Shown here: piece by piece, positions 1 through 64,000 of the stretch
Layout of the letters: every line of letters starts with the position of its first letter
How positions within the stretch are numbered: the stretch's first letter is position 1
Program-made: the position numbers and the translations under genes
NCBI RefSeq assembly: GCF_022870865.1
Contig: NZ_CP091508.1
Span: forward strand, 2,294,001 to 2,358,000
Source of the DNA: Uruburuella testudinis
Lineage (GTDB): Bacteria > Pseudomonadota > Gammaproteobacteria > Burkholderiales > Neisseriaceae
Length of the DNA stretch: 64,000 nucleotides
Direction of reading: 5' to 3'
Notes under the pieces: generated by a model
What the model saw: the letters and a program-made list of their open reading frames with translations, nothing else
Database searches by the model: none
Told to the model about the DNA's origin: nothing

Positions 1-194
1 TATTCCACTTCGGCCACGCCCAACACCTGCACCTGATTGGGGTGGATAAAATTCAAATGGCCGACCAGCGCCAAAACGGGCTTGTCGGCCTCTACACCGA
101 TACGGTTGTCGGCGCCTGCCGTGCCGGCCGCCCAAGCCAGTTGCAGTTTGTGCTGATTGTCTTGATAAAGGCGGCGGACAGATACACTCGGCAT
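1..194 (-). CDS. hprK: HPr kinase/phosphorylase, N-terminal part (runs off the left edge)
   Basis: Only the first 64 or so codons are present; the gene continues beyond base 1. The start ATG (192-194) lies 3 bases after the ptsN stop, so the two are co-transcribed. The visible protein begins [14 protein letters not shown] and continues with [20 protein letters not shown], which I recognise as the N-terminal domain of proteobacterial HPrK. The family phosphorylates and dephosphorylates Ser46 of HPr. Walker and signature motifs lie outside the window. With ptsN this suggests a regulatory rather than sugar-importing PTS, as is usual in Neisseria (inference). Confidence 0.9.
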
Positions 195-197
195 AAA

Positions 198-647
198 TTA
201 CTCTTCAGTCAGCAAGCGTTGCACTTCTTCCGGCGTGGCCGCAGCGGCCAGCGCTTCACGCACGGCTTTTTGCGAAAATTTGCCGGCCAGTTTTGACAAC
301 ACTTCCAGATGCTCGCCGGTGGCGTTTTCAGGCACCAGCAACACAAAAATCAACGACACCGGCTTGCCGTCGGGCGCATCAAACGCCACCGGCTCTTTGG
401 TGCGGATAAATGCGCCCACGGCTTTTTTTACCGAAGCATGGCGGCCGTGCGGAATGGCCACGCCCTGCCCTAAGCCTGTGGTGCCGAGCTTTTCACGGGC
501 AAACAGGCATTCGAATACATCCGCGCGCGCCAAGCCCGCTTCATTTTCCAGCAACAGGCCGGCTTGCTCGAATACACGTTTTTTACTGCTGACTTCCAGG
601 TCCAACATAATGTGAGACACCGGTAAAATTTGGCCGATCAGGCTCAT
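198..647 (-). CDS. ptsN: PTS IIA-like nitrogen regulatory protein PtsN (EIIA-Ntr)
   Basis: 149 residues, the usual length for EIIA-Ntr. The phospho-acceptor region GVAIPHGRHA is present, with the likely active His at residue 67, followed by a typical EIIA core (FDAPDGKPVSLIFVLLVPE). It is a cytoplasmic phosphocarrier at the end of the nitrogen PTS relay. It precedes hprK with a 3-base gap, the common betaproteobacterial order. The start ATG at 645-647 is the first in frame; no strong Shine-Dalgarno sequence is obvious. No sugar-specific EII components are visible in the window. Confidence 0.93.
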   Translation of the reverse strand: MSLIGQILPVSHIMLDLEVSSKKRVFEQAGLLLENEAGLARADVFECLFAREKLGTTGLGQGVAIPHGRHASVKKAVGAFIRTKEPVAFDAPDGKPVSLIFVLLVPENATGEHLEVLSKLAGKFSQKAVREALAAAATPEEVQRLLTEE

Positions 648-900
648 AGAACATCTCTTTAACGAGGGTAAGCAAAACAGTTGCCGATTGTACCCACTGT
701 TGTATCAAATCTCAATCCTTGCGCGGCATTTTACATTTCAGACAGCCACCGCAAATCTTAAAATACCTATACATATCAATTAATTAAATTACAAGCACAA
801 CCTTACATAAGGCCGCCTGAAACCCGAAGGGGTGATGATAAAAAGTTCCCCCATGCACATAAAAAATCAAAATACACCGTGCAGCGGGCACATACCGAGT

Positions 901-1803
901 TCAACTTATCCACAGATAATGCGCCACAATGGCAAAAAACCAGGCCAAACCGATGCGGTTGTTTTCAAGAAACACACGAAAGCAAGCCCAGCGGTCGCGC
1001 GTTTTAATCACCTGATATTGCTGCCACTGCCAATACACCACCAGCGGCAACACCAGCCAATACGGCCATGATGCGCCGATTTGCCAGCCCAGCACCATCA
1101 TCAGCACGGTAAACCAAAAATGGCACAACATAACTGCCGACACATCGTGATGCCCAAACGTAATCGCCGATGTTTTGATGCCGATTTTCAAATCGTCTTC
1201 TTTATCTGCCATGGCATAAATGGTGTCGTAAGCCAGCGTCCACAACACATTGGCCGCAAAAATCAGCCACGCCAGCGGTGGCACGCTGTCGGTCACGGCG
1301 GCAAACGCCATCGGTATGCCAAACGAAAATGCCAACCCCAAATAAAACTGCGGCAACGGAAAAAAACGTTTGGTAAACGGATAGGTTATCGCCAGAAACA
1401 AAGCCGGCAGGCTCATCAGCCAAGTGAGGCGGTTGAGCGGCAGTAAGCACAACGCCGCCAACAAACACAAAATCAGCAGCAGCAACAGCGCCTCTGATTT
1501 GGTGACCAAACCTTGCGCAAACGGGCGCTGATTGGTGCGCGCCACCGCGCCGTCGATGTCGCGGTCGGCAAAATCATTGACCACACAGCCGGCGCTGCGC
1601 ATCAGAAACGTGCCCAAGGTAAACGCCAATAAAATGGTGAAATCGGGCAAGCCTTCCGAAGCAATCCACAAGGCCCAAAATGTCGGCCACAGCAGCAGCA
1701 GCGTGCCGATCGGTTTTTCCATCCGCATCAGCCGGCCGTACACACACAGCCGCCCCACCACATAACGGGGTAGAAATTTAAGCAGTAATCGTTTGATATT
1801 CAT
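901..1803 (-). CDS. ubiA: 4-hydroxybenzoate octaprenyltransferase
   Basis: 300-residue polytopic membrane protein of the UbiA prenyltransferase family. Both Asp-rich motifs are visible: [10 protein letters not shown] near residue 117, and DKEDDLKIG near residue 200, which bind the Mg-prenyl diphosphate. It attaches the polyprenyl tail to 4-hydroxybenzoate in ubiquinone synthesis. It lies downstream of ubiC on the same strand, which makes its substrate. A DUS inverted repeat sits in the 187-bp gap, so the two may be separately terminated. Hydrophobic segments alternate through the full length and no truncation is seen. Confidence 0.95.
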
Positions 1804-1834
1804 CTATAATATTATTACGCATTTATGATTGACC

Positions 1835-1864
1835 GAGGCCGTCTGAAAGTTTTCAGACGGCCTC
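1835..1864 (-). terminator. DUS inverted-repeat terminator after ubiC
   Basis: GAGGCCGTCTGAAA and its complement face each other with a 2-base loop, a perfect 30-bp palindrome made of two AG-DUS. It lies downstream of ubiC. Paired DUS commonly double as Rho-independent terminators in Neisseria. Confidence 0.75.
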
Positions 1865-1990
1865 GAATTATAATCGAATTTGCTCAAAATTTAATGTTGC
1901 GTATACATTTTAAAAAATCGCCTGACAGCACCGAGATGCGCCGACCGGCTTTTCAAACCGCCATTATTTGTTTTTACTGCCAACAGCTTA

Positions 1991-2518
1991 TCAATTAGCA
2001 TCAACAAGGTAATTTTTCAGCGCCGGTAAAAAGCACTCTACCAATCCTAGGGCTTCGCCATGCAGCTTGAAAAACGAGCGACGCGCCGCAAACGCCGTGC
2101 CGCCGAACCCGGACAAATCCGTTGCCGCATCCGGCACCGCATATTCAAATGCCGAACGGGACAACGGCAGCGAGCCGTCAAACAAACGCTCGCCCAAAGG
2201 CCGGGTGCCGCAATCAAGCAGCGTGCGCCAATGCTCCGCCGAATGTGCACACAAACTGCGCGCCCAAACCACCGGCGTATCGTTCACACACAACAATACA
2301 TCACGCGCAAACCACTCCGGCGCATCGCCCAAACCATCGGCGAGCCAAACATCTCCGCCAACCGCGCCCAAATGCAGCAGGCGCACGGAAAACCCGTGCC
2401 CCAGCGCGCGCAGTGCCACAGTCAGCGAAGGCGCCTGCATCAATGCGGCCGCACCCTCCGTCTCAAGCAAAGGCGGCAATGCCTGCCGCCAAGGTATTAA
2501 AACATTCATGCGCCGCAT
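1991..2518 (-). CDS. ubiC: Chorismate--pyruvate lyase
   Basis: 175 residues, matching the small UbiC family. Recognisable segments are PVVWARSLCAHSAEHW, GTRPLGERLF and the C-terminal RRSFFKLHGEALGLVECFLP. UbiC removes pyruvate from chorismate to give 4-hydroxybenzoate, the first committed step of ubiquinone synthesis; ubiA follows on the same strand. Two in-frame ATGs are possible (2516-2518 and 2507-2509); neither has a convincing Shine-Dalgarno sequence, so the N-terminus is uncertain by three residues. An AG-DUS lies just upstream of the start. Confidence 0.9.
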   Translation of the reverse strand: MRRMNVLIPWRQALPPLLETEGAAALMQAPSLTVALRALGHGFSVRLLHLGAVGGDVWLADGLGDAPEWFARDVLLCVNDTPVVWARSLCAHSAEHWRTLLDCGTRPLGERLFDGSLPLSRSAFEYAVPDAATDLSGFGGTAFAARRSFFKLHGEALGLVECFLPALKNYLVDAN

Positions 2519-2869
2519 TATATAGGCCGTCTGAAAAGCGCGCTATAATCTTTCACTCGTTCGACAAACAATCCGGCTGCATTGCTTTATCGTCTCTCAA
2601 TAGAGAGACGGCAATTAAATAACTGCATTTTTTCAATCAATCTAATTTGTTTAAAAAGAGAAATGAATAAAAGATTTTTAGCATTAAAATGATCGGGTGT
2701 ATAAAACATTCTAGCTTTTATAAACCGACATTATTTTTTAGAATTCGAGCGGGCATGATATTCGGATCGGAAAAGCGGTTGCACGGTGCTTAAGATAGTA
2801 CACACCGCCCAAACTGCTGTCACGAGCGCATCCCGCCAACATACCGACACCCCGCACAGGAGCCGCAAT
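2519..2869. other. Intergenic region between divergent ubiC and sixA
   Basis: AT-rich gap with promoters expected for both flanking genes. It holds one AG-DUS near 2524-2535 and a small perfect stem at 2591-2610 (CGTCTCT / AGAGACG, 6-base loop) that can be extended with ATTGC/GCAAT across a bulge. No open frame of note. Confidence 0.6.
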
Positions 2870-3334
2870 ATGAACCTGATTCTCTGGCGCCACGCCGAAG
2901 CTGAATACGGCCCGCCCGATTTAGCGCGCCAACTCACCGAAAAAGGCCGCCGCCAAGCCAGCACCGCTGCCGCCTGGCTGCGCAACCGCCTGCCGCAAGA
3001 CACACAGGTATGGGTTTCGCAAGCCGCACGCAGCCGCCAGACCGCTGATTATCTGGTGCAGGATTACACCATTCTCGCCACTCTCAACCCCGACATCTAT
3101 GCCCGCACCCTGCCGCGGCTATTGGAAACAGCTCCCCGCAACGGCACGCTGGTAATTGTCGGCCACCAGCCATGGTTAGGCCAATTAAGCGCATTTCTGC
3201 TCAACGGCGATTGGGGCGGCGATGCTTATTGGTCCTATAAAAAAGGCGGCTTTTGGTGGTTTCAGCTCAAACAAGACCATAACGGCTTCCATGCCAAGCT
3301 CAAAGCCGTGTTAACGCCGGAGATGTTGGCATAA
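2870..3334 (+). CDS. sixA: Phosphohistidine phosphatase, SixA family
   Basis: 154-residue member of the histidine phosphatase (RHG) superfamily. The catalytic RH pair is at residues 7-8 (LILWRHAEAE) and the second conserved His is at residue 99 (VIVGHQPWL); SQAARSRQTADYL carries the conserved Arg. SixA removes phosphate from phosphohistidine in phosphorelay or PTS proteins; in this window it may counter the PtsN/HprK relay (inference). Start at 2870 chosen because AGGAG lies 8 bases upstream and the RHG motif sits at the expected distance; the longer frame back to 2786 lacks homology. Confidence 0.88.
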   Translation: MNLILWRHAEAEYGPPDLARQLTEKGRRQASTAAAWLRNRLPQDTQVWVSQAARSRQTADYLVQDYTILATLNPDIYARTLPRLLETAPRNGTLVIVGHQPWLGQLSAFLLNGDWGGDAYWSYKKGGFWWFQLKQDHNGFHAKLKAVLTPEMLA

Positions 3335-3444
3335 CGGCCGCGCACAACACCGAATCGGCATCAGCCCGGAAACAATATGTGAAAAGAATATGTGAAAAAG
3401 CCAACAGCGCAACAGTTGATAATAATTCTTGAATGCGCTATAAT

Positions 3445-3459
3445 TGTTACATTATAACA
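3445..3459 (+). promoter_or_regulatory. Zur-like operator upstream of rpmE2-rpmJ2
   Basis: TGTTACATTATAACA, a near-perfect 15-bp palindrome (TGTTA N5 TAACA) ending 17 bases before the L31B start. It resembles the Zur box TGTTAT-N3-ATAACA, and these genes belong to zinc regulons in many bacteria. A related site precedes znuA at 21955-21969. Confidence 0.65.
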
Positions 3460-3476
3460 TTTCACAAGGAGTTTTT

Positions 3477-3752
3477 ATGAAACCGAATACCCATCCCGAA
3501 AACTACCGCACGGTGCTGTTTTTCGACAGCGGCGCCGATGAGGGCTGGCTGATCCGTTCGTGCGCCAACACCCACGGCAAAACCATGCAGTGGCGCGACG
3601 GCAACGAATATCCCGTATTTATGCTTGATACTTCGTCTGCTTCACACCCCGTTTACACCGGCAAACAGCGTGAATACAACACCGAAGGGCGCGCCAGCAA
3701 ATTCAACCAGCGCTATCAAAGTATGCTCGGCTCATTTAAAAAGGAAAAATAA
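3477..3752 (+). CDS. rpmE2: 50S ribosomal protein L31 type B
   Basis: 91 residues of the L31 type B (YkgM) family; conserved segments include [18 protein letters not shown] and [13 protein letters not shown], and SKFNQRY near the end. The zinc-binding CxxC pairs of type A L31 are absent; only one Cys is present. Type B L31 replaces the zinc protein when zinc is scarce, freeing ribosomal zinc. Start at 3477 follows AAGGAG with 6-base spacing. Its stop overlaps the rpmJ2 start (TAATG), so the two are translationally coupled. Confidence 0.95.
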
Positions 3753-3877
3753 TGCAGGTATTGTCATCTTTAAAAACCGCCAAACAACGCCATCGCGACT
3801 GCCAAATCGTGCGCCGCAAAGGCAAGGTTTATGTGATTTGCAAAAGCAATCCGCGTTTTAAAGCACGCCAGCGCTGA
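3752..3877 (+). CDS. rpmJ2: 50S ribosomal protein L36 type B (zinc-free form)
   Basis: 41 residues beginning [18 protein letters not shown] and ending FKARQR, a typical short, very basic L36. The zinc ligands of the C+ form are degraded: the first Cys is replaced by Arg and the His by Arg, leaving Cys17 and Cys30, so this is the C- paralogue. It overlaps the L31B stop by one base. Both genes sit behind one Zur-like site, the normal zinc-sparing pair (ykgM-ykgO arrangement). The gene is short enough to be missed by simple ORF calling. Confidence 0.93.
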
Positions 3878-3891
3878 GTGCAAACATCTCT

Positions 3892-3952
3892 TCATAAACA
3901 AATGATCAGGATACCCTAGGCATCCTGACCATTCATATATCATTATCTTTTT
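3892..3952. repeat. Two MITE fragments joined at CCTAGG
   Basis: Bases 3892-3918 match the right end of the 163-bp repeat family (CATAAACAAATGATCAGGATACCC), followed at once by the left end of the short variant (CATCCTGACCATTCATATATC). The junction is the palindrome CCTAGG. Probably decayed remains of two insertions. Confidence 0.6.
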
Positions 3953-3967
3953 AACACAGCAGAACAA

Positions 3968-4002
3968 AGGCCGTCTGAATCATTTAAGCTTTCAGACGGC
4001 CT
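3968..4002. terminator. DUS inverted-repeat terminator between convergent rpmJ2 and greB
   Basis: AGGCCGTCTGAA and TTCAGACGGCCT are separated by an 11-base loop. The position between convergent genes suits a bidirectional terminator. Confidence 0.75.
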
Positions 4003-4020
4003 GGTTTCAGCCGAAACCCG

Positions 4021-4524
4021 CTATTCGATTTTGAGATACGCTACCGATAAAATCTCAATCACCTCGCGCCCGTCCGGGCCGTGGAGCACCACCTCGTCGC
4101 CTTCACGCGCTTTCATCAGGCAACGTGCCAACGGCGACACCCATGAGATTTTGTTGCGGGCGGTATCGATTTCATCCACGCCCACAATTTTCACCGTCTG
4201 CTCGCTGCCATCGCCGCGCAGCAGCGCCACCGTGGCGCTGAAAAACACCTGATCGGTGGGCTCGCGCGCTTCCGGGTCGACCACCACCGCCGCTTCCAGC
4301 CGTTTGGTGAGAAAGCGGATGCGGCGGTCGATTTCGCGCATCCGCCGCTTGCCGTAAAGATAATCGCCGTTTTCGCTGCGGTCGCCGTTGCCCGCCGCCC
4401 AGTTGACAATCTGCACGATTTCCGGGCGCTCTTTGTGCACCAATTGATAAAGCTCGTCTTTCAGCGCCTGCCAGCCGCCGGGCGTGATGTAGTTTTTAGG
4501 GGGAGATTGCGGAGTGTCGCTCAT
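4021..4524 (-). CDS. greB: Transcription elongation factor GreB
   Basis: 167 residues. The N-terminal coiled coil carries NGDRSENGDYLYGKRRMREIDRRIRFL, with the acidic tip residues that enter the RNA polymerase secondary channel and stimulate cleavage of backtracked RNA; the C-terminal FKBP-like domain ends with the Gre signature (ISWVSPLARCLMKAREGDEV). YLYGKRRMREIDRR and the length point to GreB rather than GreA. Start ATG at 4522-4524 gives MSDTPQSPPKNYITPGG; a longer frame back to 4650 encodes an unconserved Phe-rich leader across an AT-DUS and is rejected. Confidence 0.93.
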   Translation of the reverse strand: MSDTPQSPPKNYITPGGWQALKDELYQLVHKERPEIVQIVNWAAGNGDRSENGDYLYGKRRMREIDRRIRFLTKRLEAAVVVDPEAREPTDQVFFSATVALLRGDGSEQTVKIVGVDEIDTARNKISWVSPLARCLMKAREGDEVVLHGPDGREVIEILSVAYLKIE

Positions 4525-4642
4525 GATGCCGGATGCCGTCTGAAAAAAAAAGAAGAGGCTTATTCTACTGCTTTTGCTGCATGATACCAATGCAAAAAAA
4601 GCAAACGGCCTGTGTCGGGTTGCTTTGCCTTTCCGGCTGATA

Positions 4643-4938
4643 CCCTTCACAAAAATAACCTAACGGCGTTGGCCTGCCTGAGCGCGAAGAGGATCGGTTT
4701 CGCTAGGGTGTCCTGACCATTCGTTCATGAGGGGATTTTTGTTCCTGGAAACGCAGATGCAAGGCAAAAAACGCAGCAAGATTGGACATCTTGCGAGGCT
4801 TTTTAACACAGCAGATGCGTTTTCAGGGGCAAAATACACCCATAAATCGACACATCAGGACACCCCAAGGTGTTGAAGCGCCCGCACTCATTGTACTGTC
4901 TTCAGCCCACCGTCTGGTTCGCTAACTTTTGTGAATGA
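4643..4938. repeat. Second repeat family (TTCACAAAAGTAA ends), interrupted by a MITE
   Basis: The left end TTCACAAAAATAACCTAACG near 4646 and the right end GCTAACTTTTGTGAA (4921-4935) are inverted copies of a motif also seen at 18207-18264. MITE copy 1 (4705-4867) lies between them, so the host element would have been about 130 bp. This fills most of the 531-bp gap between greB and the permease; no gene is seen there. Confidence 0.5.
4705..4867 (+). repeat. MITE-like element, copy 1
   Basis: About 163 bp bounded by AGGGTGTCCTGA and TCAGGACACCC. The body contains ATGAGGGGATTTTTG, the small stem GCAAGAT-TGGAC-ATCTTGC and GCAGATGCGTTTTCAGGGGC. Left flank CTAG. No coding capacity. Related full copies at 13121, 14991, 21999 and 60946. 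Confidence 0.8.
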
Positions 4939-4990
4939 CCATGGCTTTGTGCACATAAACATAATAGCCGGCTTAACAGCATCTGTAAAA

Positions 4991-5028
4991 GTTTGAGGCC
5001 GTCTGAAACATTTCAGACGGCCTCAAAC
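4991..5028 (-). terminator. DUS inverted-repeat terminator after the NCS2 permease
   Basis: GTTTGAGGCCGTCTGAAA and its exact complement with a 2-base loop; a 38-bp palindrome 27 bases downstream of the permease stop. Confidence 0.8.
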
Positions 5029-5055
5029 CGGATACATTATTGATACTTCGATTAT

Positions 5056-6438
5056 TTATTCCAAATCACCGCTCACATAAACTTTGCCGCCGCTTTTATC
5101 TTCCGGCAACACCAAGTTCAGCACCACGGCCATGATGCCGCCGGCTGAAATCGAATTTTGAAACAACACCGGCAGGTTTTTAAACACTTCCGGCTCAAAC
5201 GCCACGCCGAGTCCGAGGCCTACCGAAGTGGCGGCAATCACCGCTTCGCGGCGGCGGATGCCGTTGCTCACCAAAATGCGCACGCCCGCAATCGCAATCA
5301 GGCCGAACATCAATACCATCGCACCGCCGAGCACCGGGCTGGGAATGGTGGTAAATACCCGCCCGATAACGGGAAACAGCCCCAACAGCACCAAAATCAC
5401 AGCAATATACTTGCCCACATGGCGCGAAGCCACGCCGGTCATCTGAATCACGCCGTTATTTTGCGCAAACGTGGTCAGGGGCAGCGAACCCAATGCGGTG
5501 GCAATCACCGACACCAGGCCGTCGGCCATCACGCCGCCTTTCAGACGGCCGGTATATTCCTCACCTTCAATCGGGCGGTCCGACACCATTGCCGTGGCCG
5601 TTAAATCGCCCACCGCCTCAAACACGCTCAACAAATAAATCGCACCGGCCACAATAAAAGCATGCCAGTCAAACGCGAAACCGTATTTAAACGGCACGGG
5701 AATGGTAATCAACGGCAGATTTTGCAGCGCTGAAAAATCCACCTTGCCCATCAGCAAAGCCACAATATAGCCCGCCACCAAGCCCACGGCGATACCGCTC
5801 ATGCGCAACAGCGGGTTTTTCAGGCAGTTGAACACCAATACAATCAACAGCACCAATGAAGCCAGCCCCAGATTTTCCATCGACCCGAAGGTGCCGTCGG
5901 CCTTGGCGCCGAAACCGCCGCCAAAATCGGTGATGCCCACATGAATCAAGCTCAAACCGATCAGCATCACCACCACACCGCTCACCGTGGGCGTAATCAC
6001 TTTTTTCAAATAAGGCAGCAGCCAGGCGGAGAAGCACACCAGAAACGCGCCCACAAACGACACCCCCAGCAGCGTGGAAATCATAGCATTTTCATCCATA
6101 CCGCCCTCTTTCATGCCCATGCCCAGCGCAATCATCACGGTTACAAACGAAAAATTCACCGACTGAATCGACAACATGCCCGAGCCGACAGGGCCGAAGC
6201 GGTTCACCTGCAAATAAGTGCCGATGCCCGAAGCCACCATCGCCATCGACACCAGATAAGCCGTCATTTCTACCGGCAATTGCAACGCCCCGCCCACAAT
6301 CAGCGCCGGCGTAATCATCGGCACGAAAATCGCCAATAAGTGTGTAACCGCGCTTAAGAGCGCATTCATAAACGGCGGCTTGTCTTCAAGCCGGTAAACC
6401 AAATCGGGCGCATCGGCGGTTTTCGGGGGCATGGCCAT
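5056..6438 (-). CDS. NCS2 family xanthine/purine permease
   Basis: 460-residue inner-membrane transporter with about 12-14 hydrophobic segments. The NCS2 signature region is clear: FEAVGDLTATAMVSDRP carries the conserved substrate-site Glu, and LPLTTFAQNNGVIQMTGVASR is the hallmark of the xanthine/urate branch (XanP/XanQ/UacT-like) rather than UraA. It likely imports a purine base by proton symport; the exact substrate cannot be settled from sequence. The start is put at ATG 6436-6438 (MAMPPKTADAPDL), preceded by AAGGA; the frame extends to a TTG at 6456 that is less likely. It is transcribed divergently from dapA. Confidence 0.88.
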   Translation of the reverse strand: MAMPPKTADAPDLVYRLEDKPPFMNALLSAVTHLLAIFVPMITPALIVGGALQLPVEMTAYLVSMAMVASGIGTYLQVNRFGPVGSGMLSIQSVNFSFVTVMIALGMGMKEGGMDENAMISTLLGVSFVGAFLVCFSAWLLPYLKKVITPTVSGVVVMLIGLSLIHVGITDFGGGFGAKADGTFGSMENLGLASLVLLIVLVFNCLKNPLLRMSGIAVGLVAGYIVALLMGKVDFSALQNLPLITIPVPFKYGFAFDWHAFIVAGAIYLLSVFEAVGDLTATAMVSDRPIEGEEYTGRLKGGVMADGLVSVIATALGSLPLTTFAQNNGVIQMTGVASRHVGKYIAVILVLLGLFPVIGRVFTTIPSPVLGGAMVLMFGLIAIAGVRILVSNGIRRREAVIAATSVGLGLGVAFEPEVFKNLPVLFQNSISAGGIMAVVLNLVLPEDKSGGKVYVSGDLE

Positions 6439-6560
6439 GGCGGTTTCCTTATTCAATTAAAGTGCTAAAAAATGTAAGCCAAGATTGTATACAATTAACG
6501 CCGGCTTTTCAATTTCCACACATGCTTTCATACACTTTAACACCGCCCTGCCCGCCCCTG

Positions 6561-6607
6561 TTCAGACGGCCTCCGCCCGCTTTGCAAAGCTTTGCAGGCC
6601 GTCTGAA
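6561..6607. repeat. Inverted DUS pair in the dapA upstream region
   Basis: TTCAGACGGCCT and AGGCCGTCTGAA are separated by 23 bases that contain TTTGCAAAGCTTTGCA. It lies between divergent genes, so a terminator role is not obvious; it is probably an uptake signal. Confidence 0.7.
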
Positions 6608-6687
6608 ACCAATATTTCACACAAACCGTAAAGTAAGCTACAATCACAAGCAATTTTCTGAATATTTCGAGAAATAAAGGTTTAACC

Positions 6688-7563
6688 ATGTTACAAGGCA
6701 GCCTGGTCGCCCTGATTACGCCGATGAATCAAGACGGCAGCGTAAATTTCGAGCAACTCGAATCTTTAATCGACTGGCACATCGAAAGCGGCACCAACGG
6801 CATCGTCGCCGTCGGCACCACCGGTGAGAGCGCCACCCTGGCAGTAGACGAGCATCTGGCCGTGATCGAAGCCACCGTCAAGCATGTCGGCAAACGCATT
6901 CCCGTGATTGCCGGCACCGGCGCCAACAACACTGCCGAAGCCATCGAGCTTTCCAAAGCCGCCGAGCGGTTGGGCGCCGACTACACCCTGTCTGTCGTGC
7001 CCTATTACAACAAACCCTCGCAAGAAGGCATCTACCGCCACTTCAAAGCCATCGCCGAAGCCACCTCGATTCCGATGATTGTGTATAACGTGCCCGGCCG
7101 CACCGTGGTCAACATGAACAACGACACCATTCTGCGCCTGGCCGAAATCCCCAATATCGTCGGCGTGAAAGAAGCCAGCGGCGACATCGGTCGCGAAACC
7201 GACCTGATCAACCGCGTGCCCGAAGGCTTTGCCGTATATTCCGGCGACGACCCCACCGGCATGGCCTTTATGTTTTGCGGCGGTCACGGCGTGATTACCG
7301 TTGCCGCCAACGCCGCGCCCAAATTGTTTGCCGATATGTGCCGCGAGGCGCTCGCAGGCAACCTCGCCGCCGCCCGCGCACTCAATGCACAACTGATTCC
7401 GGTGTATGATGTGATGTTCTGCGAGCCCAGCCCCGCCGCGCCCAAATGGGCCGCCGCCGCCCTCGGCCATTGCAGCCCGCATGTCCGCCTGCCGATTATT
7501 GAACTTTCCGCCGACGGCCAAGACAAAGTACGCAGCGCACTTGCCGCCGCCAAACTGATTTAA
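6688..7563 (+). CDS. dapA: 4-hydroxy-tetrahydrodipicolinate synthase
   Basis: 291 residues, a TIM-barrel of the DapA/NAL family. Catalytic residues are in place: Thr44-Thr45 (GTTGES), Tyr133 and Arg138 (YNVPGRT), and the Schiff-base Lys161 (VGVKEASGD). It condenses pyruvate with aspartate semialdehyde in the diaminopimelate/lysine pathway. The start ATG is preceded by AAAGG. bamC follows 17 bases later, the same dapA-nlpB order as in E. coli, so an operon is likely. Confidence 0.97.
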
Positions 7564-7580
7564 ACCACAGGAAAAACTGT

Positions 7581-8711
7581 ATGAACCATATGAAACCGGC
7601 CGTAATCGCCATCGCCATGCTCGGCCTGGCCGCCTGTTCCAGCAATAAAGAACAACCCCTGCTCGACTACCAAACCCAAAACCGCAAAGTCGTAGACTTG
7701 GAAGTGCCGCCCGATCTGACCAACCCCAACCAGGGCAACCTGTATCAGATTCCTGCCGGCAGCGGTGCCGTGCGCGCCAGCGACATCAACCGCACCCAAG
7801 CCGTGCAGCAGCCTGCCAACCAGGCCGTGCTGCAAAATGTGAAAGGCGTGCACATGGAGCGCGACGGCAGCCAGCGCTGGCTGGTGGTCGACGGCAAAAC
7901 ACCTGCTGAAATCTGGCCGCTGCTGAAAGTGTTCTGGCAGGAAAACGGCTTCGACATCCAATCTGAAGAGCCCGCCATCGGCCAAATGGAAACCGAATGG
8001 GCGGAAAACCGCGCCAAAATCCCGCAAGACAGCCTGCGCAATCTGTTTGAAAAAGTCGGACTCGGCGGCATTTATTCCACCAGCGAGCGCGACAAATTCA
8101 TCATCCGCATCGAACAAGGCCGCAACGGCAACACCGATGTATTCTTCGCCCACAAAGGCATGCAGGAAGTTTACGGCGACCGCAACCAAGACACCACCAT
8201 GTGGCAGCCGCGTCCGAACGACCCCAACCTCGAAGCCGCTTTCCTCGCCCGCTTCATGCAATATCTGGGCGCAGACAACCAACAGGTTGAAAACGAGCTG
8301 ACCAAAACCGCCCAATCCGACCGCCCCGCCGGCAGCGCGGAGCTGGCGCGCATCGACGGCAACAGCGTGCTGGTGAGCGGTGATTACGAACGCAACTGGC
8401 GCCGCACCGCGCTGGCGCTCGACCGCATCGGCCTGACCGTGCTCGGTCAGAATACCGAACGCCACGCCTTCCTGGTTCAGCCTGCTCCGCAAGAAGGCCA
8501 AGCCGTTGCCAATAAAAAACCCGGCCTGTTCAAACGCCTGCTGGGCAAGGGCAAAACCGAAACAGCCCCCGCAGTGGCACCTGAAATCATTGTGCATGTC
8601 GAGCCGGTTAGCGGCGGCTCGCGCATCAGCCTGCTCAACCGCGACGGCAGCGCCTATGCCGGCCGCGATGCCTCTACTTGGCTGAGCCGCCTGCACACCG
8701 AATTGCGTTGA
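7581..8711 (+). CDS. bamC: Outer membrane assembly lipoprotein BamC
   Basis: 376 residues with a lipoprotein signal peptide ending LGLAAC (lipid Cys at residue 19). The region after the Cys contains the BamC N-terminal signature: KVVDLEVPPDLTNP, then two helix-grip domains, the last ending STWLSRLHTEL. BamC is an accessory subunit of the BAM complex that inserts beta-barrel proteins. A basic linker (KKPGLFKRLLGKGK) separates the C-terminal region. AGGAAAA precedes the start. A strong terminator follows. Confidence 0.92.
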   Translation: MNHMKPAVIAIAMLGLAACSSNKEQPLLDYQTQNRKVVDLEVPPDLTNPNQGNLYQIPAGSGAVRASDINRTQAVQQPANQAVLQNVKGVHMERDGSQRWLVVDGKTPAEIWPLLKVFWQENGFDIQSEEPAIGQMETEWAENRAKIPQDSLRNLFEKVGLGGIYSTSERDKFIIRIEQGRNGNTDVFFAHKGMQEVYGDRNQDTTMWQPRPNDPNLEAAFLARFMQYLGADNQQVENELTKTAQSDRPAGSAELARIDGNSVLVSGDYERNWRRTALALDRIGLTVLGQNTERHAFLVQPAPQEGQAVANKKPGLFKRLLGKGKTETAPAVAPEIIVHVEPVSGGSRISLLNRDGSAYAGRDASTWLSRLHTELR

Positions 8712-8726
8712 TTGTTTTCCTGTCAA

Positions 8727-8756
8727 GCAGCCCCAGATACAAATCGGGGCTGTTTT
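8727..8756 (+). terminator. Rho-independent terminator after dapA-bamC
   Basis: GCAGCCCC and GGGGCTGT pair around an AT-rich loop and are followed by TTTTT. This is a classic hairpin and U-tract 15 bases after the bamC stop. Confidence 0.85.
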
Positions 8757-8763
8757 TCTTGCT

Positions 8764-8793
8764 CAGGCCGTCTGAAAACTTTCAGACGGCCTG
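8764..8793. repeat. Inverted AG-DUS pair
   Basis: CAGGCCGTCTGAAA and its complement with a 2-base loop. It sits directly after the bamC terminator and may act as a second terminator. Confidence 0.75.
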
Positions 8794-8927
8794 ATTTATC
8801 AGATATATCCACTTTTAAAAATAAAATTAATAGTGATATTCACTGGTTTCATTTTTTTGCTTTTGGTCAAATCACGCAGCAGCAACGGCGTATAATATTG
8901 CGCTTTCTTATCAGATTAACAAATAAA

Positions 8928-10292
8928 ATGTCTACTCCCATGCCCCGTCAAACATGGTCTAACCGTTTGACCTATATCCTCACCGTGGCCGGCGCCACCG
9001 TGGGTTTCGGCGCCACTTGGCGCTTTCCTTATTTGGTCGGCGAAAACGGCGGCGGCGCCTATGTGCTGCTGTTTTGCGCCGCCATGCTGGTTATCGGTAT
9101 TCCGATGATTTTGGTAGAAAATGTTATCGGCCGCCGCAAAGGCATGAATGCGCTGGATGCGTTCGGCGGTTCGCTCAACGGCAAACCGGTGCCGAAAATC
9201 TGGAAAACGGTGGGCTGGCTCGGCCTGGCCGGCGCATTCGGCATCATGGCTTATTATATGGTGCTGGGCGGCTGGGTCATCAGCTATATCGTCAACATTA
9301 TCGGCGGCGGTTTGCCGCTTGCCGCACCGATAAACGGCGGCGCCACCCGGGCTTTTTTTATGGAACATATCGAAAACAGCCCTTGGCAAATCGCATTTTA
9401 TACCTTGCTGTTTGTGCTGGTGAACCACTGGATTTTGGTTAAAGGTGTCATCGGCGGTATTGAAAAAGCGGCCAAATATCTGATGCCTTTGCTGTTTGTG
9501 TTTTTGATTTTTATGGTCATCCGCAACCTTACCCTGCCCGGCGCGATGGAGGGGGTTACGTTTTATCTGAAACCGGATTTCAGTAAAATCACGCCGCAGC
9601 TGTTTGTGTTTGTGTTGGGGCAGGTGTTTTTTGCCCTGAGTTTGGGCTTCGGGGTGATGATTACCTTGTCAAGTTATCTCGATAAAAAAGAAAATCTGGT
9701 GCAAACCGCCGTTATTACGGCACTGACCAACACCTTGATTGCGGTGTTGGCGGGCTTTATGATTTTCCCATCCCTGTTCAGCTTCGGCGTTGCCCCTGAT
9801 TCGGGGCCGACACTGGTGTTTCAGAGCCTGCCGATTGTGTTTTCCCATATGTGGGCAGGGCCTGTGTTTGCGGTGGTGTTTTTCTCGCTGCTGCTGATTG
9901 CGGCGCTCACCACATCGCTGACCATTTATGAAGTGCTGATTACCGCGTTGCAGGAAAAAACCCGCATGCGCCGCCGGGCAGCCATCACCCTTGTGTTGGG
10001 GCTGATTTTCCTGCTCGGCAACCTGCCTTCGATTTTAAGCTACGGGCCATGGCGGCAGATACGTTTTTTCGGCAACAATATTTTCGACAGCTTTGATTAT
10101 CTGAGCGGCAATATTCTGTTTATGCTCACCGCACTGGGCTCGGCGCTGTTTGTCGGCTTTGTGATGAAAGAGGAAGCCAAAGACGAATTGCTTCATCACG
10201 GCAACCACCGCACAGTAACCTTTTGGTTTGCCTATGTGAAATATGTTGTTCCCATTGTGATTGCCGCTATTTTCATCAGCAATCTGCTGTAA
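8928..10292 (+). CDS. Sodium-dependent transporter, NSS/SNF family
   Basis: 454 residues with about 11-12 membrane segments. The NSS hallmark lies at residues 20-45: VGFGATWRFPYLVGENGGGAY, whose backbone forms the sodium and substrate sites in LeuT homologues. The family imports amino acids or related amines with sodium; the substrate here is unknown. The start at 8928 (MSTPMPRQTWSNRL) places this motif at the normal distance; the frame extends upstream but is unconserved. A TATAAT at 8891-8896 is a plausible -10 box. No partner gene is adjacent. Confidence 0.88.
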   Translation: MSTPMPRQTWSNRLTYILTVAGATVGFGATWRFPYLVGENGGGAYVLLFCAAMLVIGIPMILVENVIGRRKGMNALDAFGGSLNGKPVPKIWKTVGWLGLAGAFGIMAYYMVLGGWVISYIVNIIGGGLPLAAPINGGATRAFFMEHIENSPWQIAFYTLLFVLVNHWILVKGVIGGIEKAAKYLMPLLFVFLIFMVIRNLTLPGAMEGVTFYLKPDFSKITPQLFVFVLGQVFFALSLGFGVMITLSSYLDKKENLVQTAVITALTNTLIAVLAGFMIFPSLFSFGVAPDSGPTLVFQSLPIVFSHMWAGPVFAVVFFSLLLIAALTTSLTIYEVLITALQEKTRMRRRAAITLVLGLIFLLGNLPSILSYGPWRQIRFFGNNIFDSFDYLSGNILFMLTALGSALFVGFVMKEEAKDELLHHGNHRTVTFWFAYVKYVVPIVIAAIFISNLL

Positions 10293-10300
10293 ATATCTTG

Positions 10301-10390
10301 AGGCCGTCTGAAAGCCATACAAAAATAAGCCGGCAACGTAATGCCTGGACACCCTAGCGGCTTATTTTTTGTATGGCTTTCAGACGGCCT
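10301..10390. terminator. Long hairpin with DUS arms and a MITE end in the loop
   Basis: Bases 10301-10332 and 10358-10390 are nearly perfect complements (about 32 bp), beginning and ending with an AG-DUS and continuing through GCCATACAAAAATAAGCC. The 25-base loop contains TGGACACCCTAG, the terminal motif of the MITE family. Located just after the NSS transporter stop. Confidence 0.7.
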
Positions 10391-10529
10391 TTCCCCTATC
10401 CCGCGCATAATATTGTATAATTTCACGCTTTTAGCGCCTATTAACAGATACACTCGGCGCATCCTGAAATTTTTATCCGATGCCGCAAACCGCCGCCTGT
10501 TTTTCAGACGGCCTTCCACACAGAATATT

Positions 10530-12932
10530 ATGGCTACCAAATCTCCTAAAGCATCTGCGAAAAGCCCGACCAAACCCACGCCCAAAGCCAACGCCAAAAC
10601 CGTGGCCGATACCAAGCTGCCGCGCCGCCCCAAAGGGGTGGTGAAAAACGATGCCAAAGCAAACCGCCCCGCCCATGTCGTCAACTTGGTCAACGATACC
10701 TTATGGCTGCTCGGTTTGGTGGCCACACTCTATATGGCGCTCTCACTTGCCAGCTTTACCATGGACGACCCGGCTTGGTCGCGCAGCGTACCCGCCGGCG
10801 ACGAGGTGCACAATCTCGGCGGCCTGTTCGGCGCTTACTTTTCAGATATCGGCTATTATCTTTTCGGCCTTTCTTTCTGGTGGTGGGTGATTGCCGCCTG
10901 TGTGTTTCTGTATAAAAACTTCCGTCCGCTGCAAACTGAAGAGCGCAAGCCCTACAACCATACCGTTGCCGCCGTGGGGTTGGCGGTATTGTTATTGTGC
11001 AGCCCGATTTTGGAAGTTTTTGCCTTTCAAAACCAACTGGCCGAAGCGCTGCCGGTCGGCGCCGGCGGCCTGCTGGGTGCGTTTGCCGCACAAGGGTTGA
11101 GCTGGCTGTTGGGAACCTCAGGCAGCCTATTGATTTTATTGGTGATTCTGCTGCTGGCGCTTTCACTGCTGGCGCAAGTATCGTGGCTCGACATTCTGGA
11201 AAGCACCGGCGCCAAGCTGGAATGGCTGTGGATGAAATTGATGCGCAAAGAACACAAATACATCAAAGAGCTGCCCGATGCCAAAACCACCCGCCGTATG
11301 GTGCGCGAAGCCAAAAACATTACCGCCGAGCCGGTAGAAAAAATCGAGGGCAGCAGCAGTAACCGCAAAGCCGTAGCCGTGTCTGTGGCGCCGCCGCCCG
11401 CTCCGGTGCAGCCGACTTTGTTTGACGACAAAGGCAATGCCGCCGAACCGCTGCCGCCGGGCGAATACAGCAAACCATCTTTAGCCCTGCTGCGCCAGCC
11501 GCAAGGCGAAGCGCCGACCATCAATCCTGATGTATTACAGCAAACTGCCGAACGCATCGAAGCCAAACTGGCCGAGTTCGGCATCGGCGTGCAAGTGGTT
11601 TCTGCCACCGCCGGCCCGGTGATTACCCGCTTTGAAATCGAGCCGGCACAAGGCGTGAAAGGCAGCCAGATTGTCGGGCTGGCCAAAGATTTGGCGCGTT
11701 CGATGTCGTTGCAGGCCGTGCGCGTGGTGGAAACCATTGCCGGTAAAAACACCATGGGCATCGAGTTGCCCAACGAGCGCCGCCAAGATGTGATGCTGAG
11801 CGAAATCCTCTCTGCCAAAGTATTTACCGATGCCAAATCCAAGCTCACCGTAGCGTTGGGGAAAGACATCGCCGGGGTGCCGGTGGTGGGCGATTTGGCA
11901 AAAATGCCGCACTTGCTGGTAGCGGGCATGACCGGCTCGGGCAAATCGGTGGGGGTTAACGGCATGATTATGTCGATGCTGTTTAAAGCCACGCCCGAAG
12001 AAGTGCGCTTTATCATGATCGACCCGAAAATGCTCGAGCTGAGTATTTACGACGGCATTCCGCACCTGCTCTGCCCGGTAGTCACCGATATGCGCGAAGC
12101 CGGTCAGGCGCTCAATTGGTGCGTGGCCGAGATGGAAAAACGCTACCGCCTGCTCTCACATGCAGGCGTGCGCAATATCGACGGCTTCAACCAAAAAGTG
12201 AAACAGGCCAAAGAAGCCGGCAAGCCGCTGCTCAACCCGTTCAGCCTCAACCCCGACGACCCCGAGCCGTTGGAAACGCTGCCGCTGATTGTGGTGGTGA
12301 TTGACGAATTGGCCGACCTGATGATGACCGAGCGCAAATCGGTGGAACAGCAAATCGCCCGACTGGCGCAAAAAGCGCGTGCCGCCGGCATTCATATGAT
12401 CGTCGCCACGCAGCGCCCGAGCGTAGACGTGGTTACCGGCCTGATTAAAGCCAACATCCCCACCCGCATGGCCTTTACCGTGCAAAGCAAAATCGACAGC
12501 CGCACCATTCTCGACCAAATGGGCGCAGACGAGCTGCTGAAATACGGCGATTCGCTGTTTCTGCAACCGGGCAACGCCGAGCCGACCCGTTTGCAGGGCG
12601 CGTTTGTGTCGGATGACGAAGTGCACCAAATTGTTGCCCACATCAAGCGCCAATCGCCCGCCAACTATATTGAAGGTCTGCTCAGCGGCGAAGCGGCGTT
12701 GGAAACCACCAATGTGGTCAACCCCAATGCCAACAGCGATGAATTGTTTGATCAAGCCGTAGCCTTTGTTTTAGAAACCCGCAAAACTTCAATTTCCTCA
12801 TTGCAACGCCAACTGCGCGTGGGCTACAACCGCGCCGCCAACCTGATGCAGGCTTTGGAAGATGCGGGCATCGTCTCTCCCGCCGATGTCGGCGGCAGCC
12901 GCCGTATTCTGGCGCAGAAAGACAATCTGTAA
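10530..12932 (+). CDS. ftsK: DNA translocase FtsK
   Basis: 800 residues. After a short Lys/Ala/Pro-rich N-terminus come about four membrane segments (residues 50-215), a linker, and the RecA-like motor with Walker [11 protein letters not shown] near residue 467 and Walker [14 protein letters not shown] near 587. The C-terminal gamma winged helix (about 738-800; [21 protein letters not shown]) reads KOPS sites. It pumps chromosome ends through the septum and activates XerCD. Start at 10530 ([11 protein letters not shown]) is preferred; the longer frame to 10341 begins inside the upstream hairpin. An AG-DUS lies just upstream. Confidence 0.95.
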
Positions 12933-12943
12933 ATATTCACCAC

Positions 12944-12971
12944 AGGCCGTCTGAAAGCTTTCAGACGGCCT
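12944..12971 (+). terminator. DUS inverted-repeat terminator after ftsK
   Basis: AGGCCGTCTGAAAG and its complement form a perfect 28-bp palindrome 11 bases after the ftsK stop. Confidence 0.8.
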
Positions 12972-13120
12972 TTCCAATCAATATTGATGATTGCAAATTA
13001 CCGGATACCGACAGATGCACGGCATTCGTTTATCCAAGCAAATAAGGTTGCTGAAGCGGCAAGATTGGCAGGAAAAACAAACGCCGGCCAGAACGCGCAA
13101 CGACAAGCACAACGGCAACC

Positions 13121-13284
13121 TAGGATGTCCGGACAATTTGTTTATGAGGGGATTTTTGCCCCTGAAAATGCAGATGCCAGGCAAAAAACACAGCAAGATT
13201 GGACATCTTGCGAGGCTTTTTAACGCAGCAGATGCGTTTTCAGGGGCAAAATACACCCGTAAATCGAATTGTCCGGACACCCTA
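13121..13284 (+). repeat. MITE-like element, copy 2
   Basis: 164 bp running from TAGGATGTCCGGACAATT to AATTGTCCGGACACCCTA. Same internal order as copy 1, and nearly identical to the reverse complement of copy 5 (60946-61110). Flanked by TA within CCTAGG/CCTAGC. Confidence 0.85.
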
Positions 13285-13447
13285 GCGCCCTCTCCTGTGA
13301 AAAAGAGGGTTAGGGAGAGGGCATAAGCCGCGAGGTTTGAATAACGGTCAGGCCGTCTGAAAATGATGGTGATGGCAAAATGCGTGGTGAAGCAAACCTG
13401 TGGTTTGCCGTCCTCTCCCCAACCCTCCCCCGCAGGGGAGGGAGCCA

Positions 13448-13526
13448 GAGTATCCTGATGTATCATCTATCATCATCTTTTTTGCACTAAAAAGTACCCA
13501 TAAATCGAATGATCAGGACACCCTGG
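13448..13526 (+). repeat. Short MITE variant (about 80 bp)
   Basis: Begins GAGTATCCTGATGTATCATC and ends AATCGAATGATCAGGACACCC. It shares its left half with the fragment at 28938-29017 and its right end with the full copies, so it looks like an internally deleted or chimeric form. Confidence 0.65.
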
Positions 13527-13698
13527 GTTGCTGAAACGGTAAGATTGGCGGAAAAATAAACGCCGGTAAAAAAAACACGCAACGGCAAAACAACGGCAGC
13601 CGAGTTCCTCTCCCGCGGAACCAGGATAGCCTGACCGTTTCCCCTTCTTCACAAAATCACGTAAGATGCCGTCTGAAAAGATTGCCAGGATAACCATC

Positions 13699-14709
13699 AT
13701 GCCCCACTTTCTGCCCGAGCCCGCCCGCCCCTTTACCCCGCAAAACCGCAGCGCCGTGTTGCTGCTCAACCTCGGCACCCCCGAAGCGCCCACCGCCCAA
13801 GCCGTTCGCCCCTACCTGCACGATTTTCTTTCCGACCCGCGCGTTGTCGAGCTGCCCAAACTATTGTGGCAACCCATTTTACGCGGCCTGGTGCTGACCT
13901 TCAGACCAAAAAAAAGCGCCCACGGCTATCAAAAAGTGTGGCTGCCCGAAGGCTCGCCGCTGGCCGTATTTACCGAACGCCAAGCCGCCGCCCTCGCCAA
14001 AGCCCTGCCCGATGTTGCCGTATGCCACGCCATGACTTACGGCGAACCGGCTGTTAAGCGCATTATTGCCGAACTGAAAGCCCAAGGCATCAACCAACTG
14101 CTGGTGCTGCCGCTGTATCCGCAATACGCCGCTTCAAGCACAGGCGCCGCGCTGGACAAAGTGTTTGAAGTATTGCTGCAACAACGCAACCAAATGAGCA
14201 TCCGCACGATAACACGCTTCTACAACGATGCCGGCTATATCGCCGCCATGAAGCAGCAAATCGAAGCCTATTGGGCGGAACACGGCCGCGGCGACAAACT
14301 GATGCTGAGTTTTCACGGCATCCCCCAAGCCAACGAAGACAAAGGCGACCCTTATTCATACGAATGCCGCCAAACCGCCACACTGCTGGCCGCCGCACTG
14401 GGTTTAAGCGAAAACGATTACATCGTCTCTTTCCAAAGCCGCTTCGGCAAAGCCAAATGGATAGAACCGAGCACGCAAACCCTGTTTGACGAACTGCCCA
14501 AACAAGGCATCACCAAGCTGGATGTCTTCTGCCCCGGTTTTGTCAGCGACTGTCTCGAAACCATGGAAGAAATCGCCATTACCGGGCGCGAACAATTTCA
14601 CGCTGCCGGCGGCACACAATACCACTACATCCCCTGCCTCAACACCAACGAAGCCTGGCTGGAAGCCTTAACCTCATTGGCGCGGCAGCACTTGCAAGGC
14701 TGGATGTAA
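13699..14709 (+). CDS. hemH: Ferrochelatase
   Basis: 336 residues. The N-terminus has AVLLLNLGTPEAP, a ferrochelatase signature. The catalytic His lies in MLSFHGIPQANEDKGDPY (about residue 206) and the conserved Glu in FVSDCLETMEEI (about 287). It inserts Fe(II) into protoporphyrin IX, the last step of haem synthesis. The start at 13699 has AGGA 8 bases upstream; a frame to 13666 would begin inside an AT-DUS. The flanking gaps are filled with repeats, so it is probably monocistronic. Confidence 0.95.
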   Translation: MPHFLPEPARPFTPQNRSAVLLLNLGTPEAPTAQAVRPYLHDFLSDPRVVELPKLLWQPILRGLVLTFRPKKSAHGYQKVWLPEGSPLAVFTERQAAALAKALPDVAVCHAMTYGEPAVKRIIAELKAQGINQLLVLPLYPQYAASSTGAALDKVFEVLLQQRNQMSIRTITRFYNDAGYIAAMKQQIEAYWAEHGRGDKLMLSFHGIPQANEDKGDPYSYECRQTATLLAAALGLSENDYIVSFQSRFGKAKWIEPSTQTLFDELPKQGITKLDVFCPGFVSDCLETMEEIAITGREQFHAAGGTQYHYIPCLNTNEAWLEALTSLARQHLQGWM

Positions 14710-14800
14710 ACCAAGCGGGCAATTTCTTTACGGCGCCCGGCTGTCGTTTTATCAGCTTTTGTCTGCTGCCACCCATCATCAATATTTCAAGCCATAATAT

Positions 14801-14839
14801 TTCAGGCCGTCTGAACCATTTCCGTTCAGACGGCCTGAA
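14801..14839 (+). terminator. DUS inverted-repeat terminator after hemH
   Basis: TTCAGGCCGTCTGAAC and its near-perfect complement around an 8-base loop, 92 bases downstream of hemH. Confidence 0.7.
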
Positions 14840-14990
14840 GTTTTTAACATATAAACATATAGCCGTTATCAGGCTGAATAAGATCTCATGCCCATTCACA
14901 GGCCGTCTGAAAAATATTTCATCACCTATTGATCACAGTAAGCCGGCTCAAGGCAATACGGTCAGGTTGGTTTGATTCGTGGCATATCAT

Positions 14991-15152
14991 TAAGGTGTCC
15001 TGACCATTCGATTTATGGGTGTATTTTGCCTCTGAAAACGCAGCTGCTGCGTTAAAAAGCCTCGCAAGATGCCCAATCTTGCTGCGTTTTGCGCCTTGCA
15101 TCTGCACTTTTATCGCAAAAAATCTGAATCATTCTGAATGGTCAGGACCCTA
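14991..15152 (-). repeat. MITE-like element, copy 3 (variant right end)
   Basis: 162 bp in the reverse orientation, from TAAGGTGTCCTGACC to GGTCAGGACCCTA, again flanked by TA. The distal 45 bases (CAAAAAATCTGAATCATTC) match the short variant at 28938-29017 rather than the other full copies, so this copy is a recombinant between subfamilies. Confidence 0.8.
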
Positions 15153-15624
15153 GGGCCTTTCTCGACCCGCTGCCACAGTAAGAATACAACCTCACCATGA
15201 ACAATAACTACATCTCTGCTACTTTAGACAACCTCACCGCTATCTCATCACAACAAGTGCTCATTACCCGATTGGCCTAAGCATGGTGCAGCACGCTTTG
15301 TTTTTACATGTATTTCCCACAGATTTTTGCCATTCGTCAAATTTATATTCACGCCCGTCCGTATAATAGCGCCAGAAAAGCCCACAGCCATATAATATTT
15401 TTAACAGAATTATTGTGTTTTATTACAGGCAAAACTAATAAACCTACACATTATCTGAATACAAACGGCTTAAAAACAGAACAAACTACCCCGCTTACCA
15501 GCTGTCCCAGCCATCACCAACGAGGAAAACAGGCCGGTAAAGCGATACAACGCAGTCAAATGATTTTTGCAAACAGGCAGCAACCCGCATTTATTTCTCA
15601 ACTTGTGTACACAAAGGATGCTTT

Positions 15625-16953
15625 ATGAACCAGTCTAAACTTCTTTTCTGGTCGATTACCGTCGCGCTGGCAGGTTTTCTGTTCGGCTTTGACACCGTTG
15701 TCATCTCCGGCGCAGACCAAGCGCTGCAAAAAATGTGGGGCAGCTCCAGCCTGTTTCACGGCGTGGTGGTGATGTCGTCCGCGCTGTGGGGCACGGTTAT
15801 CGGCGCACTTTTCGGCAGCATTCCCACCGATAAATTAGGCCGCAAAAAAACCCTGATTTGCATCGGCTTTCTCTATATTGTCGGCGCCTTGGGCTCTGCA
15901 CTGGTCTCCGACCCGTGGCTGTTTGCCGCCTTCCGTTTCCTCGGCGGCTTGGGCGTGGGGGCATCCACCATTGCCGCGCCGGCCTATGTGTCGGAAATTG
16001 CGCCGCCTGAAAAACGCGGCCGTTTGGTGGCGATGTATCAATTCAATATCGTATTCGGTATTTTGATGGCCTACCTTTCCAACTTTATGTTTACCAGCTT
16101 GGATTTGGGCGAAAACACTTGGCGCTGGATGCTCGGTATCCAAGTGGTGCCGGCAGTGCTCTACACGCTGATGGTGATGAGTGTGCCGATGTCGCCGCGC
16201 TGGCTGATGATGAAAGGCCGCTTCGACGAAGCGCGTGCGGTGTTGCTGCAAATCAACCCCGACGCCAATCTTGATGAAATGATGAGCGCAGCCAAAGCCG
16301 ACAGCGAACACAAAAAAGAAAGCCTGTGGCTGAAAAAATACCGCACACCGGTGCTGCTGGCCTTTTTGATTGCCTTTTTCAACCAAGTGTCCGGCATCAA
16401 TGCTTTCCTTTACTATGCCCCGCGTATTTTTGAAATCGCCGGCTTGGAAAAAAGCGCGGCCATGCTCAGCAGCGTGGGTATCGGCGTTGTCAACCTGATT
16501 TTCACCTTTGTCGGCCTGGCGCTGATTGATAAATTCGGCCGCCGCCAGCTGATGTATATCGGCTCATTCGGCTACATTATTTCGCTCGGCCTGGTATCGC
16601 TGGCTTTCTTCCAACACTGGCAGGGCATGGCCGTACCGCTGTTTTTCTTCCTGTTTATCGCCGCCCACGCCATCGGCCAAGGCACCGTGATTTGGGTGTT
16701 TATTTCCGAAATTTTCCCCAGCTATCTGCGCGCCCAAGGCCAATCATTGGGCAGCTCCACCCACTGGGTGTTAGCCGCCGCCATTCCCGCCGCCATCCCC
16801 TTCCTGTTTGACAGCATCGGCGCCGCTTGGGTATTTGTGGTCTTTACCGCCATGATGGTCTTGCAATTGCTGTTTGTCATGTTTATGATGCCCGAAACCA
16901 AAGGCGTGCCGCTTGAAGAATTGTCTCAATCACTGATTAAGGAAGATGCATAA
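15625..16953 (+). CDS. MFS sugar porter
   Basis: 442 residues with 12 predicted membrane segments. Sugar-porter signatures are clear: TDKLGRKK after segment 2, RFLGGLGVG, PAYVSEIAPPEKRGR, PMSPRWLM, the QVSGINAFLYYAPRIF segment of helix 7 that contacts the sugar, and the terminal PETKGVPLEEL. It imports a hexose, most likely by proton symport. Its stop overlaps the start of a PfkB-type kinase (TAATG), so uptake and phosphorylation are coupled; fructose is a reasonable guess for the substrate (inference). Confidence 0.92.
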   Translation: MNQSKLLFWSITVALAGFLFGFDTVVISGADQALQKMWGSSSLFHGVVVMSSALWGTVIGALFGSIPTDKLGRKKTLICIGFLYIVGALGSALVSDPWLFAAFRFLGGLGVGASTIAAPAYVSEIAPPEKRGRLVAMYQFNIVFGILMAYLSNFMFTSLDLGENTWRWMLGIQVVPAVLYTLMVMSVPMSPRWLMMKGRFDEARAVLLQINPDANLDEMMSAAKADSEHKKESLWLKKYRTPVLLAFLIAFFNQVSGINAFLYYAPRIFEIAGLEKSAAMLSSVGIGVVNLIFTFVGLALIDKFGRRQLMYIGSFGYIISLGLVSLAFFQHWQGMAVPLFFFLFIAAHAIGQGTVIWVFISEIFPSYLRAQGQSLGSSTHWVLAAAIPAAIPFLFDSIGAAWVFVVFTAMMVLQLLFVMFMMPETKGVPLEELSQSLIKEDA

Positions 16954-17834
16954 TGAAAGTAACCAGTTTCGGCGAAGTGCTGTGGGATGATTTTCCCGAC
17001 GGCAAAGTATTGGGTGGCGCCCCGCTCAACGTGCTCGTCCGCCTTCGCTCACTCGGCGTCGACGGCAGCATCATCAGCCGTCGCGGCGATGATGCCGACG
17101 GCGAAGAATTGTTGCGCCAGATTGAAAGCAAAAACGTCGGCACCGAGCTTTTGCAAATCGATCAAAAACAGGCCACCAGCCTGGTGAAAGTGAAGCTCGA
17201 CAGCAAAGGCAGTGCCTCTTACGACATTGTTTACCCCTGCGCGTGGGACCGCATCGAGGTGCAGCAGGAAGCGCTTGAGCGCGTGGCCGATTCCGACGCC
17301 TTCATTTACGGCAGCCTTTCCACCCGCGATGAAGTTTCCCGCGCCACGCTTGAAAAACTGGTCGAGCAGGCTAAATTTAAAATTTTCGATGTTAATCTGC
17401 GCCCGCCGCATTACGATACCGGCCGCCTGCTCGAAATGATGAAAACCGCCGATTTAATCAAGCTCAACGATGATGAGCTGCACGAGTTGGCCAAAACATA
17501 CGGTTCGAAATACAACTCGCTGGAGCAAAACATCCGCTTTTTGGCAGAGCTGAGCGGCACACCGAGAATGTGCGTAACCCTCGGCTGCCACGGCGCCATC
17601 TACTATCAAGAAGGCCTGCTTTACCATCACAGCGGCTTTCGTGTAGACGTGGCAGACACCGTCGGCTCGGGCGACAGCTTCCTCGCCGGCCTGACCTACA
17701 AGCTGCTGAATAATGCCGCACCGCAAGAAGCCGTAACCTTTGCCTGCGCACTGGGCGCACTGGTGGCTTCACACCACGGCGCCACACCGGAAATCAGTCT
17801 GCAACAAATCGAAAGCTTTATGAATCCGGCCTGA
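16953..17834 (+). CDS. PfkB-family carbohydrate kinase (fructokinase-like)
   Basis: 293-residue ribokinase/PfkB fold. The N-terminal GGAPLNVLVRLRSLGV resembles the substrate-side motif of fructokinases, and the C-terminal DTVGSGDSFLAGL carries the catalytic Asp and anion hole. It phosphorylates a free sugar with ATP, most likely fructose. The start overlaps the porter stop by one base, and the two genes form a compact import-and-phosphorylate unit. No regulator gene is next to them. Followed by a Rho-independent terminator. Confidence 0.85.
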   Translation: MKVTSFGEVLWDDFPDGKVLGGAPLNVLVRLRSLGVDGSIISRRGDDADGEELLRQIESKNVGTELLQIDQKQATSLVKVKLDSKGSASYDIVYPCAWDRIEVQQEALERVADSDAFIYGSLSTRDEVSRATLEKLVEQAKFKIFDVNLRPPHYDTGRLLEMMKTADLIKLNDDELHELAKTYGSKYNSLEQNIRFLAELSGTPRMCVTLGCHGAIYYQEGLLYHHSGFRVDVADTVGSGDSFLAGLTYKLLNNAAPQEAVTFACALGALVASHHGATPEISLQQIESFMNPA

Positions 17835-17853
17835 TGTTTCAGACGGCCTCAAA

Positions 17854-17884
17854 AAAACGGTATCCGAATAAGATACCGTTTTTT
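17854..17884 (+). terminator. Rho-independent terminator after the kinase
   Basis: AACGGTATC and GATACCGTT pair around a 7-base loop and are flanked by A and T runs. Located 20 bases after the kinase stop. Confidence 0.85.
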
Positions 17885-18083
17885 ATCGGGTATGATGCCC
17901 ATTCATAAAAAATCAATTTATACCGATTCACAAAAGTAAGCCAACAAGGCAGTGAGCCGAATACAGCACAGTTAGTTTTCCGTAAGCCAAACCCACGCTG
18001 CCATGCTGCTCACCATCATCGCCCGCAGCAATGCCGAATGGGTGTTGATCGACAAGGGCCGGTTAAGCGTTTTCCGATATATT

Positions 18084-18126
18084 CAGGCCGTCTGAAAACA
18101 GTGAAAATGCAGTTTCAGACGGCCTG
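18084..18126. repeat. Inverted AG-DUS pair
   Basis: CAGGCCGTCTGAAA and TTTCAGACGGCCTG are separated by 15 bases. Confidence 0.7.
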
Positions 18127-18206
18127 GCTTGAATGAAATTGCCGATAACGGCTGACAATGCAGATGTAGCATGAGCTCAGCCCGTGAACCTTCTGTTTGA
18201 GTTAAA

Positions 18207-18264
18207 CCCATTCACAAAAGTAATCCGGCTGCATTGACCTGCCTTATCTTACTTTTTGTGAATC
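18207..18264. repeat. Short inverted repeat with TTCACAAAAGTAA ends
   Basis: TTCACAAAAGTAA at the left and TTACTTTTTGTGAA at the right enclose about 30 bases. The same ends bracket 4643-4938, and a half copy lies near 17927. It is a second non-coding repeat family in this chromosome. Confidence 0.6.
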
Positions 18265-18297
18265 TGCTTCAATCGATAATGCTCATTTAATGCCCAC

Positions 18298-18328
18298 AAA
18301 AAATGCCTTCTCAATAGAAGGCATTTTT
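18298..18328 (-). terminator. Rho-independent terminator after metQ
   Basis: AAAAAATGCCTTC and GAAGGCATTTTT with a 6-base loop, 13 bases downstream of the metQ stop. Confidence 0.88.
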
Positions 18329-18340
18329 GATTTGCACCGA

Positions 18341-19261
18341 TTATTGTGCTGAAGCGGCAGAGGCGGTAGCCGAAGCTTCAGAAGCGGCACCGACGGCAGC
18401 ACCTTCGCCCCATACAGCCGGATATTTGTAGCCGGCGAAACGTTTGTGGGCATAAGCTTTGAATTCATCCGAATTATACGCTTCGGTAACATCTTTCAAC
18501 CATTGGCTGTCTTGATCGGCGGTTTTCACGGCAGACCAGTTAACATAAGCGAAGCTCGGTTCTTGAAACAGCGCTTCGGTCAGCTTCATGCCGCTGCTCA
18601 TGGCGTAGTTGCCGTTCACAATGGCAAAATCGACATCGGCACGGCTGCGCGGCAGCTGCGCGGCTTCCAGCTCAACAATTTTGATGTTTTTCAAATTTTC
18701 GGCAATATCGGCTTTTGAGGCAGTGAGCGGGTTAACGCCTTCTTTCAGGGTAATCCAGCCCAGCTCGTTGAGCATCACCAAGGCACGGGCGAAGTTGGAA
18801 GGGTCGTTCGGTGCAGAAACGCTGGCGCCCTCTTTCACTTCATCCAGCGATTTGAGCTTGCCGGGATACAGGCCCAAAGGCGCAGTCGGCACTTGGAAAG
18901 CTTCGGTAATGTCCAGATTATGCTCTTTTTTGAAATCATCCAGATACGGTTTGTGCTGGAAGACGTTGATGTCCAACTCGCCCTCGGCCAAGGCCAGGTT
19001 GGGGCGCACGTAATCGGTGAATTCTACCAATTTTACGGTATAGCCTTTTTTAGCCAGCGCCGGCTGGATTTGGTCTTTGACCATATCGCCGAAATCGCCC
19101 ACGGTGGTGCCGAAAACGATTTCTTTTTTCTCAGCACCGGCGGCAGCCGAAGCATCTGAAGCGGCCGCAGGCGCAGCAGTTTCTGTTTGGCCGCCGCAAG
19201 CAGCCAATGTTAGCGCCAGCGCAGCGGCAGAGAAGGTTTTCAATAATGTGTTGACTTGCAT
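18341..19261 (-). CDS. metQ: Methionine ABC transporter substrate-binding lipoprotein
   Basis: 306 residues, NlpA/MetQ family. The lipoprotein signal ends LTLAAC with lipid Cys22, followed by an Ala-rich linker. The core is typical: EIVFGTTVGDFGDMV, DINVFQHKPYLDDF and FAIVNGNYAMSSG. It delivers methionine to MetNI at the inner membrane. The family normally ends soon after the YKYPAVW region; here a further Ala/Ser/Glu-rich tail of about 22 residues is added, resembling the low-complexity linker near the N-terminus. Third gene of metN-metI-metQ. Confidence 0.95.
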   Translation of the reverse strand: MQVNTLLKTFSAAALALTLAACGGQTETAAPAAASDASAAAGAEKKEIVFGTTVGDFGDMVKDQIQPALAKKGYTVKLVEFTDYVRPNLALAEGELDINVFQHKPYLDDFKKEHNLDITEAFQVPTAPLGLYPGKLKSLDEVKEGASVSAPNDPSNFARALVMLNELGWITLKEGVNPLTASKADIAENLKNIKIVELEAAQLPRSRADVDFAIVNGNYAMSSGMKLTEALFQEPSFAYVNWSAVKTADQDSQWLKDVTEAYNSDEFKAYAHKRFAGYKYPAVWGEGAAVGAASEASATASAASAQ

Positions 19262-19293
19262 GGAACGGCTCCTTCGTTAAAAAAATGTTCGTC

Positions 19294-19322
19294 AGGCCGT
19301 CTGAACGGTTTTCAGACGGCCT
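19294..19322 (-). repeat. Inverted DUS pair between metI and metQ
   Basis: AGGCCGTCTGAA and TTCAGACGGCCT with a 5-base loop, in the 71-bp gap between metI and metQ. If it terminates partially it would set the MetQ:MetNI ratio. Confidence 0.7.
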
Positions 19323-19332
19323 CAAATACGGT

Positions 19333-20019
19333 TCAACGTTTATCCAGCTTGCGGGCGATAAAGTTACCCAAACTTTGAATAATCACCACCAATAATACCA
19401 AAACAGCAACAATAAAAATAATTACCTCGGTTTGATAGCGGTAATAGCCGTAGCGGATGGCCAAATCGCCCAATCCGCCGCCACCGATCATGCCCGCGGC
19501 GGCGCTGTAGGAAAGCAGGCCGATGGCCAGCACTGTAATGCTCGACACCATACCAGCGCGCGCTTCGTTGAGCAGCACTTTGCGGATAATCGTTAGCGGT
19601 GTTGCGCCCATGCTGGTCGCCGCTTCAATCACGCCGCGCGGCACTTCACGCAGGTTTTGCTCAACCAGGCGGGCAAAGTAAAACAGGCCGGACACGCTCA
19701 ACACCAGCGAAGCGGCCACGGGCCCGATGGTGCTGCCCACAATCGCACGGGTGGCGGGAATCATGGCAATCATCAGAATCACAAACGGAAAGGCACGCAT
19801 CAGGTTGACCAGATTATCAAGCACCAGATTCACCGGCCGGTTGTAATGCAGCTGGCGGTTGGCGGTAACAAACAGCCATACCCCCAGTAAGGTGCCGAAC
19901 ACGGTCGCAAACGTGGTGCTCAAGCCCACCATAATAAAGGTTTCCCATATGGCCTGCACGATTTCGCCGCGCATACCGCTGATGGTGCTGACGGCTTGTG
20001 CCAAGGTTAAATCCGCCAT
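19333..20019 (-). CDS. metI: Methionine ABC transporter permease
   Basis: 228 residues with five to six membrane segments of the BPD-transporter fold. The EAA loop is present: EVPRGVIEAATSMGATPLTIIRKVLLNEA. It forms the methionine channel with MetN. Its Shine-Dalgarno (GGAGGATTGA) overlaps the end of metN and the start follows the metN stop by one base, so translation is coupled. The N-terminus is slightly longer than in E. coli MetI. Confidence 0.95.
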   Translation of the reverse strand: MADLTLAQAVSTISGMRGEIVQAIWETFIMVGLSTTFATVFGTLLGVWLFVTANRQLHYNRPVNLVLDNLVNLMRAFPFVILMIAMIPATRAIVGSTIGPVAASLVLSVSGLFYFARLVEQNLREVPRGVIEAATSMGATPLTIIRKVLLNEARAGMVSSITVLAIGLLSYSAAAGMIGGGGLGDLAIRYGYYRYQTEVIIFIVAVLVLLVVIIQSLGNFIARKLDKR

Positions 20020-20020
20020 T

Positions 20021-20758
20021 TCAATCCTCCTGAATCAGTTCGCGCCCGATTTCGGATTGGGCATAGATTTGATTGTCGCGCACTTCAACCACTTCCAAAA
20101 GCTTGCCTTGATGCAGCAGAGCCGTGCGGTCGCACAGGCGGCGGATAACGCTCATTTCGTGCGTTACGATAACAATCGTAACATTAAATCGCTGATTAAT
20201 GTCTTGCAGGCATTCGAGCACGCTGCGGGTGGTGGCCGGATCAAGCGCGGAAGTCGGCTCATCGGCCAATATCACGCTGGGGCTGGGTGCAAGCGCGCGG
20301 GCGATGCCCACCCGCTGTTTCTGGCCGCCGGAAAGCTGGGCGGGGTAATGTGCAGCACGGTCTTCCAAACCGACAATTTCCAGGCATTCGGCCACGCGCT
20401 GTTGGATTTTCGCGACATTCCAACCGGCGATTTCAAGCGGAAAGGCCACATTCTCGGCCACGGTACGGTTGCTCAGCAGGTTGAATTGCTGGAACACCAT
20501 ACCGATGTTTTGGCGGGCACGGCGCAAATCGGCGGCATTGAGCGCGGTCAGCTCCTGATGACCCACGGTTACTTTGCCGCTGTCGGGGCGCTCCAGTAAG
20601 TTAATCAGGCGCAGCAGCGTCGATTTACCCGCGCCCGAATAGCCCATCAGGCCGAAAATTTCACCCTGCTCGATGGTGAGGCTGATGGGCTCTACGGCCG
20701 TAAACCACGATTTATCGCGGTGTTGGTAACGTTTGGTGACGTTGTCCAGAATAATCAT
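20021..20758 (-). CDS. metN: Methionine ABC transporter ATP-binding protein
   Basis: 245 residues. Walker [14 protein letters not shown]-loop [14 protein letters not shown], signature [15 protein letters not shown], Walker [13 protein letters not shown] and the His-switch VTHEM are all intact. It is shorter than E. coli MetN (343 residues): the C-terminal ACT-like regulatory domain that senses cytoplasmic methionine is missing, so transinhibition by that route is not expected. Start ATG at 20756-20758 begins [11 protein letters not shown]; the frame stays open to 20842 but that leader overlaps a hairpin. First gene of metNIQ. Confidence 0.94.
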
Positions 20759-20779
20759 TTCGGTTCCAAAATACAACAA

Positions 20780-20804
20780 AGCCCGATGTGCGACACAGCG
20801 GGCT
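20780..20804 (-). promoter_or_regulatory. Candidate attenuator hairpin in the metN leader
   Basis: Read on the minus strand, AGCCCG-c-TGTG-tcg-CACA-t-CGGGCT forms a nearly perfect 25-base stem followed by TTTGTTGTATTTT. It ends about 22 bases before the metN start, downstream of the promoter at 20903-20931. It looks like an intrinsic terminator in the leader; the sensing element is not identified. Confidence 0.5.
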
Positions 20805-20902
20805 GAACGGTTCATGAGGCTATGATTTATGTATAGCCGCACGCTTTAGCTGTTTTCGCGCCCGCAAGCTGTGTCAAATCGGCGCATCAATAATAGCTGC
20901 TT

Positions 20903-20931
20903 ACCTTACTGCAAATCGCTACCACAGTCAA
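20903..20931 (-). promoter_or_regulatory. Probable sigma-70 promoter for metNIQ
   Basis: Minus strand -35 TTGACT (20926-20931), a 17-base spacer and -10 TAAGGT (20903-20908). The predicted leader is about 140 nt and includes the hairpin at 20780-20804. Confidence 0.55.
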
Positions 20932-20950
20932 GTTTTGTAAACCAAGAAAT

Positions 20951-21000
20951 AAGGCCGTCTGAACGGCGCAGCGGCTTTTGCCAACCGTTCAGACGGCCTT
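20951..21000 (-). terminator. DUS inverted-repeat terminator after znuA
   Basis: AAGGCCGTCTGAACGG and its complement enclose an 18-base loop, 14 bases after the znuA stop. Confidence 0.75.
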
Positions 21001-21014
21001 TTCCCCAACCGGGT

Positions 21015-21941
21015 TTATTTCATGGCGTCGCTCAACACCCGCACGTTGTAGCGATACATATTCACGTAAGTATCTGCCGGCGCACCGCTGCCCAAAGCAT
21101 CGGAATACAGCTTGCCGCTCACTTTGGCGCCGGTTTCTTTGGCGATACGGTCGACCATGCGCGTGTCTTTGATGTTTTCGGCAAACACCGCTTTAATGCC
21201 TTCGCGCTTGATTTGGCGGATAATCGCCGCTACCTGCTTGGCCGAAGGCTCAGCCTCGCTGCTCACACTTTGCGGTGCGATAAAACGGATATTGTAGCGC
21301 TTGCCCATATAGTTGAACGCATCGTGGCCGGTAAGCACTTTGCGTTTGTCTGCTGCAATGGCGTTAAATTGCGCACGCGCATAGCTGTCGAGCTTTTTCA
21401 ATTCGCCTTGGTAAGCATTAAAACGCTGCCGGTAATAGCCTGCGCCTTCCGGGTCGGCTTTAATCAGCGCTACGGCCACATTCGATGCATATTTCTGCAT
21501 CAACACCGGGTCGGTCCATACATGCGGGTCGAATTCGCCGTGGTCATGGCCATGGTCGTGACCATGGTCATGGCTGTGATCGTGACCGTCGCCGTGGTGA
21601 TGGCCGTGTTCCAGCGCCGGCAAAGGTTTGATGCCTTCCGCAGCCTCGGCATAAGCCACTTTGCTCTGCTTCACGGCGCGTTGCAATTCGGCTTTTTCCA
21701 AGCCCAAACCGTTGAGCAGCACCAGCTTGGCTGCGCGGATTTTTTTCACATCGGCGCTGGTCATATGGTAGGCATGGCTGTCTTGATTCGCGCCCACCAG
21801 GTTTTGCACCGCCACCCGCTCGCCGCCGATTTGCTGGGTAACATCGCCCAAAATGCTGAAGCTGGTTACCACCGGCATCGGCGCGGCATGCAGCGCGCCC
21901 GAACACAAAGCGGCCAATACCGCTACTTTCCAATGTTTCAT
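21015..21941 (-). CDS. znuA: Zinc ABC transporter substrate-binding protein
   Basis: 308 residues. A cleavable signal peptide (ending about GALHA) is followed by a cluster A-I solute-binding fold. A His/Asp-rich loop at about residues 110-140 (HGHHHGDGHDHSHDHG) is the mark of zinc rather than manganese binding; other likely ligands are in DSHAYHMT and LTGHDAFNYM. It captures periplasmic zinc for ZnuBC. Start at 21941 is chosen over 21965 for its GGAGTGGAAG Shine-Dalgarno and signal peptide. Separated from znuB by MITE copy 4, with its own Zur-like site. Confidence 0.93.
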   Translation of the reverse strand: MKHWKVAVLAALCSGALHAAPMPVVTSFSILGDVTQQIGGERVAVQNLVGANQDSHAYHMTSADVKKIRAAKLVLLNGLGLEKAELQRAVKQSKVAYAEAAEGIKPLPALEHGHHHGDGHDHSHDHGHDHGHDHGEFDPHVWTDPVLMQKYASNVAVALIKADPEGAGYYRQRFNAYQGELKKLDSYARAQFNAIAADKRKVLTGHDAFNYMGKRYNIRFIAPQSVSSEAEPSAKQVAAIIRQIKREGIKAVFAENIKDTRMVDRIAKETGAKVSGKLYSDALGSGAPADTYVNMYRYNVRVLSDAMK

Positions 21942-21954
21942 CTTCCACTCCTTT

Positions 21955-21969
21955 TGATATAACATAACA
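21955..21969 (-). promoter_or_regulatory. Zur-like operator in front of znuA
   Basis: Minus strand TGTTATGTTATATCA, close to the TGTTAT-N3-ATAACA pattern and to the site before rpmE2. It lies 13 bases upstream of the znuA start, overlapping the expected ribosome-binding region, between MITE copy 4 and the gene. Confidence 0.55.
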
Positions 21970-21998
21970 AATTAATGCTTTGAAAAAACCTGTTTACC

Positions 21999-22159
21999 AG
22001 GGTGTCCTGACCATTCGTTTATGAGGGGATTTTTGCTCCTGGAAATGCAGATGCCGGGCAAAAACCGCGGCAAGATTGGACACCTTGCGAGGCTTTTCAA
22101 CACAGCAGATGCGTTTTTAGGAATGAAAACACCCATAAATGAATGGTTAGGATACCCTA
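21999..22159 (+). repeat. MITE-like element, copy 4, inside the znu operon
   Basis: 161 bp from AGGGTGTCCTGACCATTCG to GAATGGTTAGGATACCCTA. More diverged than copies 2 and 5. It occupies the gap between znuB and znuA, where these genes are usually adjacent. A lone AG-DUS follows at about 22161-22172. Confidence 0.8.
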
Positions 22160-22175
22160 ACAGGCCGTCTGAAAA

Positions 22176-23054
22176 CTATACGGCGTGGTGTTTGCGCCTG
22201 CGCAGCCACTTAGGCAGCACACCGCCTTCCCAGCCAAAAAACACCGACAACAGATAAAATACACCGCACCACAAAATAATCGCGGGGCCCGACGGAATTT
22301 CTACATAATATGAAAACAGCAGGCCGCCGAAGCCGCACACCAGCGCCACCGCCACCGCCATCAACATCAACGCGCCCATGCTTTTCGCCCACAAGCGGGC
22401 GGAAATGGCCGGCAGCATCATCAACCCCACCGACATCAATGTGCCCAAGGCCTGAAAGCCGGCCACCAGATTCATCACCACCAGCACCAAAAACAAAATA
22501 TGCCAAAAACCGCCTTTACCGCCCACTGCCTGCAAAAACAGCGGATCGATGCTTTCCAGCACCAGCGGCCGGAAAATCACCGCCAGAGCCACAATGGTTA
22601 CACTGGCCACGCCCGCCACCAATTGCAAGGCCGGCAAATCCACCGCCAACACCGAGCCGAACAGCAAATGCAGCAAATCGACACTGTTGCCGCTTTTGCT
22701 GACCAACACCACGCCGACTGCCAGGCTGCTCAGATAAAAAGCGGCAAAATTGGCATCTTCTTTCAAACCGGTAAAGCGGCTGGCCAAACCGGCCAGCAGC
22801 GCCATCAGCATGCCGGCGGCAAAACCGCCCAAACTCATGGCCGGCAGGCTCAAGCCGGCAAACATATAGCCGATGGCCGCCCCCGGCAACACCGCATGGC
22901 TGAGCGCATCGCCCACCAGGCTCATGCGGCGCATCACCAGAAACACGCCCACCGGCGCGGCGCTCAAAGCCAAAAACACCACCGATGCCAGCGCATAGCG
23001 CATAAAGTCAAACTCGGCAAACGGGGCGATTATTAATTCGTATGGATTCATCAT
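22176..23054 (-). CDS. znuB: Zinc ABC transporter permease
   Basis: 292 residues with about eight membrane segments, ABC-3 family. Family landmarks are RRMSLVGDALSHAVLPGAAIGYM near residues 42-65 and GFQALGTLMSVGLMMLPAISARLW near 205-230. It pairs with ZnuC to move zinc across the inner membrane. ATG codons at 23054 and 23051 are both possible. It follows znuC by 48 bases with a single DUS between them. Confidence 0.92.
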   Translation of the reverse strand: MMNPYELIIAPFAEFDFMRYALASVVFLALSAAPVGVFLVMRRMSLVGDALSHAVLPGAAIGYMFAGLSLPAMSLGGFAAGMLMALLAGLASRFTGLKEDANFAAFYLSSLAVGVVLVSKSGNSVDLLHLLFGSVLAVDLPALQLVAGVASVTIVALAVIFRPLVLESIDPLFLQAVGGKGGFWHILFLVLVVMNLVAGFQALGTLMSVGLMMLPAISARLWAKSMGALMLMAVAVALVCGFGGLLFSYYVEIPSGPAIILWCGVFYLLSVFFGWEGGVLPKWLRRRKHHAV

Positions 23055-23102
23055 TCAGGCAAACACGGCCGCGCTGTTTTTTTCAGACGGCCTCAATAAA
23101 AT

Positions 23103-23828
23103 TCAGGCAGCACACCAATCACTGCGCTCGTGCTGCTGCATCGCATGGTTGGCGCGGGCGAGCAAATCATCCACCAACACCATCTCAGTGGTGCCGGCGG
23201 CAATTTTTTCGCGCGCCACCAGCACGGTATTGGGGAAATACGCCCGCACCTGTTCATAATCGTGCAACACCGCAATCACCGCCTGCCCTTCCTGATTGCA
23301 GCGGCGCAACACTTCGAGCAGCGCATACGTGGTTTGGGCATCAACGGCATTAAACGGCTCATCCAGCAGCAACACCCGGGCATCTTGCGCCAGCATGCGG
23401 GCAAACAACACCCGTTGAAACTGGCCGTTGGAAAGATGGGCAATCTGGCGCTCGGCAAAATCGCCCATATCCACCCGCGCCAGCGCCCGCTGCACACGTT
23501 CGCGCTGACGGGCATTCACACGCCCGAAAAAGCCGATTTCATACCACAATCCCATCGCCGCCAGCTCAAACACCGTCATCGGCTGGCTGCGGTCGATATC
23601 GCTCTGCTGGGGCAGATAAGCGATGTCGCGCCGCTGCAAACCCTGCCACAACACCTGCCCGGTATCGGCTTGCAGCAAGCCCATCATTGCTTTGAGCAGC
23701 GTTGACTTGCCGGCACCGTTGGGGCCGAAAATCGCCCACATTTCGCCATCGCCGAAATCCATATTCAAATGGTGGACGGCGGGGCGGCGCTGATAGCTGA
23801 CGGTCAGGTTGTCGATCACAATACCCAT
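23103..23828 (-). CDS. znuC: Zinc ABC transporter ATP-binding protein
   Basis: 241 residues. Walker [17 protein letters not shown]-loop YLPQQSDIDRSQP, Walker B VLLLDEPFNAVD and the H-loop AVLHDYEQVRAYFP are present. The signature reads LSNGQFQRV instead of LSGGQ, as seen in some metal-type ABC proteins; activity is probably retained. It starts one base after the stop of a 32-codon upstream frame, so its translation is likely coupled to that frame. Confidence 0.9.
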   Translation of the reverse strand: MGIVIDNLTVSYQRRPAVHHLNMDFGDGEMWAIFGPNGAGKSTLLKAMMGLLQADTGQVLWQGLQRRDIAYLPQQSDIDRSQPMTVFELAAMGLWYEIGFFGRVNARQRERVQRALARVDMGDFAERQIAHLSNGQFQRVLFARMLAQDARVLLLDEPFNAVDAQTTYALLEVLRRCNQEGQAVIAVLHDYEQVRAYFPNTVLVAREKIAAGTTEMVLVDDLLARANHAMQQHERSDWCAA

Positions 23829-23829
23829 A

Positions 23830-23928
23830 TCAGCCCGCCGCCCAAAAATAAACGCCCCACAGCAACGCCAGCGCCATCAGCGCAATCAGCAGACGTTGGG
23901 GCAAACCGGTTAATAAAATCGAATTCAT
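23830..23928 (-). CDS. Candidate 32-residue membrane microprotein upstream of znuC
   Basis: A small frame starting MNSILLTGLPQRLLIALMAL and ending with YFWAAG. Residues 12-30 form one strongly hydrophobic helix preceded by an Arg, the form of a single-pass membrane peptide. The stop (TGA) lies one base before the znuC ATG, with no better Shine-Dalgarno for znuC, which suggests coupling. Its own ribosome-binding site is weak. I do not recognise a family. It may be a small accessory subunit of the transporter, or only a leader frame. Confidence 0.45.
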   Translation of the reverse strand: MNSILLTGLPQRLLIALMALALLWGVYFWAAG

Positions 23929-23960
23929 GGCTTGAAAAGGTTTCAGACGGCATGTTCTAA

Positions 23961-23980
23961 GATACCCTAGGGTGTCCTGA
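23961..23980. repeat. Abutting MITE end motifs
   Basis: GATACCCTAGGGTGTCCTGA joins a right-end motif and a left-end motif at CCTAGG with nothing between. It could be an excision scar or an empty target site. Confidence 0.5.
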
Positions 23981-24056
23981 GAGCTCATTAAGGCCGTCTG
24001 AAAAATAAAATAATGTTAAATGATACTATATAACATTCTAATTGTAAAACCTTTAA

Positions 24057-24089
24057 AAGGCCGCCTGAAATTATGTTTCAGACGGCCTT
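24057..24089 (-). terminator. DUS-type inverted repeat after the small katA-linked gene
   Basis: AAGGCCGCCTGAAA (one mismatch to AG-DUS) pairs with TTTCAGACGGCCTT around a short loop, 24 bases downstream of the 28-codon gene. Confidence 0.7.
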
Positions 24090-24112
24090 GATCGGCTTAA
24101 ATAAATAATGCA

Positions 24113-24199
24113 CTATTCCGCCGGACGGCCGCCCCATTCAGGCCGACGGTCGCAGATATGGCTGATCAGCCATTCGCCGATATCGCCCCACATAGTCAT
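24113..24199 (-). CDS. Candidate 28-residue protein downstream of katA
   Basis: A small frame beginning MTMWGDIGEWLISHICD and ending GGRPAE. It starts 53 bases after the katA stop, with a strong Shine-Dalgarno (AAAGGAAG) at proper spacing, and stops shortly before the terminator at 24057-24089. It is therefore likely the last cistron of the catalase transcript. It is rich in Trp with one Cys, which might suit a haem or redox partner, but that is a guess; no family is recognised. The second ATG two codons in is an alternative start. Confidence 0.55.
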   Translation of the reverse strand: MTMWGDIGEWLISHICDRRPEWGGRPAE

Positions 24200-24252
24200 T
24201 TTGCTTCCTTTCATGAATGGTTATCAAACGGCCGAATACGCCTTAACGGGCA

Positions 24253-25770
24253 TTACAGCAAACCGGGCTGACCCAGCGCCGGATCGCTTTCGCGGGCGGC
24301 CAGTGCATCGGCCACGCTCAAGCCCAAGGCTTTGGCCACGCCTTCGCCGTAAGCCGGATGGCAGGCATTGCAGTTGCGGATATGACGGTATTTGATAAAG
24401 TCCGGCGCATCGCCCATGGCAGCGGCGGTGTTGTCAAACAAGGCCTGCTGCTGCTCGGGCTTCATCAGGTTAAACAAAGCGCGCGGCTGGCTGAAATAAT
24501 CATCGTCGTCTTCACGGAAATTCCAATGTGCGGCATCACCGTTGATTTTCAACGGCGGCTCGGCATATTGCGCCTGCTCCTGCCATTGGCCGAAACTGTT
24601 GGGCTCGTAATGCGGCGCGCTGCCATAGTTGCCGTCGACACGGCCCTGGCCGTCACGATGATTGCTGTGCACCGGGCAGCGGGCGGCATTAACCGGAATC
24701 TGATGATGGTTCACCCCCAAGCGGTAACGCTGCGCATCGGCATAGTTAAACAGGCGTGCCTGCAACATTTTATCGGGCGACACGCTGATGCCGGGCACCA
24801 CATTGCTCGGCGCAAAAGCGGCTTGCTCGACATCGAGGAAGAAGTTTTCCGGATTGCGGTTGAGCTCGAACTCGCCCACTTCAATCAGCGGATAATCGCC
24901 TTTGGGCCACACTTTGGTGAGGTCAAACGGATGATAAGGCACTTTTTCAGCATCGGTTTCGGGCATAATCTGCACATACATTTTCCATTTCGGAAATTCG
25001 CCACGCTCGATCGCCTCATACAAATCGCGCTGGTTGCTTTCGCGGTCTTGCCCCACCACTTCAGCTGCTTCGGCATCGGTAATATTTTCAATGCCTTGCT
25101 GCGTGCGGAAGTGGAATTTCACCCAAAAACGCTCGTTCTGATCATTGATAAAACTGTAGGTATGCGAACCGAAGCCGTGCATATGGCGGAAGCTTTTCGG
25201 AATACCGCGGTCGCTCATCACGATGGTGACTTGATGAAAGGCTTCCGGCAGCAGCGTCCAAAAATCCCAGTTGTTGGTGGCGCTGCGCATATTGGTGCGC
25301 GGGTCGCGTTTGACTGCCTTATTCAAATCGGGAAACTTGCGCGGATCACGCAAAAAGAACACCGGTGTGTTGTTGCCGACCATATCCCAGTTGCCCTCTT
25401 CGGTGTAAAACTTCAGCGCAAAACCGCGGATATCGCGCTCGGCATCGGCCGCACCGCGCTCGCCGGCCACGGTGGTGAAACGGGCAAACATTTCGGTTTT
25501 TTTGCCGATTTGGCTGAAAATTTTGGCGCGGGTGTATTGTGTGATGTCGTGGGTGACGGTGAAGGTGCCGAATGCACCGCTGCCTTTGGCATGCATGCGG
25601 CGCTCGGGAATCACTTCGCGCACAAAATTGGCCAGCTTTTCATTCAACCACAAATCCTGTGCCAGCAAGGGGCCGCGTGCACCGGCAGTGAGGCTGTTTT
25701 GGTTATCGACCACAGGGGCGCCGAAGTTGGTGGTCAGATGGCTGACCGGGCATTTTTTGTCTTGGCTCAT
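24253..25770 (-). CDS. katA: Monofunctional haem catalase
   Basis: 505 residues, a small-subunit clade 3 catalase. The distal His is His60 ([14 protein letters not shown]), the distal Asn lies in [13 protein letters not shown] (residues 133/134), and the proximal Tyr haem ligand is in [14 protein letters not shown]. It breaks down hydrogen peroxide. The first 90 residues and C-terminus are normal. GGAGCAATACC precedes the ATG. The upstream region (25790-25870) is AT-rich with repeated CTAT tetramers that could be parts of an OxyR site, but I could not fit the full consensus. Confidence 0.97.
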
Positions 25771-26164
25771 GGTATTGCTCCTTTATTGGGTTTTGATTGG
25801 GTACGGGATTGACTATACAGAACAATTTAAACTATTAAAACTATACATACGATTTAATTTTATTATATATCGATTATTGCCTATCATTTCGGCATCCATC
25901 GGCCGTATGCCGCCAAACCGCAGCGCCATCATTCTGCACACTCCCACCGTTACTGTTGTTATGATTGCTTCCAACTGCCCGCATACGGCTTGTCTAAAAC
26001 GCTTGCCGCACAACAGACACCCGATCAATCAGGCTTATCCGAAGCATTTTAAAAATAACATATTCCCGCCGCCGATATTTTTTCCGGCCGTGAAAAAGCG
26101 TGTAAAGGCCGTCTGAAAAGGCTTTTCAGCTTTTTCAGACGGCCTTTGCAGGGGTATCGCAGGT
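25771..26164. other. katA promoter region and nfsA downstream region
   Basis: 394 bp with no supported gene. It is AT-rich near katA (25800-25870), then mixed, with a DUS inverted pair at 26104-26147 as the nfsA terminator. Confidence 0.6.
26104..26147 (-). terminator. DUS inverted-repeat terminator after nfsA
   Basis: AAAGGCCGTCTGAAAAGGC pairs with CTTTTTCAGACGGCCTTT (imperfect centre), 18 bases downstream of the nfsA stop. Confidence 0.78.
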
Positions 26165-26896
26165 TTATTTTTTTGCGAAACCCTGTTTTTGCAAAAACGG
26201 CAAAATATCGGGGCGCACTTCGCGGCATAATGTGGCGCGGATTTGCGCTTCCCAATCCAAATCGAGATTGCTGCGGCGCTGGTAATAATCTTTGATAACC
26301 GCGTTGTATTCGATAAAACGCTCGATATTGAGCGCCTGATATTGGTTTTCAGACACCATGCATTCCAGCGGCAGGCGCGGACGGTAGAGCGGGTCTTGAT
26401 CGGGATGACCGAGACACATACCAAACAGCGGCATCACATATTCGGGCAAATCAAGCAATTCGGCCACGCGGCGGACATCATTGCGCAAGCTGCCGATATA
26501 CACCGCGCCCAAATCCAGCGATTCGGCGGCCAGCATGATGTTTTGCGCCATAATGCCCGCATCGATGGCGCCGATTAAGGTCACTTCCGTCCAATCGGTT
26601 TGCGCATCGGGCGCGATTTGTTTGTGTTTGGCAAAATCCATGCAAAACACCAAAAATTCGGCGCAGGTTTCGATATAGTGCTGATCAGCGCCGACTTCGC
26701 GCAAGCCTTTACGCAGACCCTCGTCGCTTACCCGGATAATATGCACGGTTTGCAAAAAGCTGGAAGACGAAGCCGCCCTGCCCGCTTCCAGCACCGCATC
26801 TAATTGCTCGGGCGCAATCGGCGCGCCGGTAAATTTGCGGATGGAGCGGTGAGCCAGCGCAGTTTCCAACACAGACTTGCCGGATAAAACAGCCAT
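26165..26896 (-). CDS. nfsA: Oxygen-insensitive NADPH nitroreductase, NfsA family
   Basis: 243 residues. The FMN-binding N-terminus RSIRKFTGAPIAPEQLD, the central NIMLAAESLDLGAVYIGSLRN and the NfsA-type stretch FGMCLGHPDQDPLYRPRLPLE are clear. The enzyme reduces nitro compounds and quinones by two-electron steps. It lies between catalase and a WrbA-type quinone reductase, all on one strand, which suggests a redox-defence neighbourhood, although terminators lie between each. AAAAGGATT precedes the ATG. Confidence 0.9.
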   Translation of the reverse strand: MAVLSGKSVLETALAHRSIRKFTGAPIAPEQLDAVLEAGRAASSSSFLQTVHIIRVSDEGLRKGLREVGADQHYIETCAEFLVFCMDFAKHKQIAPDAQTDWTEVTLIGAIDAGIMAQNIMLAAESLDLGAVYIGSLRNDVRRVAELLDLPEYVMPLFGMCLGHPDQDPLYRPRLPLECMVSENQYQALNIERFIEYNAVIKDYYQRRSNLDLDWEAQIRATLCREVRPDILPFLQKQGFAKK

Positions 26897-26945
26897 AGTC
26901 GAATCCTTTTTACCATTATCAACTTTATCATTATCAACCCATCAT

Positions 26946-27002
26946 GTTTTCAGACGGCCTCTATAAATCTATAAATATAGTATTCAAAGGCCGTCTGAAA
27001 AC
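26946..27002 (-). terminator. Inverted DUS pair after the WrbA-type gene
   Basis: GTTTTCAGACGGCCT and AGGCCGTCTGAAAAC with an AT-rich 27-base loop, directly downstream of the 27010 stop. Confidence 0.7.
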
Positions 27003-27009
27003 ATCAACA

Positions 27010-28917
<1,908 letters not shown>

Positions 28918-28937
28918 TACTCGCCCAAAAGAAACCC

Positions 28938-29017
28938 TAGGGTATTCTGATGTGTCATATATCATTCTCTTTTTATCACAAAAAATCTGAATTATTCTGA
29001 ATGGTCAGGACACCCTA
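28938..29017 (+). repeat. Short MITE variant (80 bp)
   Basis: TAGGGTATTCTGATGTGTCATATATC at the left and CTGAATGGTCAGGACACCCTA at the right, within CCTAG flanks. The right half equals the variant end of MITE copy 3. Confidence 0.7.
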
Positions 29018-29267
29018 GATTTGCATTTCAAGCAAGCGTAGTCGGATACTTGCACCCGACAAATGATTCTATATTCTTTTGATTCTAAAGGATTTCAGCC
29101 GTCTGAAAATATCAGATTCAAGCAGCCGACCGTTGCTATGTTGTATAGGTTCTACCCACAGAAACCCTGCACGTGCAAAGGCCGTCTGAAAGAAAATGCT
29201 TTCAGACGGCATCACCTGCTTCCAGAGGCATATTCATATCGGAAAGCAATCCTATCCGAAAAAACAC

Positions 29268-29300
29268 TGAGGCCGTCTGAAATATGTTCAGACGGCCTCA
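29268..29300 (-). terminator. DUS inverted-repeat terminator after the antiporter
   Basis: TGAGGCCGTCTGAA and its complement with a 5-base loop, 43 bases downstream of the antiporter stop. Confidence 0.78.
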
Positions 29301-29342
29301 CATAACGCTTTATGCAGAGCGCCATGGTTTTGCCCAAGCCCT

Positions 29343-31070
29343 TTAACTCGGCACTTTCAAGCCCAACCATTTCATCGAGCCGTCTTTGTCGGTTTCCTTA
29401 ACCGTAAGCACAAAGCCGCCGATATGAATGCGGTCGCCCTCCACCGGCACACCTTCAAAGCGCTTTTTAAACAATTGGCGCAAGGTCAGATTGCTTTCCG
29501 CCTCATCAAGCTGCAAGCCGTAAGCCATGGCCAAATCGCCGGCTAAGCTGGAAGGGTTGACCACAAATTCGCCGAAAAAACTTTGGCTCAGGCTCATGCT
29601 GCTGCCGGTTTCGGCAAAGCGCTTGGCCAAAGTTTCCACCTGATGTTCCGGCACGATATACCAGGCCACATCGCCCGCTTTCAAACGCGTATCCAAACCC
29701 AACTCCTCGCGCTTGTGGTTGCGGATAAGCGCAAAACAGCGTGTGGCGAGCAAATCCAAATCATGCGCCACTTCATCGGGGTGCATGCCCTCCACATCGG
29801 AATCAGCCACCACTTCATAAGCCAGCAGCGGCACCGAAGCGCTTTCCGACAGCCAGATTTCGCGGCTGTCTTTCGGCTCGGGCTTGGGCGGCACCGACAC
29901 CCGCAGCCAATGCGCCACCATCGGAATGGTTGCACCCTGAATCAGCAGCGACAAAATCACCACCGCAAAAGCCACATCAAACAACAGCCGCGCATTGGGC
30001 ACGCCCATCATCAGCGGCATCATCGCCAGCGTAATCGGCACCGCCCCGCGCAAACCCACCCAGCTGATATAGGCCAGCTCGCGCTTGTTGTAATGAAACT
30101 TCCAAATGCTGCTGACCACCGCCAGCGGGCGCGCCACCAGCATCAGAAAAGCGGCCAGCACCAAAGCATCCAAACCGTGTTCCCACAGCCGTGTCGGCGT
30201 AACCAGCAGACCCAACACCACAAACATGCTCGCTTGCGCCAGCCACGCCAACCCGTCCATCACCCGCAACACATGCTCGGTGGCATGACTGTGCTGGTTG
30301 CCGATAAACACGCCGGTGAGGTATACCGCCAAAAAACCGCTGCCGCCGATTAAATTGGTAAAAGCAAACATCAGCAGGCCGCCTGAAACAATCATCAGCG
30401 CATACAGGCCTTCAGCCAGATTGAGGCGGCGCATCAGCCGCGACAACACTTTGCCGCCGACAAAACCCATCGCCAGGCCGAAGCCGAGCTGCTGCACCAG
30501 CATCCACAAAAAGCTCGCCACTCCCGATTTTTCGGGGTTCATGGTCAAAGCAATCAGCGCGGTAACCAGAAAAATCGCCATCGGGTCATTGGCACCGGAT
30601 TCGATCTCAAGTGTGGCCTGCACCCGCTCGTTGAGGCGCACGCCGCTGTTGCGCAACAGGCTGAACACCGCACCGGCATCGGTTGAGCCGACGATGGCCG
30701 CCATCAACACGCCGAAACGCCAGTCCAGCCCCATATAAAAAGTGGCAAATATTCCCAATAACGCCACCGTGGCAATCACACCCCAGCTGGCCAGCACCGA
30801 AGCGGGCTTGAGGGCGATGCGGAAACTTTCAAAACGGGTGCGCAGACCGCCGTCGAGCAGAATCACCGCCAACGCCAGCTGGCCGATCACCGTGGCGGTA
30901 AAAAAATTGTCGAACTCAATACCGCCGATGCCCTCTTCGCCCGCCAGCATGCCCACGCCGAGAAACATCAGCAACAGCGGCAAACCGAGCCGCGCGGATA
31001 GTGTGGTGGAAATAACGCTGAGAAACAGCAACAAGCCGCCCAATAAAAATAAACTGTTTATGCCGTCCAT
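29343..31070 (-). CDS. nhaP2: K+/H+ antiporter, NhaP2 (CvrA) type
   Basis: 575 residues. The CPA1 exchanger region (about 1-395) has 12-13 membrane segments, including LEIESGANDPMAIFL, which holds the conserved ND ion-binding pair, and WVGLRGAVPITLAMMP. A TrkA-C-like domain follows (about 405-490, SVPLLAYEVVADSDVEG) and then a CorC/HlyC-type C-terminal domain. That domain order identifies NhaP2, which expels potassium in exchange for protons. AGAAGGCAGT precedes the start. Monocistronic. Confidence 0.92.
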   Translation of the reverse strand: MDGINSLFLLGGLLLFLSVISTTLSARLGLPLLLMFLGVGMLAGEEGIGGIEFDNFFTATVIGQLALAVILLDGGLRTRFESFRIALKPASVLASWGVIATVALLGIFATFYMGLDWRFGVLMAAIVGSTDAGAVFSLLRNSGVRLNERVQATLEIESGANDPMAIFLVTALIALTMNPEKSGVASFLWMLVQQLGFGLAMGFVGGKVLSRLMRRLNLAEGLYALMIVSGGLLMFAFTNLIGGSGFLAVYLTGVFIGNQHSHATEHVLRVMDGLAWLAQASMFVVLGLLVTPTRLWEHGLDALVLAAFLMLVARPLAVVSSIWKFHYNKRELAYISWVGLRGAVPITLAMMPLMMGVPNARLLFDVAFAVVILSLLIQGATIPMVAHWLRVSVPPKPEPKDSREIWLSESASVPLLAYEVVADSDVEGMHPDEVAHDLDLLATRCFALIRNHKREELGLDTRLKAGDVAWYIVPEHQVETLAKRFAETGSSMSLSQSFFGEFVVNPSSLAGDLAMAYGLQLDEAESNLTLRQLFKKRFEGVPVEGDRIHIGGFVLTVKETDKDGSMKWLGLKVPS

Positions 31071-31326
31071 ACTGCCTTCTTGATGTAATTATTGAGACAT
31101 TTAAGCAAATTCGCCGCATTTTAACACAAAACCACCTGTTGCCCTTGCGCAACACCCACAGTTTGCATCTTTTTTCAAGCCTTCTCACCCGCATGGCAGG
31201 CAGAACCGCAAACGTCTGTATCATCAGGCCGTTTGAAAATTTATCTGTTTTGCGATTTCCGTTATAATGCGCGTCTGCATCATGCCGGAGCCCGAGCCGG
31301 CATCTTTATTATTGAAGGAACATTTT

Positions 31327-32202
31327 ATGGCTTTTGCCTCGCTTTTTACCCTGCTCGACGATATTACCGCTGTTTTGGACGATGTAGCGATGATGACCAA
31401 AGTGGCCGCCAAAAAAACCGCCGGCGTAGTCGGTGATGATTTGGCACTCAATGCCAACCAAGTCACCGGCGTACAAGCCGACCGGGAGCTGCCGATTGTG
31501 TGGGCGGTGGCCAAAGGCTCATTGGTCAACAAAGCCGTTTTGGTGCCGTTGGCGCTGGTTTTATCGGTGTTTTTGCCCCAGCTGATTACACCGCTGCTGA
31601 TGATCGGCGGCGCATTTTTATGCTTCGAAGGCGTGGAAAAACTGCTGCATAAATTCTTAAACCGCCAGGTGGCGCACGATCAGCACGCAGCCAGCGATGA
31701 AATCGTTGATGAAAAAACCAAAATCAAAGGTGCCATCCGCACCGATTTCATATTGTCGGCCGAAATCATCATTATCGCGCTGGGCGTGGTCAGCGCCTAC
31801 AGCATACTCACCAAATCACTGGTATTGGCCTGCATCGGCATCGGCATCACTTTTGTTGTTTACGGCTTGGTCGGCGGCATCGTCAAAATGGATGATCTCG
31901 GCTTTTGGCTGATGAACAGACAAAGCGCGCTGCCGCGGACGCTGGGCAGAGGCATTATCGCCTTTATGCCGTGGTTTATGCGCGCTTTGAGCATCGTCGG
32001 CACCTTGGCGATGTTTCTGGTCGGCGGCGGCATCATTGCCCACAACATGGGCTTTGTACACGACTTTTTACACGCCCGCCATTGGGACAGCGGCTTGAGC
32101 GGCAATCTGGCCAATCTGATTATCGGCCTGATTACCGGCGCCCTGGTCTGCGCCGTGGTGCTGCCGCTGATGAAGCTTTTGGGCAAAAAAGAACCCCATT
32201 AA
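31327..32202 (+). CDS. DUF808 (YedI-type) inner membrane protein
   Basis: 291 residues with several membrane segments. The N-terminus MAFASLFTLLDDITAVLDDVA and the following TKVAAKKTAGVVGDDLALNA are diagnostic for DUF808; ELPIVWAVAKGS and FLCFEGVEKLLHK are also conserved. The molecular function of the family is not established. Start at 31327 has GAAGGAAC upstream; the longer frame to 31267 is not conserved. It stands alone between the antiporter and lnt. Confidence 0.88.
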   Translation: MAFASLFTLLDDITAVLDDVAMMTKVAAKKTAGVVGDDLALNANQVTGVQADRELPIVWAVAKGSLVNKAVLVPLALVLSVFLPQLITPLLMIGGAFLCFEGVEKLLHKFLNRQVAHDQHAASDEIVDEKTKIKGAIRTDFILSAEIIIIALGVVSAYSILTKSLVLACIGIGITFVVYGLVGGIVKMDDLGFWLMNRQSALPRTLGRGIIAFMPWFMRALSIVGTLAMFLVGGGIIAHNMGFVHDFLHARHWDSGLSGNLANLIIGLITGALVCAVVLPLMKLLGKKEPH

Positions 32203-32348
32203 CCGCCGCATCAACCACATCCGTTTCGAAAAACAAGCCGGCCGTCAGGCAAACCGGAAGCAACACATAAAACAGCACATCCGGTTAGGGTGTTCCAGGC
32301 AAAAACACACAGCCGGGTTATTTTTTCGAATGGGTATCAGGTATAATC

Positions 32349-32378
32349 AAGGCCGTCTGAAACATTTCAGACGGCCTT
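32349..32378. repeat. Inverted AG-DUS pair before lnt
   Basis: AAGGCCGTCTGAAA and its complement with a 2-base loop, 20 bases before the lnt start. It may terminate read-through from the DUF808 gene. Confidence 0.75.
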
Positions 32379-32398
32379 ATTGTTAACGACTGCCCACC

Positions 32399-33937
32399 AT
32401 GACCGCTTTGCAAAAAACCGGCACCGCCCGGCAACAGCCCCTGCTTTATTGGCCACTGCTGCTGATTGCCGCCGCCACCCCGCTTACCTTTGCCCCTTAT
32501 TACCAATTCTGGCTGATGCCGGTTTTATTTGCCGCCCTTATCCGCCTGATCGAGCGGCGTCCCGAGCACGCGGTGCGCAGCGCCTATCTTTTCGGGCTGG
32601 TGGCCTATACGGCGCAGTTTTACTGGATACACACCGCCTTGCACGATGTATCGGGCTTGCCCAATCTTTATGCCATACCGCTCACCTTGCTGCTGCCGGC
32701 CTTTCTCGCTCTCTACCCCGCCGCCTGTTTTTGGTTGTGGGAAAAATTTACCCTGCCCCGAGTGCTGCACATCGGCGTTGTCTTGCCGCTGCTCTGGACG
32801 CTCACCGAATTCGCCCGCGAACGCCTGCTGACCGGTTTCGGCTGGGGCGCACTGGGCTACTCGCAAATCACCGATGCCAGCCCGCTAGCCGGCCTGGCAC
32901 CCTTAGGCGGCATCCATCTGGTTACTCTGGCCACAGCCTGCCTGGGCGCATGGCTGGCCTTGGCCGCCAAGCGCACCATTTCAATGCGGCAGCGCGCCTG
33001 CATCGCCGCAGCCGCTATCCTCTTGCTGCTCGCCGGCTACACCGCCCGCCACACCGAATTCACCCGACCTGACGGCAGCAGCGCCAGCGTAGCCTTGGCA
33101 CAAGGCAATATCGAGCAAACGCTGAAATGGAATGAAGACCAAATCACCCCCACCATACAGCACTATTACGATCAGGTTGCCGCCACCCATGCCGACATCG
33201 TGATTTTGCCCGAAACCGCCATCCCCGTGATGCGGCAACGCCTGCCCGAAGGCCTCATCAACCAGTTTGCCGACCAAGCCCGGCGCAACGGCAGTGCCTT
33301 GGCCATCGGCATTGCCCAATTTACCGACGACGGCAGCGGCTATGAAAACGCCGTCATCAACCTGGCCGACTACCACCCGGAGGCCAGCCACATACCGTAT
33401 TATGCCAAAAATCACTTGGTGCCTTTCGGCGAATACAAACCACTGCCCATGCTGACCGAACCGCTTTATCAATTGATGAACATGCCGCTGGCCGATTTCA
33501 AACGCGGCGGCAAAGGGCAGGCACCGTTTCAGATGGCCAATCAAAAAGTCGCCTTCAATATCTGTTATGAAGACGGCTTCGGCGACGAGCTCATCGCCTC
33601 AGCCAAACAATCCAGCCTGCTGGCCAACGCCAGCAACATGGCTTGGTACGGCACATCCAACGCCATGTTTCAACACCTGCAACAATCACAAGCCCGCGCA
33701 CTTGAATTGGGGCGTTATATGGTGCGTGCCACCAACACCGGCGCCACCGCCATCATCAACCCGCAGGGCTATATTGTGAGCGAGGCCGCGCCCGACACTT
33801 CGATGGTGCTCGAAGGCCGCATCGAAGGCTACAGCGGCGAAACACCTTATATGAAGCTCGGCAGCTCCTGGCCTTTAATCATCTTACTCGCCTCACTCAC
33901 CGCCGCACTTTACCTCTGGGGCAAACGTAAGCGCTAA
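32399..33937 (+). CDS. lnt: Apolipoprotein N-acyltransferase
   Basis: 512 residues. Six to eight N-terminal membrane segments are followed by a periplasmic nitrilase-like domain with the Glu-Lys-Cys triad: Glu in VILPETAIPV (about 270), Lys in YYAKNHLVPFGEY (about 336) and Cys in NICYEDGFG (about 387), matching E. coli E267/K335/C387. It adds the third acyl chain to lipoproteins at the inner membrane; BamC, MetQ, LolB and the OmpA-type lipoprotein in this window are expected clients. Confidence 0.96.
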   Translation: MTALQKTGTARQQPLLYWPLLLIAAATPLTFAPYYQFWLMPVLFAALIRLIERRPEHAVRSAYLFGLVAYTAQFYWIHTALHDVSGLPNLYAIPLTLLLPAFLALYPAACFWLWEKFTLPRVLHIGVVLPLLWTLTEFARERLLTGFGWGALGYSQITDASPLAGLAPLGGIHLVTLATACLGAWLALAAKRTISMRQRACIAAAAILLLLAGYTARHTEFTRPDGSSASVALAQGNIEQTLKWNEDQITPTIQHYYDQVAATHADIVILPETAIPVMRQRLPEGLINQFADQARRNGSALAIGIAQFTDDGSGYENAVINLADYHPEASHIPYYAKNHLVPFGEYKPLPMLTEPLYQLMNMPLADFKRGGKGQAPFQMANQKVAFNICYEDGFGDELIASAKQSSLLANASNMAWYGTSNAMFQHLQQSQARALELGRYMVRATNTGATAIINPQGYIVSEAAPDTSMVLEGRIEGYSGETPYMKLGSSWPLIILLASLTAALYLWGKRKR

Positions 33938-33940
33938 CCT

Positions 33941-33978
33941 TTTCAGACGGCCTCAAACACAGCAAAGGCCGTCTGAAA
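33941..33978 (+). terminator. Inverted DUS pair after lnt
   Basis: TTTCAGACGGCCT and AGGCCGTCTGAAA separated by 12 bases, immediately after the lnt stop. Confidence 0.7.
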
Positions 33979-34000
33979 TAAAATCTGAACAAAAAAACGC

Positions 34001-34231
34001 TATAATGTTTTTATTGCCGAACTTATTCCGAGCAAACCACTCAAATATTAAAAATAAATCAATTATAAAAATGTACAAAATTTAACCTATTATGTATTGA
34101 ACCCATACACGGAACTTCAGTCTAATAGCAAAACGCACCCGCAAGTGTTAAACTTACACGCTTGTGTGCTGACAATATTACGGAGCCGCCGTTTCGCAAC
34201 GGCCGCCCGCCACAAAAAGGAAAGCCAAACA
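34001..34231 (+). promoter_or_regulatory. rpoH promoter region and long leader
   Basis: TATAAT at 34001-34006 is a likely -10 box, giving a leader of about 220 nt. It contains two possible stems: AAGTGT/ACACGCTT around 34143-34163 and GCCGCCGTT/AACGGCCGC around 34185-34206. The second ends 25 bases before the start, just ahead of AAAAAGGAAAG. A thermosensing role as in E. coli rpoH is possible but not shown. Confidence 0.4.
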
Positions 34232-35098
34232 ATGTCAATGAATCAAGCCTTTGCATTACCCGTACCGACCGGCCACGGCAGCTTGGAGCAATACATTCAT
34301 ACCGTAAACAGCATTCCCATGCTCACGCCGGAAGAAGAAACTTCTCTGGCCGAGCGCCAACAAACCGGCGATCTCGAAGCCGCCAAAAAACTGATTCTTT
34401 CCCACCTGCGCGTGGTGGTATCCATCGCCCGCGGCTACGACGGCTACGGCCTCAACCAAGCCGACCTGATTCAGGAAGGCAACATCGGCCTGATGAAAGC
34501 CGTCAAACGCTTCGAGCCCACCCGCGGCGCCCGCCTGTTTTCATTCGCCGTGCACTGGATTAAAGCCGAAATCCACGAATTCATCTTGCGCAACTGGCGC
34601 TTGGTACGCGTGGCCACCACCAAACCGCAGCGCAAACTTTTCTTCAACCTGCGCAGCATGCGTAAAAGCCTTTCTGCCTTGTCGCCAAAAGAAGCTCAAG
34701 ACATCGCCGACGATTTGGGCGTCAAACTTTCCGAAGTGATGGAAATGGAACAACGCATGACCGGCCGCGACATCGGCATTATGGCCGACAGCAACGATGA
34801 CGAAGACAGCTTCGCCCCCATCGACTGGCTGGCCGACAACAACACCGAGCCCACCCAGCAAATCGCCCAAAAAGCGCATTACGCCCTGCAAACCGAAGGC
34901 CTGCAAAACGCGCTGGCCAAACTCGACGACCGCAGCCGCCGCATCGTAGAAACCCGCTGGCTGCAAGACGACGGCGGCCTGACCCTGCATGAATTGGCCG
35001 CAGAATACGGCGTATCCGCCGAGCGCATCCGCCAAATTGAAGCCAAAGCCATGCAGAAACTGCGCGGTTTTCTGGCTGAGGAAGCCGAAGCGGTTTAA
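34232..35098 (+). CDS. rpoH: Heat-shock sigma factor RpoH (sigma-32)
   Basis: 288 residues. Region 2 (DLIQEGNIGLMKAVKRFEPTRG, FSFAVHWIKAEIHEFIL) is followed by the diagnostic RpoH box QRKLFFNLR, and region 4 ends with the helix-turn-helix LTLHELAAEYGVSAERIRQIEAKAM. It directs RNA polymerase to heat-shock promoters. Start at 34232 (MSMNQAFALPVPTGHGSLEQY) has AAAAAGGAAAG upstream; the frame is open to 34097 but the leader is not conserved. A DUS terminator follows. Confidence 0.96.
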   Translation: MSMNQAFALPVPTGHGSLEQYIHTVNSIPMLTPEEETSLAERQQTGDLEAAKKLILSHLRVVVSIARGYDGYGLNQADLIQEGNIGLMKAVKRFEPTRGARLFSFAVHWIKAEIHEFILRNWRLVRVATTKPQRKLFFNLRSMRKSLSALSPKEAQDIADDLGVKLSEVMEMEQRMTGRDIGIMADSNDDEDSFAPIDWLADNNTEPTQQIAQKAHYALQTEGLQNALAKLDDRSRRIVETRWLQDDGGLTLHELAAEYGVSAERIRQIEAKAMQKLRGFLAEEAEAV

Positions 35099-35120
35099 AG
35101 CGTAAAGCCGCCCGCCAACC

Positions 35121-35148
35121 AAGGCCGTCTGAAATTTCAGACGGCCTT
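35121..35148 (+). terminator. DUS inverted-repeat terminator after rpoH
   Basis: AAGGCCGTCTGAAA and its complement meet with no loop (28 bp), followed by TTTT; 22 bases after the rpoH stop. Confidence 0.82.
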
Positions 35149-35602
35149 TTTAACGGTTAGACATCCGGCTTGTTGCTGAAAAAAGTATTGCAGCCGGAGA
35201 CAACAAACGCAGCATAAGTCCGGCCCCAAAATTCCGCTTGGCTGGCGGTTTGCGGGTATTTTTTTTCGCGGGCAGAGCAGAGCCCACCGCAACAGCTGCT
35301 TTACGGCCTGCACGGCATCAAACCAGCCGAAACCCGGCATGGTTGACAGAACAACGCCGACAAAGCCCAGCTGCCTGAATGTTCAGATTGTTTTTTTAAC
35401 ATAAACACCATTCAAAATAATACCCATTTCAAAAAGCAAGCTGCCAGCCTCAACCTATAATGGAATGAAGCAAGAAGTGATACCAGGCAGCAAGCCGCAG
35501 GCAGTACAATCAGCACGACAAGGCGCAGCAACGCGGCCATAGCACTTTTTATTCATTTCACCATACCTTATGTGCCTGCTGTTCCACCTTGATATTGCAT
35601 TT
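35149..35602. other. Intergenic region between convergent rpoH and serC
   Basis: No convincing gene; a 67-codon minus-strand frame at 35137-35340 has no recognisable features. The right part contains a Correia-like element at 35456-35565. Confidence 0.55.
35456..35565. repeat. Degenerate Correia-like element (CREE)
   Basis: 110 bp bounded by TATAATGGAATGAA and TTCATTTCACCATA, an imperfect inverted pair similar to Correia ends (TATAGTG...). The interior GGCAGCAAGCCGCAGGCAGT and ACAAGGCGCAGCAACGC closely resemble the internal arms of Correia elements as I recall them. The size fits the short CREE class (about 105-110 bp). Confidence 0.55.
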
Positions 35603-35655
35603 AAACAAACAGGCCGTCTGAAAGCCATATAGGTTTTCAGACGGCCTGTTTGTTT
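35603..35655 (-). terminator. DUS inverted-repeat terminator after serC
   Basis: AAACAAACAGGCCGTCTGAAA and its complement form a 53-bp hairpin with an 11-base loop, 10 bases after the serC stop. Confidence 0.85.
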
Positions 35656-35664
35656 CTACCCCGA

Positions 35665-36771
35665 TTAACCGTAGCGGCGCTGGAATTCCTGCATAAAGTC
35701 AATCAATGCTTCCACACCTTGCAAGGTCATCGCATTGTAGATGCTGGCGCGCATACCGCCCATGGATTTATAACCGCGCAAAAGCTGCAAACCGCGGGTG
35801 GTGGATTCTTGTGCAAACAATTCATCCAACTCTTTGCTGCCGGTGTGGAAAACCACATTCATCTTAGAGCGCGCACCCGGATGCACCCGGTTAATATAGA
35901 AACCGCCGCTGTTATCAATGGCCTCATACAACGTTTTGGCCTTGAGCGTATTGATAATTTCCATATGCTCCACACCGCCTTGCGATTGCAGCCAGCGGAA
36001 CACCAAGCCGGAAATGTAAATCGGATAAGTGGCCGGTGTGTTATACATGCCCTGTTTGTTAATGTGTGATTTGTAGTTCCACACATCGGGAACGCGGTCA
36101 GAACAGCGCTCCAGCAAATCTTCGCGGATAATCACAATAGTTGCGCCCGAAGGACCAATGTTTTTTTGTGCACCGGCATAAATCATGCCGAAATCGCTGA
36201 CATTAATCTTGCGCGACAGAATCTCGCTCGACATATCACACACCAACGGCGGCATATCATCGCCCAATTTCGGCACTTCACGGTATTGCAGGCCGTGCAC
36301 GGTTTCATTAATCACAAAATGCACAAATGCCGAACTTTTATCAATATCCCAAGCAGACACCGGCGGCAGATTGGTGTAATTGAATTGCTCGCCGCCATGC
36401 GCCGCCAAATGAATTTCCGCATCCGACAATTTGCCCATCTGGCTGTGGGCGATACGGCTCCAGTTGCCCGTTACCACCGAATCCACACGCTTGAAACCAT
36501 TGGCCAGATTCATCACCGCCATATTGAATTGCGAGCTGGCACCACCCTGTAAAAACAACACCTTGTAATTATCGGGAATATCCATCAGCTGACGCAGATC
36601 CTGCTCGGCATGATACAGAATGCTCATAAACACATCCGAACGGTGGCTCATGGTCATCACCGAAAAGCCGGTGCCGTTGTAATCAAACATTTCGCTCTGC
36701 GCCGTGCGCAATACCGATTCGGGCAAAATGGCAGGGCCGGCTGAAAAATTATAAATAGGAGTGGGGGTCAT
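35665..36771 (-). CDS. serC: Phosphoserine aminotransferase
   Basis: 368 residues of the class V aminotransferase fold. N-terminal NFSAGPAILPESVL, substrate-site GGASSQFNMA, and the PLP Schiff-base Lys in YAGAQKNIGPSG (about residue 203) are clear. It converts 3-phosphohydroxypyruvate to phosphoserine and also serves pyridoxal phosphate synthesis. The start at 36771 (MTPTPIYNFSAGPA) is the standard N-terminus; the frame extends six codons upstream. It is expressed alone. Confidence 0.96.
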   Translation of the reverse strand: MTPTPIYNFSAGPAILPESVLRTAQSEMFDYNGTGFSVMTMSHRSDVFMSILYHAEQDLRQLMDIPDNYKVLFLQGGASSQFNMAVMNLANGFKRVDSVVTGNWSRIAHSQMGKLSDAEIHLAAHGGEQFNYTNLPPVSAWDIDKSSAFVHFVINETVHGLQYREVPKLGDDMPPLVCDMSSEILSRKINVSDFGMIYAGAQKNIGPSGATIVIIREDLLERCSDRVPDVWNYKSHINKQGMYNTPATYPIYISGLVFRWLQSQGGVEHMEIINTLKAKTLYEAIDNSGGFYINRVHPGARSKMNVVFHTGSKELDELFAQESTTRGLQLLRGYKSMGGMRASIYNAMTLQGVEALIDFMQEFQRRYG

Positions 36772-37182
36772 GATGGTGTGCCTTATCAACAGTTAAAACC
36801 GTGCCGTCCTCAATGCATCGCAGGCGCGCCGGTTTGCAGAAATATACATAAATTAACGCATGATTCTAGACCTCGCAACCGCTTTCCGCAAGCCATCAAG
36901 CGATATTTTTCAGACGGCCTCTCAAAATGCCTGCCAGTGATTTTATATTATTCAACTCTAAAAAATCGAAAAATAAATGCTTATTCCCTAAAATATTAAA
37001 TTTTTCAAATAAAAATCACCAATTATTTCAAAAAAGCCCGAAAAGCCGCCCCACCGGCAAAACCGCAACAGCCCGCCATAACCGCCCCCGCAAGCCGATA
37101 TTTTTCAGGCGGCCCGAGTACCCGCTGCGCCGCCCGCCCCAACCCATAGATGCAAATACTTTTCTTTGACGGATAAACAGGT
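36772..37182. other. AT-rich intergenic region upstream of rimP
   Basis: No supported gene. It contains a DUS near 36909-36920, a mutated DUS (TTCAGGCGGCCC) near 37104, and an AT-rich stretch (36940-37030). The serC promoter should lie near its left end and the rimP promoter at its right end. Confidence 0.55.
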
Positions 37183-37188
37183 TATAAT
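37183..37188 (+). promoter_or_regulatory. -10 box for rimP-nusA-infB
   Basis: TATAAT; upstream TTTTCT at 17-base spacing is a weak -35. Transcription would start near 37195, giving a leader of about 60 nt that contains the hairpin at 37215-37240. Confidence 0.55.
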
Positions 37189-37214
37189 TAAGAAATTTTT
37201 CAATTTCCAAAAAG

Positions 37215-37240
37215 AAAAATGGCCACAGGGCCATTTTTTT
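37215..37240 (+). promoter_or_regulatory. Leader terminator/attenuator of the nusA operon
   Basis: AAAAATGGCC and GGCCATTTTT with a 4-base loop (ACAG) and a T7 run at the end, a textbook intrinsic terminator placed between the -10 box and the rimP ribosome-binding site (GTGGAG). No gene ends just upstream, so it cannot serve another transcript on this strand. NusA-dependent autoregulation is a natural explanation (inference). Confidence 0.65.
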
Positions 37241-37256
37241 GTTTTCGTGGAGTAAA

Positions 37257-37688
37257 ATGGATATTCAAACCATTCTAGACAAAACCCTGCCCGGCCTCGG
37301 TTACGAGCTTGTCGATTTCGAGCTGACCGCCCAAGGCGATTTGCGCGTATTCATCGACAAAACAGGCGGCATTACCGTGGAAGACTGTGCCACCGTCAGC
37401 AACCATTTAAGCCGCCTTTTTATGGTGGAAGACATCGATTACAAACGCCTGGAAATTTCCAGCCCCGGCCTTGACCGCCCCCTCAAAAAAGCCGCCGATT
37501 TCGTGCGCTTTTCCGGCCAGCAGGCCAAAATCAAAACCCGCCTGCCGGTTGAGGGCCAAAAAAACTTTATCGGCCGCATCGAAGGCTGTGAAAACGATAT
37601 CGTGCGCATCAGCTTCGACGGCAAAACCGCTGAAATAGAATTGGGCAATATCGACAAAGCCCGCCTGCGTCCCGAATTTAAATTTTAA
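37257..37688 (+). CDS. rimP: Ribosome maturation factor RimP
   Basis: 143 residues. The N-terminal alpha/beta domain ([38 protein letters not shown]) and the C-terminal SH3-like domain ([17 protein letters not shown]) are typical. It assists 30S subunit assembly. First gene of rimP-nusA-infB, the widely conserved order. GTGGAG lies 7 bases before the ATG. Confidence 0.95.
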
Positions 37689-37786
37689 GCGCTTTTCGAA
37701 ATAACGGCAGCAAGCGCACAGCAAGTTATTTAAAAAAACACCTAAAAAATACCGACAAATTATTAAATTAACGGAGAATCCTGACC

Positions 37787-39298
37787 ATGAGTCGTGAAAT
37801 GTTACAACTGGCCGAAGCGTTGGCCAGCGAAAAAAACGTAGACACCGAAGTGGTTTTCGATGCCCTTGAGTTTGCATTAAGCACCGCAGCCAAGAAAAAA
37901 GCCGACCGCGAGCATATGGATGTGCGCGTAGAAATCGACCGCGACAGCGGCGAATACCGCACCTTCCGCCGCTGGCTGATTGTGGCCGACGAAGACTACA
38001 CCTACCCCGATGTTGAAAAAACCATCGAGGAAATTCAAGAAGAAATTCCCGGCACCACCATTCAAATCGGCGAATATCATGAAGAGCAGCTGGAAAACGA
38101 AGGCTTCGGCCGCCAGGCTGCCCAAACCGCCAAGCAAATCATTCTGCAACGCATCCGCGATGCCGAGCGCGAACAGATTCTGGAAGAGTTTCTGTCGCGC
38201 AAAGAAGATATCGTGATGGGCACGGTAAAACGCGTAGAACGCCACGGCACCGTCATTGAAATCGGCAAGCTCGATGCACTGCTGCCGCGCGACCAAATGA
38301 TTCCGCGTGAAAACTTCCGCAACGGCGACCGCGTGCGTGCGCTCTTTCTGCGTGTTGACGAAATCGGCAATACCGGCCGCAAGCAAGTGGTTTTGAGCCG
38401 TACCTCGCGCGATTTTCTGGTGAAGCTTTTCGCCATGGAAGTGCCTGAAATCGAAGACGGCTTGCTGGAAATCAAAGAAGCTGCGCGCGATCCCGGCCAA
38501 CGCGCCAAAATCGCCGTAAAATCCAACGACAGCCGCATCGATCCGCAAGGCACCTGCATCGGTGTGCGCGGTTCGCGCGTCAACGCCGTAACCAACGAGC
38601 TTTCCGGCGAGCGTATCGATGTGGTGTTATGGTCGCCCGAAACCGCCCAATTTGTTATCAACGCCCTGTCGCCGGCCGAAGTAACCCGTATTCTGATTGA
38701 TGAAGACAAACACGCTGTTGACGTCATCGTTGCCGAAGACCAATTGGCATTGGCCATCGGCCGGGGCGGCCAAAACGTGCGCTTGGCCGCCGACCTGACC
38801 GGCTGGCAGCTTAACATCATGACTGTGGAAGAAGCTGAAGAGCGCCATGAAGCCGAAGATGCCGCCATCCGCAATCTGTTTGTCGAACACTTGAATGTTG
38901 ACGGCGAAACTGCCGACATTCTGGTACAGGAAGGCTTCGCCACCCTGGAAGAAGTTGCTTATGTGCCCGCCAGCGAGCTGCTGGATATCGACGGTTTCGA
39001 TGAAACCATTGTAGAAGCCCTGCGCAACCGCGCCCGCGATGCCATTCTCACCATCGCCATCGCCTCTGAAGAAAAATTGGAAGATGTAGATGACGACATG
39101 CGCAACCTCGACGGCATCGACCAAGACATGCTGCGTGATTTGGCGCAAGCCGGCATCACCACCCGCGATGACTTGGCCGAGCTGGCCGTAGACGAGTTGA
39201 TTGAAATTACCGGTGTAAGCGACGAAGAAGCCAGAAAAGTGATTCTGGCTGCCCGCGAACACTGGTTCACCGAAGAAAACCAAGGGGGTAATGAATGA
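37787..39298 (+). CDS. nusA: Transcription termination/antitermination protein NusA
   Basis: 503 residues. Domain order: N-terminal polymerase-binding domain (1-130), S1 (about 135-200, [23 protein letters not shown]), KH1 and KH2 (about 230-345, with [18 protein letters not shown]), and two acidic helix-hairpin-helix repeats at the C-terminus. It modulates pausing, termination and rRNA antitermination. ACGGAGAA precedes the start. Its stop overlaps the infB start (ATGA). Confidence 0.97.
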
Positions 39299-42063
39299 GT
39301 AATACCACAGTAGAACAATTTGCCGCCGAACTGAAACGACCCGTCGACGACTTGCTGAAACAGCTGAAAAGCGCCGGTTTAAACAAAAGTTCCGGCAGCG
39401 ACAGCATCACCTCCGACGATAAAAAACTGCTGCTTGCCTATCTGCAAAAATCACACGGCAGCGAAGGCGGCACCATCAGCATCGGCCGCAAAAAAGCCGA
39501 AGTCAGCACGGTGGGCGGTGTGCAGGTAGAAACCCGCCGCCGCAGCCGTAAAGTGGTTGTCCCCTCTACCGAAGCACTGGCCGCAGAAGCCAAGGCCAAG
39601 TTGGAAGCCGAACAAGCCGAAGCCCGCCGGATAGAAGAGGAAGCACAAGCCGCCGCCGAACGCGAAGCCGCCGAAAAAGCCGCAGCTGAAAAAGCCAAAG
39701 CAGAAGCCGAAGCAGCCAAACTGAAAAATGCTCAAGCCGAGCCTGCCGCTGCCGCTCCTGAAGCTGTCAAACCTGCCGCAAAAGTCACCAAACCTCAGGC
39801 TGCCAAAGAAAAACCGGCGCCCAAAACCGCAGCACCGGCCACACCCAAGCCGGTTGTGAGCGCAGAAGAGCAGGCGGCACGCGATGAAGAAGCCCGCCGT
39901 GCCGCTGCTTTACGCGCCCATCAAGAAGCCTTGTTGCGCGAAAAACAAGAGCGCCAGGCACGTCGCGAAGCCGTGAAACTGCAAGCCCAACAAGATGCCA
40001 AAGCGGCTAAAGAAGCCAAATCATCCGAGCAGCGTTCAGCCAAACCGACCGAGCAAAAACCTTTGGTTGCAGCCGCTGCCACACCTTCTGCGGCCGCAGC
40101 GCCGGCACCTGCCCGCGCCAAGAAAGAAGAACGCAGCGGCCGTGATGATGCCGACAACCGCAACCGCGGTGCCAAAGGCAAGGGCAAAGGCCGCGAACGC
40201 GGCAGTCGTGATGATGACCGCGGCCGCGGTGGTAAAAAAGGCAAAAAGCAGCTCAAACTCGAGCCGAACCAGCATGCCTTCCAAGCGCCGACCGAACCCG
40301 TTATCCACGAAGTTTTGGTACCGGAAACCATTACCGTGGCCGAGCTTGCACATAAAATGGCTGTAAAAGCCGTTGAAGTTATCAAAGTGCTGATGAAAAT
40401 GGGCATGATGGTAACCATCAACCAAGCGCTCGACCAAGACACTGCGCTGATTGTGGTCGAAGAAATGGGCCATATCGGTAAAGCCGCACAGGCCGACGAT
40501 CCTGAAGCGTTCCTCAGCGGCGACGAAACCGTCGGCAGCGGCGAACACGAATCGATTTCCCGCCCGCCAGTGGTAACGGTTATGGGTCACGTCGATCACG
40601 GTAAAACCTCTTTGCTCGACTACATCCGTCGTGCCAAAGTGGTGCAAGGCGAGGCCGGCGGCATTACCCAGCACATCGGTGCCTATCATGTGGAAACCCC
40701 GCGCGGGGTAATTACCTTCCTCGACACCCCCGGCCACGAAGCGTTTACCGCCATGCGGGCACGCGGTGCGAAAGCCACAGATATCGTGATTCTGGTGGTG
40801 GCTGCCGATGACGGCGTAATGCCGCAAACCATCGAGGCGATTGCCCATGCCAAGGCTGCCGGCGTGCCCATGGTGGTGGCTGTTAATAAAATCGACAAAG
40901 AAGCGGCCAACCCCGAGCGCATCCGCCAAGAGCTGACCGCGCACGAAGTTGTGCCCGACGAATGGGGCGGTGATGTGCAGTTTATCGATGTTTCTGCCAA
41001 AAAAGGCCTCAACATCGATGCGCTGCTCGAAGCCGTGCTGCTCGAAGCCGAAGTATTGGAGCTCAAAGCGCCTGTTACCGCTCCGGCCAAAGGCATTATT
41101 GTCGAAGCCCGCCTCGACAAAGGCCGCGGCGCCGTGTCTACCCTGTTGGTGCAAAGCGGCACGCTGCGCAAAGGCGACATGCTGCTTGCCGGCACCACAT
41201 TCGGTAAAATCCGCGCCATGCTCGATGAAAACGGCAAAGCAATCGACGAAGCCGGCCCCTCTATCCCGGTAGAAATCCTCGGCTTGTCTGATGTACCCAA
41301 TGCCGGTGAAGATGCCATGGTGTTGGCCGATGAGAAAAAAGCCCGCGAAATCGCTCTGTTCCGCCAAGGCAAATACCGTGATGTCCGCCTGGCCAAACAG
41401 CAGGCGGCCAAGCTGGAGAACATGTTCAGCAACATGGGCGACAACCAGGCACAATCATTGTCGGTAATTATCAAAGCCGACGTACAAGGCTCTTACGAAG
41501 CATTGGCCGGCAGCCTGAAAAAACTGTCTAACGATGAAGTGAAAGTCAGCGTATTGCACAGCGGCGTAGGCGGCATTACCGAATCGGATGTCAACCTGGC
41601 AATTGCTTCGGGCGCCTTCATCATCGGCTTTAACGTGCGTGCCGATGGCTCTGCCCGCAAATTGGCCGAAAGCGAAGATGTCGAAATCCGCTACTACAAT
41701 ATCATCTATGATGCCATCGATGATGTAAAAGCGGCCATGAGCGGCATGCTGGCACCGGAAGAAAAAGAACAGATTATCGGCACCGCCGAAATCCGTCAGG
41801 TTATCAGCGTGTCCAAAGTGGGCAATATTGCCGGCTGCATGGTAACCGACGGCATCGTGAAACGCGATGCCCACCTGCGCCTGATTCGCAACAATGTGGT
41901 TATCCACACCGGCGAGTTGTCTTCTCTGAAGCGCTTTAAAGACGATGTGAAAGAAGTGCGCATGGGCTACGAATGCGGTCTGATGCTGAAAAACTACAAC
42001 GAAATTATCGAAGGCGACCAATTGGAATTCTTCGAAATCGTTGAAGTTGCCCGCTCTTTGTAA
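39295..42063 (+). CDS. infB: Translation initiation factor IF-2
   Basis: 922 residues. A small IF2-N domain (1-60) is followed by a long Ala/Glu/Lys-rich linker (about 90-340), a second IF2-N-type segment ([15 protein letters not shown]), and the GTPase from about 425: G1 GHVDHGKT, G2 [10 protein letters not shown]3 DTPGHEAF, G4 NKID, G5 SAKKG. Domains II-IV complete the C-terminus. It places initiator tRNA on the ribosome. Start overlaps nusA by four bases. The basic/Gly-Arg patch near residue 290 is a linker feature. Confidence 0.97.
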
Positions 42064-42087
42064 CAAACCGGCAGTTTACTGACCTTG

Positions 42088-42119
42088 AGGCCGTCTGAAA
42101 GAAAATTTTCAGACGGCCT
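42088..42119 (+). terminator. DUS inverted-repeat terminator after infB
   Basis: AGGCCGTCTGAAA and its complement with a 6-base loop, then a T-rich tract; 24 bases after infB. Confidence 0.85.
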
Positions 42120-42173
42120 TTTCTTTTTTATCGTGCATCTGCTGATTTACACCCATTCACATTACATAAAAAT

Positions 42174-42205
42174 AACCGGTATGCTTGCAAAGAAGCATAC
42201 CGGTT
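42174..42205 (-). terminator. Rho-independent terminator after the adhesin gene
   Basis: AACCGGTATGCTT and AAGCATACCGGTT with a 6-base loop; on the minus strand it is followed by ATTTTTATG. It lies 23 bases downstream of the adhesin stop. Confidence 0.85.
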
Positions 42206-42228
42206 TTACTTGATGATGATTTAAAATA

Positions 42229-45200
42229 CTAAATCACATTCACCGTATCCTGAACCCAAACTTGATAGGAAGTGCCACTCGGTGTTGTGGTATAAACATG
42301 ATAAGCAGTATCCTGATAAGTAACCGTTCCTGAAGAAGTGGTGGTCCAAAGATCAGCCGTATCACCTGCATCACCTTTCACAATCAAGGCATTAACTGCC
42401 GCAGCAGCGCCATCAGCCGTTACCGCAGAAAAGTTAGCAAGCACATCGCTGGCTGCAATGGTAACGCGATTGTTACCATTGCCGGTTAAATCAACTTTCT
42501 CAAAAGTTTTCAAACGATTCAGATTCAGCGTTTGATTGACACCCTCAAAGATAAAAGCATCATAGCCGGCACCGCCATTAACCGTACCGCCACTCAAATT
42601 GCCTCCTTGAACCAATTTAACGATATCATTGCCGGCATCCAGATTGACTGTACCACCGGACATATTGGCACCATTACCGATGGTAAAGGTATCATCATCG
42701 GTACCTAAACTCACCGTACCGCCGCTAAATCTGCCCCACTGCCCGGCAAAGCTGTGATTATAGGTGGTATCGGCACTGATAATGTATTGGTCTGAGCCGG
42801 CGCCCATATTGATACTGCCGTCGGTCATACCGCCCAAATGCACCGTATCATCACCTGCACCGCTGTTCAGATGTACCCATTGCTTCTGGAAGCTGGAGTT
42901 TTGTAAGTCAAACACATCATCACCGGAGCCGGAGTTGATGGTGCCGACTAAAAACTCCACACCATAGCCATCAGTGGTTTTCATCAGGTTATTCCCGTCA
43001 CCCAAACTCACCTTCACATTAGTGTCTGTATCATAGTCGAACTGATTACGGGTATTATCATTCCGGGTGGCAATAAACGAAAGGATATCATCCCCAGAAC
43101 CAAACCTCAGTTGGGCATTATTATGAATATTGCCTAATTCCACGCGGTTGTTACCTTCACCCATATCCACAATCGAATTAGTGCGGAGGCGGTCATACAC
43201 AATCAAGGTATCATCACCCTCACCCATATTGACTCTGGCATTATATTGCACGCCGCCATCATAGCTCGCAGGGCTGCCGATGGCCACAAAGTCTGCACCG
43301 GCACCTGTTTCTAATCTGCCGCCACGGATATTTTTCGTTAAGAAGATAAAATCATTATCCGGAGTAGTTAAAGGCGGACGGTTCAATTCAACTGAATAAG
43401 TCGTTTCATTCCAGGTATCTGATAATATACCGTCTCTGACAATCGGCGCACGATTGATTTCTTCTGCCGTTTTACCATTGATATTGTATTCAGTGGTTTT
43501 CACAACAGAACCTTCAACCAAAGTGCCTCGTTCAATCGCAATTTTGCCGGTTGTAGCATTCAGAGCCATTCCGGTCGCCAAAACACCTGATGTAACTGCC
43601 CAACTACCATTGGTTTTTGTCACGACCAAGGTTGACTGCGTGGTACTGCCTGTTAATGTATAATCAATGGTCATGCTCGAACCATCATGCATCGTTGTAC
43701 CGGCTGCTACAGTTTCACGCGCATCATCAGAAATTCTGCCCGGTTCGATAAACAAATCACCAAGATAATCATTGCTGCTCACATCCATATATACCATCGG
43801 CTCAGGTGTCGTGGTATCCACAATCACTTTTTTCACCTCAGTGTAAGCAACATTATCAGAAGCATCGGCAACCTTGGCACGATATTCATACACACCGTCA
43901 GGCACAGCATCTCGCACTCCGCTGCTCAAATCCACCCAAACATCGCCCTGTTTGATTTGATAGGTTACCTGACTGCCTGTTTCGTTTCCGGTAACACCCA
44001 ATACAAAGGTGTTATCTGTACTGATGGCATCTCCATCAACACCGCTATCCTCATACTCAGTGAGTACAAGCTCGCCGGGTTTGGGCGGCACAGTATCCAC
44101 ATAGAGTATTGAATCATCAGCCGTTTGACCGTTCACATCGGTGGCGGTGGCTTTGATGTCGCCGGCCGGTACCGTACCTTCGCTGTCAATACTCCAGCTG
44201 CCGTCCTCACCAACCACAACGCTGCCGATGGTTTGACCGTCTGTGTCGGTCAATACCACGGTGCTGCCGGGTTCGGCGGTGCCGGATACGCTGATGCTGC
44301 CGTCGGTATCCTCGGTAATGCCGGTAATGGCTACGGCCGGAGCGGTTTCGTCGGTATAGGTTTCGGTGGCGCTGCCTTCCTGACCATTTACATCGGTAGC
44401 GGTGGCGGTCAGTTCGCCGGCCGCTACCGTACCTTCGCTGTCGATACTCCAGTTGCCGTCTGAACCGACCACAACGCTGCCGATGGTTTGACCGTCTGTG
44501 TCGGTCAATACCACGGTGCTGCCGGGTTCGGCGGTACCGGATACGCTGATGCTGCCGTCGTCTTTCTCGGTAATGCCGGTAATGGCTACGGCCGGAGCGG
44601 TTTCGTCGGCATAGGTTTCGGTGGCGCTGCCTTCCTGACCGTTCACATCGGTGGCGGTGGCTTTGATGTCGCCGGCCGGTACCGTACCTTCGCTGTCGAT
44701 GCTCCAGTTGCCGTCTGAACCGACTACTGCACTGCCGATGGCTTTGCCGTCTTTGTCGGTCAATACCACGGTGCTGCCGGGTTCGGCGGTGCCGGATACG
44801 CTGATGCTGCCGTCGTCTTTCTCGGTAATGCCGGTAATGGCTACGGCCGGAGCGGTTTCGTCGGCATAGGTTTCGGTGGCGCTGCCTTCCTGACCGTTTA
44901 CATCGGTAGCGGTGGCTTTGATGTCGCCGGCCGCTACCGTACCTTCGCTGCCGATACTCCAGTTGCCGTCCTCACCAACCACAACACTGCCGATGGTTTG
45001 ACCGTCTGTGTCGGTCAATACCACGGTGCTGCCGGGTTCGGCGGTACCGGATACGCTGATGCTGCCGTCGTCTTTCTCGGTAATGCCGGTAATGGCTACG
45101 GCCGGAGCGGTTTCGTCGGCATAGGTTTCGGTGGCGCTGCCTTCCTGACCGTTCACATCGGTGGCGGTGGCGGTCAGTTCGCCGGCCGCTACCGTACCTT

Positions 45201-47690
45201 CGCTGTCGATACTCCAGTTGCCGTCTGAACCGACTACTGCGCTGCCGATCTCTGTGCCGTCTTTGTCGGTCAATACCACGGTGCTGCCGGGTTCGGCGGT
45301 ACCGGATACGCTGATGCTGCCGTCGTCTTTCTCGGTAATGCCGGTAATGGCTACGGCCGGAGCGGTGCTGTCGGTATAGGTTTCGGTGGCGCTGCCTTCC
45401 TGACCGTTTACATCGGTGGCGGTGGCTTTGATGTCACCGGCCGCTACCGTACCTTCGCTGTCAATGCTCCAGTTGCCGTCTGAACCGACTACTGCGCTGC
45501 CGATCTCTGTGCCGTCTTTGTCGGTCAATACCACGGTGCTGCCGGGTTCGGCGGTGCCGGATACGCTGATGCTGCCGTCGGGTTTTTCAGCCACATCGTC
45601 AATGGCTACGGCCGGAGCGGTGCTGTCGTTATAGGTTTCGGTGGCAGTACCTTCCTGACCGTTCACATCGGTGGCGGTGGCTTTGATGTCGCCGGCCGCT
45701 ACCGTACCTTCGCTGTCGATACTCCAGTTGCCGTCTGAACCGACTACTGCGCTGCCGATGGTTTGACCGTCTGTGTCGGTCAATACCACGGTACTGCCCG
45801 GCTCGGCGGTGCCGGATACGCTGATGCTGCCGTCGGTATCCTCGGTAATGCCGGTAATGGCTACGGCCGGAGCGGTTTCGTCGGCATAGGTTTCGGTGGC
45901 GCTGCCTTCCTGACCGTTTGCATCGGTGGCGGTGGCGGTCAGTTCGCCGGCCGCTACCGTACCTTCGCTGTCGATGCTCCAGTTGCCGTCTGAACCGACT
46001 ACTGCGCTGCCGATTTCTGTGCCGTCTTTGTCGGTCAATACCACGGTGCTGCCGGCTTCGGCGGTGCCGGATACGCTGATGCTGCCGTCGTCTTTCTCGG
46101 TAATGCCGGTAATGGCTACGGCCGGAGCGGTTTCGTCGGCATAGGTTTCGGTGGCGCTGCCTTCCTGACCGTTCACATCGGTAGCGGTGGCTTTGATGTC
46201 GCCGGCCGGTACCGTACCTTCGCTGTCGATGCTCCAGTTGCCGTCTGAACCGACTACTGCACTGCCGATGGTTTGACCGTCTTTGTCAGTCAATACCACG
46301 GTACTGCCCGGCTCGGCGGTGCCGGATACGCTGATGCTGCCGTCGGGTTTTTCAGCCACATCGTCAATGGCTACGGCCGGAGCGGTTTCGTCGGCATAAG
46401 TTTTGGTGGCGCTGCCTTCCTGACCGTTCACATCGGTAGCGGTGGCGGTCAGTTCGCCGGCCGGTACCGTACCTTCGCTGTCGATACTCCAGTTGCCGTC
46501 TGAACCGACTACTGCGCTGCCGATGGTTTGACCGTCTTTGTCGGTCAATACCACGGTACTGCCCGGCTCGGCGGTGCCGGATACGCTGATGCTGCCGTCG
46601 GTATCCTCGGTAATGCCGGTAATGGCTACGGCCGGAGCGGTTTCGTCGGCATAGGTTTCGGTGGCGCTGCCTTCCTGACCGTTCACATCGGTAGCGGTGG
46701 CTTTGATGTCGCCGGCCGGTACCGTACCTTCGCTGTCGATACTCCAGCTGCCGTCTGAACCGACTACTGCACTGCCGATCTCTTTGCCGTCTGTGTCGGT
46801 CAATACCACGGTGCTGCCGGGTTCGGCGGTGCCGGATACGCTGATGCTGCCGTCGGTATCCTCGGTAATGCCGGTAATGGCTACGGCCGGAGCGGTGCTT
46901 TCACTATAGGTTTCGGTGGCTTTCTCGCCCTCATTGCCGTTGACGTCGGTTGCAACCGCGCTCACTTCGCCTTCGGGTTGAACGGCATCGGCTTCGACAC
47001 TGTATTTGCCCTCTGTATCGGCAACGGCGGTGCCGGTGCTGCCGTCCGGCCAGGTAACGGTAACGGTCGAACCGGGTTCGGCCGTGCCGACGGCGGTCGG
47101 TTTGCCGTCGTTGTCGTCATCGCTGAGACTTACTGTCGGGGCGGCCGGGCCGCTTTCGTCGCTATAGGTTTCGGTGGCTTTCTCGCCCTCATTGCCGTTG
47201 ACGTCGGTTGCAACCGCGCTCACTTCGCCTTCGGGTTGGACGGTGTCGGCTTCGACACTGTATTTGCCTTCTGCATCGGCAACGGCGGTGCTGGTGCTGC
47301 CGTCCGGCCAGGTAACGGTGACGGTCGAACCGGGTTCGGCCGTGCCTGCGGCGGTCGGTTTGCCGTCGTTGTCGTTATCGCTGAGGCTGATGCTCGGTGC
47401 GGCCGGAGCAGTGCTGTCGCTATAGGTTTCGGTGGTTTTATCACCCTCATTGCCGTTAACGTCGGTCGCTACCGCACTCACTTCGCCTTCGGGTTGGACG
47501 GTGTCGGCTTCGACACTGTATTTGCCTTCTGCATCGGCAGCGGTGGTGCTGGTGCTGCCGTCCGGCCAGGTAACGGTGACGGTCGAACCGGGTTCGGCAG
47601 TGCCTGCGGCGGTCGGTTTGCCGTCGTTGTCGTCATCGCTGATAGTTAGAGTGGTACGCACCGGCTGAGACGGGGGGGGGGGGGGGGAGG
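42229..47690 (-). CDS. Giant repeat adhesin, main part (out of frame with its 5' end)
   Basis: About 1,810 codons downstream of the cytosine run. Domain order in translation: a Pro-rich linker; three 86-residue Ig-like units with NDGKPTAAGTAEPGSTVTVTW; eleven 85-residue units with GSISVSGTAEPGSTVVLTD; another Ig-like domain (GELVLTEYEDSGVDGDAIS); a spacer; then about 270 residues of Gly/Asp-rich RTX-like repeats (GEGDDTLIV, GSGDDVFDL, GAGDDTVHL) and a C-terminal end DTVNVI that should hold the type I secretion signal. This is the BapA/LapA class of secreted biofilm adhesin. An ATG at 47763 opens this frame but gives an implausible Cys/Arg-rich start; the natural start is 48191 through a slipped tract. 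The neighbouring secretion system fits. Confidence 0.88.
44070..46875 (-). repeat. Eleven tandem 255-bp repeats in the adhesin
   Basis: The mark GTTCGGCGGT recurs at exact 255-bp steps from 44271, giving 11 units of 85 residues. Units differ mainly in three short cassettes: ITGITEDTD / ITGITEKDD / IDDVAEKPD at the start, DTDGQTIG / DKDGTEIG / DKDGKAIG / DTDGKEIG in the middle, and PAGDIKA / AAGELTA near the end, shuffled between units. This suggests recombination or gene conversion among units. Confidence 0.9.
46876..47650 (-). repeat. Three tandem 258-bp repeats in the adhesin
   Basis: Three 86-residue units related to the 85-residue set but distinct, with TVTVTWPDGSTST and YSVEADTVQPEGEVSAVATD. 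The motif ACCGGGTTCG recurs at 47071, 47329 and 47587. Confidence 0.88.
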
Positions 47691-48191
47691 AGTTGTCATA
47701 TCGCTGCCTGAAGAGCCTGCAACGGCAGCAATGGCGGCAATCGGCAGCAATGCCAACAGCCACATCGGGTTAAATACCCATAATGGATTAACTACTGCTT
47801 CTCCGCCCAATGCCTGTCCGGCAAAAACCTCTTCCGCCAATAAGCTGATTGCTTCATTTGTTTGGCCGCTCTCAGGCACATAGGGATAAAAATGACCGTT
47901 TTCGTGTTGCCCCACTACGAGGTTGGACACACCGTCTTCGGCATAATAATTTTCGATAATTAAATCGGGTTCATCTATGTTTGAGCCTTCAAATGTAATC
48001 TGCAAATCTTTGCCGACGCGCTTAACTGTAATATTCTCCGGGCCGAAACCTGTGGCTTCGTCAATTAATTCGTAGTTGACATCGGCCTGCGCTTGTACGC
48101 GCACAGCACCGGTGCCGGCGGTATTAAATTGCAGGGTATCCAATGTTTCTTTGGCATTGTTGATTTTTAAGGTAATTTTGTGATCCGACAT
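47646..48191 (-). CDS. Adhesin 5' part: BapA-type prefix domain, ends early by frameshift
   Basis: 181 codons as drawn. The N-terminus (MSDHKITLKINNAKETLD) and following beta-rich region resemble the BapA prefix of type I-secreted adhesins; it includes SNLVVGQHENGHFYPYVPES and SLLAEEVFAGQALGG. A hydrophobic stretch near residues 135-160 (LLALLPIAAIAAVAGSSGS) leads to a Pro linker encoded by the C-run. After six prolines the frame reads RLSRCVPL and stops. With 14 or 17 cytosines it would continue into the repeats as PSQPVRTTLTI. AATATTTATTATG with a GGAGATA upstream gives the start. Confidence 0.88.
   Translation of the reverse strand: MSDHKITLKINNAKETLDTLQFNTAGTGAVRVQAQADVNYELIDEATGFGPENITVKRVGKDLQITFEGSNIDEPDLIIENYYAEDGVSNLVVGQHENGHFYPYVPESGQTNEAISLLAEEVFAGQALGGEAVVNPLWVFNPMWLLALLPIAAIAAVAGSSGSDMTTPPPPPPRLSRCVPL
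47672..47687 (-). repeat. G16/C16 homopolymer tract, predicted phase-variation switch
   Basis: Sixteen consecutive G on the plus strand (C on the coding strand), inside the Pro-linker codons of the adhesin. The upstream frame needs a tract of 14, 17 or any length equal to 2 modulo 3 to enter the repeat frame; 16 gives an early stop 8 codons later. Confidence 0.9.
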
Positions 48192-48227
48192 AATAAATAT
48201 CTCCAGAAATAATGTGTTGGTTTAATT

Positions 48228-49133
48228 TTATTGCTGTTGGTTGGTATAAAGTTTCACCACAACCCGGCGGTTGGGCTGATTACATGTTTGCACTTGAGCA
48301 GCAGTAGCTTGATTGGCACAGTGGCTGACCACCGGTTCGGCGGCGCCCTTACCTTCTGCATAAATCAATGAAGCAGACACACCGTTTTGCATCAGCAGTT
48401 GTTTGACCGCATCTGCCCGTTGTTTGGAAAGCTGCTGATTGTAGGCTTCAGTGCCTTGGGGATCGGTATGGCCGATCACTTCAATTTTTTTAATGCCCAC
48501 AGGATATTCGCGGATATCCGCAGCGATATTGGCAATCTGTTTGCGGCCGTCGGGAATAATATCGGCGGCTTGCGAGCGGTCGAATGGAAACAAAGCTGAT
48601 GCGCCTAATGTGTATTGACGGGGTGCGCTGCGGGGCGCACAGGTATTTTGTTTGTCGACACGCGACAAGGTGTTGGCTTGATGTTTGCTGTTTTTCAGCT
48701 CCGCCTGGGCGGTTGCTTTATCTACAGCCATCAGCTGCGCTTGGCCGGCCTGGTTTACACTGACACGAAAATAAGATAATTGGCCGCGCGGCAGATTGTA
48801 GAAATTGCCACGGGCGGCTTCATTGGCAGAACTGTTGCCCTGCCCTGTAACGAATGCGCCCAAACGTTGGGGTTGGGCGCAAACCACTGCTTGGGAGTAG
48901 CCGTTTTGCTGTAAGGAGGTTTGATATTCGCCATTGATAACAATGTTAACGGCGGTATGAGAATCACCGGATTGATCGCGGTAAAAAACCAAACCTGCAT
49001 CATTATCGCCAACCCAGCTATCTATCGGCTGATCATTAAAGTTGTGCCACTTTTCTTTGGGATGCGCGCCTGCGCAAGCACTTAAGATCAGTGAAACAGC
49101 GATTACCCCAAAAGTTTTCATTTTTGCTGCCAT
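48228..49133 (-). CDS. OmpA-family lipoprotein linked to the adhesin
   Basis: 301 residues. A lipoprotein signal ends LILSAC with lipid Cys20. The middle (about 25-165) is not recognised. The C-terminal 115 residues are an OmpA-like peptidoglycan-binding domain: ALFPFDRSQAADI, KKIEVIGHTDPQGTEAYNQQLSKQRADAV and NRRVVVKLY. It is probably anchored in the outer membrane and holds peptidoglycan. It lies 36 bases upstream of the adhesin on the same strand; related OmpA-type genes accompany type I adhesin systems elsewhere. Start at 49133 has GGAGTTGG upstream. Confidence 0.87.
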   Translation of the reverse strand: MAAKMKTFGVIAVSLILSACAGAHPKEKWHNFNDQPIDSWVGDNDAGLVFYRDQSGDSHTAVNIVINGEYQTSLQQNGYSQAVVCAQPQRLGAFVTGQGNSSANEAARGNFYNLPRGQLSYFRVSVNQAGQAQLMAVDKATAQAELKNSKHQANTLSRVDKQNTCAPRSAPRQYTLGASALFPFDRSQAADIIPDGRKQIANIAADIREYPVGIKKIEVIGHTDPQGTEAYNQQLSKQRADAVKQLLMQNGVSASLIYAEGKGAAEPVVSHCANQATAAQVQTCNQPNRRVVVKLYTNQQQ

Positions 49134-49601
49134 GTTTATCCAACTCCCATAATGTTGATTTCATCAAAACCAAATATCGGCGCCTGAAAAACTTGTTTGC
49201 CCCTGATACATCACATATGGGCAAGCATTAACAGAACGCACCTTATAGTAACTATATATAATTTGGTTTATATGAAATTATTTCCAATACTATCTTTAAT
49301 CAATATGAATATTAAAAATATGCCTTAACAATAAAAATCAATAAGTGCAAATACTCTATAAATAAATGTATTTAATCATTTTTTTCTAGGAACTTTTACA
49401 ATAAAAATACACAACCCGCTAAATCTATGAAATCTAATGCAGTTATTAAAATACCCTTATCGCTCAATATAAATTTTTATTTTATTGAATTTTTCCATTT
49501 AACTTTTACAAAATCTATTTTTAAATATTTTCGATAAAAATAATTTATGATTGATTTTTCAATTATTTGTGGCATTTTGATAACACTATTCAAATAATTC
49601 T
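49134..49601 (-). promoter_or_regulatory. Very AT-rich upstream region of the lipoprotein-adhesin pair
   Basis: 468 bp, of which 49230-49600 is strikingly A/T-rich (long A and T runs, few C or G) compared with neighbouring DNA. It must hold the promoter for the lipoprotein and adhesin. No open frame. Such DNA is a common target of nucleoid silencing proteins and may be foreign in origin (inference). Confidence 0.5.
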
Positions 49602-50130
49602 CAGACGGCATGTTTCAGACGGCATGTTTCAGACGGCATGTTTCAGACGGCATGTTTCAGACGGCATGTTTCAGACGGCATGTTTCAGACGGCATGTTTC
49701 AGACGGCATGTTTCAGACGGCATGTTTCAGACGGCATGTTTCAGACGGCATGTTTCAGACGGCATGTTTCAGACGGCATGTTTCAGACGGCATGTTTCAG
49801 ACGGCATGTTTCAGACGGCATGTTTCAGACGGCATGTTTCAGACGGCATGTTTCAGACGGCATGTTTCAGACGGCATGTTTCAGACGGCATGTTTCAGAC
49901 GGCATGTTTCAGACGGCATGTTTCAGACGGCATGTTTCAGACGGCATGTTTCAGACGGCATGTTTCAGACGGCATGTTTCAGACGGCATGTTTCAGACGG
50001 CATGTTTCAGACGGCATGTTTCAGACGGCATGTTTCAGACGGCATGTTTCAGACGGCATGTTTCAGACGGCATGTTTCAGACGGCATGTTTCAGACGGCA
50101 TGTTTCAGACGGCATGTTTCAGACGGCATG
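49602..50130. repeat. Tandem array of 38 AT-type DNA uptake sequences
   Basis: The 14-bp unit CAGACGGCATGTTT is repeated without any visible change from 49602; the 38th copy starts at 50120 and ends CAGACGGCATG. The complement, read across units, gives ATGCCGTCTGAA every 14 bp, the 12-mer DUS used by N. meningitidis and N. gonorrhoeae. Elsewhere in the window AGGCCGTCTGAA dominates. With no stop in any plus-strand frame the array creates false ORFs with a 14-residue period. Confidence 0.97.
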
Positions 50131-50173
50131 TAAAAAACCCCGCAGCTTCGCTGCGGGGTTTTTTACATGCCGT
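50127..50173 (-). terminator. Strong terminator after the type I secretion genes
   Basis: AAAAAACCCCGCAGC and GCTGCGGGGTTTTTT with a 3-base loop; the palindrome extends outwards to GGCATGT/ACATGCC, so the final array unit forms one arm. Located 20 bases after the HlyD-type stop. Confidence 0.92.
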
Positions 50174-50192
50174 TTCTCTGTGCTTGTGCGGT

Positions 50193-51422
50193 TTAACGTT
50201 CGCGCAAGGCTTGTTTCATGCGGGTAATCGGTTTGATCAGGTATTGGAATACAGTTTTCTCGCCGGTTTTCACATCAACGGTAGCCACCATGCCGGGGAT
50301 AATCGGCATGTTTTGGCCGTTTTTATCTTTCAGGCTGTTGCTGTCGGTTTGCACCAAAATGCGGTAATACACCTGATTGGGGTCGAGCTTCAAATCATTG
50401 GTGCGCGGCTGGCTGTTATTGCTCATGGTATCGGGGCTGATCAGGGTAACTTTGCCGTCGAGTCCGCCGTAAATGGCATAATCATAGGCGCTGATTTTCA
50501 CAACTGCGGGCAGGCCTGGGCTCATAAAGGCAACATCTTGCGGGCGGATATAGGCTTCCACCAGCAATTTATCGTCTAAGGGGACGATGGTGAGGATATC
50601 CTGCCCTACGTTGACCACGCCGCCTACGGTATTGATTTCGATATTTTTCACAATACCGCGCATGGGGGCGCGAATCAGTGAGCGGTCGACCGGGTCGGCG
50701 CGCATGGCCATGTTTTCTTTGGCTTGAGCCAGCTCCGATTCGGCCTGCACCAGCTCATTATTGGCATCGGCCATATAGCGGTTGCGGCGCTCGGCCATTT
50801 GCAGGGCCAAGTCGCTGGATTGGCGCTGCATACGCAATAGCTCCACTTCGGAAACCACGCCGTGCGCCACCATTGGGGCGGTGATGCTGATTTCTTTATC
50901 CAACGCGGCTTTGCTGATGCTGAGGCCGTGGATGGCTTCGGTAACGGCGCGCCGACGGGCAACAAAGGCGGCATGTTCGCGCTGTTTCAACTCGTTGCTG
51001 ATGCCTTTCGGGAAAGCCAGCTCGCTGCCGTATGCCTCTGCTTTGAGGCGAGCCACCATGGCTTCAAGGTTGTGTACTTTGGCTTCGCTTTCGCGCAATA
51101 CGGCGGAGCTTCGGGTGTCGTCAAGCTTCAGCAGAATCTGGTCTTTTTCAACGATATCGCCTTCCCTCACTTTCATTTCAGTGATGATGCCGGGATCGAG
51201 GCTTTGCACAACTTGCTCGCGGCTGCTGGGAATAACGTTGCCCTGCCCGCGGGTAACTTCTTCAATCGGGCTGTTGTATGCCCATATCACAAAAACCACT
51301 AAAAAGACAAAAAACAGGATAATCACCCAAAATTGGCCGCTGTGTTTCTCTTTTTGCAATGCGGCATTCAGGTCGTTGATGAGTGCCATGTCTTTCGGTT
51401 TGACGTTGTTTTCACTGCTCAT
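50193..51422 (-). CDS. Type I secretion periplasmic adaptor (HlyD/LapC-like)
   Basis: 409 residues. One membrane helix (about 31-50, FWVIILFFVFLVVFVIWAY) is followed by a biotinyl-lipoyl segment, long coiled-coil hairpin (about 100-240) and a beta-barrel region with AYIRPQDVAFMSPGLPAVVKISAYDYAIYGG, typical of HlyD-family adaptors. It links the inner membrane ABC protein to the TolC-like channel. Last of three secretion genes on this strand; 69 bases separate it from the ATPase gene, including one AG-DUS. Confidence 0.92.
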   Translation of the reverse strand: MSSENNVKPKDMALINDLNAALQKEKHSGQFWVIILFFVFLVVFVIWAYNSPIEEVTRGQGNVIPSSREQVVQSLDPGIITEMKVREGDIVEKDQILLKLDDTRSSAVLRESEAKVHNLEAMVARLKAEAYGSELAFPKGISNELKQREHAAFVARRRAVTEAIHGLSISKAALDKEISITAPMVAHGVVSEVELLRMQRQSSDLALQMAERRNRYMADANNELVQAESELAQAKENMAMRADPVDRSLIRAPMRGIVKNIEINTVGGVVNVGQDILTIVPLDDKLLVEAYIRPQDVAFMSPGLPAVVKISAYDYAIYGGLDGKVTLISPDTMSNNSQPRTNDLKLDPNQVYYRILVQTDSNSLKDKNGQNMPIIPGMVATVDVKTGEKTVFQYLIKPITRMKQALRER

Positions 51423-51491
51423 AATGGTTTATACCTTGTTAAGGTTTGGTTAGAGGCCGTCTGAAAGCGGCTTTTATCGGGTTGACTGATT

Positions 51492-53663
51492 TTAATTAAC
51501 CGCGGCGGCATTGGCCGGCGGCGGGGCATCGCTGCTGTGGCTTTTATTTTCATTTTGCAGCAATTTTTGCAATACCAAGTCTCGCGGTCCGTCCATCACC
51601 ACTTTGCCGTTATCCATCACGATAATGCGGTTGACGATTTGCAGCACTTGCGGGCGGTGGGTAACCAATACCATGGTTTTATCTCTGCCCCATTGAGCCA
51701 GCGCCTGTAAAGACATTTGTTCGGTGGCCTGATCAAGCCCGGTGGTCGGTTCGTCAAGCAGCACTACCCGCGGGTTACGCAAAGTCATGCGTGCCAGTGC
51801 GATAATTTGCTTTTGACCGCCCGACAAGCCCAAGCCGTCTTCACCCAGCGGCATATCGAGGCCGCGCGGATGGTTGCGGATGATTTTATCCAAGCCGAAA
51901 CGCTTGAGCGCCACCAGCAAATCTTGATCGCTCGAATAGCCGTCGATGCGCGCCAAATCCATATTCTCCCGCAAAGTGCCTAAAAACAGGCGCGGCGATT
52001 GGCTGAGCAACATCACTTGGTTGCGCAGAAAGTTGGGATCAAGCTGGCGCATATCGACACCGTCCAGCGTAATATTGCCTTCTGCCGCATCATAAAGGCC
52101 ACCGGCCAATTTCAACATGGTACTTTTGCCGCTGCCTATGCGCCCCAATACGCCTACTTTTTCTCCGGGGCGGATGCTCAGCTTCAAGCTGCTGACGGCG
52201 GCATTACTGTCTTGCTGATATTTGAACGACACATTTTCAAAGTTGATACCGCCCTGAACATGATCCAACGTGATGTACTTGCGCTCGGGGTTGCGCTCCA
52301 CCGGCCGCTCGACAATATTGTTTACCCCTTCCAAGGCCAGTTTTGCCTGTTGAAAACGGGTGGCCAGGCCGGCTACTTGAGCCAGCGGCGACAAAGCGCG
52401 GCCGGAAAGAATCACTGCTGCAATCAAAGCGCCCATGGTAATGCGGTCGGCCGGGTTTTCGGCATGAATCAGATAAGTGCCGAGCAACACCAGGCCTACT
52501 GTGTTCAGCTGCTGCATACCCACTGCAAAGTTAATCATAAAATTGCTGGTATCCCGCACTTTGATGGATGATGCTGAAGTTTTGGCGGTATATTCATCCC
52601 AGCGTTGCTGCGCCCAGGTGGTGGCATTATTGGTTTTCAGGGTTTCGATGCCTTCAATGGCTTCCACCGCCAAGCCCGAGCGTTGAGATGATTCTTTCAT
52701 CGATTCATTAATATGGCGGGAAAGCGGTCGCTGTACCAAAAAGCCGACAATCAACACAATGGGGATAATCGTGAGCGGCACCAACGCCAGCTTACCACCG
52801 ACAATACCGATCACGGTGATGAAGAGCAACAAAAACGGCAAATCCACCAAAGTGAGCAAGCTGGCGCTGGTCATAAATTCGCGCACCGATTCAAATTCGC
52901 GCAGGTTATTGGCGTATGAGCCGGCAGATGCCGGGCGGTCGGCCAAACGCAGCGCCATCACTCGGCGGAACAGCGCCGAGCTGATAATCAGGTCGGCTTT
53001 TTTACCGGCAATATCGGTTAAATGCCCGCGAATGAGTTTGGCGACAAATTCGAAGGCAATCGCCAACACAACGCCGATGCTCAATACCCAAAGTGTTTCA
53101 TAAGCCTGATTGGGAATTACGCGGTCATAAACGTTCATCACATACAGCGAGCTGACCAAGGCCAGAAAATTGATGATGACTGTGGCCAGCACCACTTGGT
53201 AATAATAGCTTCGGAAACGCCAAATCACTTTCCAAAACCATGATTTGGGCAAAGCATATTCCGGTAAATCAGAGCGCACATCAGAGACCATTTTGGGTTT
53301 GATAAACCAACAATAGCCTAAATACAATATCGATAACTGTTGATAATCCAACTCTTGCGCCAAACCGTCGGCCTGGCGAATATGATATTTGCGCGCCCGG
53401 CCGGCACCTTCTATTTTGGTGATGACGGCCGCCTCTTCATTGTGCAGAATCACCACTACCGGCACGGCCAATGAGGGAATGTCTTCCAGGCTGCGTTTTG
53501 ACAGCGTGTTTTCAAAACCGTGGCTGCGCAATACTTCGGTAAGCGAGTGAAAATTGACGTTGAGTTTCTTATCCCGCACCACTTCCGCTGAAAGTGCTGC
53601 CTCTGAAACCGGCGCGCCCAGCAGCCGGGTAGCCAACGCAATGTGTTCGATAATAGATTTCAT
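51492..53663 (-). CDS. Type I secretion ABC transporter (LapB-like)
   Basis: 723 residues. The N-terminal 130 residues form a C39-like domain without the catalytic Cys, as in RTX and LapB-type exporters where it binds substrate rather than cutting it. Six membrane segments (about 150-430) precede the ATPase: Walker A GRIGSGKSTMLKLA, signature LSGGQKQIIALARM, Walker B VVLLDEPTTGLD and His in LVTHRP. It exports unfolded adhesin in one step with the HlyD and TolC partners. It starts 37 bases after the TolC-like gene. Confidence 0.93.
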   Translation of the reverse strand: MKSIIEHIALATRLLGAPVSEAALSAEVVRDKKLNVNFHSLTEVLRSHGFENTLSKRSLEDIPSLAVPVVVILHNEEAAVITKIEGAGRARKYHIRQADGLAQELDYQQLSILYLGYCWFIKPKMVSDVRSDLPEYALPKSWFWKVIWRFRSYYYQVVLATVIINFLALVSSLYVMNVYDRVIPNQAYETLWVLSIGVVLAIAFEFVAKLIRGHLTDIAGKKADLIISSALFRRVMALRLADRPASAGSYANNLREFESVREFMTSASLLTLVDLPFLLLFITVIGIVGGKLALVPLTIIPIVLIVGFLVQRPLSRHINESMKESSQRSGLAVEAIEGIETLKTNNATTWAQQRWDEYTAKTSASSIKVRDTSNFMINFAVGMQQLNTVGLVLLGTYLIHAENPADRITMGALIAAVILSGRALSPLAQVAGLATRFQQAKLALEGVNNIVERPVERNPERKYITLDHVQGGINFENVSFKYQQDSNAAVSSLKLSIRPGEKVGVLGRIGSGKSTMLKLAGGLYDAAEGNITLDGVDMRQLDPNFLRNQVMLLSQSPRLFLGTLRENMDLARIDGYSSDQDLLVALKRFGLDKIIRNHPRGLDMPLGEDGLGLSGGQKQIIALARMTLRNPRVVLLDEPTTGLDQATEQMSLQALAQWGRDKTMVLVTHRPQVLQIVNRIIVMDNGKVVMDGPRDLVLQKLLQNENKSHSSDAPPPANAAAVN

Positions 53664-53700
53664 AATAATGGTTCAATCATAAAGTAATGTGTTGTTTTAT

Positions 53701-54972
53701 TTACTGGCTGACGCCCGCCCAGTTGGCCATCTGAGACTGCGCCGTCAAATAATCCAACGCCGCATCTCTAAAATCATTGCGTGCGGTAACATGTTCTTGC
53801 TCAATACCGGCCAATTCGTTATAGGCACCCAAAACATCGGTCAGCGTCCGGCGGGCAATTTTAAACTGAAGCTCGTAAGCTTTTACCACTTCTTTTTGCG
53901 CCACAATATGCTGCGCCGTAATATCGGCCCGCTGCTCGCTCTGTGCCATATCGATTTGCGCAGTACGGGATTTTTCAGCTACTTCGCGTAGAATCTGCTC
54001 GGACTTGGAATCAGCCGCAATCAGTGCCTGCGCATTTTTATCCACATTATGACGGGCGGCGATATCCAAAACATTCCACGACATATTGACATACAGCTCG
54101 CGGGTGTCTTTACTGGCATTGCCTTCCAGATTAACCGACGGCATCCGCGCTGCTTTCGAAACATCCAACTCCGCATTGACGCTTTCGCGCTCGGCCTGCT
54201 GAGCCAGATAAGAAGGGTTCAAACCGTTGTCGCTGCTTTTAAACCGGCGCACCAGCGATTCGGCAGAATCGCTGAGGAAAGGATCTTGCAAATCATCAGC
54301 ACTAACCGGCACGGAAGTGTATTTCGACAAACGGCTCAATGCCAGCTCCATGGTTCGGCGCAGCTGGGAAATGGTGGTTTGAACCTGCAAGTGGCGTGCC
54401 CGCGCTTCAATCAGCTCAGATCGGCGGCCGCCGTCATATTTCACAATCACATCCAAATCTTTCAGCAAATGATTGTGGCGGTTCAAGCTTTGCAGATTAA
54501 CTTGCAAGGATTCCTTTGCCCGCAGCGCCGTCATATACAGCTTGCCGATTTCGCTGCCTAATTGCTCTTGAGTTTCAAAATATTTGTATTTATAGTAGAT
54601 TTCTTTTTGCTTGTCGCGGCGCACGGAGGCGCTGATACCGCCCCAAGAGTAGAGATTCAGCGTGCCGCGTACCCCCAGGCCGTCATCCATATCGTTGCTT
54701 TCATATTTATGCTTTTGCGCAACAACTTGAGTGCCGGTAAGCGTAAGCACTGGGTAATGCCCTGCCCGCGTGGCTTTGGTGGTGCTTTTGGCTGAATTTT
54801 CATTGGCCCTGGCTTCAAGCAGCGATGGATCTGATACCAGAGCGCTTTTTAAAATATCTTTAAGCTCTTGCGCCAAAAGCGGTTGGGTGCCCAGAAAAAA
54901 CACGATTGAAACGGTTGATAACCTTCTGAATAAACCGCATGGATTGAATGAGGGCTTTCGCATATTTTTCAC
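53701..54972 (-). CDS. Type I secretion outer membrane channel (TolC/LapE-like)
   Basis: 423 residues with a signal peptide (VSIVFFLGTQPLLAQ) and two TolC-type repeats of coiled coil and beta-strands (LKDILKSALVSDPSLLEARA, LNPSYLAQQAERESVNAELD). It forms the trimeric exit duct. The frame starts with GTG at 54970-54972; an ATG three codons later (54961-54963) is equally likely and neither has a clear Shine-Dalgarno. First gene of the secretion operon; GAYNELAGIEQEHVTARNDF near the C-terminus is a typical helix. Confidence 0.9.
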   Translation of the reverse strand: MKNMRKPSFNPCGLFRRLSTVSIVFFLGTQPLLAQELKDILKSALVSDPSLLEARANENSAKSTTKATRAGHYPVLTLTGTQVVAQKHKYESNDMDDGLGVRGTLNLYSWGGISASVRRDKQKEIYYKYKYFETQEQLGSEIGKLYMTALRAKESLQVNLQSLNRHNHLLKDLDVIVKYDGGRRSELIEARARHLQVQTTISQLRRTMELALSRLSKYTSVPVSADDLQDPFLSDSAESLVRRFKSSDNGLNPSYLAQQAERESVNAELDVSKAARMPSVNLEGNASKDTRELYVNMSWNVLDIAARHNVDKNAQALIAADSKSEQILREVAEKSRTAQIDMAQSEQRADITAQHIVAQKEVVKAYELQFKIARRTLTDVLGAYNELAGIEQEHVTARNDFRDAALDYLTAQSQMANWAGVSQ

Positions 54973-55274
54973 AAGTGAGTATTTAAGTATTATTTATTAA
55001 GTGTGGCTTTGCCGGAAATCTTGTATAAGCCATGCCGTTGTTGTATCAATCGGCAAACAGGCTATAAAATTAATTTAGCATAACACTTTCTTTACCTTTT
55101 TTCAGCAAATCCATGACAAAAGGTAGCAATACCGGCTTAAAGTGTATTAATTAACACACTATCACTTTAATTACTATATTTTCAAGCGCTTTGCCGTTTT
55201 AATGAATATATAGCCGTTAAAAAAATCAATTGACCAGGCTCTTTGCCTGCTTATTGAATCAGCATTCGCACCAA
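54973..55274. promoter_or_regulatory. Upstream region of the secretion operon, with a palindrome
   Basis: 302 bp, AT-rich. AGTGT-N10-ACACT at 55141-55160 (centre ATTAATTA) is a candidate operator. The promoter for the TolC-like gene should lie here; no clear -35/-10 pair is picked. No gene seen. Confidence 0.4.
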
Positions 55275-55310
55275 AATAGAAATCCCACTGGTTACAGTGG
55301 GATTTCTATT
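55275..55310 (-). terminator. Rho-independent terminator after rplY
   Basis: AATAGAAATCCCACTG and its exact complement with a 4-base loop (GTTA), a perfect 36-bp hairpin 43 bases after the rplY stop. Confidence 0.9.
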
Positions 55311-55353
55311 ACATCTGAATATTGCACGCAATATAGATTTTAATTACTGACGA

Positions 55354-55926
55354 TTAGCGTTTTTTACCGGTTACTGTTGCAACGGCCAAGTTGGTATTGC
55401 GTTTCAGAGAAACGCTTTCCACGCCTTCGGGAAATTTAATATCAGACAAGTGCAAGATATCACCGGCAACAACCGAGCCGCAATCCAATTCCAATACGGC
55501 AGGAATATTCTTCGGCAGAGCAAGTACTTCAACCGTAGTGGCCAACATAGACACACGGCCGCCTTGCAATTTTACCGCCTGAGAAGATTCAGCATTCACA
55601 ATGTGCAGAGGCACGCGGATTTTCAACGGCTTATCGGCATCTACCACTTGAAAATCAATATGTTGAACTTCTTGACGGAACGGGTGCATTTGGAAATCGC
55701 GCACAATCACGTCTTGGGTTTTACCGTCGAGCGAGAGTTTGATCAAGGCAGTGTGGAAAGTTTCTTTTTCCAATGCGTAGTACACGGTTTTGTGGTCTAC
55801 AGCGATAGCAACCGGTTTTTGATCCTCACCATAAAGCACGGCGGGGGTTTGGCCTTCGCGACGCAGGCGGCGGCTCGCACCAGTGCCCTGAGCTTCGCGA
55901 ACGGTGGCTTGAATTTCGTATGACAT
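55354..55926 (-). CDS. rplY: 50S ribosomal protein L25 (Ctc form)
   Basis: 190 residues: an L25 5S rRNA-binding domain (1-95, [22 protein letters not shown]) plus the C-terminal TL5-like domain ([15 protein letters not shown]), making the long Ctc form. Start at 55926 ([11 protein letters not shown]) has GGAG upstream; the frame extends five codons further. It follows prs by 66 bases, the common prs-rplY order. Confidence 0.95.
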
Positions 55927-55992
55927 AATAAAATACTCCAATTAGATAAAAAGTGTCGTCATCAGCCGCGACCAGCTTAAGACGACTGGGTT

Positions 55993-56979
55993 TTACGGCA
56001 GAAACACACTGCCGCTTGTCAGCACATCTTCATTGAAAAGATATGAGACAGATTCTTCATTGCTGATACGGCGCACCGTTTCAGCCAGCAAGCCGGCAAT
56101 GGTTACCTGGCGGATGCGTTCGCAACTACGGGCAGCCTCCGACAACGGAATGGTGTCGGTCACCACCACTTGGTCAATATCAGATGACGCAATGCGCGAA
56201 ACCGCTTCACCTGAAAATACAGGATGGGTAGCATAAGCCAACACACGGGAAGCCCCGCGTGCTTTTAAAGCAGAGGCGGCCTTGCACAAGGTATTGGCAG
56301 TATCAATCATATCGTCGACAATCAGGCAGGTTCGATCTTGTACATCGCCGATAATATTCATGACTTCGGCCACATTGGCTTTGGGGCGGCGTTTATCGAT
56401 AATCGCCAAATCTACATTCAACACTTTCGCCACTGCCCGTGCACGCACTACGCCGCCGATATCAGGGCTGACTACCGTCAGGTTTTCGATACGCTGCTGC
56501 TGGATATCGTTAATCAAAATCGGGGTGGCATAAATATTATCCACCGGAATATCGAAAAAGCCCTGAATCTGGTCGGCATGCAAATCCACAGTCAGCACGC
56601 GGTCAATACCGGCTGAATACAGCATATTGGCTACGAGCTTGGCCGAAATCGGCACGCGCACCGAACGCGGGCGACGGTCTTGGCGGGCATAACCAAAATA
56701 AGGAATCGCAGCGGTAATACGACCGGCTGAAGCGCGTTTGAGCGCATCGGCCATGGTCAGGATTTCCATCAGGTTATCATTGGTCGGCGCACAAGTTGGC
56801 TGTAAAATAAACACATCACGCCCGCGCACATTTTCGAGCAGCTCAATGGCCACTTCGCCGTCTGAAAATTGGCTGACGGAAGCATCGCCCAACCTGATAT
56901 CCAAATGTTTCACAACTTTTTGCGCCAGCTCGGGGTTGGCATTACCGGTAAACACCATCAAACTATCATATGCTGCCAT
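55993..56979 (-). CDS. prs: Ribose-phosphate pyrophosphokinase
   Basis: 328 residues. PRPP synthase signatures: [34 protein letters not shown] (ATP site), [12 protein letters not shown], the ribose-5-phosphate loop and [13 protein letters not shown]. It makes PRPP for nucleotides, His and Trp. Start at 56979 ([18 protein letters not shown]) has a purine-rich GGTGAAGAAG site; the frame to 57027 adds an unconserved Glu/Asn-rich leader. It lies downstream of two tRNA genes. Confidence 0.97.
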
Positions 56980-57131
56980 ATCTTCTTCACCTGGATTGGT
57001 AGGTTGGTTTTGCTCAGAAAACATCACGCTTCCTTCAGCTCTAGACTTGCATCGGAACCGCCATTATACGCACTCTGCCCCATCATCAAAAGCCCTGAAT
57101 GCTTTTATCGGAAAAAGTGTCGTGAAAACGT

Positions 57132-57167
57132 AATAAAAGCGTGCAAGTGAACTTACACGCTTTTATT
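57132..57167 (-). terminator. Hairpin between the tRNA genes and prs
   Basis: AATAAAAGCGTG and CACGCTTTTATT with a 12-base loop, two bases after the tRNA 3' end. It could terminate the tRNA transcript or protect a processed end. Confidence 0.75.
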
Positions 57168-57168
57168 T

Positions 57169-57244
57169 TGGCTGGGGAGGAAGGATTCGAACCTTCGCAT
57201 GCTGGAATCAAAATCCAGTGTCTTAACCGCTTGACGACTCCCCA
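57169..57244 (-). tRNA. tRNA-Gln(TTG), second copy
   Basis: 76 nt with encoded CCA. Acceptor TGGGGAG/CTCCCCA, anticodon arm CTGGA-TT-TTG-AT-TCCAG, T-arm GAAGG-TTCGAAT-CCTTC. Identical to the copy at 57253. Anticodon TTG reads CAA/CAG glutamine codons. Confidence 0.96.
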
Positions 57245-57252
57245 AAAAGGGT

Positions 57253-57328
57253 TGGCTGGGGAGGAAGGATTCGAACCTTCGCATGCTGGAATCAAAATCC
57301 AGTGTCTTAACCGCTTGACGACTCCCCA
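57253..57328 (-). tRNA. tRNA-Gln(TTG), first copy
   Basis: 76 nt, identical to the copy at 57169-57244; an 8-base spacer (CAACCCTT on the coding strand) lies between them, so the pair is an exact 84-bp tandem duplication. The tRNAs follow ispE by 12 bases and are probably transcribed with it. Confidence 0.96.
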
Positions 57329-57340
57329 ACACTTCAAACC

Positions 57341-58189
57341 TTAAATATCAAGCAACGGGTGTCGGGCCAAGCCTTCTACGCAATATGCTTTATATTCATT
57401 TGAAATCCGACTGTATACCGCTTGCGCATCCTTTTGCATCTGAAAGCTGATAAACAAACAGGCGCCGGAACCGGTCATCAACGGGCTGCCATACTGCTTC
57501 AACTTTTCATAGACCTGCAAAACTTCGGGATACGCTTCCAAAACCACTGCCTGCATATCATTTCTAAACGGCTGTACTGTTTGGAAAGTCGGCATTATGC
57601 TGGATTTGGAATCACGCGTCAAGCCCTCGTGCGAAAAAATTACGCTGGTGGCGACATGAACCGGGGGCCTCACCACCACATACCATTGCTTCGGTATGGC
57701 GATTTCGCGCAATTGCTCGCCCACACCTTGGGCAAAAGCATTTTTGCCGAAAATAAAAAACGGCACATCCGCACCGAGTTTCAAGCCGATGGTCATCAGG
57801 GTTTCCCGGCTCAGCCCGCATTGCCATAAATGATTCAGTGCCAGCAGCACTGTTGCGGCATCGGAGCTGCCGCCGCCCAGCCCTCCGCCCATCGGAATTC
57901 GTTTTTCCAGCCAAATATCTGCCCCCTTGGCACCGCCGGTGTATGACTGCAAAGCCGTCGCTGCTCGAAAACTTAAATCCTGTTCGGGCAATACGCCTTG
58001 TGTGGGCGTGTGCAGTATAATTTTATCGTCATCACGTACCGCCAGATAAACGGTGTCATACAAACTAATCAAGCAGAATATGCTTTCCAGATTATGGTAT
58101 CCGTCACTGCGTCGCCCGGTAATTCGCAAATCCAGATTAAGTTTGGCTGGCGCAGCAAAGGCTTGCGCATGCGTAGGAACAGGATTCAT
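57341..58189 (-). CDS. ispE: 4-diphosphocytidyl-2-C-methyl-D-erythritol kinase
   Basis: 282 residues of the GHMP kinase family. [19 protein letters not shown] carries the substrate Lys and Asp/His; the ATP loop is [14 protein letters not shown]; the third motif is [10 protein letters not shown]. It phosphorylates CDP-methylerythritol in the non-mevalonate isoprenoid pathway. It starts 6 bases after the lolB stop and precedes tRNA-Gln and prs, a known Neisseria order. Confidence 0.96.
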
Positions 58190-58195
58190 AACGGC

Positions 58196-58795
58196 TTACC
58201 CGCGCGCTGCGCATTGTTCGGGCGCAGCGGTATCGACAGCCGTTGCCGCCATTTGGTCGAATACCAGCCTCAAACTTAATTTCGGGCTTTCCAGCAGCAA
58301 TATCCGCGGCGAACCATCAGCCTTCAGCGTGCGCGATATTGTCCACTCAAACTGCTGCAACCGGCCGTCGGGCAGCACTTGGTGCGGCGCATTGCGCACC
58401 CACTGCCCGTTTGCCCACACATTCAGATATTGCACCGGCAAAGCAAAGCCCAACAGCTGCTCGCTCAAGGCTTCGGCACTGCCTGCCTGATAAACCTGCC
58501 CTTTACTGTCTACCGCCAGCACCCCCCGACGGTCTTGACAAAGCTGCCCCAAAGTATTGCCCAGCGGTGTATTGACATTAATGGTTTGTACGTTATTTTG
58601 ATAAGTCCAATCAAAATTAGCATACGAGCCTTTTTCGTTCATTTTAACCGCCAAGCGCCCTTGGGCAGCAAAATCAGCCATATCGGCCTGCGGCTGCCAG
58701 CTTTCACTGCCGGCCAAACGCGTTTGCGCACAAGCAGCCAATAAAACAACGGCACTGCCCAACAATAATTTTGAAAAAATCGGTTTGACTTTCAA
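58196..58795 (-). CDS. lolB: Outer membrane lipoprotein receptor LolB
   Basis: 199 residues. The signal peptide ends VVLLAAC with lipid Cys22. The mature part shows the LolB beta-sandwich: ADFAAQGRLAVKMNEKGSYANFDWTYQ and TPLGNTLGQL. It accepts lipoproteins from LolA at the outer membrane. The start is TTG at 58793-58795; AAGGA lies 8-12 bases upstream and there is no ATG before the lipobox, so the TTG start is well supported. Followed closely by ispE. Confidence 0.92.
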   Translation of the reverse strand: MKVKPIFSKLLLGSAVVLLAACAQTRLAGSESWQPQADMADFAAQGRLAVKMNEKGSYANFDWTYQNNVQTINVNTPLGNTLGQLCQDRRGVLAVDSKGQVYQAGSAEALSEQLLGFALPVQYLNVWANGQWVRNAPHQVLPDGRLQQFEWTISRTLKADGSPRILLLESPKLSLRLVFDQMAATAVDTAAPEQCAARG

Positions 58796-58812
58796 CGATG
58801 GTTCCTTTGTTT

Positions 58813-58847
58813 TTCAGACGGCCTGATATAGTTAAAGGCCGTCTGAA
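58813..58847 (-). terminator. Inverted DUS pair between the TPR gene and lolB
   Basis: TTCAGACGGCCT and AGGCCGTCTGAA separated by 11 bases; an additional lone DUS overlaps 58883-58894 near the TPR stop. Confidence 0.65.
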
Positions 58848-58898
58848 TGCATTATCATGACTATCTTCACATTTCAAACAAGCTTTCAGACGGCCTGT

Positions 58899-60752
58899 TT
58901 ATTTTTGTACGCTCCGCGCGGGCGCCGGCTTCGCACCCAAACGCTGCATGGTGCGCTTGAGCAGATTGACGTTGCCTTCACTTTGCAAACCTTGTGCAAA
59001 TACTGCCTCAGCCTGCCGTTGCTCGCCCAAATGCCACAACACCTCACCCAAATGTGCGGCCACTTCGGCATCGGGATATTTTTCAAATGCATATTGCAGA
59101 TAAGGTAAAGCGGCGGCGGCATCGCCTTTGAGATAATATGCCCAACCGATGCTGTCGTTAATCGCCGGTGATTCAGGTTCCAACTGATAGGCCGCCTGAA
59201 TCAATCCGAATGCTTCATCCATATCGAATGCCGGCAGCAGCAGCATAGTATAGCCCAAGGCATTCATACCGCCCGCGTTATTGGGATTGATTTCCAGATA
59301 GCGGCGCAAATCGGCAATCGCTTTTTGCGGCTGTTGCAGTTTGTCGGCATACACCATCGCCCGCTGGTAGAGAATATCGGCCAATTGCGCTTGCCCGTCC
59401 GGCTGTTTGGCCGCAGCGGCAGCCAGCGCATCCAGTTCGGCCAAAGCTTGCTTGGGGTTGTCGTGTTTGGCCAGCACAAACAGGTAAACCCGCTGCAAAT
59501 CCTGAGCACCGAAAAAGCGTCCTTGCTGCTCCGGCAGCCGTTGCGCGCGGCGGGCCTGAGCCAGCGCATCACGCCAATTACCCTGTTCGGCATCTATTGA
59601 GGCACGCAATACGGCTTTATCAAACACATAATCTGCCGCGGTGATTTTATCCGTCCATGCTCGCGCCGGTGCAAATGCCTTGGCATCTGCATTGCGCATA
59701 GCCCCAATAACGGCGGCACGGCTTTGCTGCTCTTGCGTGCCATATGTGTAGGCTTTATCCAAATAACCGTTGACCACCTGCAAATCATCTTGACGCGCCA
59801 CCGACAGCAACGCCGCCTGGATATATAAATCGGCATTGGGATTTTGCCCCAATAAAGCTTGCAGGCGGCTGTAGGCGCGGTCAATCTGCCCTGAAGCAAC
59901 CAGACTGCTGATTTCAAGCTCCTGCCAAACAGGAGAAAGATTTTGCGTGTTGGTTTCATTAAAAAAACGGTTCAGCATCTCCGGGCGGCGCTGTGCCACC
60001 AAACGCAAAGTCAATTCGGTGGGCGGTAAAATTTCCGCATCCAAACGCGCCAACCTCTGCAGCGCCTTGACCGCATCTTTTTCTTTGCCCCGTTGGGCGC
60101 TAAAAATCACATCAGCAATGGCTGCTTCCGGCATTTCCTGATATTTTGCCGCCGCTTTATGCACCCCGCGCCCGACCTCTTTCGCCAGATCCGGCTGCTG
60201 CACGCCCATTTGCGATAACAGCAAGAACATACGCCCCACTTGGGCATCGTTTGCATGCTCCAGCACTGCATTCAAATTTCGGGCAGTGTAATCGGTATCA
60301 CCGGATACCAACGCACGCGTCCACGCCATACGTTTTTGCGCCTCGCCCGGCTCCGGCTCGATTTCGCGCCATTTCTGGTAAATGGCCTCCGCCTGCCCGT
60401 AAGCATGCAGCGACACTGCCATATCCATAGCGCGTTCGGCCACTTCAGGGTCTTTGGTGCGATCCAGCATCACCATATAAGTTGCCAAGGCCGTACCCGC
60501 TTCGCCTTTTTGCAAAGCCATCTCGCCGCCCAACAACGTAAACACATCATTGGCACGCTCGACAATCACACTGCGGCGCGCATATTCTGATGCACGCTCT
60601 TCATCACTGTAGCGGCCGGGCTTGCTGATGGTTTTCCAGCCCTCGGGCAATGTTGCGGTTTCTGCATCAGCCGTTGCCGCATAAACATTGCCCGTGTAAA
60701 ACAGCAGCAAAGCCAAAACCATCGGGCGGACGCGGGTTTTCCAAACAAACAT
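58899..60752 (-). CDS. Exported tetratricopeptide-repeat protein
   Basis: 617 residues with a signal peptide (MVLALLLFYTGNVYAATA). TPR-type helical pairs are scattered through the protein and clear near the C-terminus: AIADLRRYLEINPNNAGGMNALGY, SPAINDSIGWAYYLKGDAAAALPYLQYAFEKYPDAEVAAHLGEVLWHLG. Likely a periplasmic or membrane-associated scaffold; the exact role is unknown. The start ATG (60750-60752) has AAGGGG upstream; the frame extends to a TTG at 60788. It precedes lolB on the same strand, as in other Neisseria. Confidence 0.88.
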   Translation of the reverse strand: MFVWKTRVRPMVLALLLFYTGNVYAATADAETATLPEGWKTISKPGRYSDEERASEYARRSVIVERANDVFTLLGGEMALQKGEAGTALATYMVMLDRTKDPEVAERAMDMAVSLHAYGQAEAIYQKWREIEPEPGEAQKRMAWTRALVSGDTDYTARNLNAVLEHANDAQVGRMFLLLSQMGVQQPDLAKEVGRGVHKAAAKYQEMPEAAIADVIFSAQRGKEKDAVKALQRLARLDAEILPPTELTLRLVAQRRPEMLNRFFNETNTQNLSPVWQELEISSLVASGQIDRAYSRLQALLGQNPNADLYIQAALLSVARQDDLQVVNGYLDKAYTYGTQEQQSRAAVIGAMRNADAKAFAPARAWTDKITAADYVFDKAVLRASIDAEQGNWRDALAQARRAQRLPEQQGRFFGAQDLQRVYLFVLAKHDNPKQALAELDALAAAAAKQPDGQAQLADILYQRAMVYADKLQQPQKAIADLRRYLEINPNNAGGMNALGYTMLLLPAFDMDEAFGLIQAAYQLEPESPAINDSIGWAYYLKGDAAAALPYLQYAFEKYPDAEVAAHLGEVLWHLGEQRQAEAVFAQGLQSEGNVNLLKRTMQRLGAKPAPARSVQK

Positions 60753-60945
60753 AAAACACCCCTTAAATATTCGGGTTTTATCAATCAATCAGATGTGTCG
60801 GCAAACACATCAAACAGCAAACCGCCAATCGGCCTGCGCAACATGCGCTACTTTATCACAAGCCCTGAATTTTGTTGATGCTGCCTCTTCACGGCCTCCA
60901 GACATTTACCACACCTTATTGGCTGTTTACAATTTATTTCACATC

Positions 60946-61110
60946 TAGGGTGTCCGGACAATTCGATTTACGGGTATATTTTGCCCCTGAAAACGCATCT
61001 GCTGCGTTAAAAAGCCTCGCGAGATGTCCAATCTTGCTGCGTTTTTTTGCCTGGCATCTGCATTTTCAGAAACAAAAATCCCCTCATAAACAAATTGTCC
61101 GGACACCCTA
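60946..61110 (-). repeat. MITE-like element, copy 5
   Basis: 165 bp from TAGGGTGTCCGGACAATTCG to TTGTCCGGACACCCTA, reverse orientation to copies 1, 2 and 4. Nearly identical to copy 2, suggesting recent movement. Flanked by TA within CTAG on both sides. Confidence 0.87.
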
Positions 61111-61321
61111 GGGCATCCTGCCCCTTCATATATCATCATCTTCTTTACGCTCAAAGAGGGCTGCTTTTGCCCAAACATGGCGCGCTCAATCAACCCGCGC
61201 CGGCACCGCTTCCAAGCTGCCGCTTTGTAAAATGATTCAGTTGAACGGCTATCATGCCGGCCTCAAAAGATACGCCGTATGCATTACCCCGCTTATGGCA
61301 CATCTCAAAGTTATCCAATCG

Positions 61322-61374
61322 AATTAAAAATGGCCGTCTGAAACTGCTTGAGTTTCAGACGGCCATTTTTAATT
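61322..61374 (-). terminator. DUS inverted-repeat terminator after aspS
   Basis: AATTAAAAATGGCCGTCTGAAACT pairs with AGTTTCAGACGGCCATTTTTAATT, a 53-bp hairpin with a 5-base loop, 10 bases after the aspS stop. Confidence 0.9.
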
Positions 61375-61384
61375 CAGGCAAATA

Positions 61385-63196
61385 TCATGATGCTTCTTTA
61401 TTTTCCGCGGCTTTCTGGCGCAAACGCAAGCCCAGTTCGCGCAATTGTTTGTCGTCCACATGATTGGGCGCATCGACCAGCAAATCTTGCGCACGCTGGG
61501 TTTTCGGGAACGCAATCACATCACGGATCGATTCCGCACCGGCCATCAGCGTCACCAAACGGTCGAGGCCGAAAGCCAAACCGCCGTGCGGGGGAGCGCC
61601 GAATTTGAGGTTGTCGAGCAGGAAGCCGAATTTGTTTTGCTGCTCTTCCGGGCTGATTTTCAATGCAGCAAACACTTTGGCCTGCACATCAGCACGGTGG
61701 ATACGGATAGAACCGCCGCCGATTTCCCAACCGTTCAATACCATATCATAAGCGCGGGCAAGACAATTTTCAGGGTCGCTGTCCATCAGATCTTCATGGC
61801 CGGGTTTCGGCGACGTAAAGGGATGGTGCATGGCAGCGTAGCGGTCGTTTTCTTCGTCGTATTCAAACATCGGAAAATCCACCACCCACAGCGGGCGCCA
61901 TTCGTCGGTAAAGTAACCGTTGGCCGCGCCGTGCTCGTGTCCGATTTTGATGCGCAAAGCGCCGATGGCTTCGTTAACCACTTTGGCTTTGTCGGCGCCG
62001 AAAAAGATAATATCGCCATTTTGTGCGCCGGTTTGGGCAATGATTGCTTTCAACGCGTTTTCAGACAGAAATTTCACAATCGGCGATTGCAGGCCGCTGT
62101 CTTCACCGTTGCTCAAATTGCTGACATCGTTCACTTTAATATAGGCCAAGCCTTTAGCACCGTAAATGGCGACAAATTTGGTGTATTCGTCGATGTCTTT
62201 GCGGCTCAGTTTTGCACCGTTCGGCACGCGCAAGGCCACCACACGGCCGCCTTTCATATCAGCGGCACCGCGGAACACTTTGAATTCTTCGGTTTTCATC
62301 AGCTCGGTGAGCTCGGTGAATTTCAAATCCACACGCAAATCAGGCTTGTCGGAGCCGTAATAGAACATGGCTTCGGCAAACGGCATGCGCGGAAAATCGC
62401 CCAAATCCACGCCCAGCGCATCTTTGAACACCTGTTTGGCCATGCCTTCGGTGATGTTCATGATGTCATCTTCATCCAAAAACGAAGTTTCCAAGTCGAT
62501 TTGGGTAAATTCAGGCTGGCGGTCGGCACGCAAATCTTCATCGCGGAAGCATTTGGTGATTTGATAATAACGGTCGAAACCGGCCACCATCAGCAATTGC
62601 TTGAACAGCTGCGGCGACTGCGGCAAAGCAAAAAATTCGCCCGGATGCACGCGGCTGGGCACAAGGTAATCTCGCGCGCCTTCAGGCGTAGATCGGGTCA
62701 GCATCGGGGTTTCGATGTCGATAAAGCCCTGCTCGTCAAGATAACGGCGCACACCCATGGCTACTTTATAGCGCAGTTTCAGGTTGTTTTGCATCGCCGG
62801 ACGGCGCAAATCAATCACACGGTTTTGCAGGCGCACGTTTTCACTGATGTTTTCATCATCAATTTGAAACGGCGGCGTAGCAGCAGCATTCAAAATCTCA
62901 ATTTCTTTAGCCAGGATTTCGATTTTGCCGGAAATCATTTTATCGTTGGTGGTGCCTTCAGGGCGGTTGCGCACGCGGCCGCTGATGCTCAATACGAATT
63001 CGTTGCGCGCCGAATCGGCAGTGGCGAAAGCTTCAGGGGTATCGGGGTCAATCACCACCTGCACAATGCCTTCACGGTCGCGCAGATCGATAAAAATCAC
63101 CCCGCCATGGTCGCGGCGGCGGTGTACCCAACCTTTTACGGTAACGGTTTGCTCTAAATATTGCTCGTTAATCAAGCCACAATAATTGGTACGCAT
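61385..63196 (-). CDS. aspS: Aspartyl-tRNA synthetase
   Basis: 603 residues, a bacterial-type class II synthetase. An OB-fold anticodon domain ([21 protein letters not shown]) leads to motif 2 ([24 protein letters not shown]), the GAD insertion (about 290-430), and motif 3 ([13 protein letters not shown]). It charges tRNA-Asp. It cannot be judged from sequence whether it also charges tRNA-Asn. AAAGGG precedes the ATG. It follows the DUF502 gene by 47 bases. Confidence 0.97.
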
Positions 63197-63243
63197 AAAA
63201 AATATCCCTTTAAGTCTTTCGTATTTTTAAATAAATTTTGCGG

Positions 63244-63960
63244 TTACTTTGGATGGAGGCCGTCTGAAGGCGGTGCCGAAGATTCAGACGGCAAAGATTC
63301 AAACAATTCCGCCTGCATTTTTCGCTGCTCTTCCGGCAGCACCATGCCCAGCGAAATCACATATTTGAGCGCATCGTCCACACTCATATCCAGCTCACGG
63401 ATGTCGCCGCGCCTGACCATAATATAATAGCCGCCGGTCGGGTTGGGCGTGGTGGGCACATATACCGACACATATTCCGTTTCGCCCAGCGCTTTATATA
63501 CGGCAGCAGGAATATTGCCCGACACAAATGCCAACGTCCAAATATCAGATTGCGGAAACGGCACCAGCACCGGCGTTTTAAAGGATTGGCGCGAATCGGA
63601 AAGCAGCGATTCAGATACTTTTTTTACACTGGAATAAATCGACTTGACCACCGGAATGCGCCCCAGCAGCCGATCCCACGCATCAATAATGCGCTTGCCC
63701 AACACATTGGCGCCGAACAGGCCGGTAACAAACAATACCAGCACGGCCATAATCACGCCAAGGCCGGGAATATTGAAGCCCCAAAAATATTTCGGCTGCC
63801 AATGCTCGGGCAGAAGATTAATCAGCTGGTCTGAGGCGGAAATGATATAGGTAATCACCCATACGGTTACGGCAATCGGCAGCCACACCAAAACACCCGT
63901 AATCAGGTATTTTTTCAATGCCTTGGCGATCTTGCCGCCTTCGGCTGTATTTTTTGCCAT
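63244..63960 (-). CDS. DUF502 family membrane protein
   Basis: 238 residues. Two membrane segments (about 20-42, LITGVLVWLPIAVTVWVITYI, and 62-85) and conserved IPVVKSIYSSVKKVSESLL, FPQSDIWTLAFVSG and PTTPNPTGGYYIMV identify DUF502; the function is unknown. Start ATG at 63960 has AGGATGG upstream; a TTG at 63987 is less likely. The last 16 codons are written by an inverted DUS pair (63256-63298), giving a Ser/Pro-rich tail. It usually neighbours aspS in betaproteobacteria. Confidence 0.9.
   Translation of the reverse strand: MAKNTAEGGKIAKALKKYLITGVLVWLPIAVTVWVITYIISASDQLINLLPEHWQPKYFWGFNIPGLGVIMAVLVLFVTGLFGANVLGKRIIDAWDRLLGRIPVVKSIYSSVKKVSESLLSDSRQSFKTPVLVPFPQSDIWTLAFVSGNIPAAVYKALGETEYVSVYVPTTPNPTGGYYIMVRRGDIRELDMSVDDALKYVISLGMVLPEEQRKMQAELFESLPSESSAPPSDGLHPK
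63256..63298. repeat. Inverted DUS pair inside the DUF502 3' coding end
   Basis: AGGCCGTCTGAA (about 63257-63268) and TTCAGACGGCA (about 63284-63294) face each other within codons for LPSESSAPPSDGLHPK. One arm is AG-type and the other AT-like. Confidence 0.7.
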
Positions 63961-64000
63961 ATTCCATCCTGTCGAACCGCTGCTCAAACGGTATATTATA

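Follow-up and report, generated by a model that had tools for sequence, protein, structure and literature searches.

A DUS array on the terminator of a secretion operon

The window is a stretch of 64,000 nucleotides (G000:C1:2294001-2358000) from a genome, here called G000, that consists of a single contig of 2,949,123 bases. Read from right to left, the locus holds genes for an outer membrane efflux protein, an ABC transporter and an HlyD-type protein, followed by a hairpin, a tandem array of DNA uptake sequences (DUS, the short signals that let Neisseria recognise DNA of their own kind), a 467-bp stretch of 24% GC and an OmpA-family gene, beyond which lies the adhesin region (Table 1). The array thus does lie where originally described, with the secretion operon on one side and the adhesin region on the other, and Tandem Repeats Finder reproduced its claimed position and 14-bp period, with 100% matches and no indels. 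Of the 38 copies first counted, 37 are exact AT-DUS (ATGCCGTCTGAA; 49614-50129, minus strand), whereas the 38th, at the left end, is degenerate. The array carries the exact ten-base DUS core GCCGTCTGAA with an AT/AG extension and, being made of tandem direct repeats of 10-60 bp and high identity, is a minisatellite. Its spacers are all identical (ACAT), unlike the unique spacers of a CRISPR array. CRISPR-like arrays, with ~36-bp repeats and differing spacers, do appear among the Tandem Repeats Finder rows of other stretches (L194 14889-16813 of G000; L316 7223-8578 of a second genome, G001).

Table 1. Features of the hlyD locus in window coordinates
Feature	Position	Strand	Remarks
OmpA-family ORF, 301 aa	48228..49133	-	First gene past the array, at a distance of 467 bp; Pfam OmpA
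Degenerate terminal DUS ATGCCGTCTGAG	49600..49611	-	Array end farthest from the terminator; last base changed
DUS minisatellite	49601..50131	-	14-bp unit ACATGCCGTCTGAA, 37.9 copies, 37 exact AT-DUS
hlyD terminator	50123..50173	-	Perfect stem of 24 bp that includes a T-run; 3-nt loop
ACATGCCGTTTCTC	50165..50178	+	Putative remnant of the second DUS of a former inverted pair
hlyD-type membrane fusion protein, 409 aa	50193..51422	-	Upstream of the terminator; Pfam HlyD_3, orthologues
ABC transporter, 723 aa	51492..53663	-	Type I secretion type, judged by its neighbours; Pfam ABC_tran, ABC_membrane
Outer membrane efflux protein, 423 aa	53701..54972	-	Pfam OEP

The array sits on a DUS terminator, as a stable hairpin with a T-run (-48.5 kcal/mol, z -9.9) lies directly behind hlyD, 19 bases past its stop codon. 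The 3' arm of this terminator ends in ACATGCCGT, with which the first array unit begins, and takes in 9 bases of that unit; the 5' arm falls within GAGAAACGGCAT, in our reading a decayed TTCAGACGGCAT. The site lacks an intact inverted DUS pair, the hlyD-proximal arm appearing decayed (ATGCCGTTTCTC), and no inverted DUS is found at the terminator even when two mismatches are allowed. The array strand itself folds no better than shuffled sequences (z +1.4), so its own structure does not explain instability.

The window contains 41 exact copies of ATGCCGTCTGAA, four of them outside the array, against a chance expectation of 0.01 in shuffles, and 54 AG-DUS. Among the 73 ten-base cores of the window outside the array, 54 are AG, 9 TT and 4 AT, while a further 400 kb of G000 holds 541 cores (427 AG; 41, or 7.6%, AT), an over-representation across the genome that marks the word as a DUS. 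AT thus ranks second among the local forms in G000 and is not evidently foreign. Two consecutive exact 14-bp units were found in G000 only, one of the 100 genomes searched, and three in a row gave no match across bacterial species genomes, a set from which the genome of the window is possibly excluded.

Sister arrays in G000 and other Neisseriaceae

A search for three GCCGTCTGAA cores spaced 2-14 bases apart matched 7 of 83 family genomes, all in the genus of G000. The reversed control pattern (AAGTCTGCCG repeats) matched none in that genus and two genomes of another genus (G107 and G109), which show 5-26 tandem matches to it per strand. G000 itself holds six arrays of 13-90 copies with 224 exact cores in total (47.4 copies x 16 bp, 90 x 18, 16.1 x 17, 21.2 x 17, 37.9 x 14 and 13.8 x 16), of which one is AT, three are TG and two AG. 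The unit of each consists of the DUS core plus 4-8 bp specific to that array, implying that units are made locally. Two of the sister arrays lie, according to Pfam, beside an ATP synthase epsilon-type gene (atpC) and ftsZ; the other three lie beside an RDD-family gene facing DsbD, a beta-ketoacyl synthase gene and a gene for an extracellular solute-binding protein. G000 also contains a DUS-free array of 30 copies of a 15-bp unit (GCTGAGAAAGCTGCT; 499989-500443, L101), which may be coding.

Together, the six arrays explain all 212 triple hits in G000 and 218 of its 247 pairs, leaving 29 isolated two-copy pairs, none of which lies in 400 kb sampled (~4 expected). Between these pairs and the six arrays of 13 or more copies there is nothing of 3-12 copies, and since plain slippage might leave intermediate sizes, this gap counts against it; intermediate sizes do occur in G001 and in a third genome, G017. 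The latter has 12 arrays, all in AG, its main dialect, which account for 161/161 triples, and G001 has six (32/32 triples). The census, confined to these three genomes and to triples of exact GCCGTCTGAA cores spaced 2-14 bases apart, is complete.

Six of the 83 genomes, from three other genera, match an other-dialect pattern (GCWRCCTGAA), with some matches irregular. Tandem arrays on other DUS dialects were seen in G049, G105, G108 and G056, one of those in G105 starting 17 bases from a contig start. Across all bacterial species genomes, a pattern scan matched 38 stretches. Four are Neisseriaceae sequences: one belongs to Neisseria bergeri, one to Neisseria sp. MVDL19-042950 and two to contigs of Bergeriella denitrificans, among them a contig of 5,027 bases with three units at a distance of 78 bases from its end. 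The remaining 34, from unrelated organisms, we take for coding or chance repeats, judging from the matched letters alone. One viral-contig stretch also matches the array pattern.

Setting of the arrays

We scored whether an inverted DUS (with up to two mismatches) or a hairpin lies within 45 bases, which was the case for 16 of 20 arrays, among them 5 of the 6 in G000, compared with 812 of 1,564 DUS in sampled stretches of the three genomes (binomial P 0.009). The other 4 of the 20 had no nearby inverted DUS or hairpin under these criteria; four arrays found later each have an inverted DUS close by, as read by eye.

As a control for repeats in general, arrays of period 10-30 and at least 5 copies without DUS were sought in 20 stretches of 20 kb from each of the three genomes. 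Three were found, namely 19 bp x 11.9 copies, 21 bp x 10.1 and 21 bp x 6.6, of which the 21-bp arrays, having triplet periods, may be coding. DUS thus look like favoured seeds for arrays, although this control is small, and the sampling grid, which skipped or shifted near known arrays, yields no unbiased count of DUS arrays to set beside it. The 19-bp array (L186 6072-6298, G000) lies between two inverted-DUS pairs.

In G017, spacers end in TAAG in seven of the first eight arrays, compared with 34 of 495 DUS cores in sampled stretches of that genome. We considered whether arrays had been seeded from one another and rejected the idea, as mobility is unneeded to explain these ends: short DUS terminators commonly have an AATT loop, and its junction with the usual AAG flank may account for them.

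Orthologous sites in relatives

At E 0.001, hlyD had matches in 39 of 46 genomes of the genus, of which the weaker are other proteins of the HlyD type. For each of hlyD, ftsZ and atpC we read the 230 bases behind the gene at 30 loci; five of the 90 loci, three of G002 and two of G033, end sooner. An intact inverted DUS pair lies behind hlyD at 14 of the 30 loci and behind ftsZ likewise at 14, and behind atpC at 4, one of which is that of G000. Tandem DUS are confined to G000 behind hlyD and atpC, and to G000 and G002 behind ftsZ.

G002 is the closest relative of G000 by its HlyD, FtsZ and AtpC proteins (93-97% identity) and is a draft of about 110 contigs, which stop 81, 93 and 50 bases past the last codon of ftsZ, atpC and hlyD, respectively. 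The ftsZ contig ends inside repeated TTCAGACGGCcttacaca, whose counterpart in G000 is TTCAGACGGCcaacccat. Position, 18-bp period and core are common to the two genomes at this site, while 6 of 7 further spacer bases differ, a pattern that could reflect retention of the core. The atpC contig ends inside a DUS where the G000 array begins and the hlyD contig inside the hairpin, from which we infer arrays at these two sites of G002 as well. As the 2.8 Mb of this draft contain about 220 contig ends, any one site has a chance of ~0.8% of being no more than 100 bases away from an end.

More generally, G002 has 23 tandem DUS pairs, 6 of which are no more than 5 bases away from a contig end. One of these 6, at the end of contig C73, duplicates a 54-base segment of C49, a contig that continues through the site with two units, so the clean cases number 5 of 22 distinct places. 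Among the six contigs only that of ftsZ matched the G000 array regions compared, and array sites are therefore common to the two genomes only in part.

Proposed growth of the arrays

We think it likely that the hlyD array is a DUS minisatellite that grew by slippage or unequal recombination at the terminator. The terminator would formerly have been a hairpin flanked by an inverted AT-DUS pair, one DUS arm of which, together with two flanking bases, would have been tandemly duplicated. Slipped-strand replication, unequal recombination or both would then have enlarged and homogenised the array to ~38 copies, with a copy number that presumably differs between cells. The same process would also have run independently at other DUS terminators of G000 and of several other Neisseriaceae. 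An array formed in this way copies whichever DUS its terminator carried, which would account for the AT dialect at hlyD. Among the four ideas originally offered for the array, a by-product of replication slippage fits best. Its effect on the cell is most likely neutral or slight.

Units are nearly identical within arrays, and variants occur in 3 of the 6 G000 arrays, at or near an end. In one G017 array (G017:C1:1979426-1979801, L324), 14 consecutive units of 22 share the core mutation CCCGTCTGAA, with 7 intact units beside them, indicating that expansion does not need an intact core. According to PMC3630211, a transversion at the mutated position halves transformation in N. meningitidis, so CCCGTCTGAA should be seen as a weakened, not a dead, signal. 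We also considered purifying selection on the core, since a first count gave 20/3,980 changes in cores and 56/2,679 in spacers, fourfold fewer in the core; this candidate was dropped when the difference vanished once end units and indels were removed. The interior substitutions stand at 10/3,770 in cores and 9/2,455 in spacers (P 0.49), in a second count made on the first 20 arrays, with arrays of fewer than 5 units and odd-length spacers dropped and the four later arrays absent.

Alternative explanations

An alternative that we regard as unlikely is expansion driven by uptake, in which DNA with more DUS is taken up more often and longer alleles spread by transformation, making the arrays a runaway version of the molecular drive that has been proposed to act on single DUS. 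Several observations are in its favour: the scarcity of non-DUS arrays of at least 5 copies in 1.2 Mb (three, one of which has a non-triplet period), the AG dialect of all 12 G017 arrays, and the same core with a different spacer behind ftsZ in G000 and G002. Moreover, G000 arrays lie in DUS-poor surroundings (mean neighbour-distance sum 3,903 compared with 2,401 bp, P 0.008), and the four arrays of at least 30 copies stand at the 83-100th percentile.

Against this, the DUS-poor surroundings failed as an advance prediction, four further G017 arrays not being DUS-poor (P 0.97 with the main setting, and 0.95 and 0.50 with two further ones); for the same genome one further array of ~50 copies had been predicted, and four of 14-24 copies were found. 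The association seen in G000 and the first eight G017 arrays, read as compensation for DUS deserts, was accordingly rejected. It is weak over all 24 arrays (P 0.02), stands at P 0.06 for the 16 arrays of ten or more copies, and is absent in G001 (P 0.45). Uptake drive also sits poorly with the multiplication of the mutated core to 14 units and with the equal substitution rates of core and spacer. AG, moreover, is found in only 4 of the 12 arrays of G000 and G001 and in 16 of all 24, where ~19 would be expected from sampled DUS.

Published tests point the same way, in that close DUS add nothing to transformation (PMC3388099), nor close USS to uptake (PMC7811141). DUS spaced 5 nt apart are cited in PMC3388099 as transforming no better than a single DUS, and among dispersed DUS two are better than one and three no better than two (PMC3388099); two USS within 100 bp bring no uptake gain in Haemophilus (PMC7811141). 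Since close DUS are non-additive in these tests, any gain in uptake from the array is probably small, and the proposal of the original prediction that the array is a magnet for uptake is weakened. The same applies to its suggestion that the array favours import from AT-DUS species: PMC3630211 reports that AG-DUS transforms N. meningitidis MC58 at 90% of the AT-DUS level and that its binding is 1.7-fold lower, AT is a common local variant, and the other five G000 arrays are AG or TG. If DUS arrays were selfish DNA after all, with array-bearing DNA favoured at some step of transformation, which we rate as a rather slim prospect, arrays would be preserved and re-formed at the same positions when species diverge, their spacers turning over.

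Considerably less probable still is a contingency locus, in which changes in copy number of the array would alter expression of the adjoining ompA-adhesin genes. Like the phase-variable simple sequence repeats of Neisseria, the array is a repeat tract near a surface-protein operon, with perfect non-triplet repeats, and the adhesin frame has a 16-base homopolymer typical of contingency loci. Unlike them, it has a 14-bp unit and lies outside coding sequence and any visible promoter, rather than in the coding frame or promoter of a gene that it would switch. It ends 467 bp upstream of the ompA start, behind the terminator of another operon, and a consensus scan for promoters (48900-50300) returned a single promoter-like site, on the other strand rather than the coding strand, compared with 3.7 expected in shuffles. 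The array as a variable spacer for regulation, another of the original proposals, thus finds no direct support. Random presence in unrelated loci had been named in advance as an observation that would count against a role of the array, and this is partly what is seen, as other G000 arrays follow ftsZ, an atpC-type gene and other housekeeping genes.

Finally, perfect repeats are difficult to assemble, yet an assembly artefact is the least probable explanation, and a very remote one, given that arrays of different units are present in several other genomes and that draft contigs (G002, Bergeriella denitrificans, G105) break at or near arrays, as expected of real long repeats.

Comparison with known repeats

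The arrangement is real and striking and seems to be undescribed; its two components, the DUS terminator and the minisatellite, are both known. The single and inverted-pair DUS of Neisseriaceae share with the G000 arrays the exact 10-mer core and a place behind genes at terminators, and about half of the relatives read (14 of 30 for each gene) carry the inverted pair at the very place of the hlyD and ftsZ arrays. The G000 arrays differ in being direct and tandem, with 13-90 copies. As in bacterial minisatellites and VNTR loci, short, near-identical units lie head to tail, with variants at the ends and a lineage-specific distribution; unlike in other minisatellites, the repeated word is the organism's own uptake signal, and several independent arrays occur per genome.

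The literature searched, which included few subscription papers, describes DUS as single or inverted-pair signals, and no description of tandem DUS arrays was found among its top matches, in agreement with the original statement that none was known. These include PMC1431543, PMC7371117, PMC8758062, PMC3388099, PMC3898611, PMC2397512, PMC3630211, PMC1939737 and PMC7811141. PMC1939737 argues that simultaneous binding of several signals would favour clusters and would therefore fail to account for the distribution that is observed; DUS arrays, in which signals are clustered, can be weighed against that argument.

The interest of the arrays lies in their recurrence across lineages, in the ease with which drafts hide them and in the natural test that they offer of dependence on signal number. 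Long natural arrays are ready test DNA for asking how uptake responds to the number of signals and whether drive acts on copy number. Our results further suggest that arrays can go unseen at the contig ends of draft Neisseria assemblies and that a few loci can inflate the DUS count of a genome, as do the six that hold 224 cores in G000.

Further features of the window

The 16-base homopolymer (C on the coding strand) lies at window positions 47672-47687, where a 181-aa ORF (47646-48191) and a 1844-aa adhesin ORF (42229-47763) overlap in different frames, and from its sequence the adhesin gene looks phase-variable. Nine DUS cores, eight after TT and one after CT, lie within the Ig-like repeats of the adhesin (44455-46759), mostly 255 bp apart, which matches the phase of the DNA repeats. 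Elsewhere in the window, two tRNA-Gln (ttg) genes form an 84-bp perfect tandem duplication (57168-57329).
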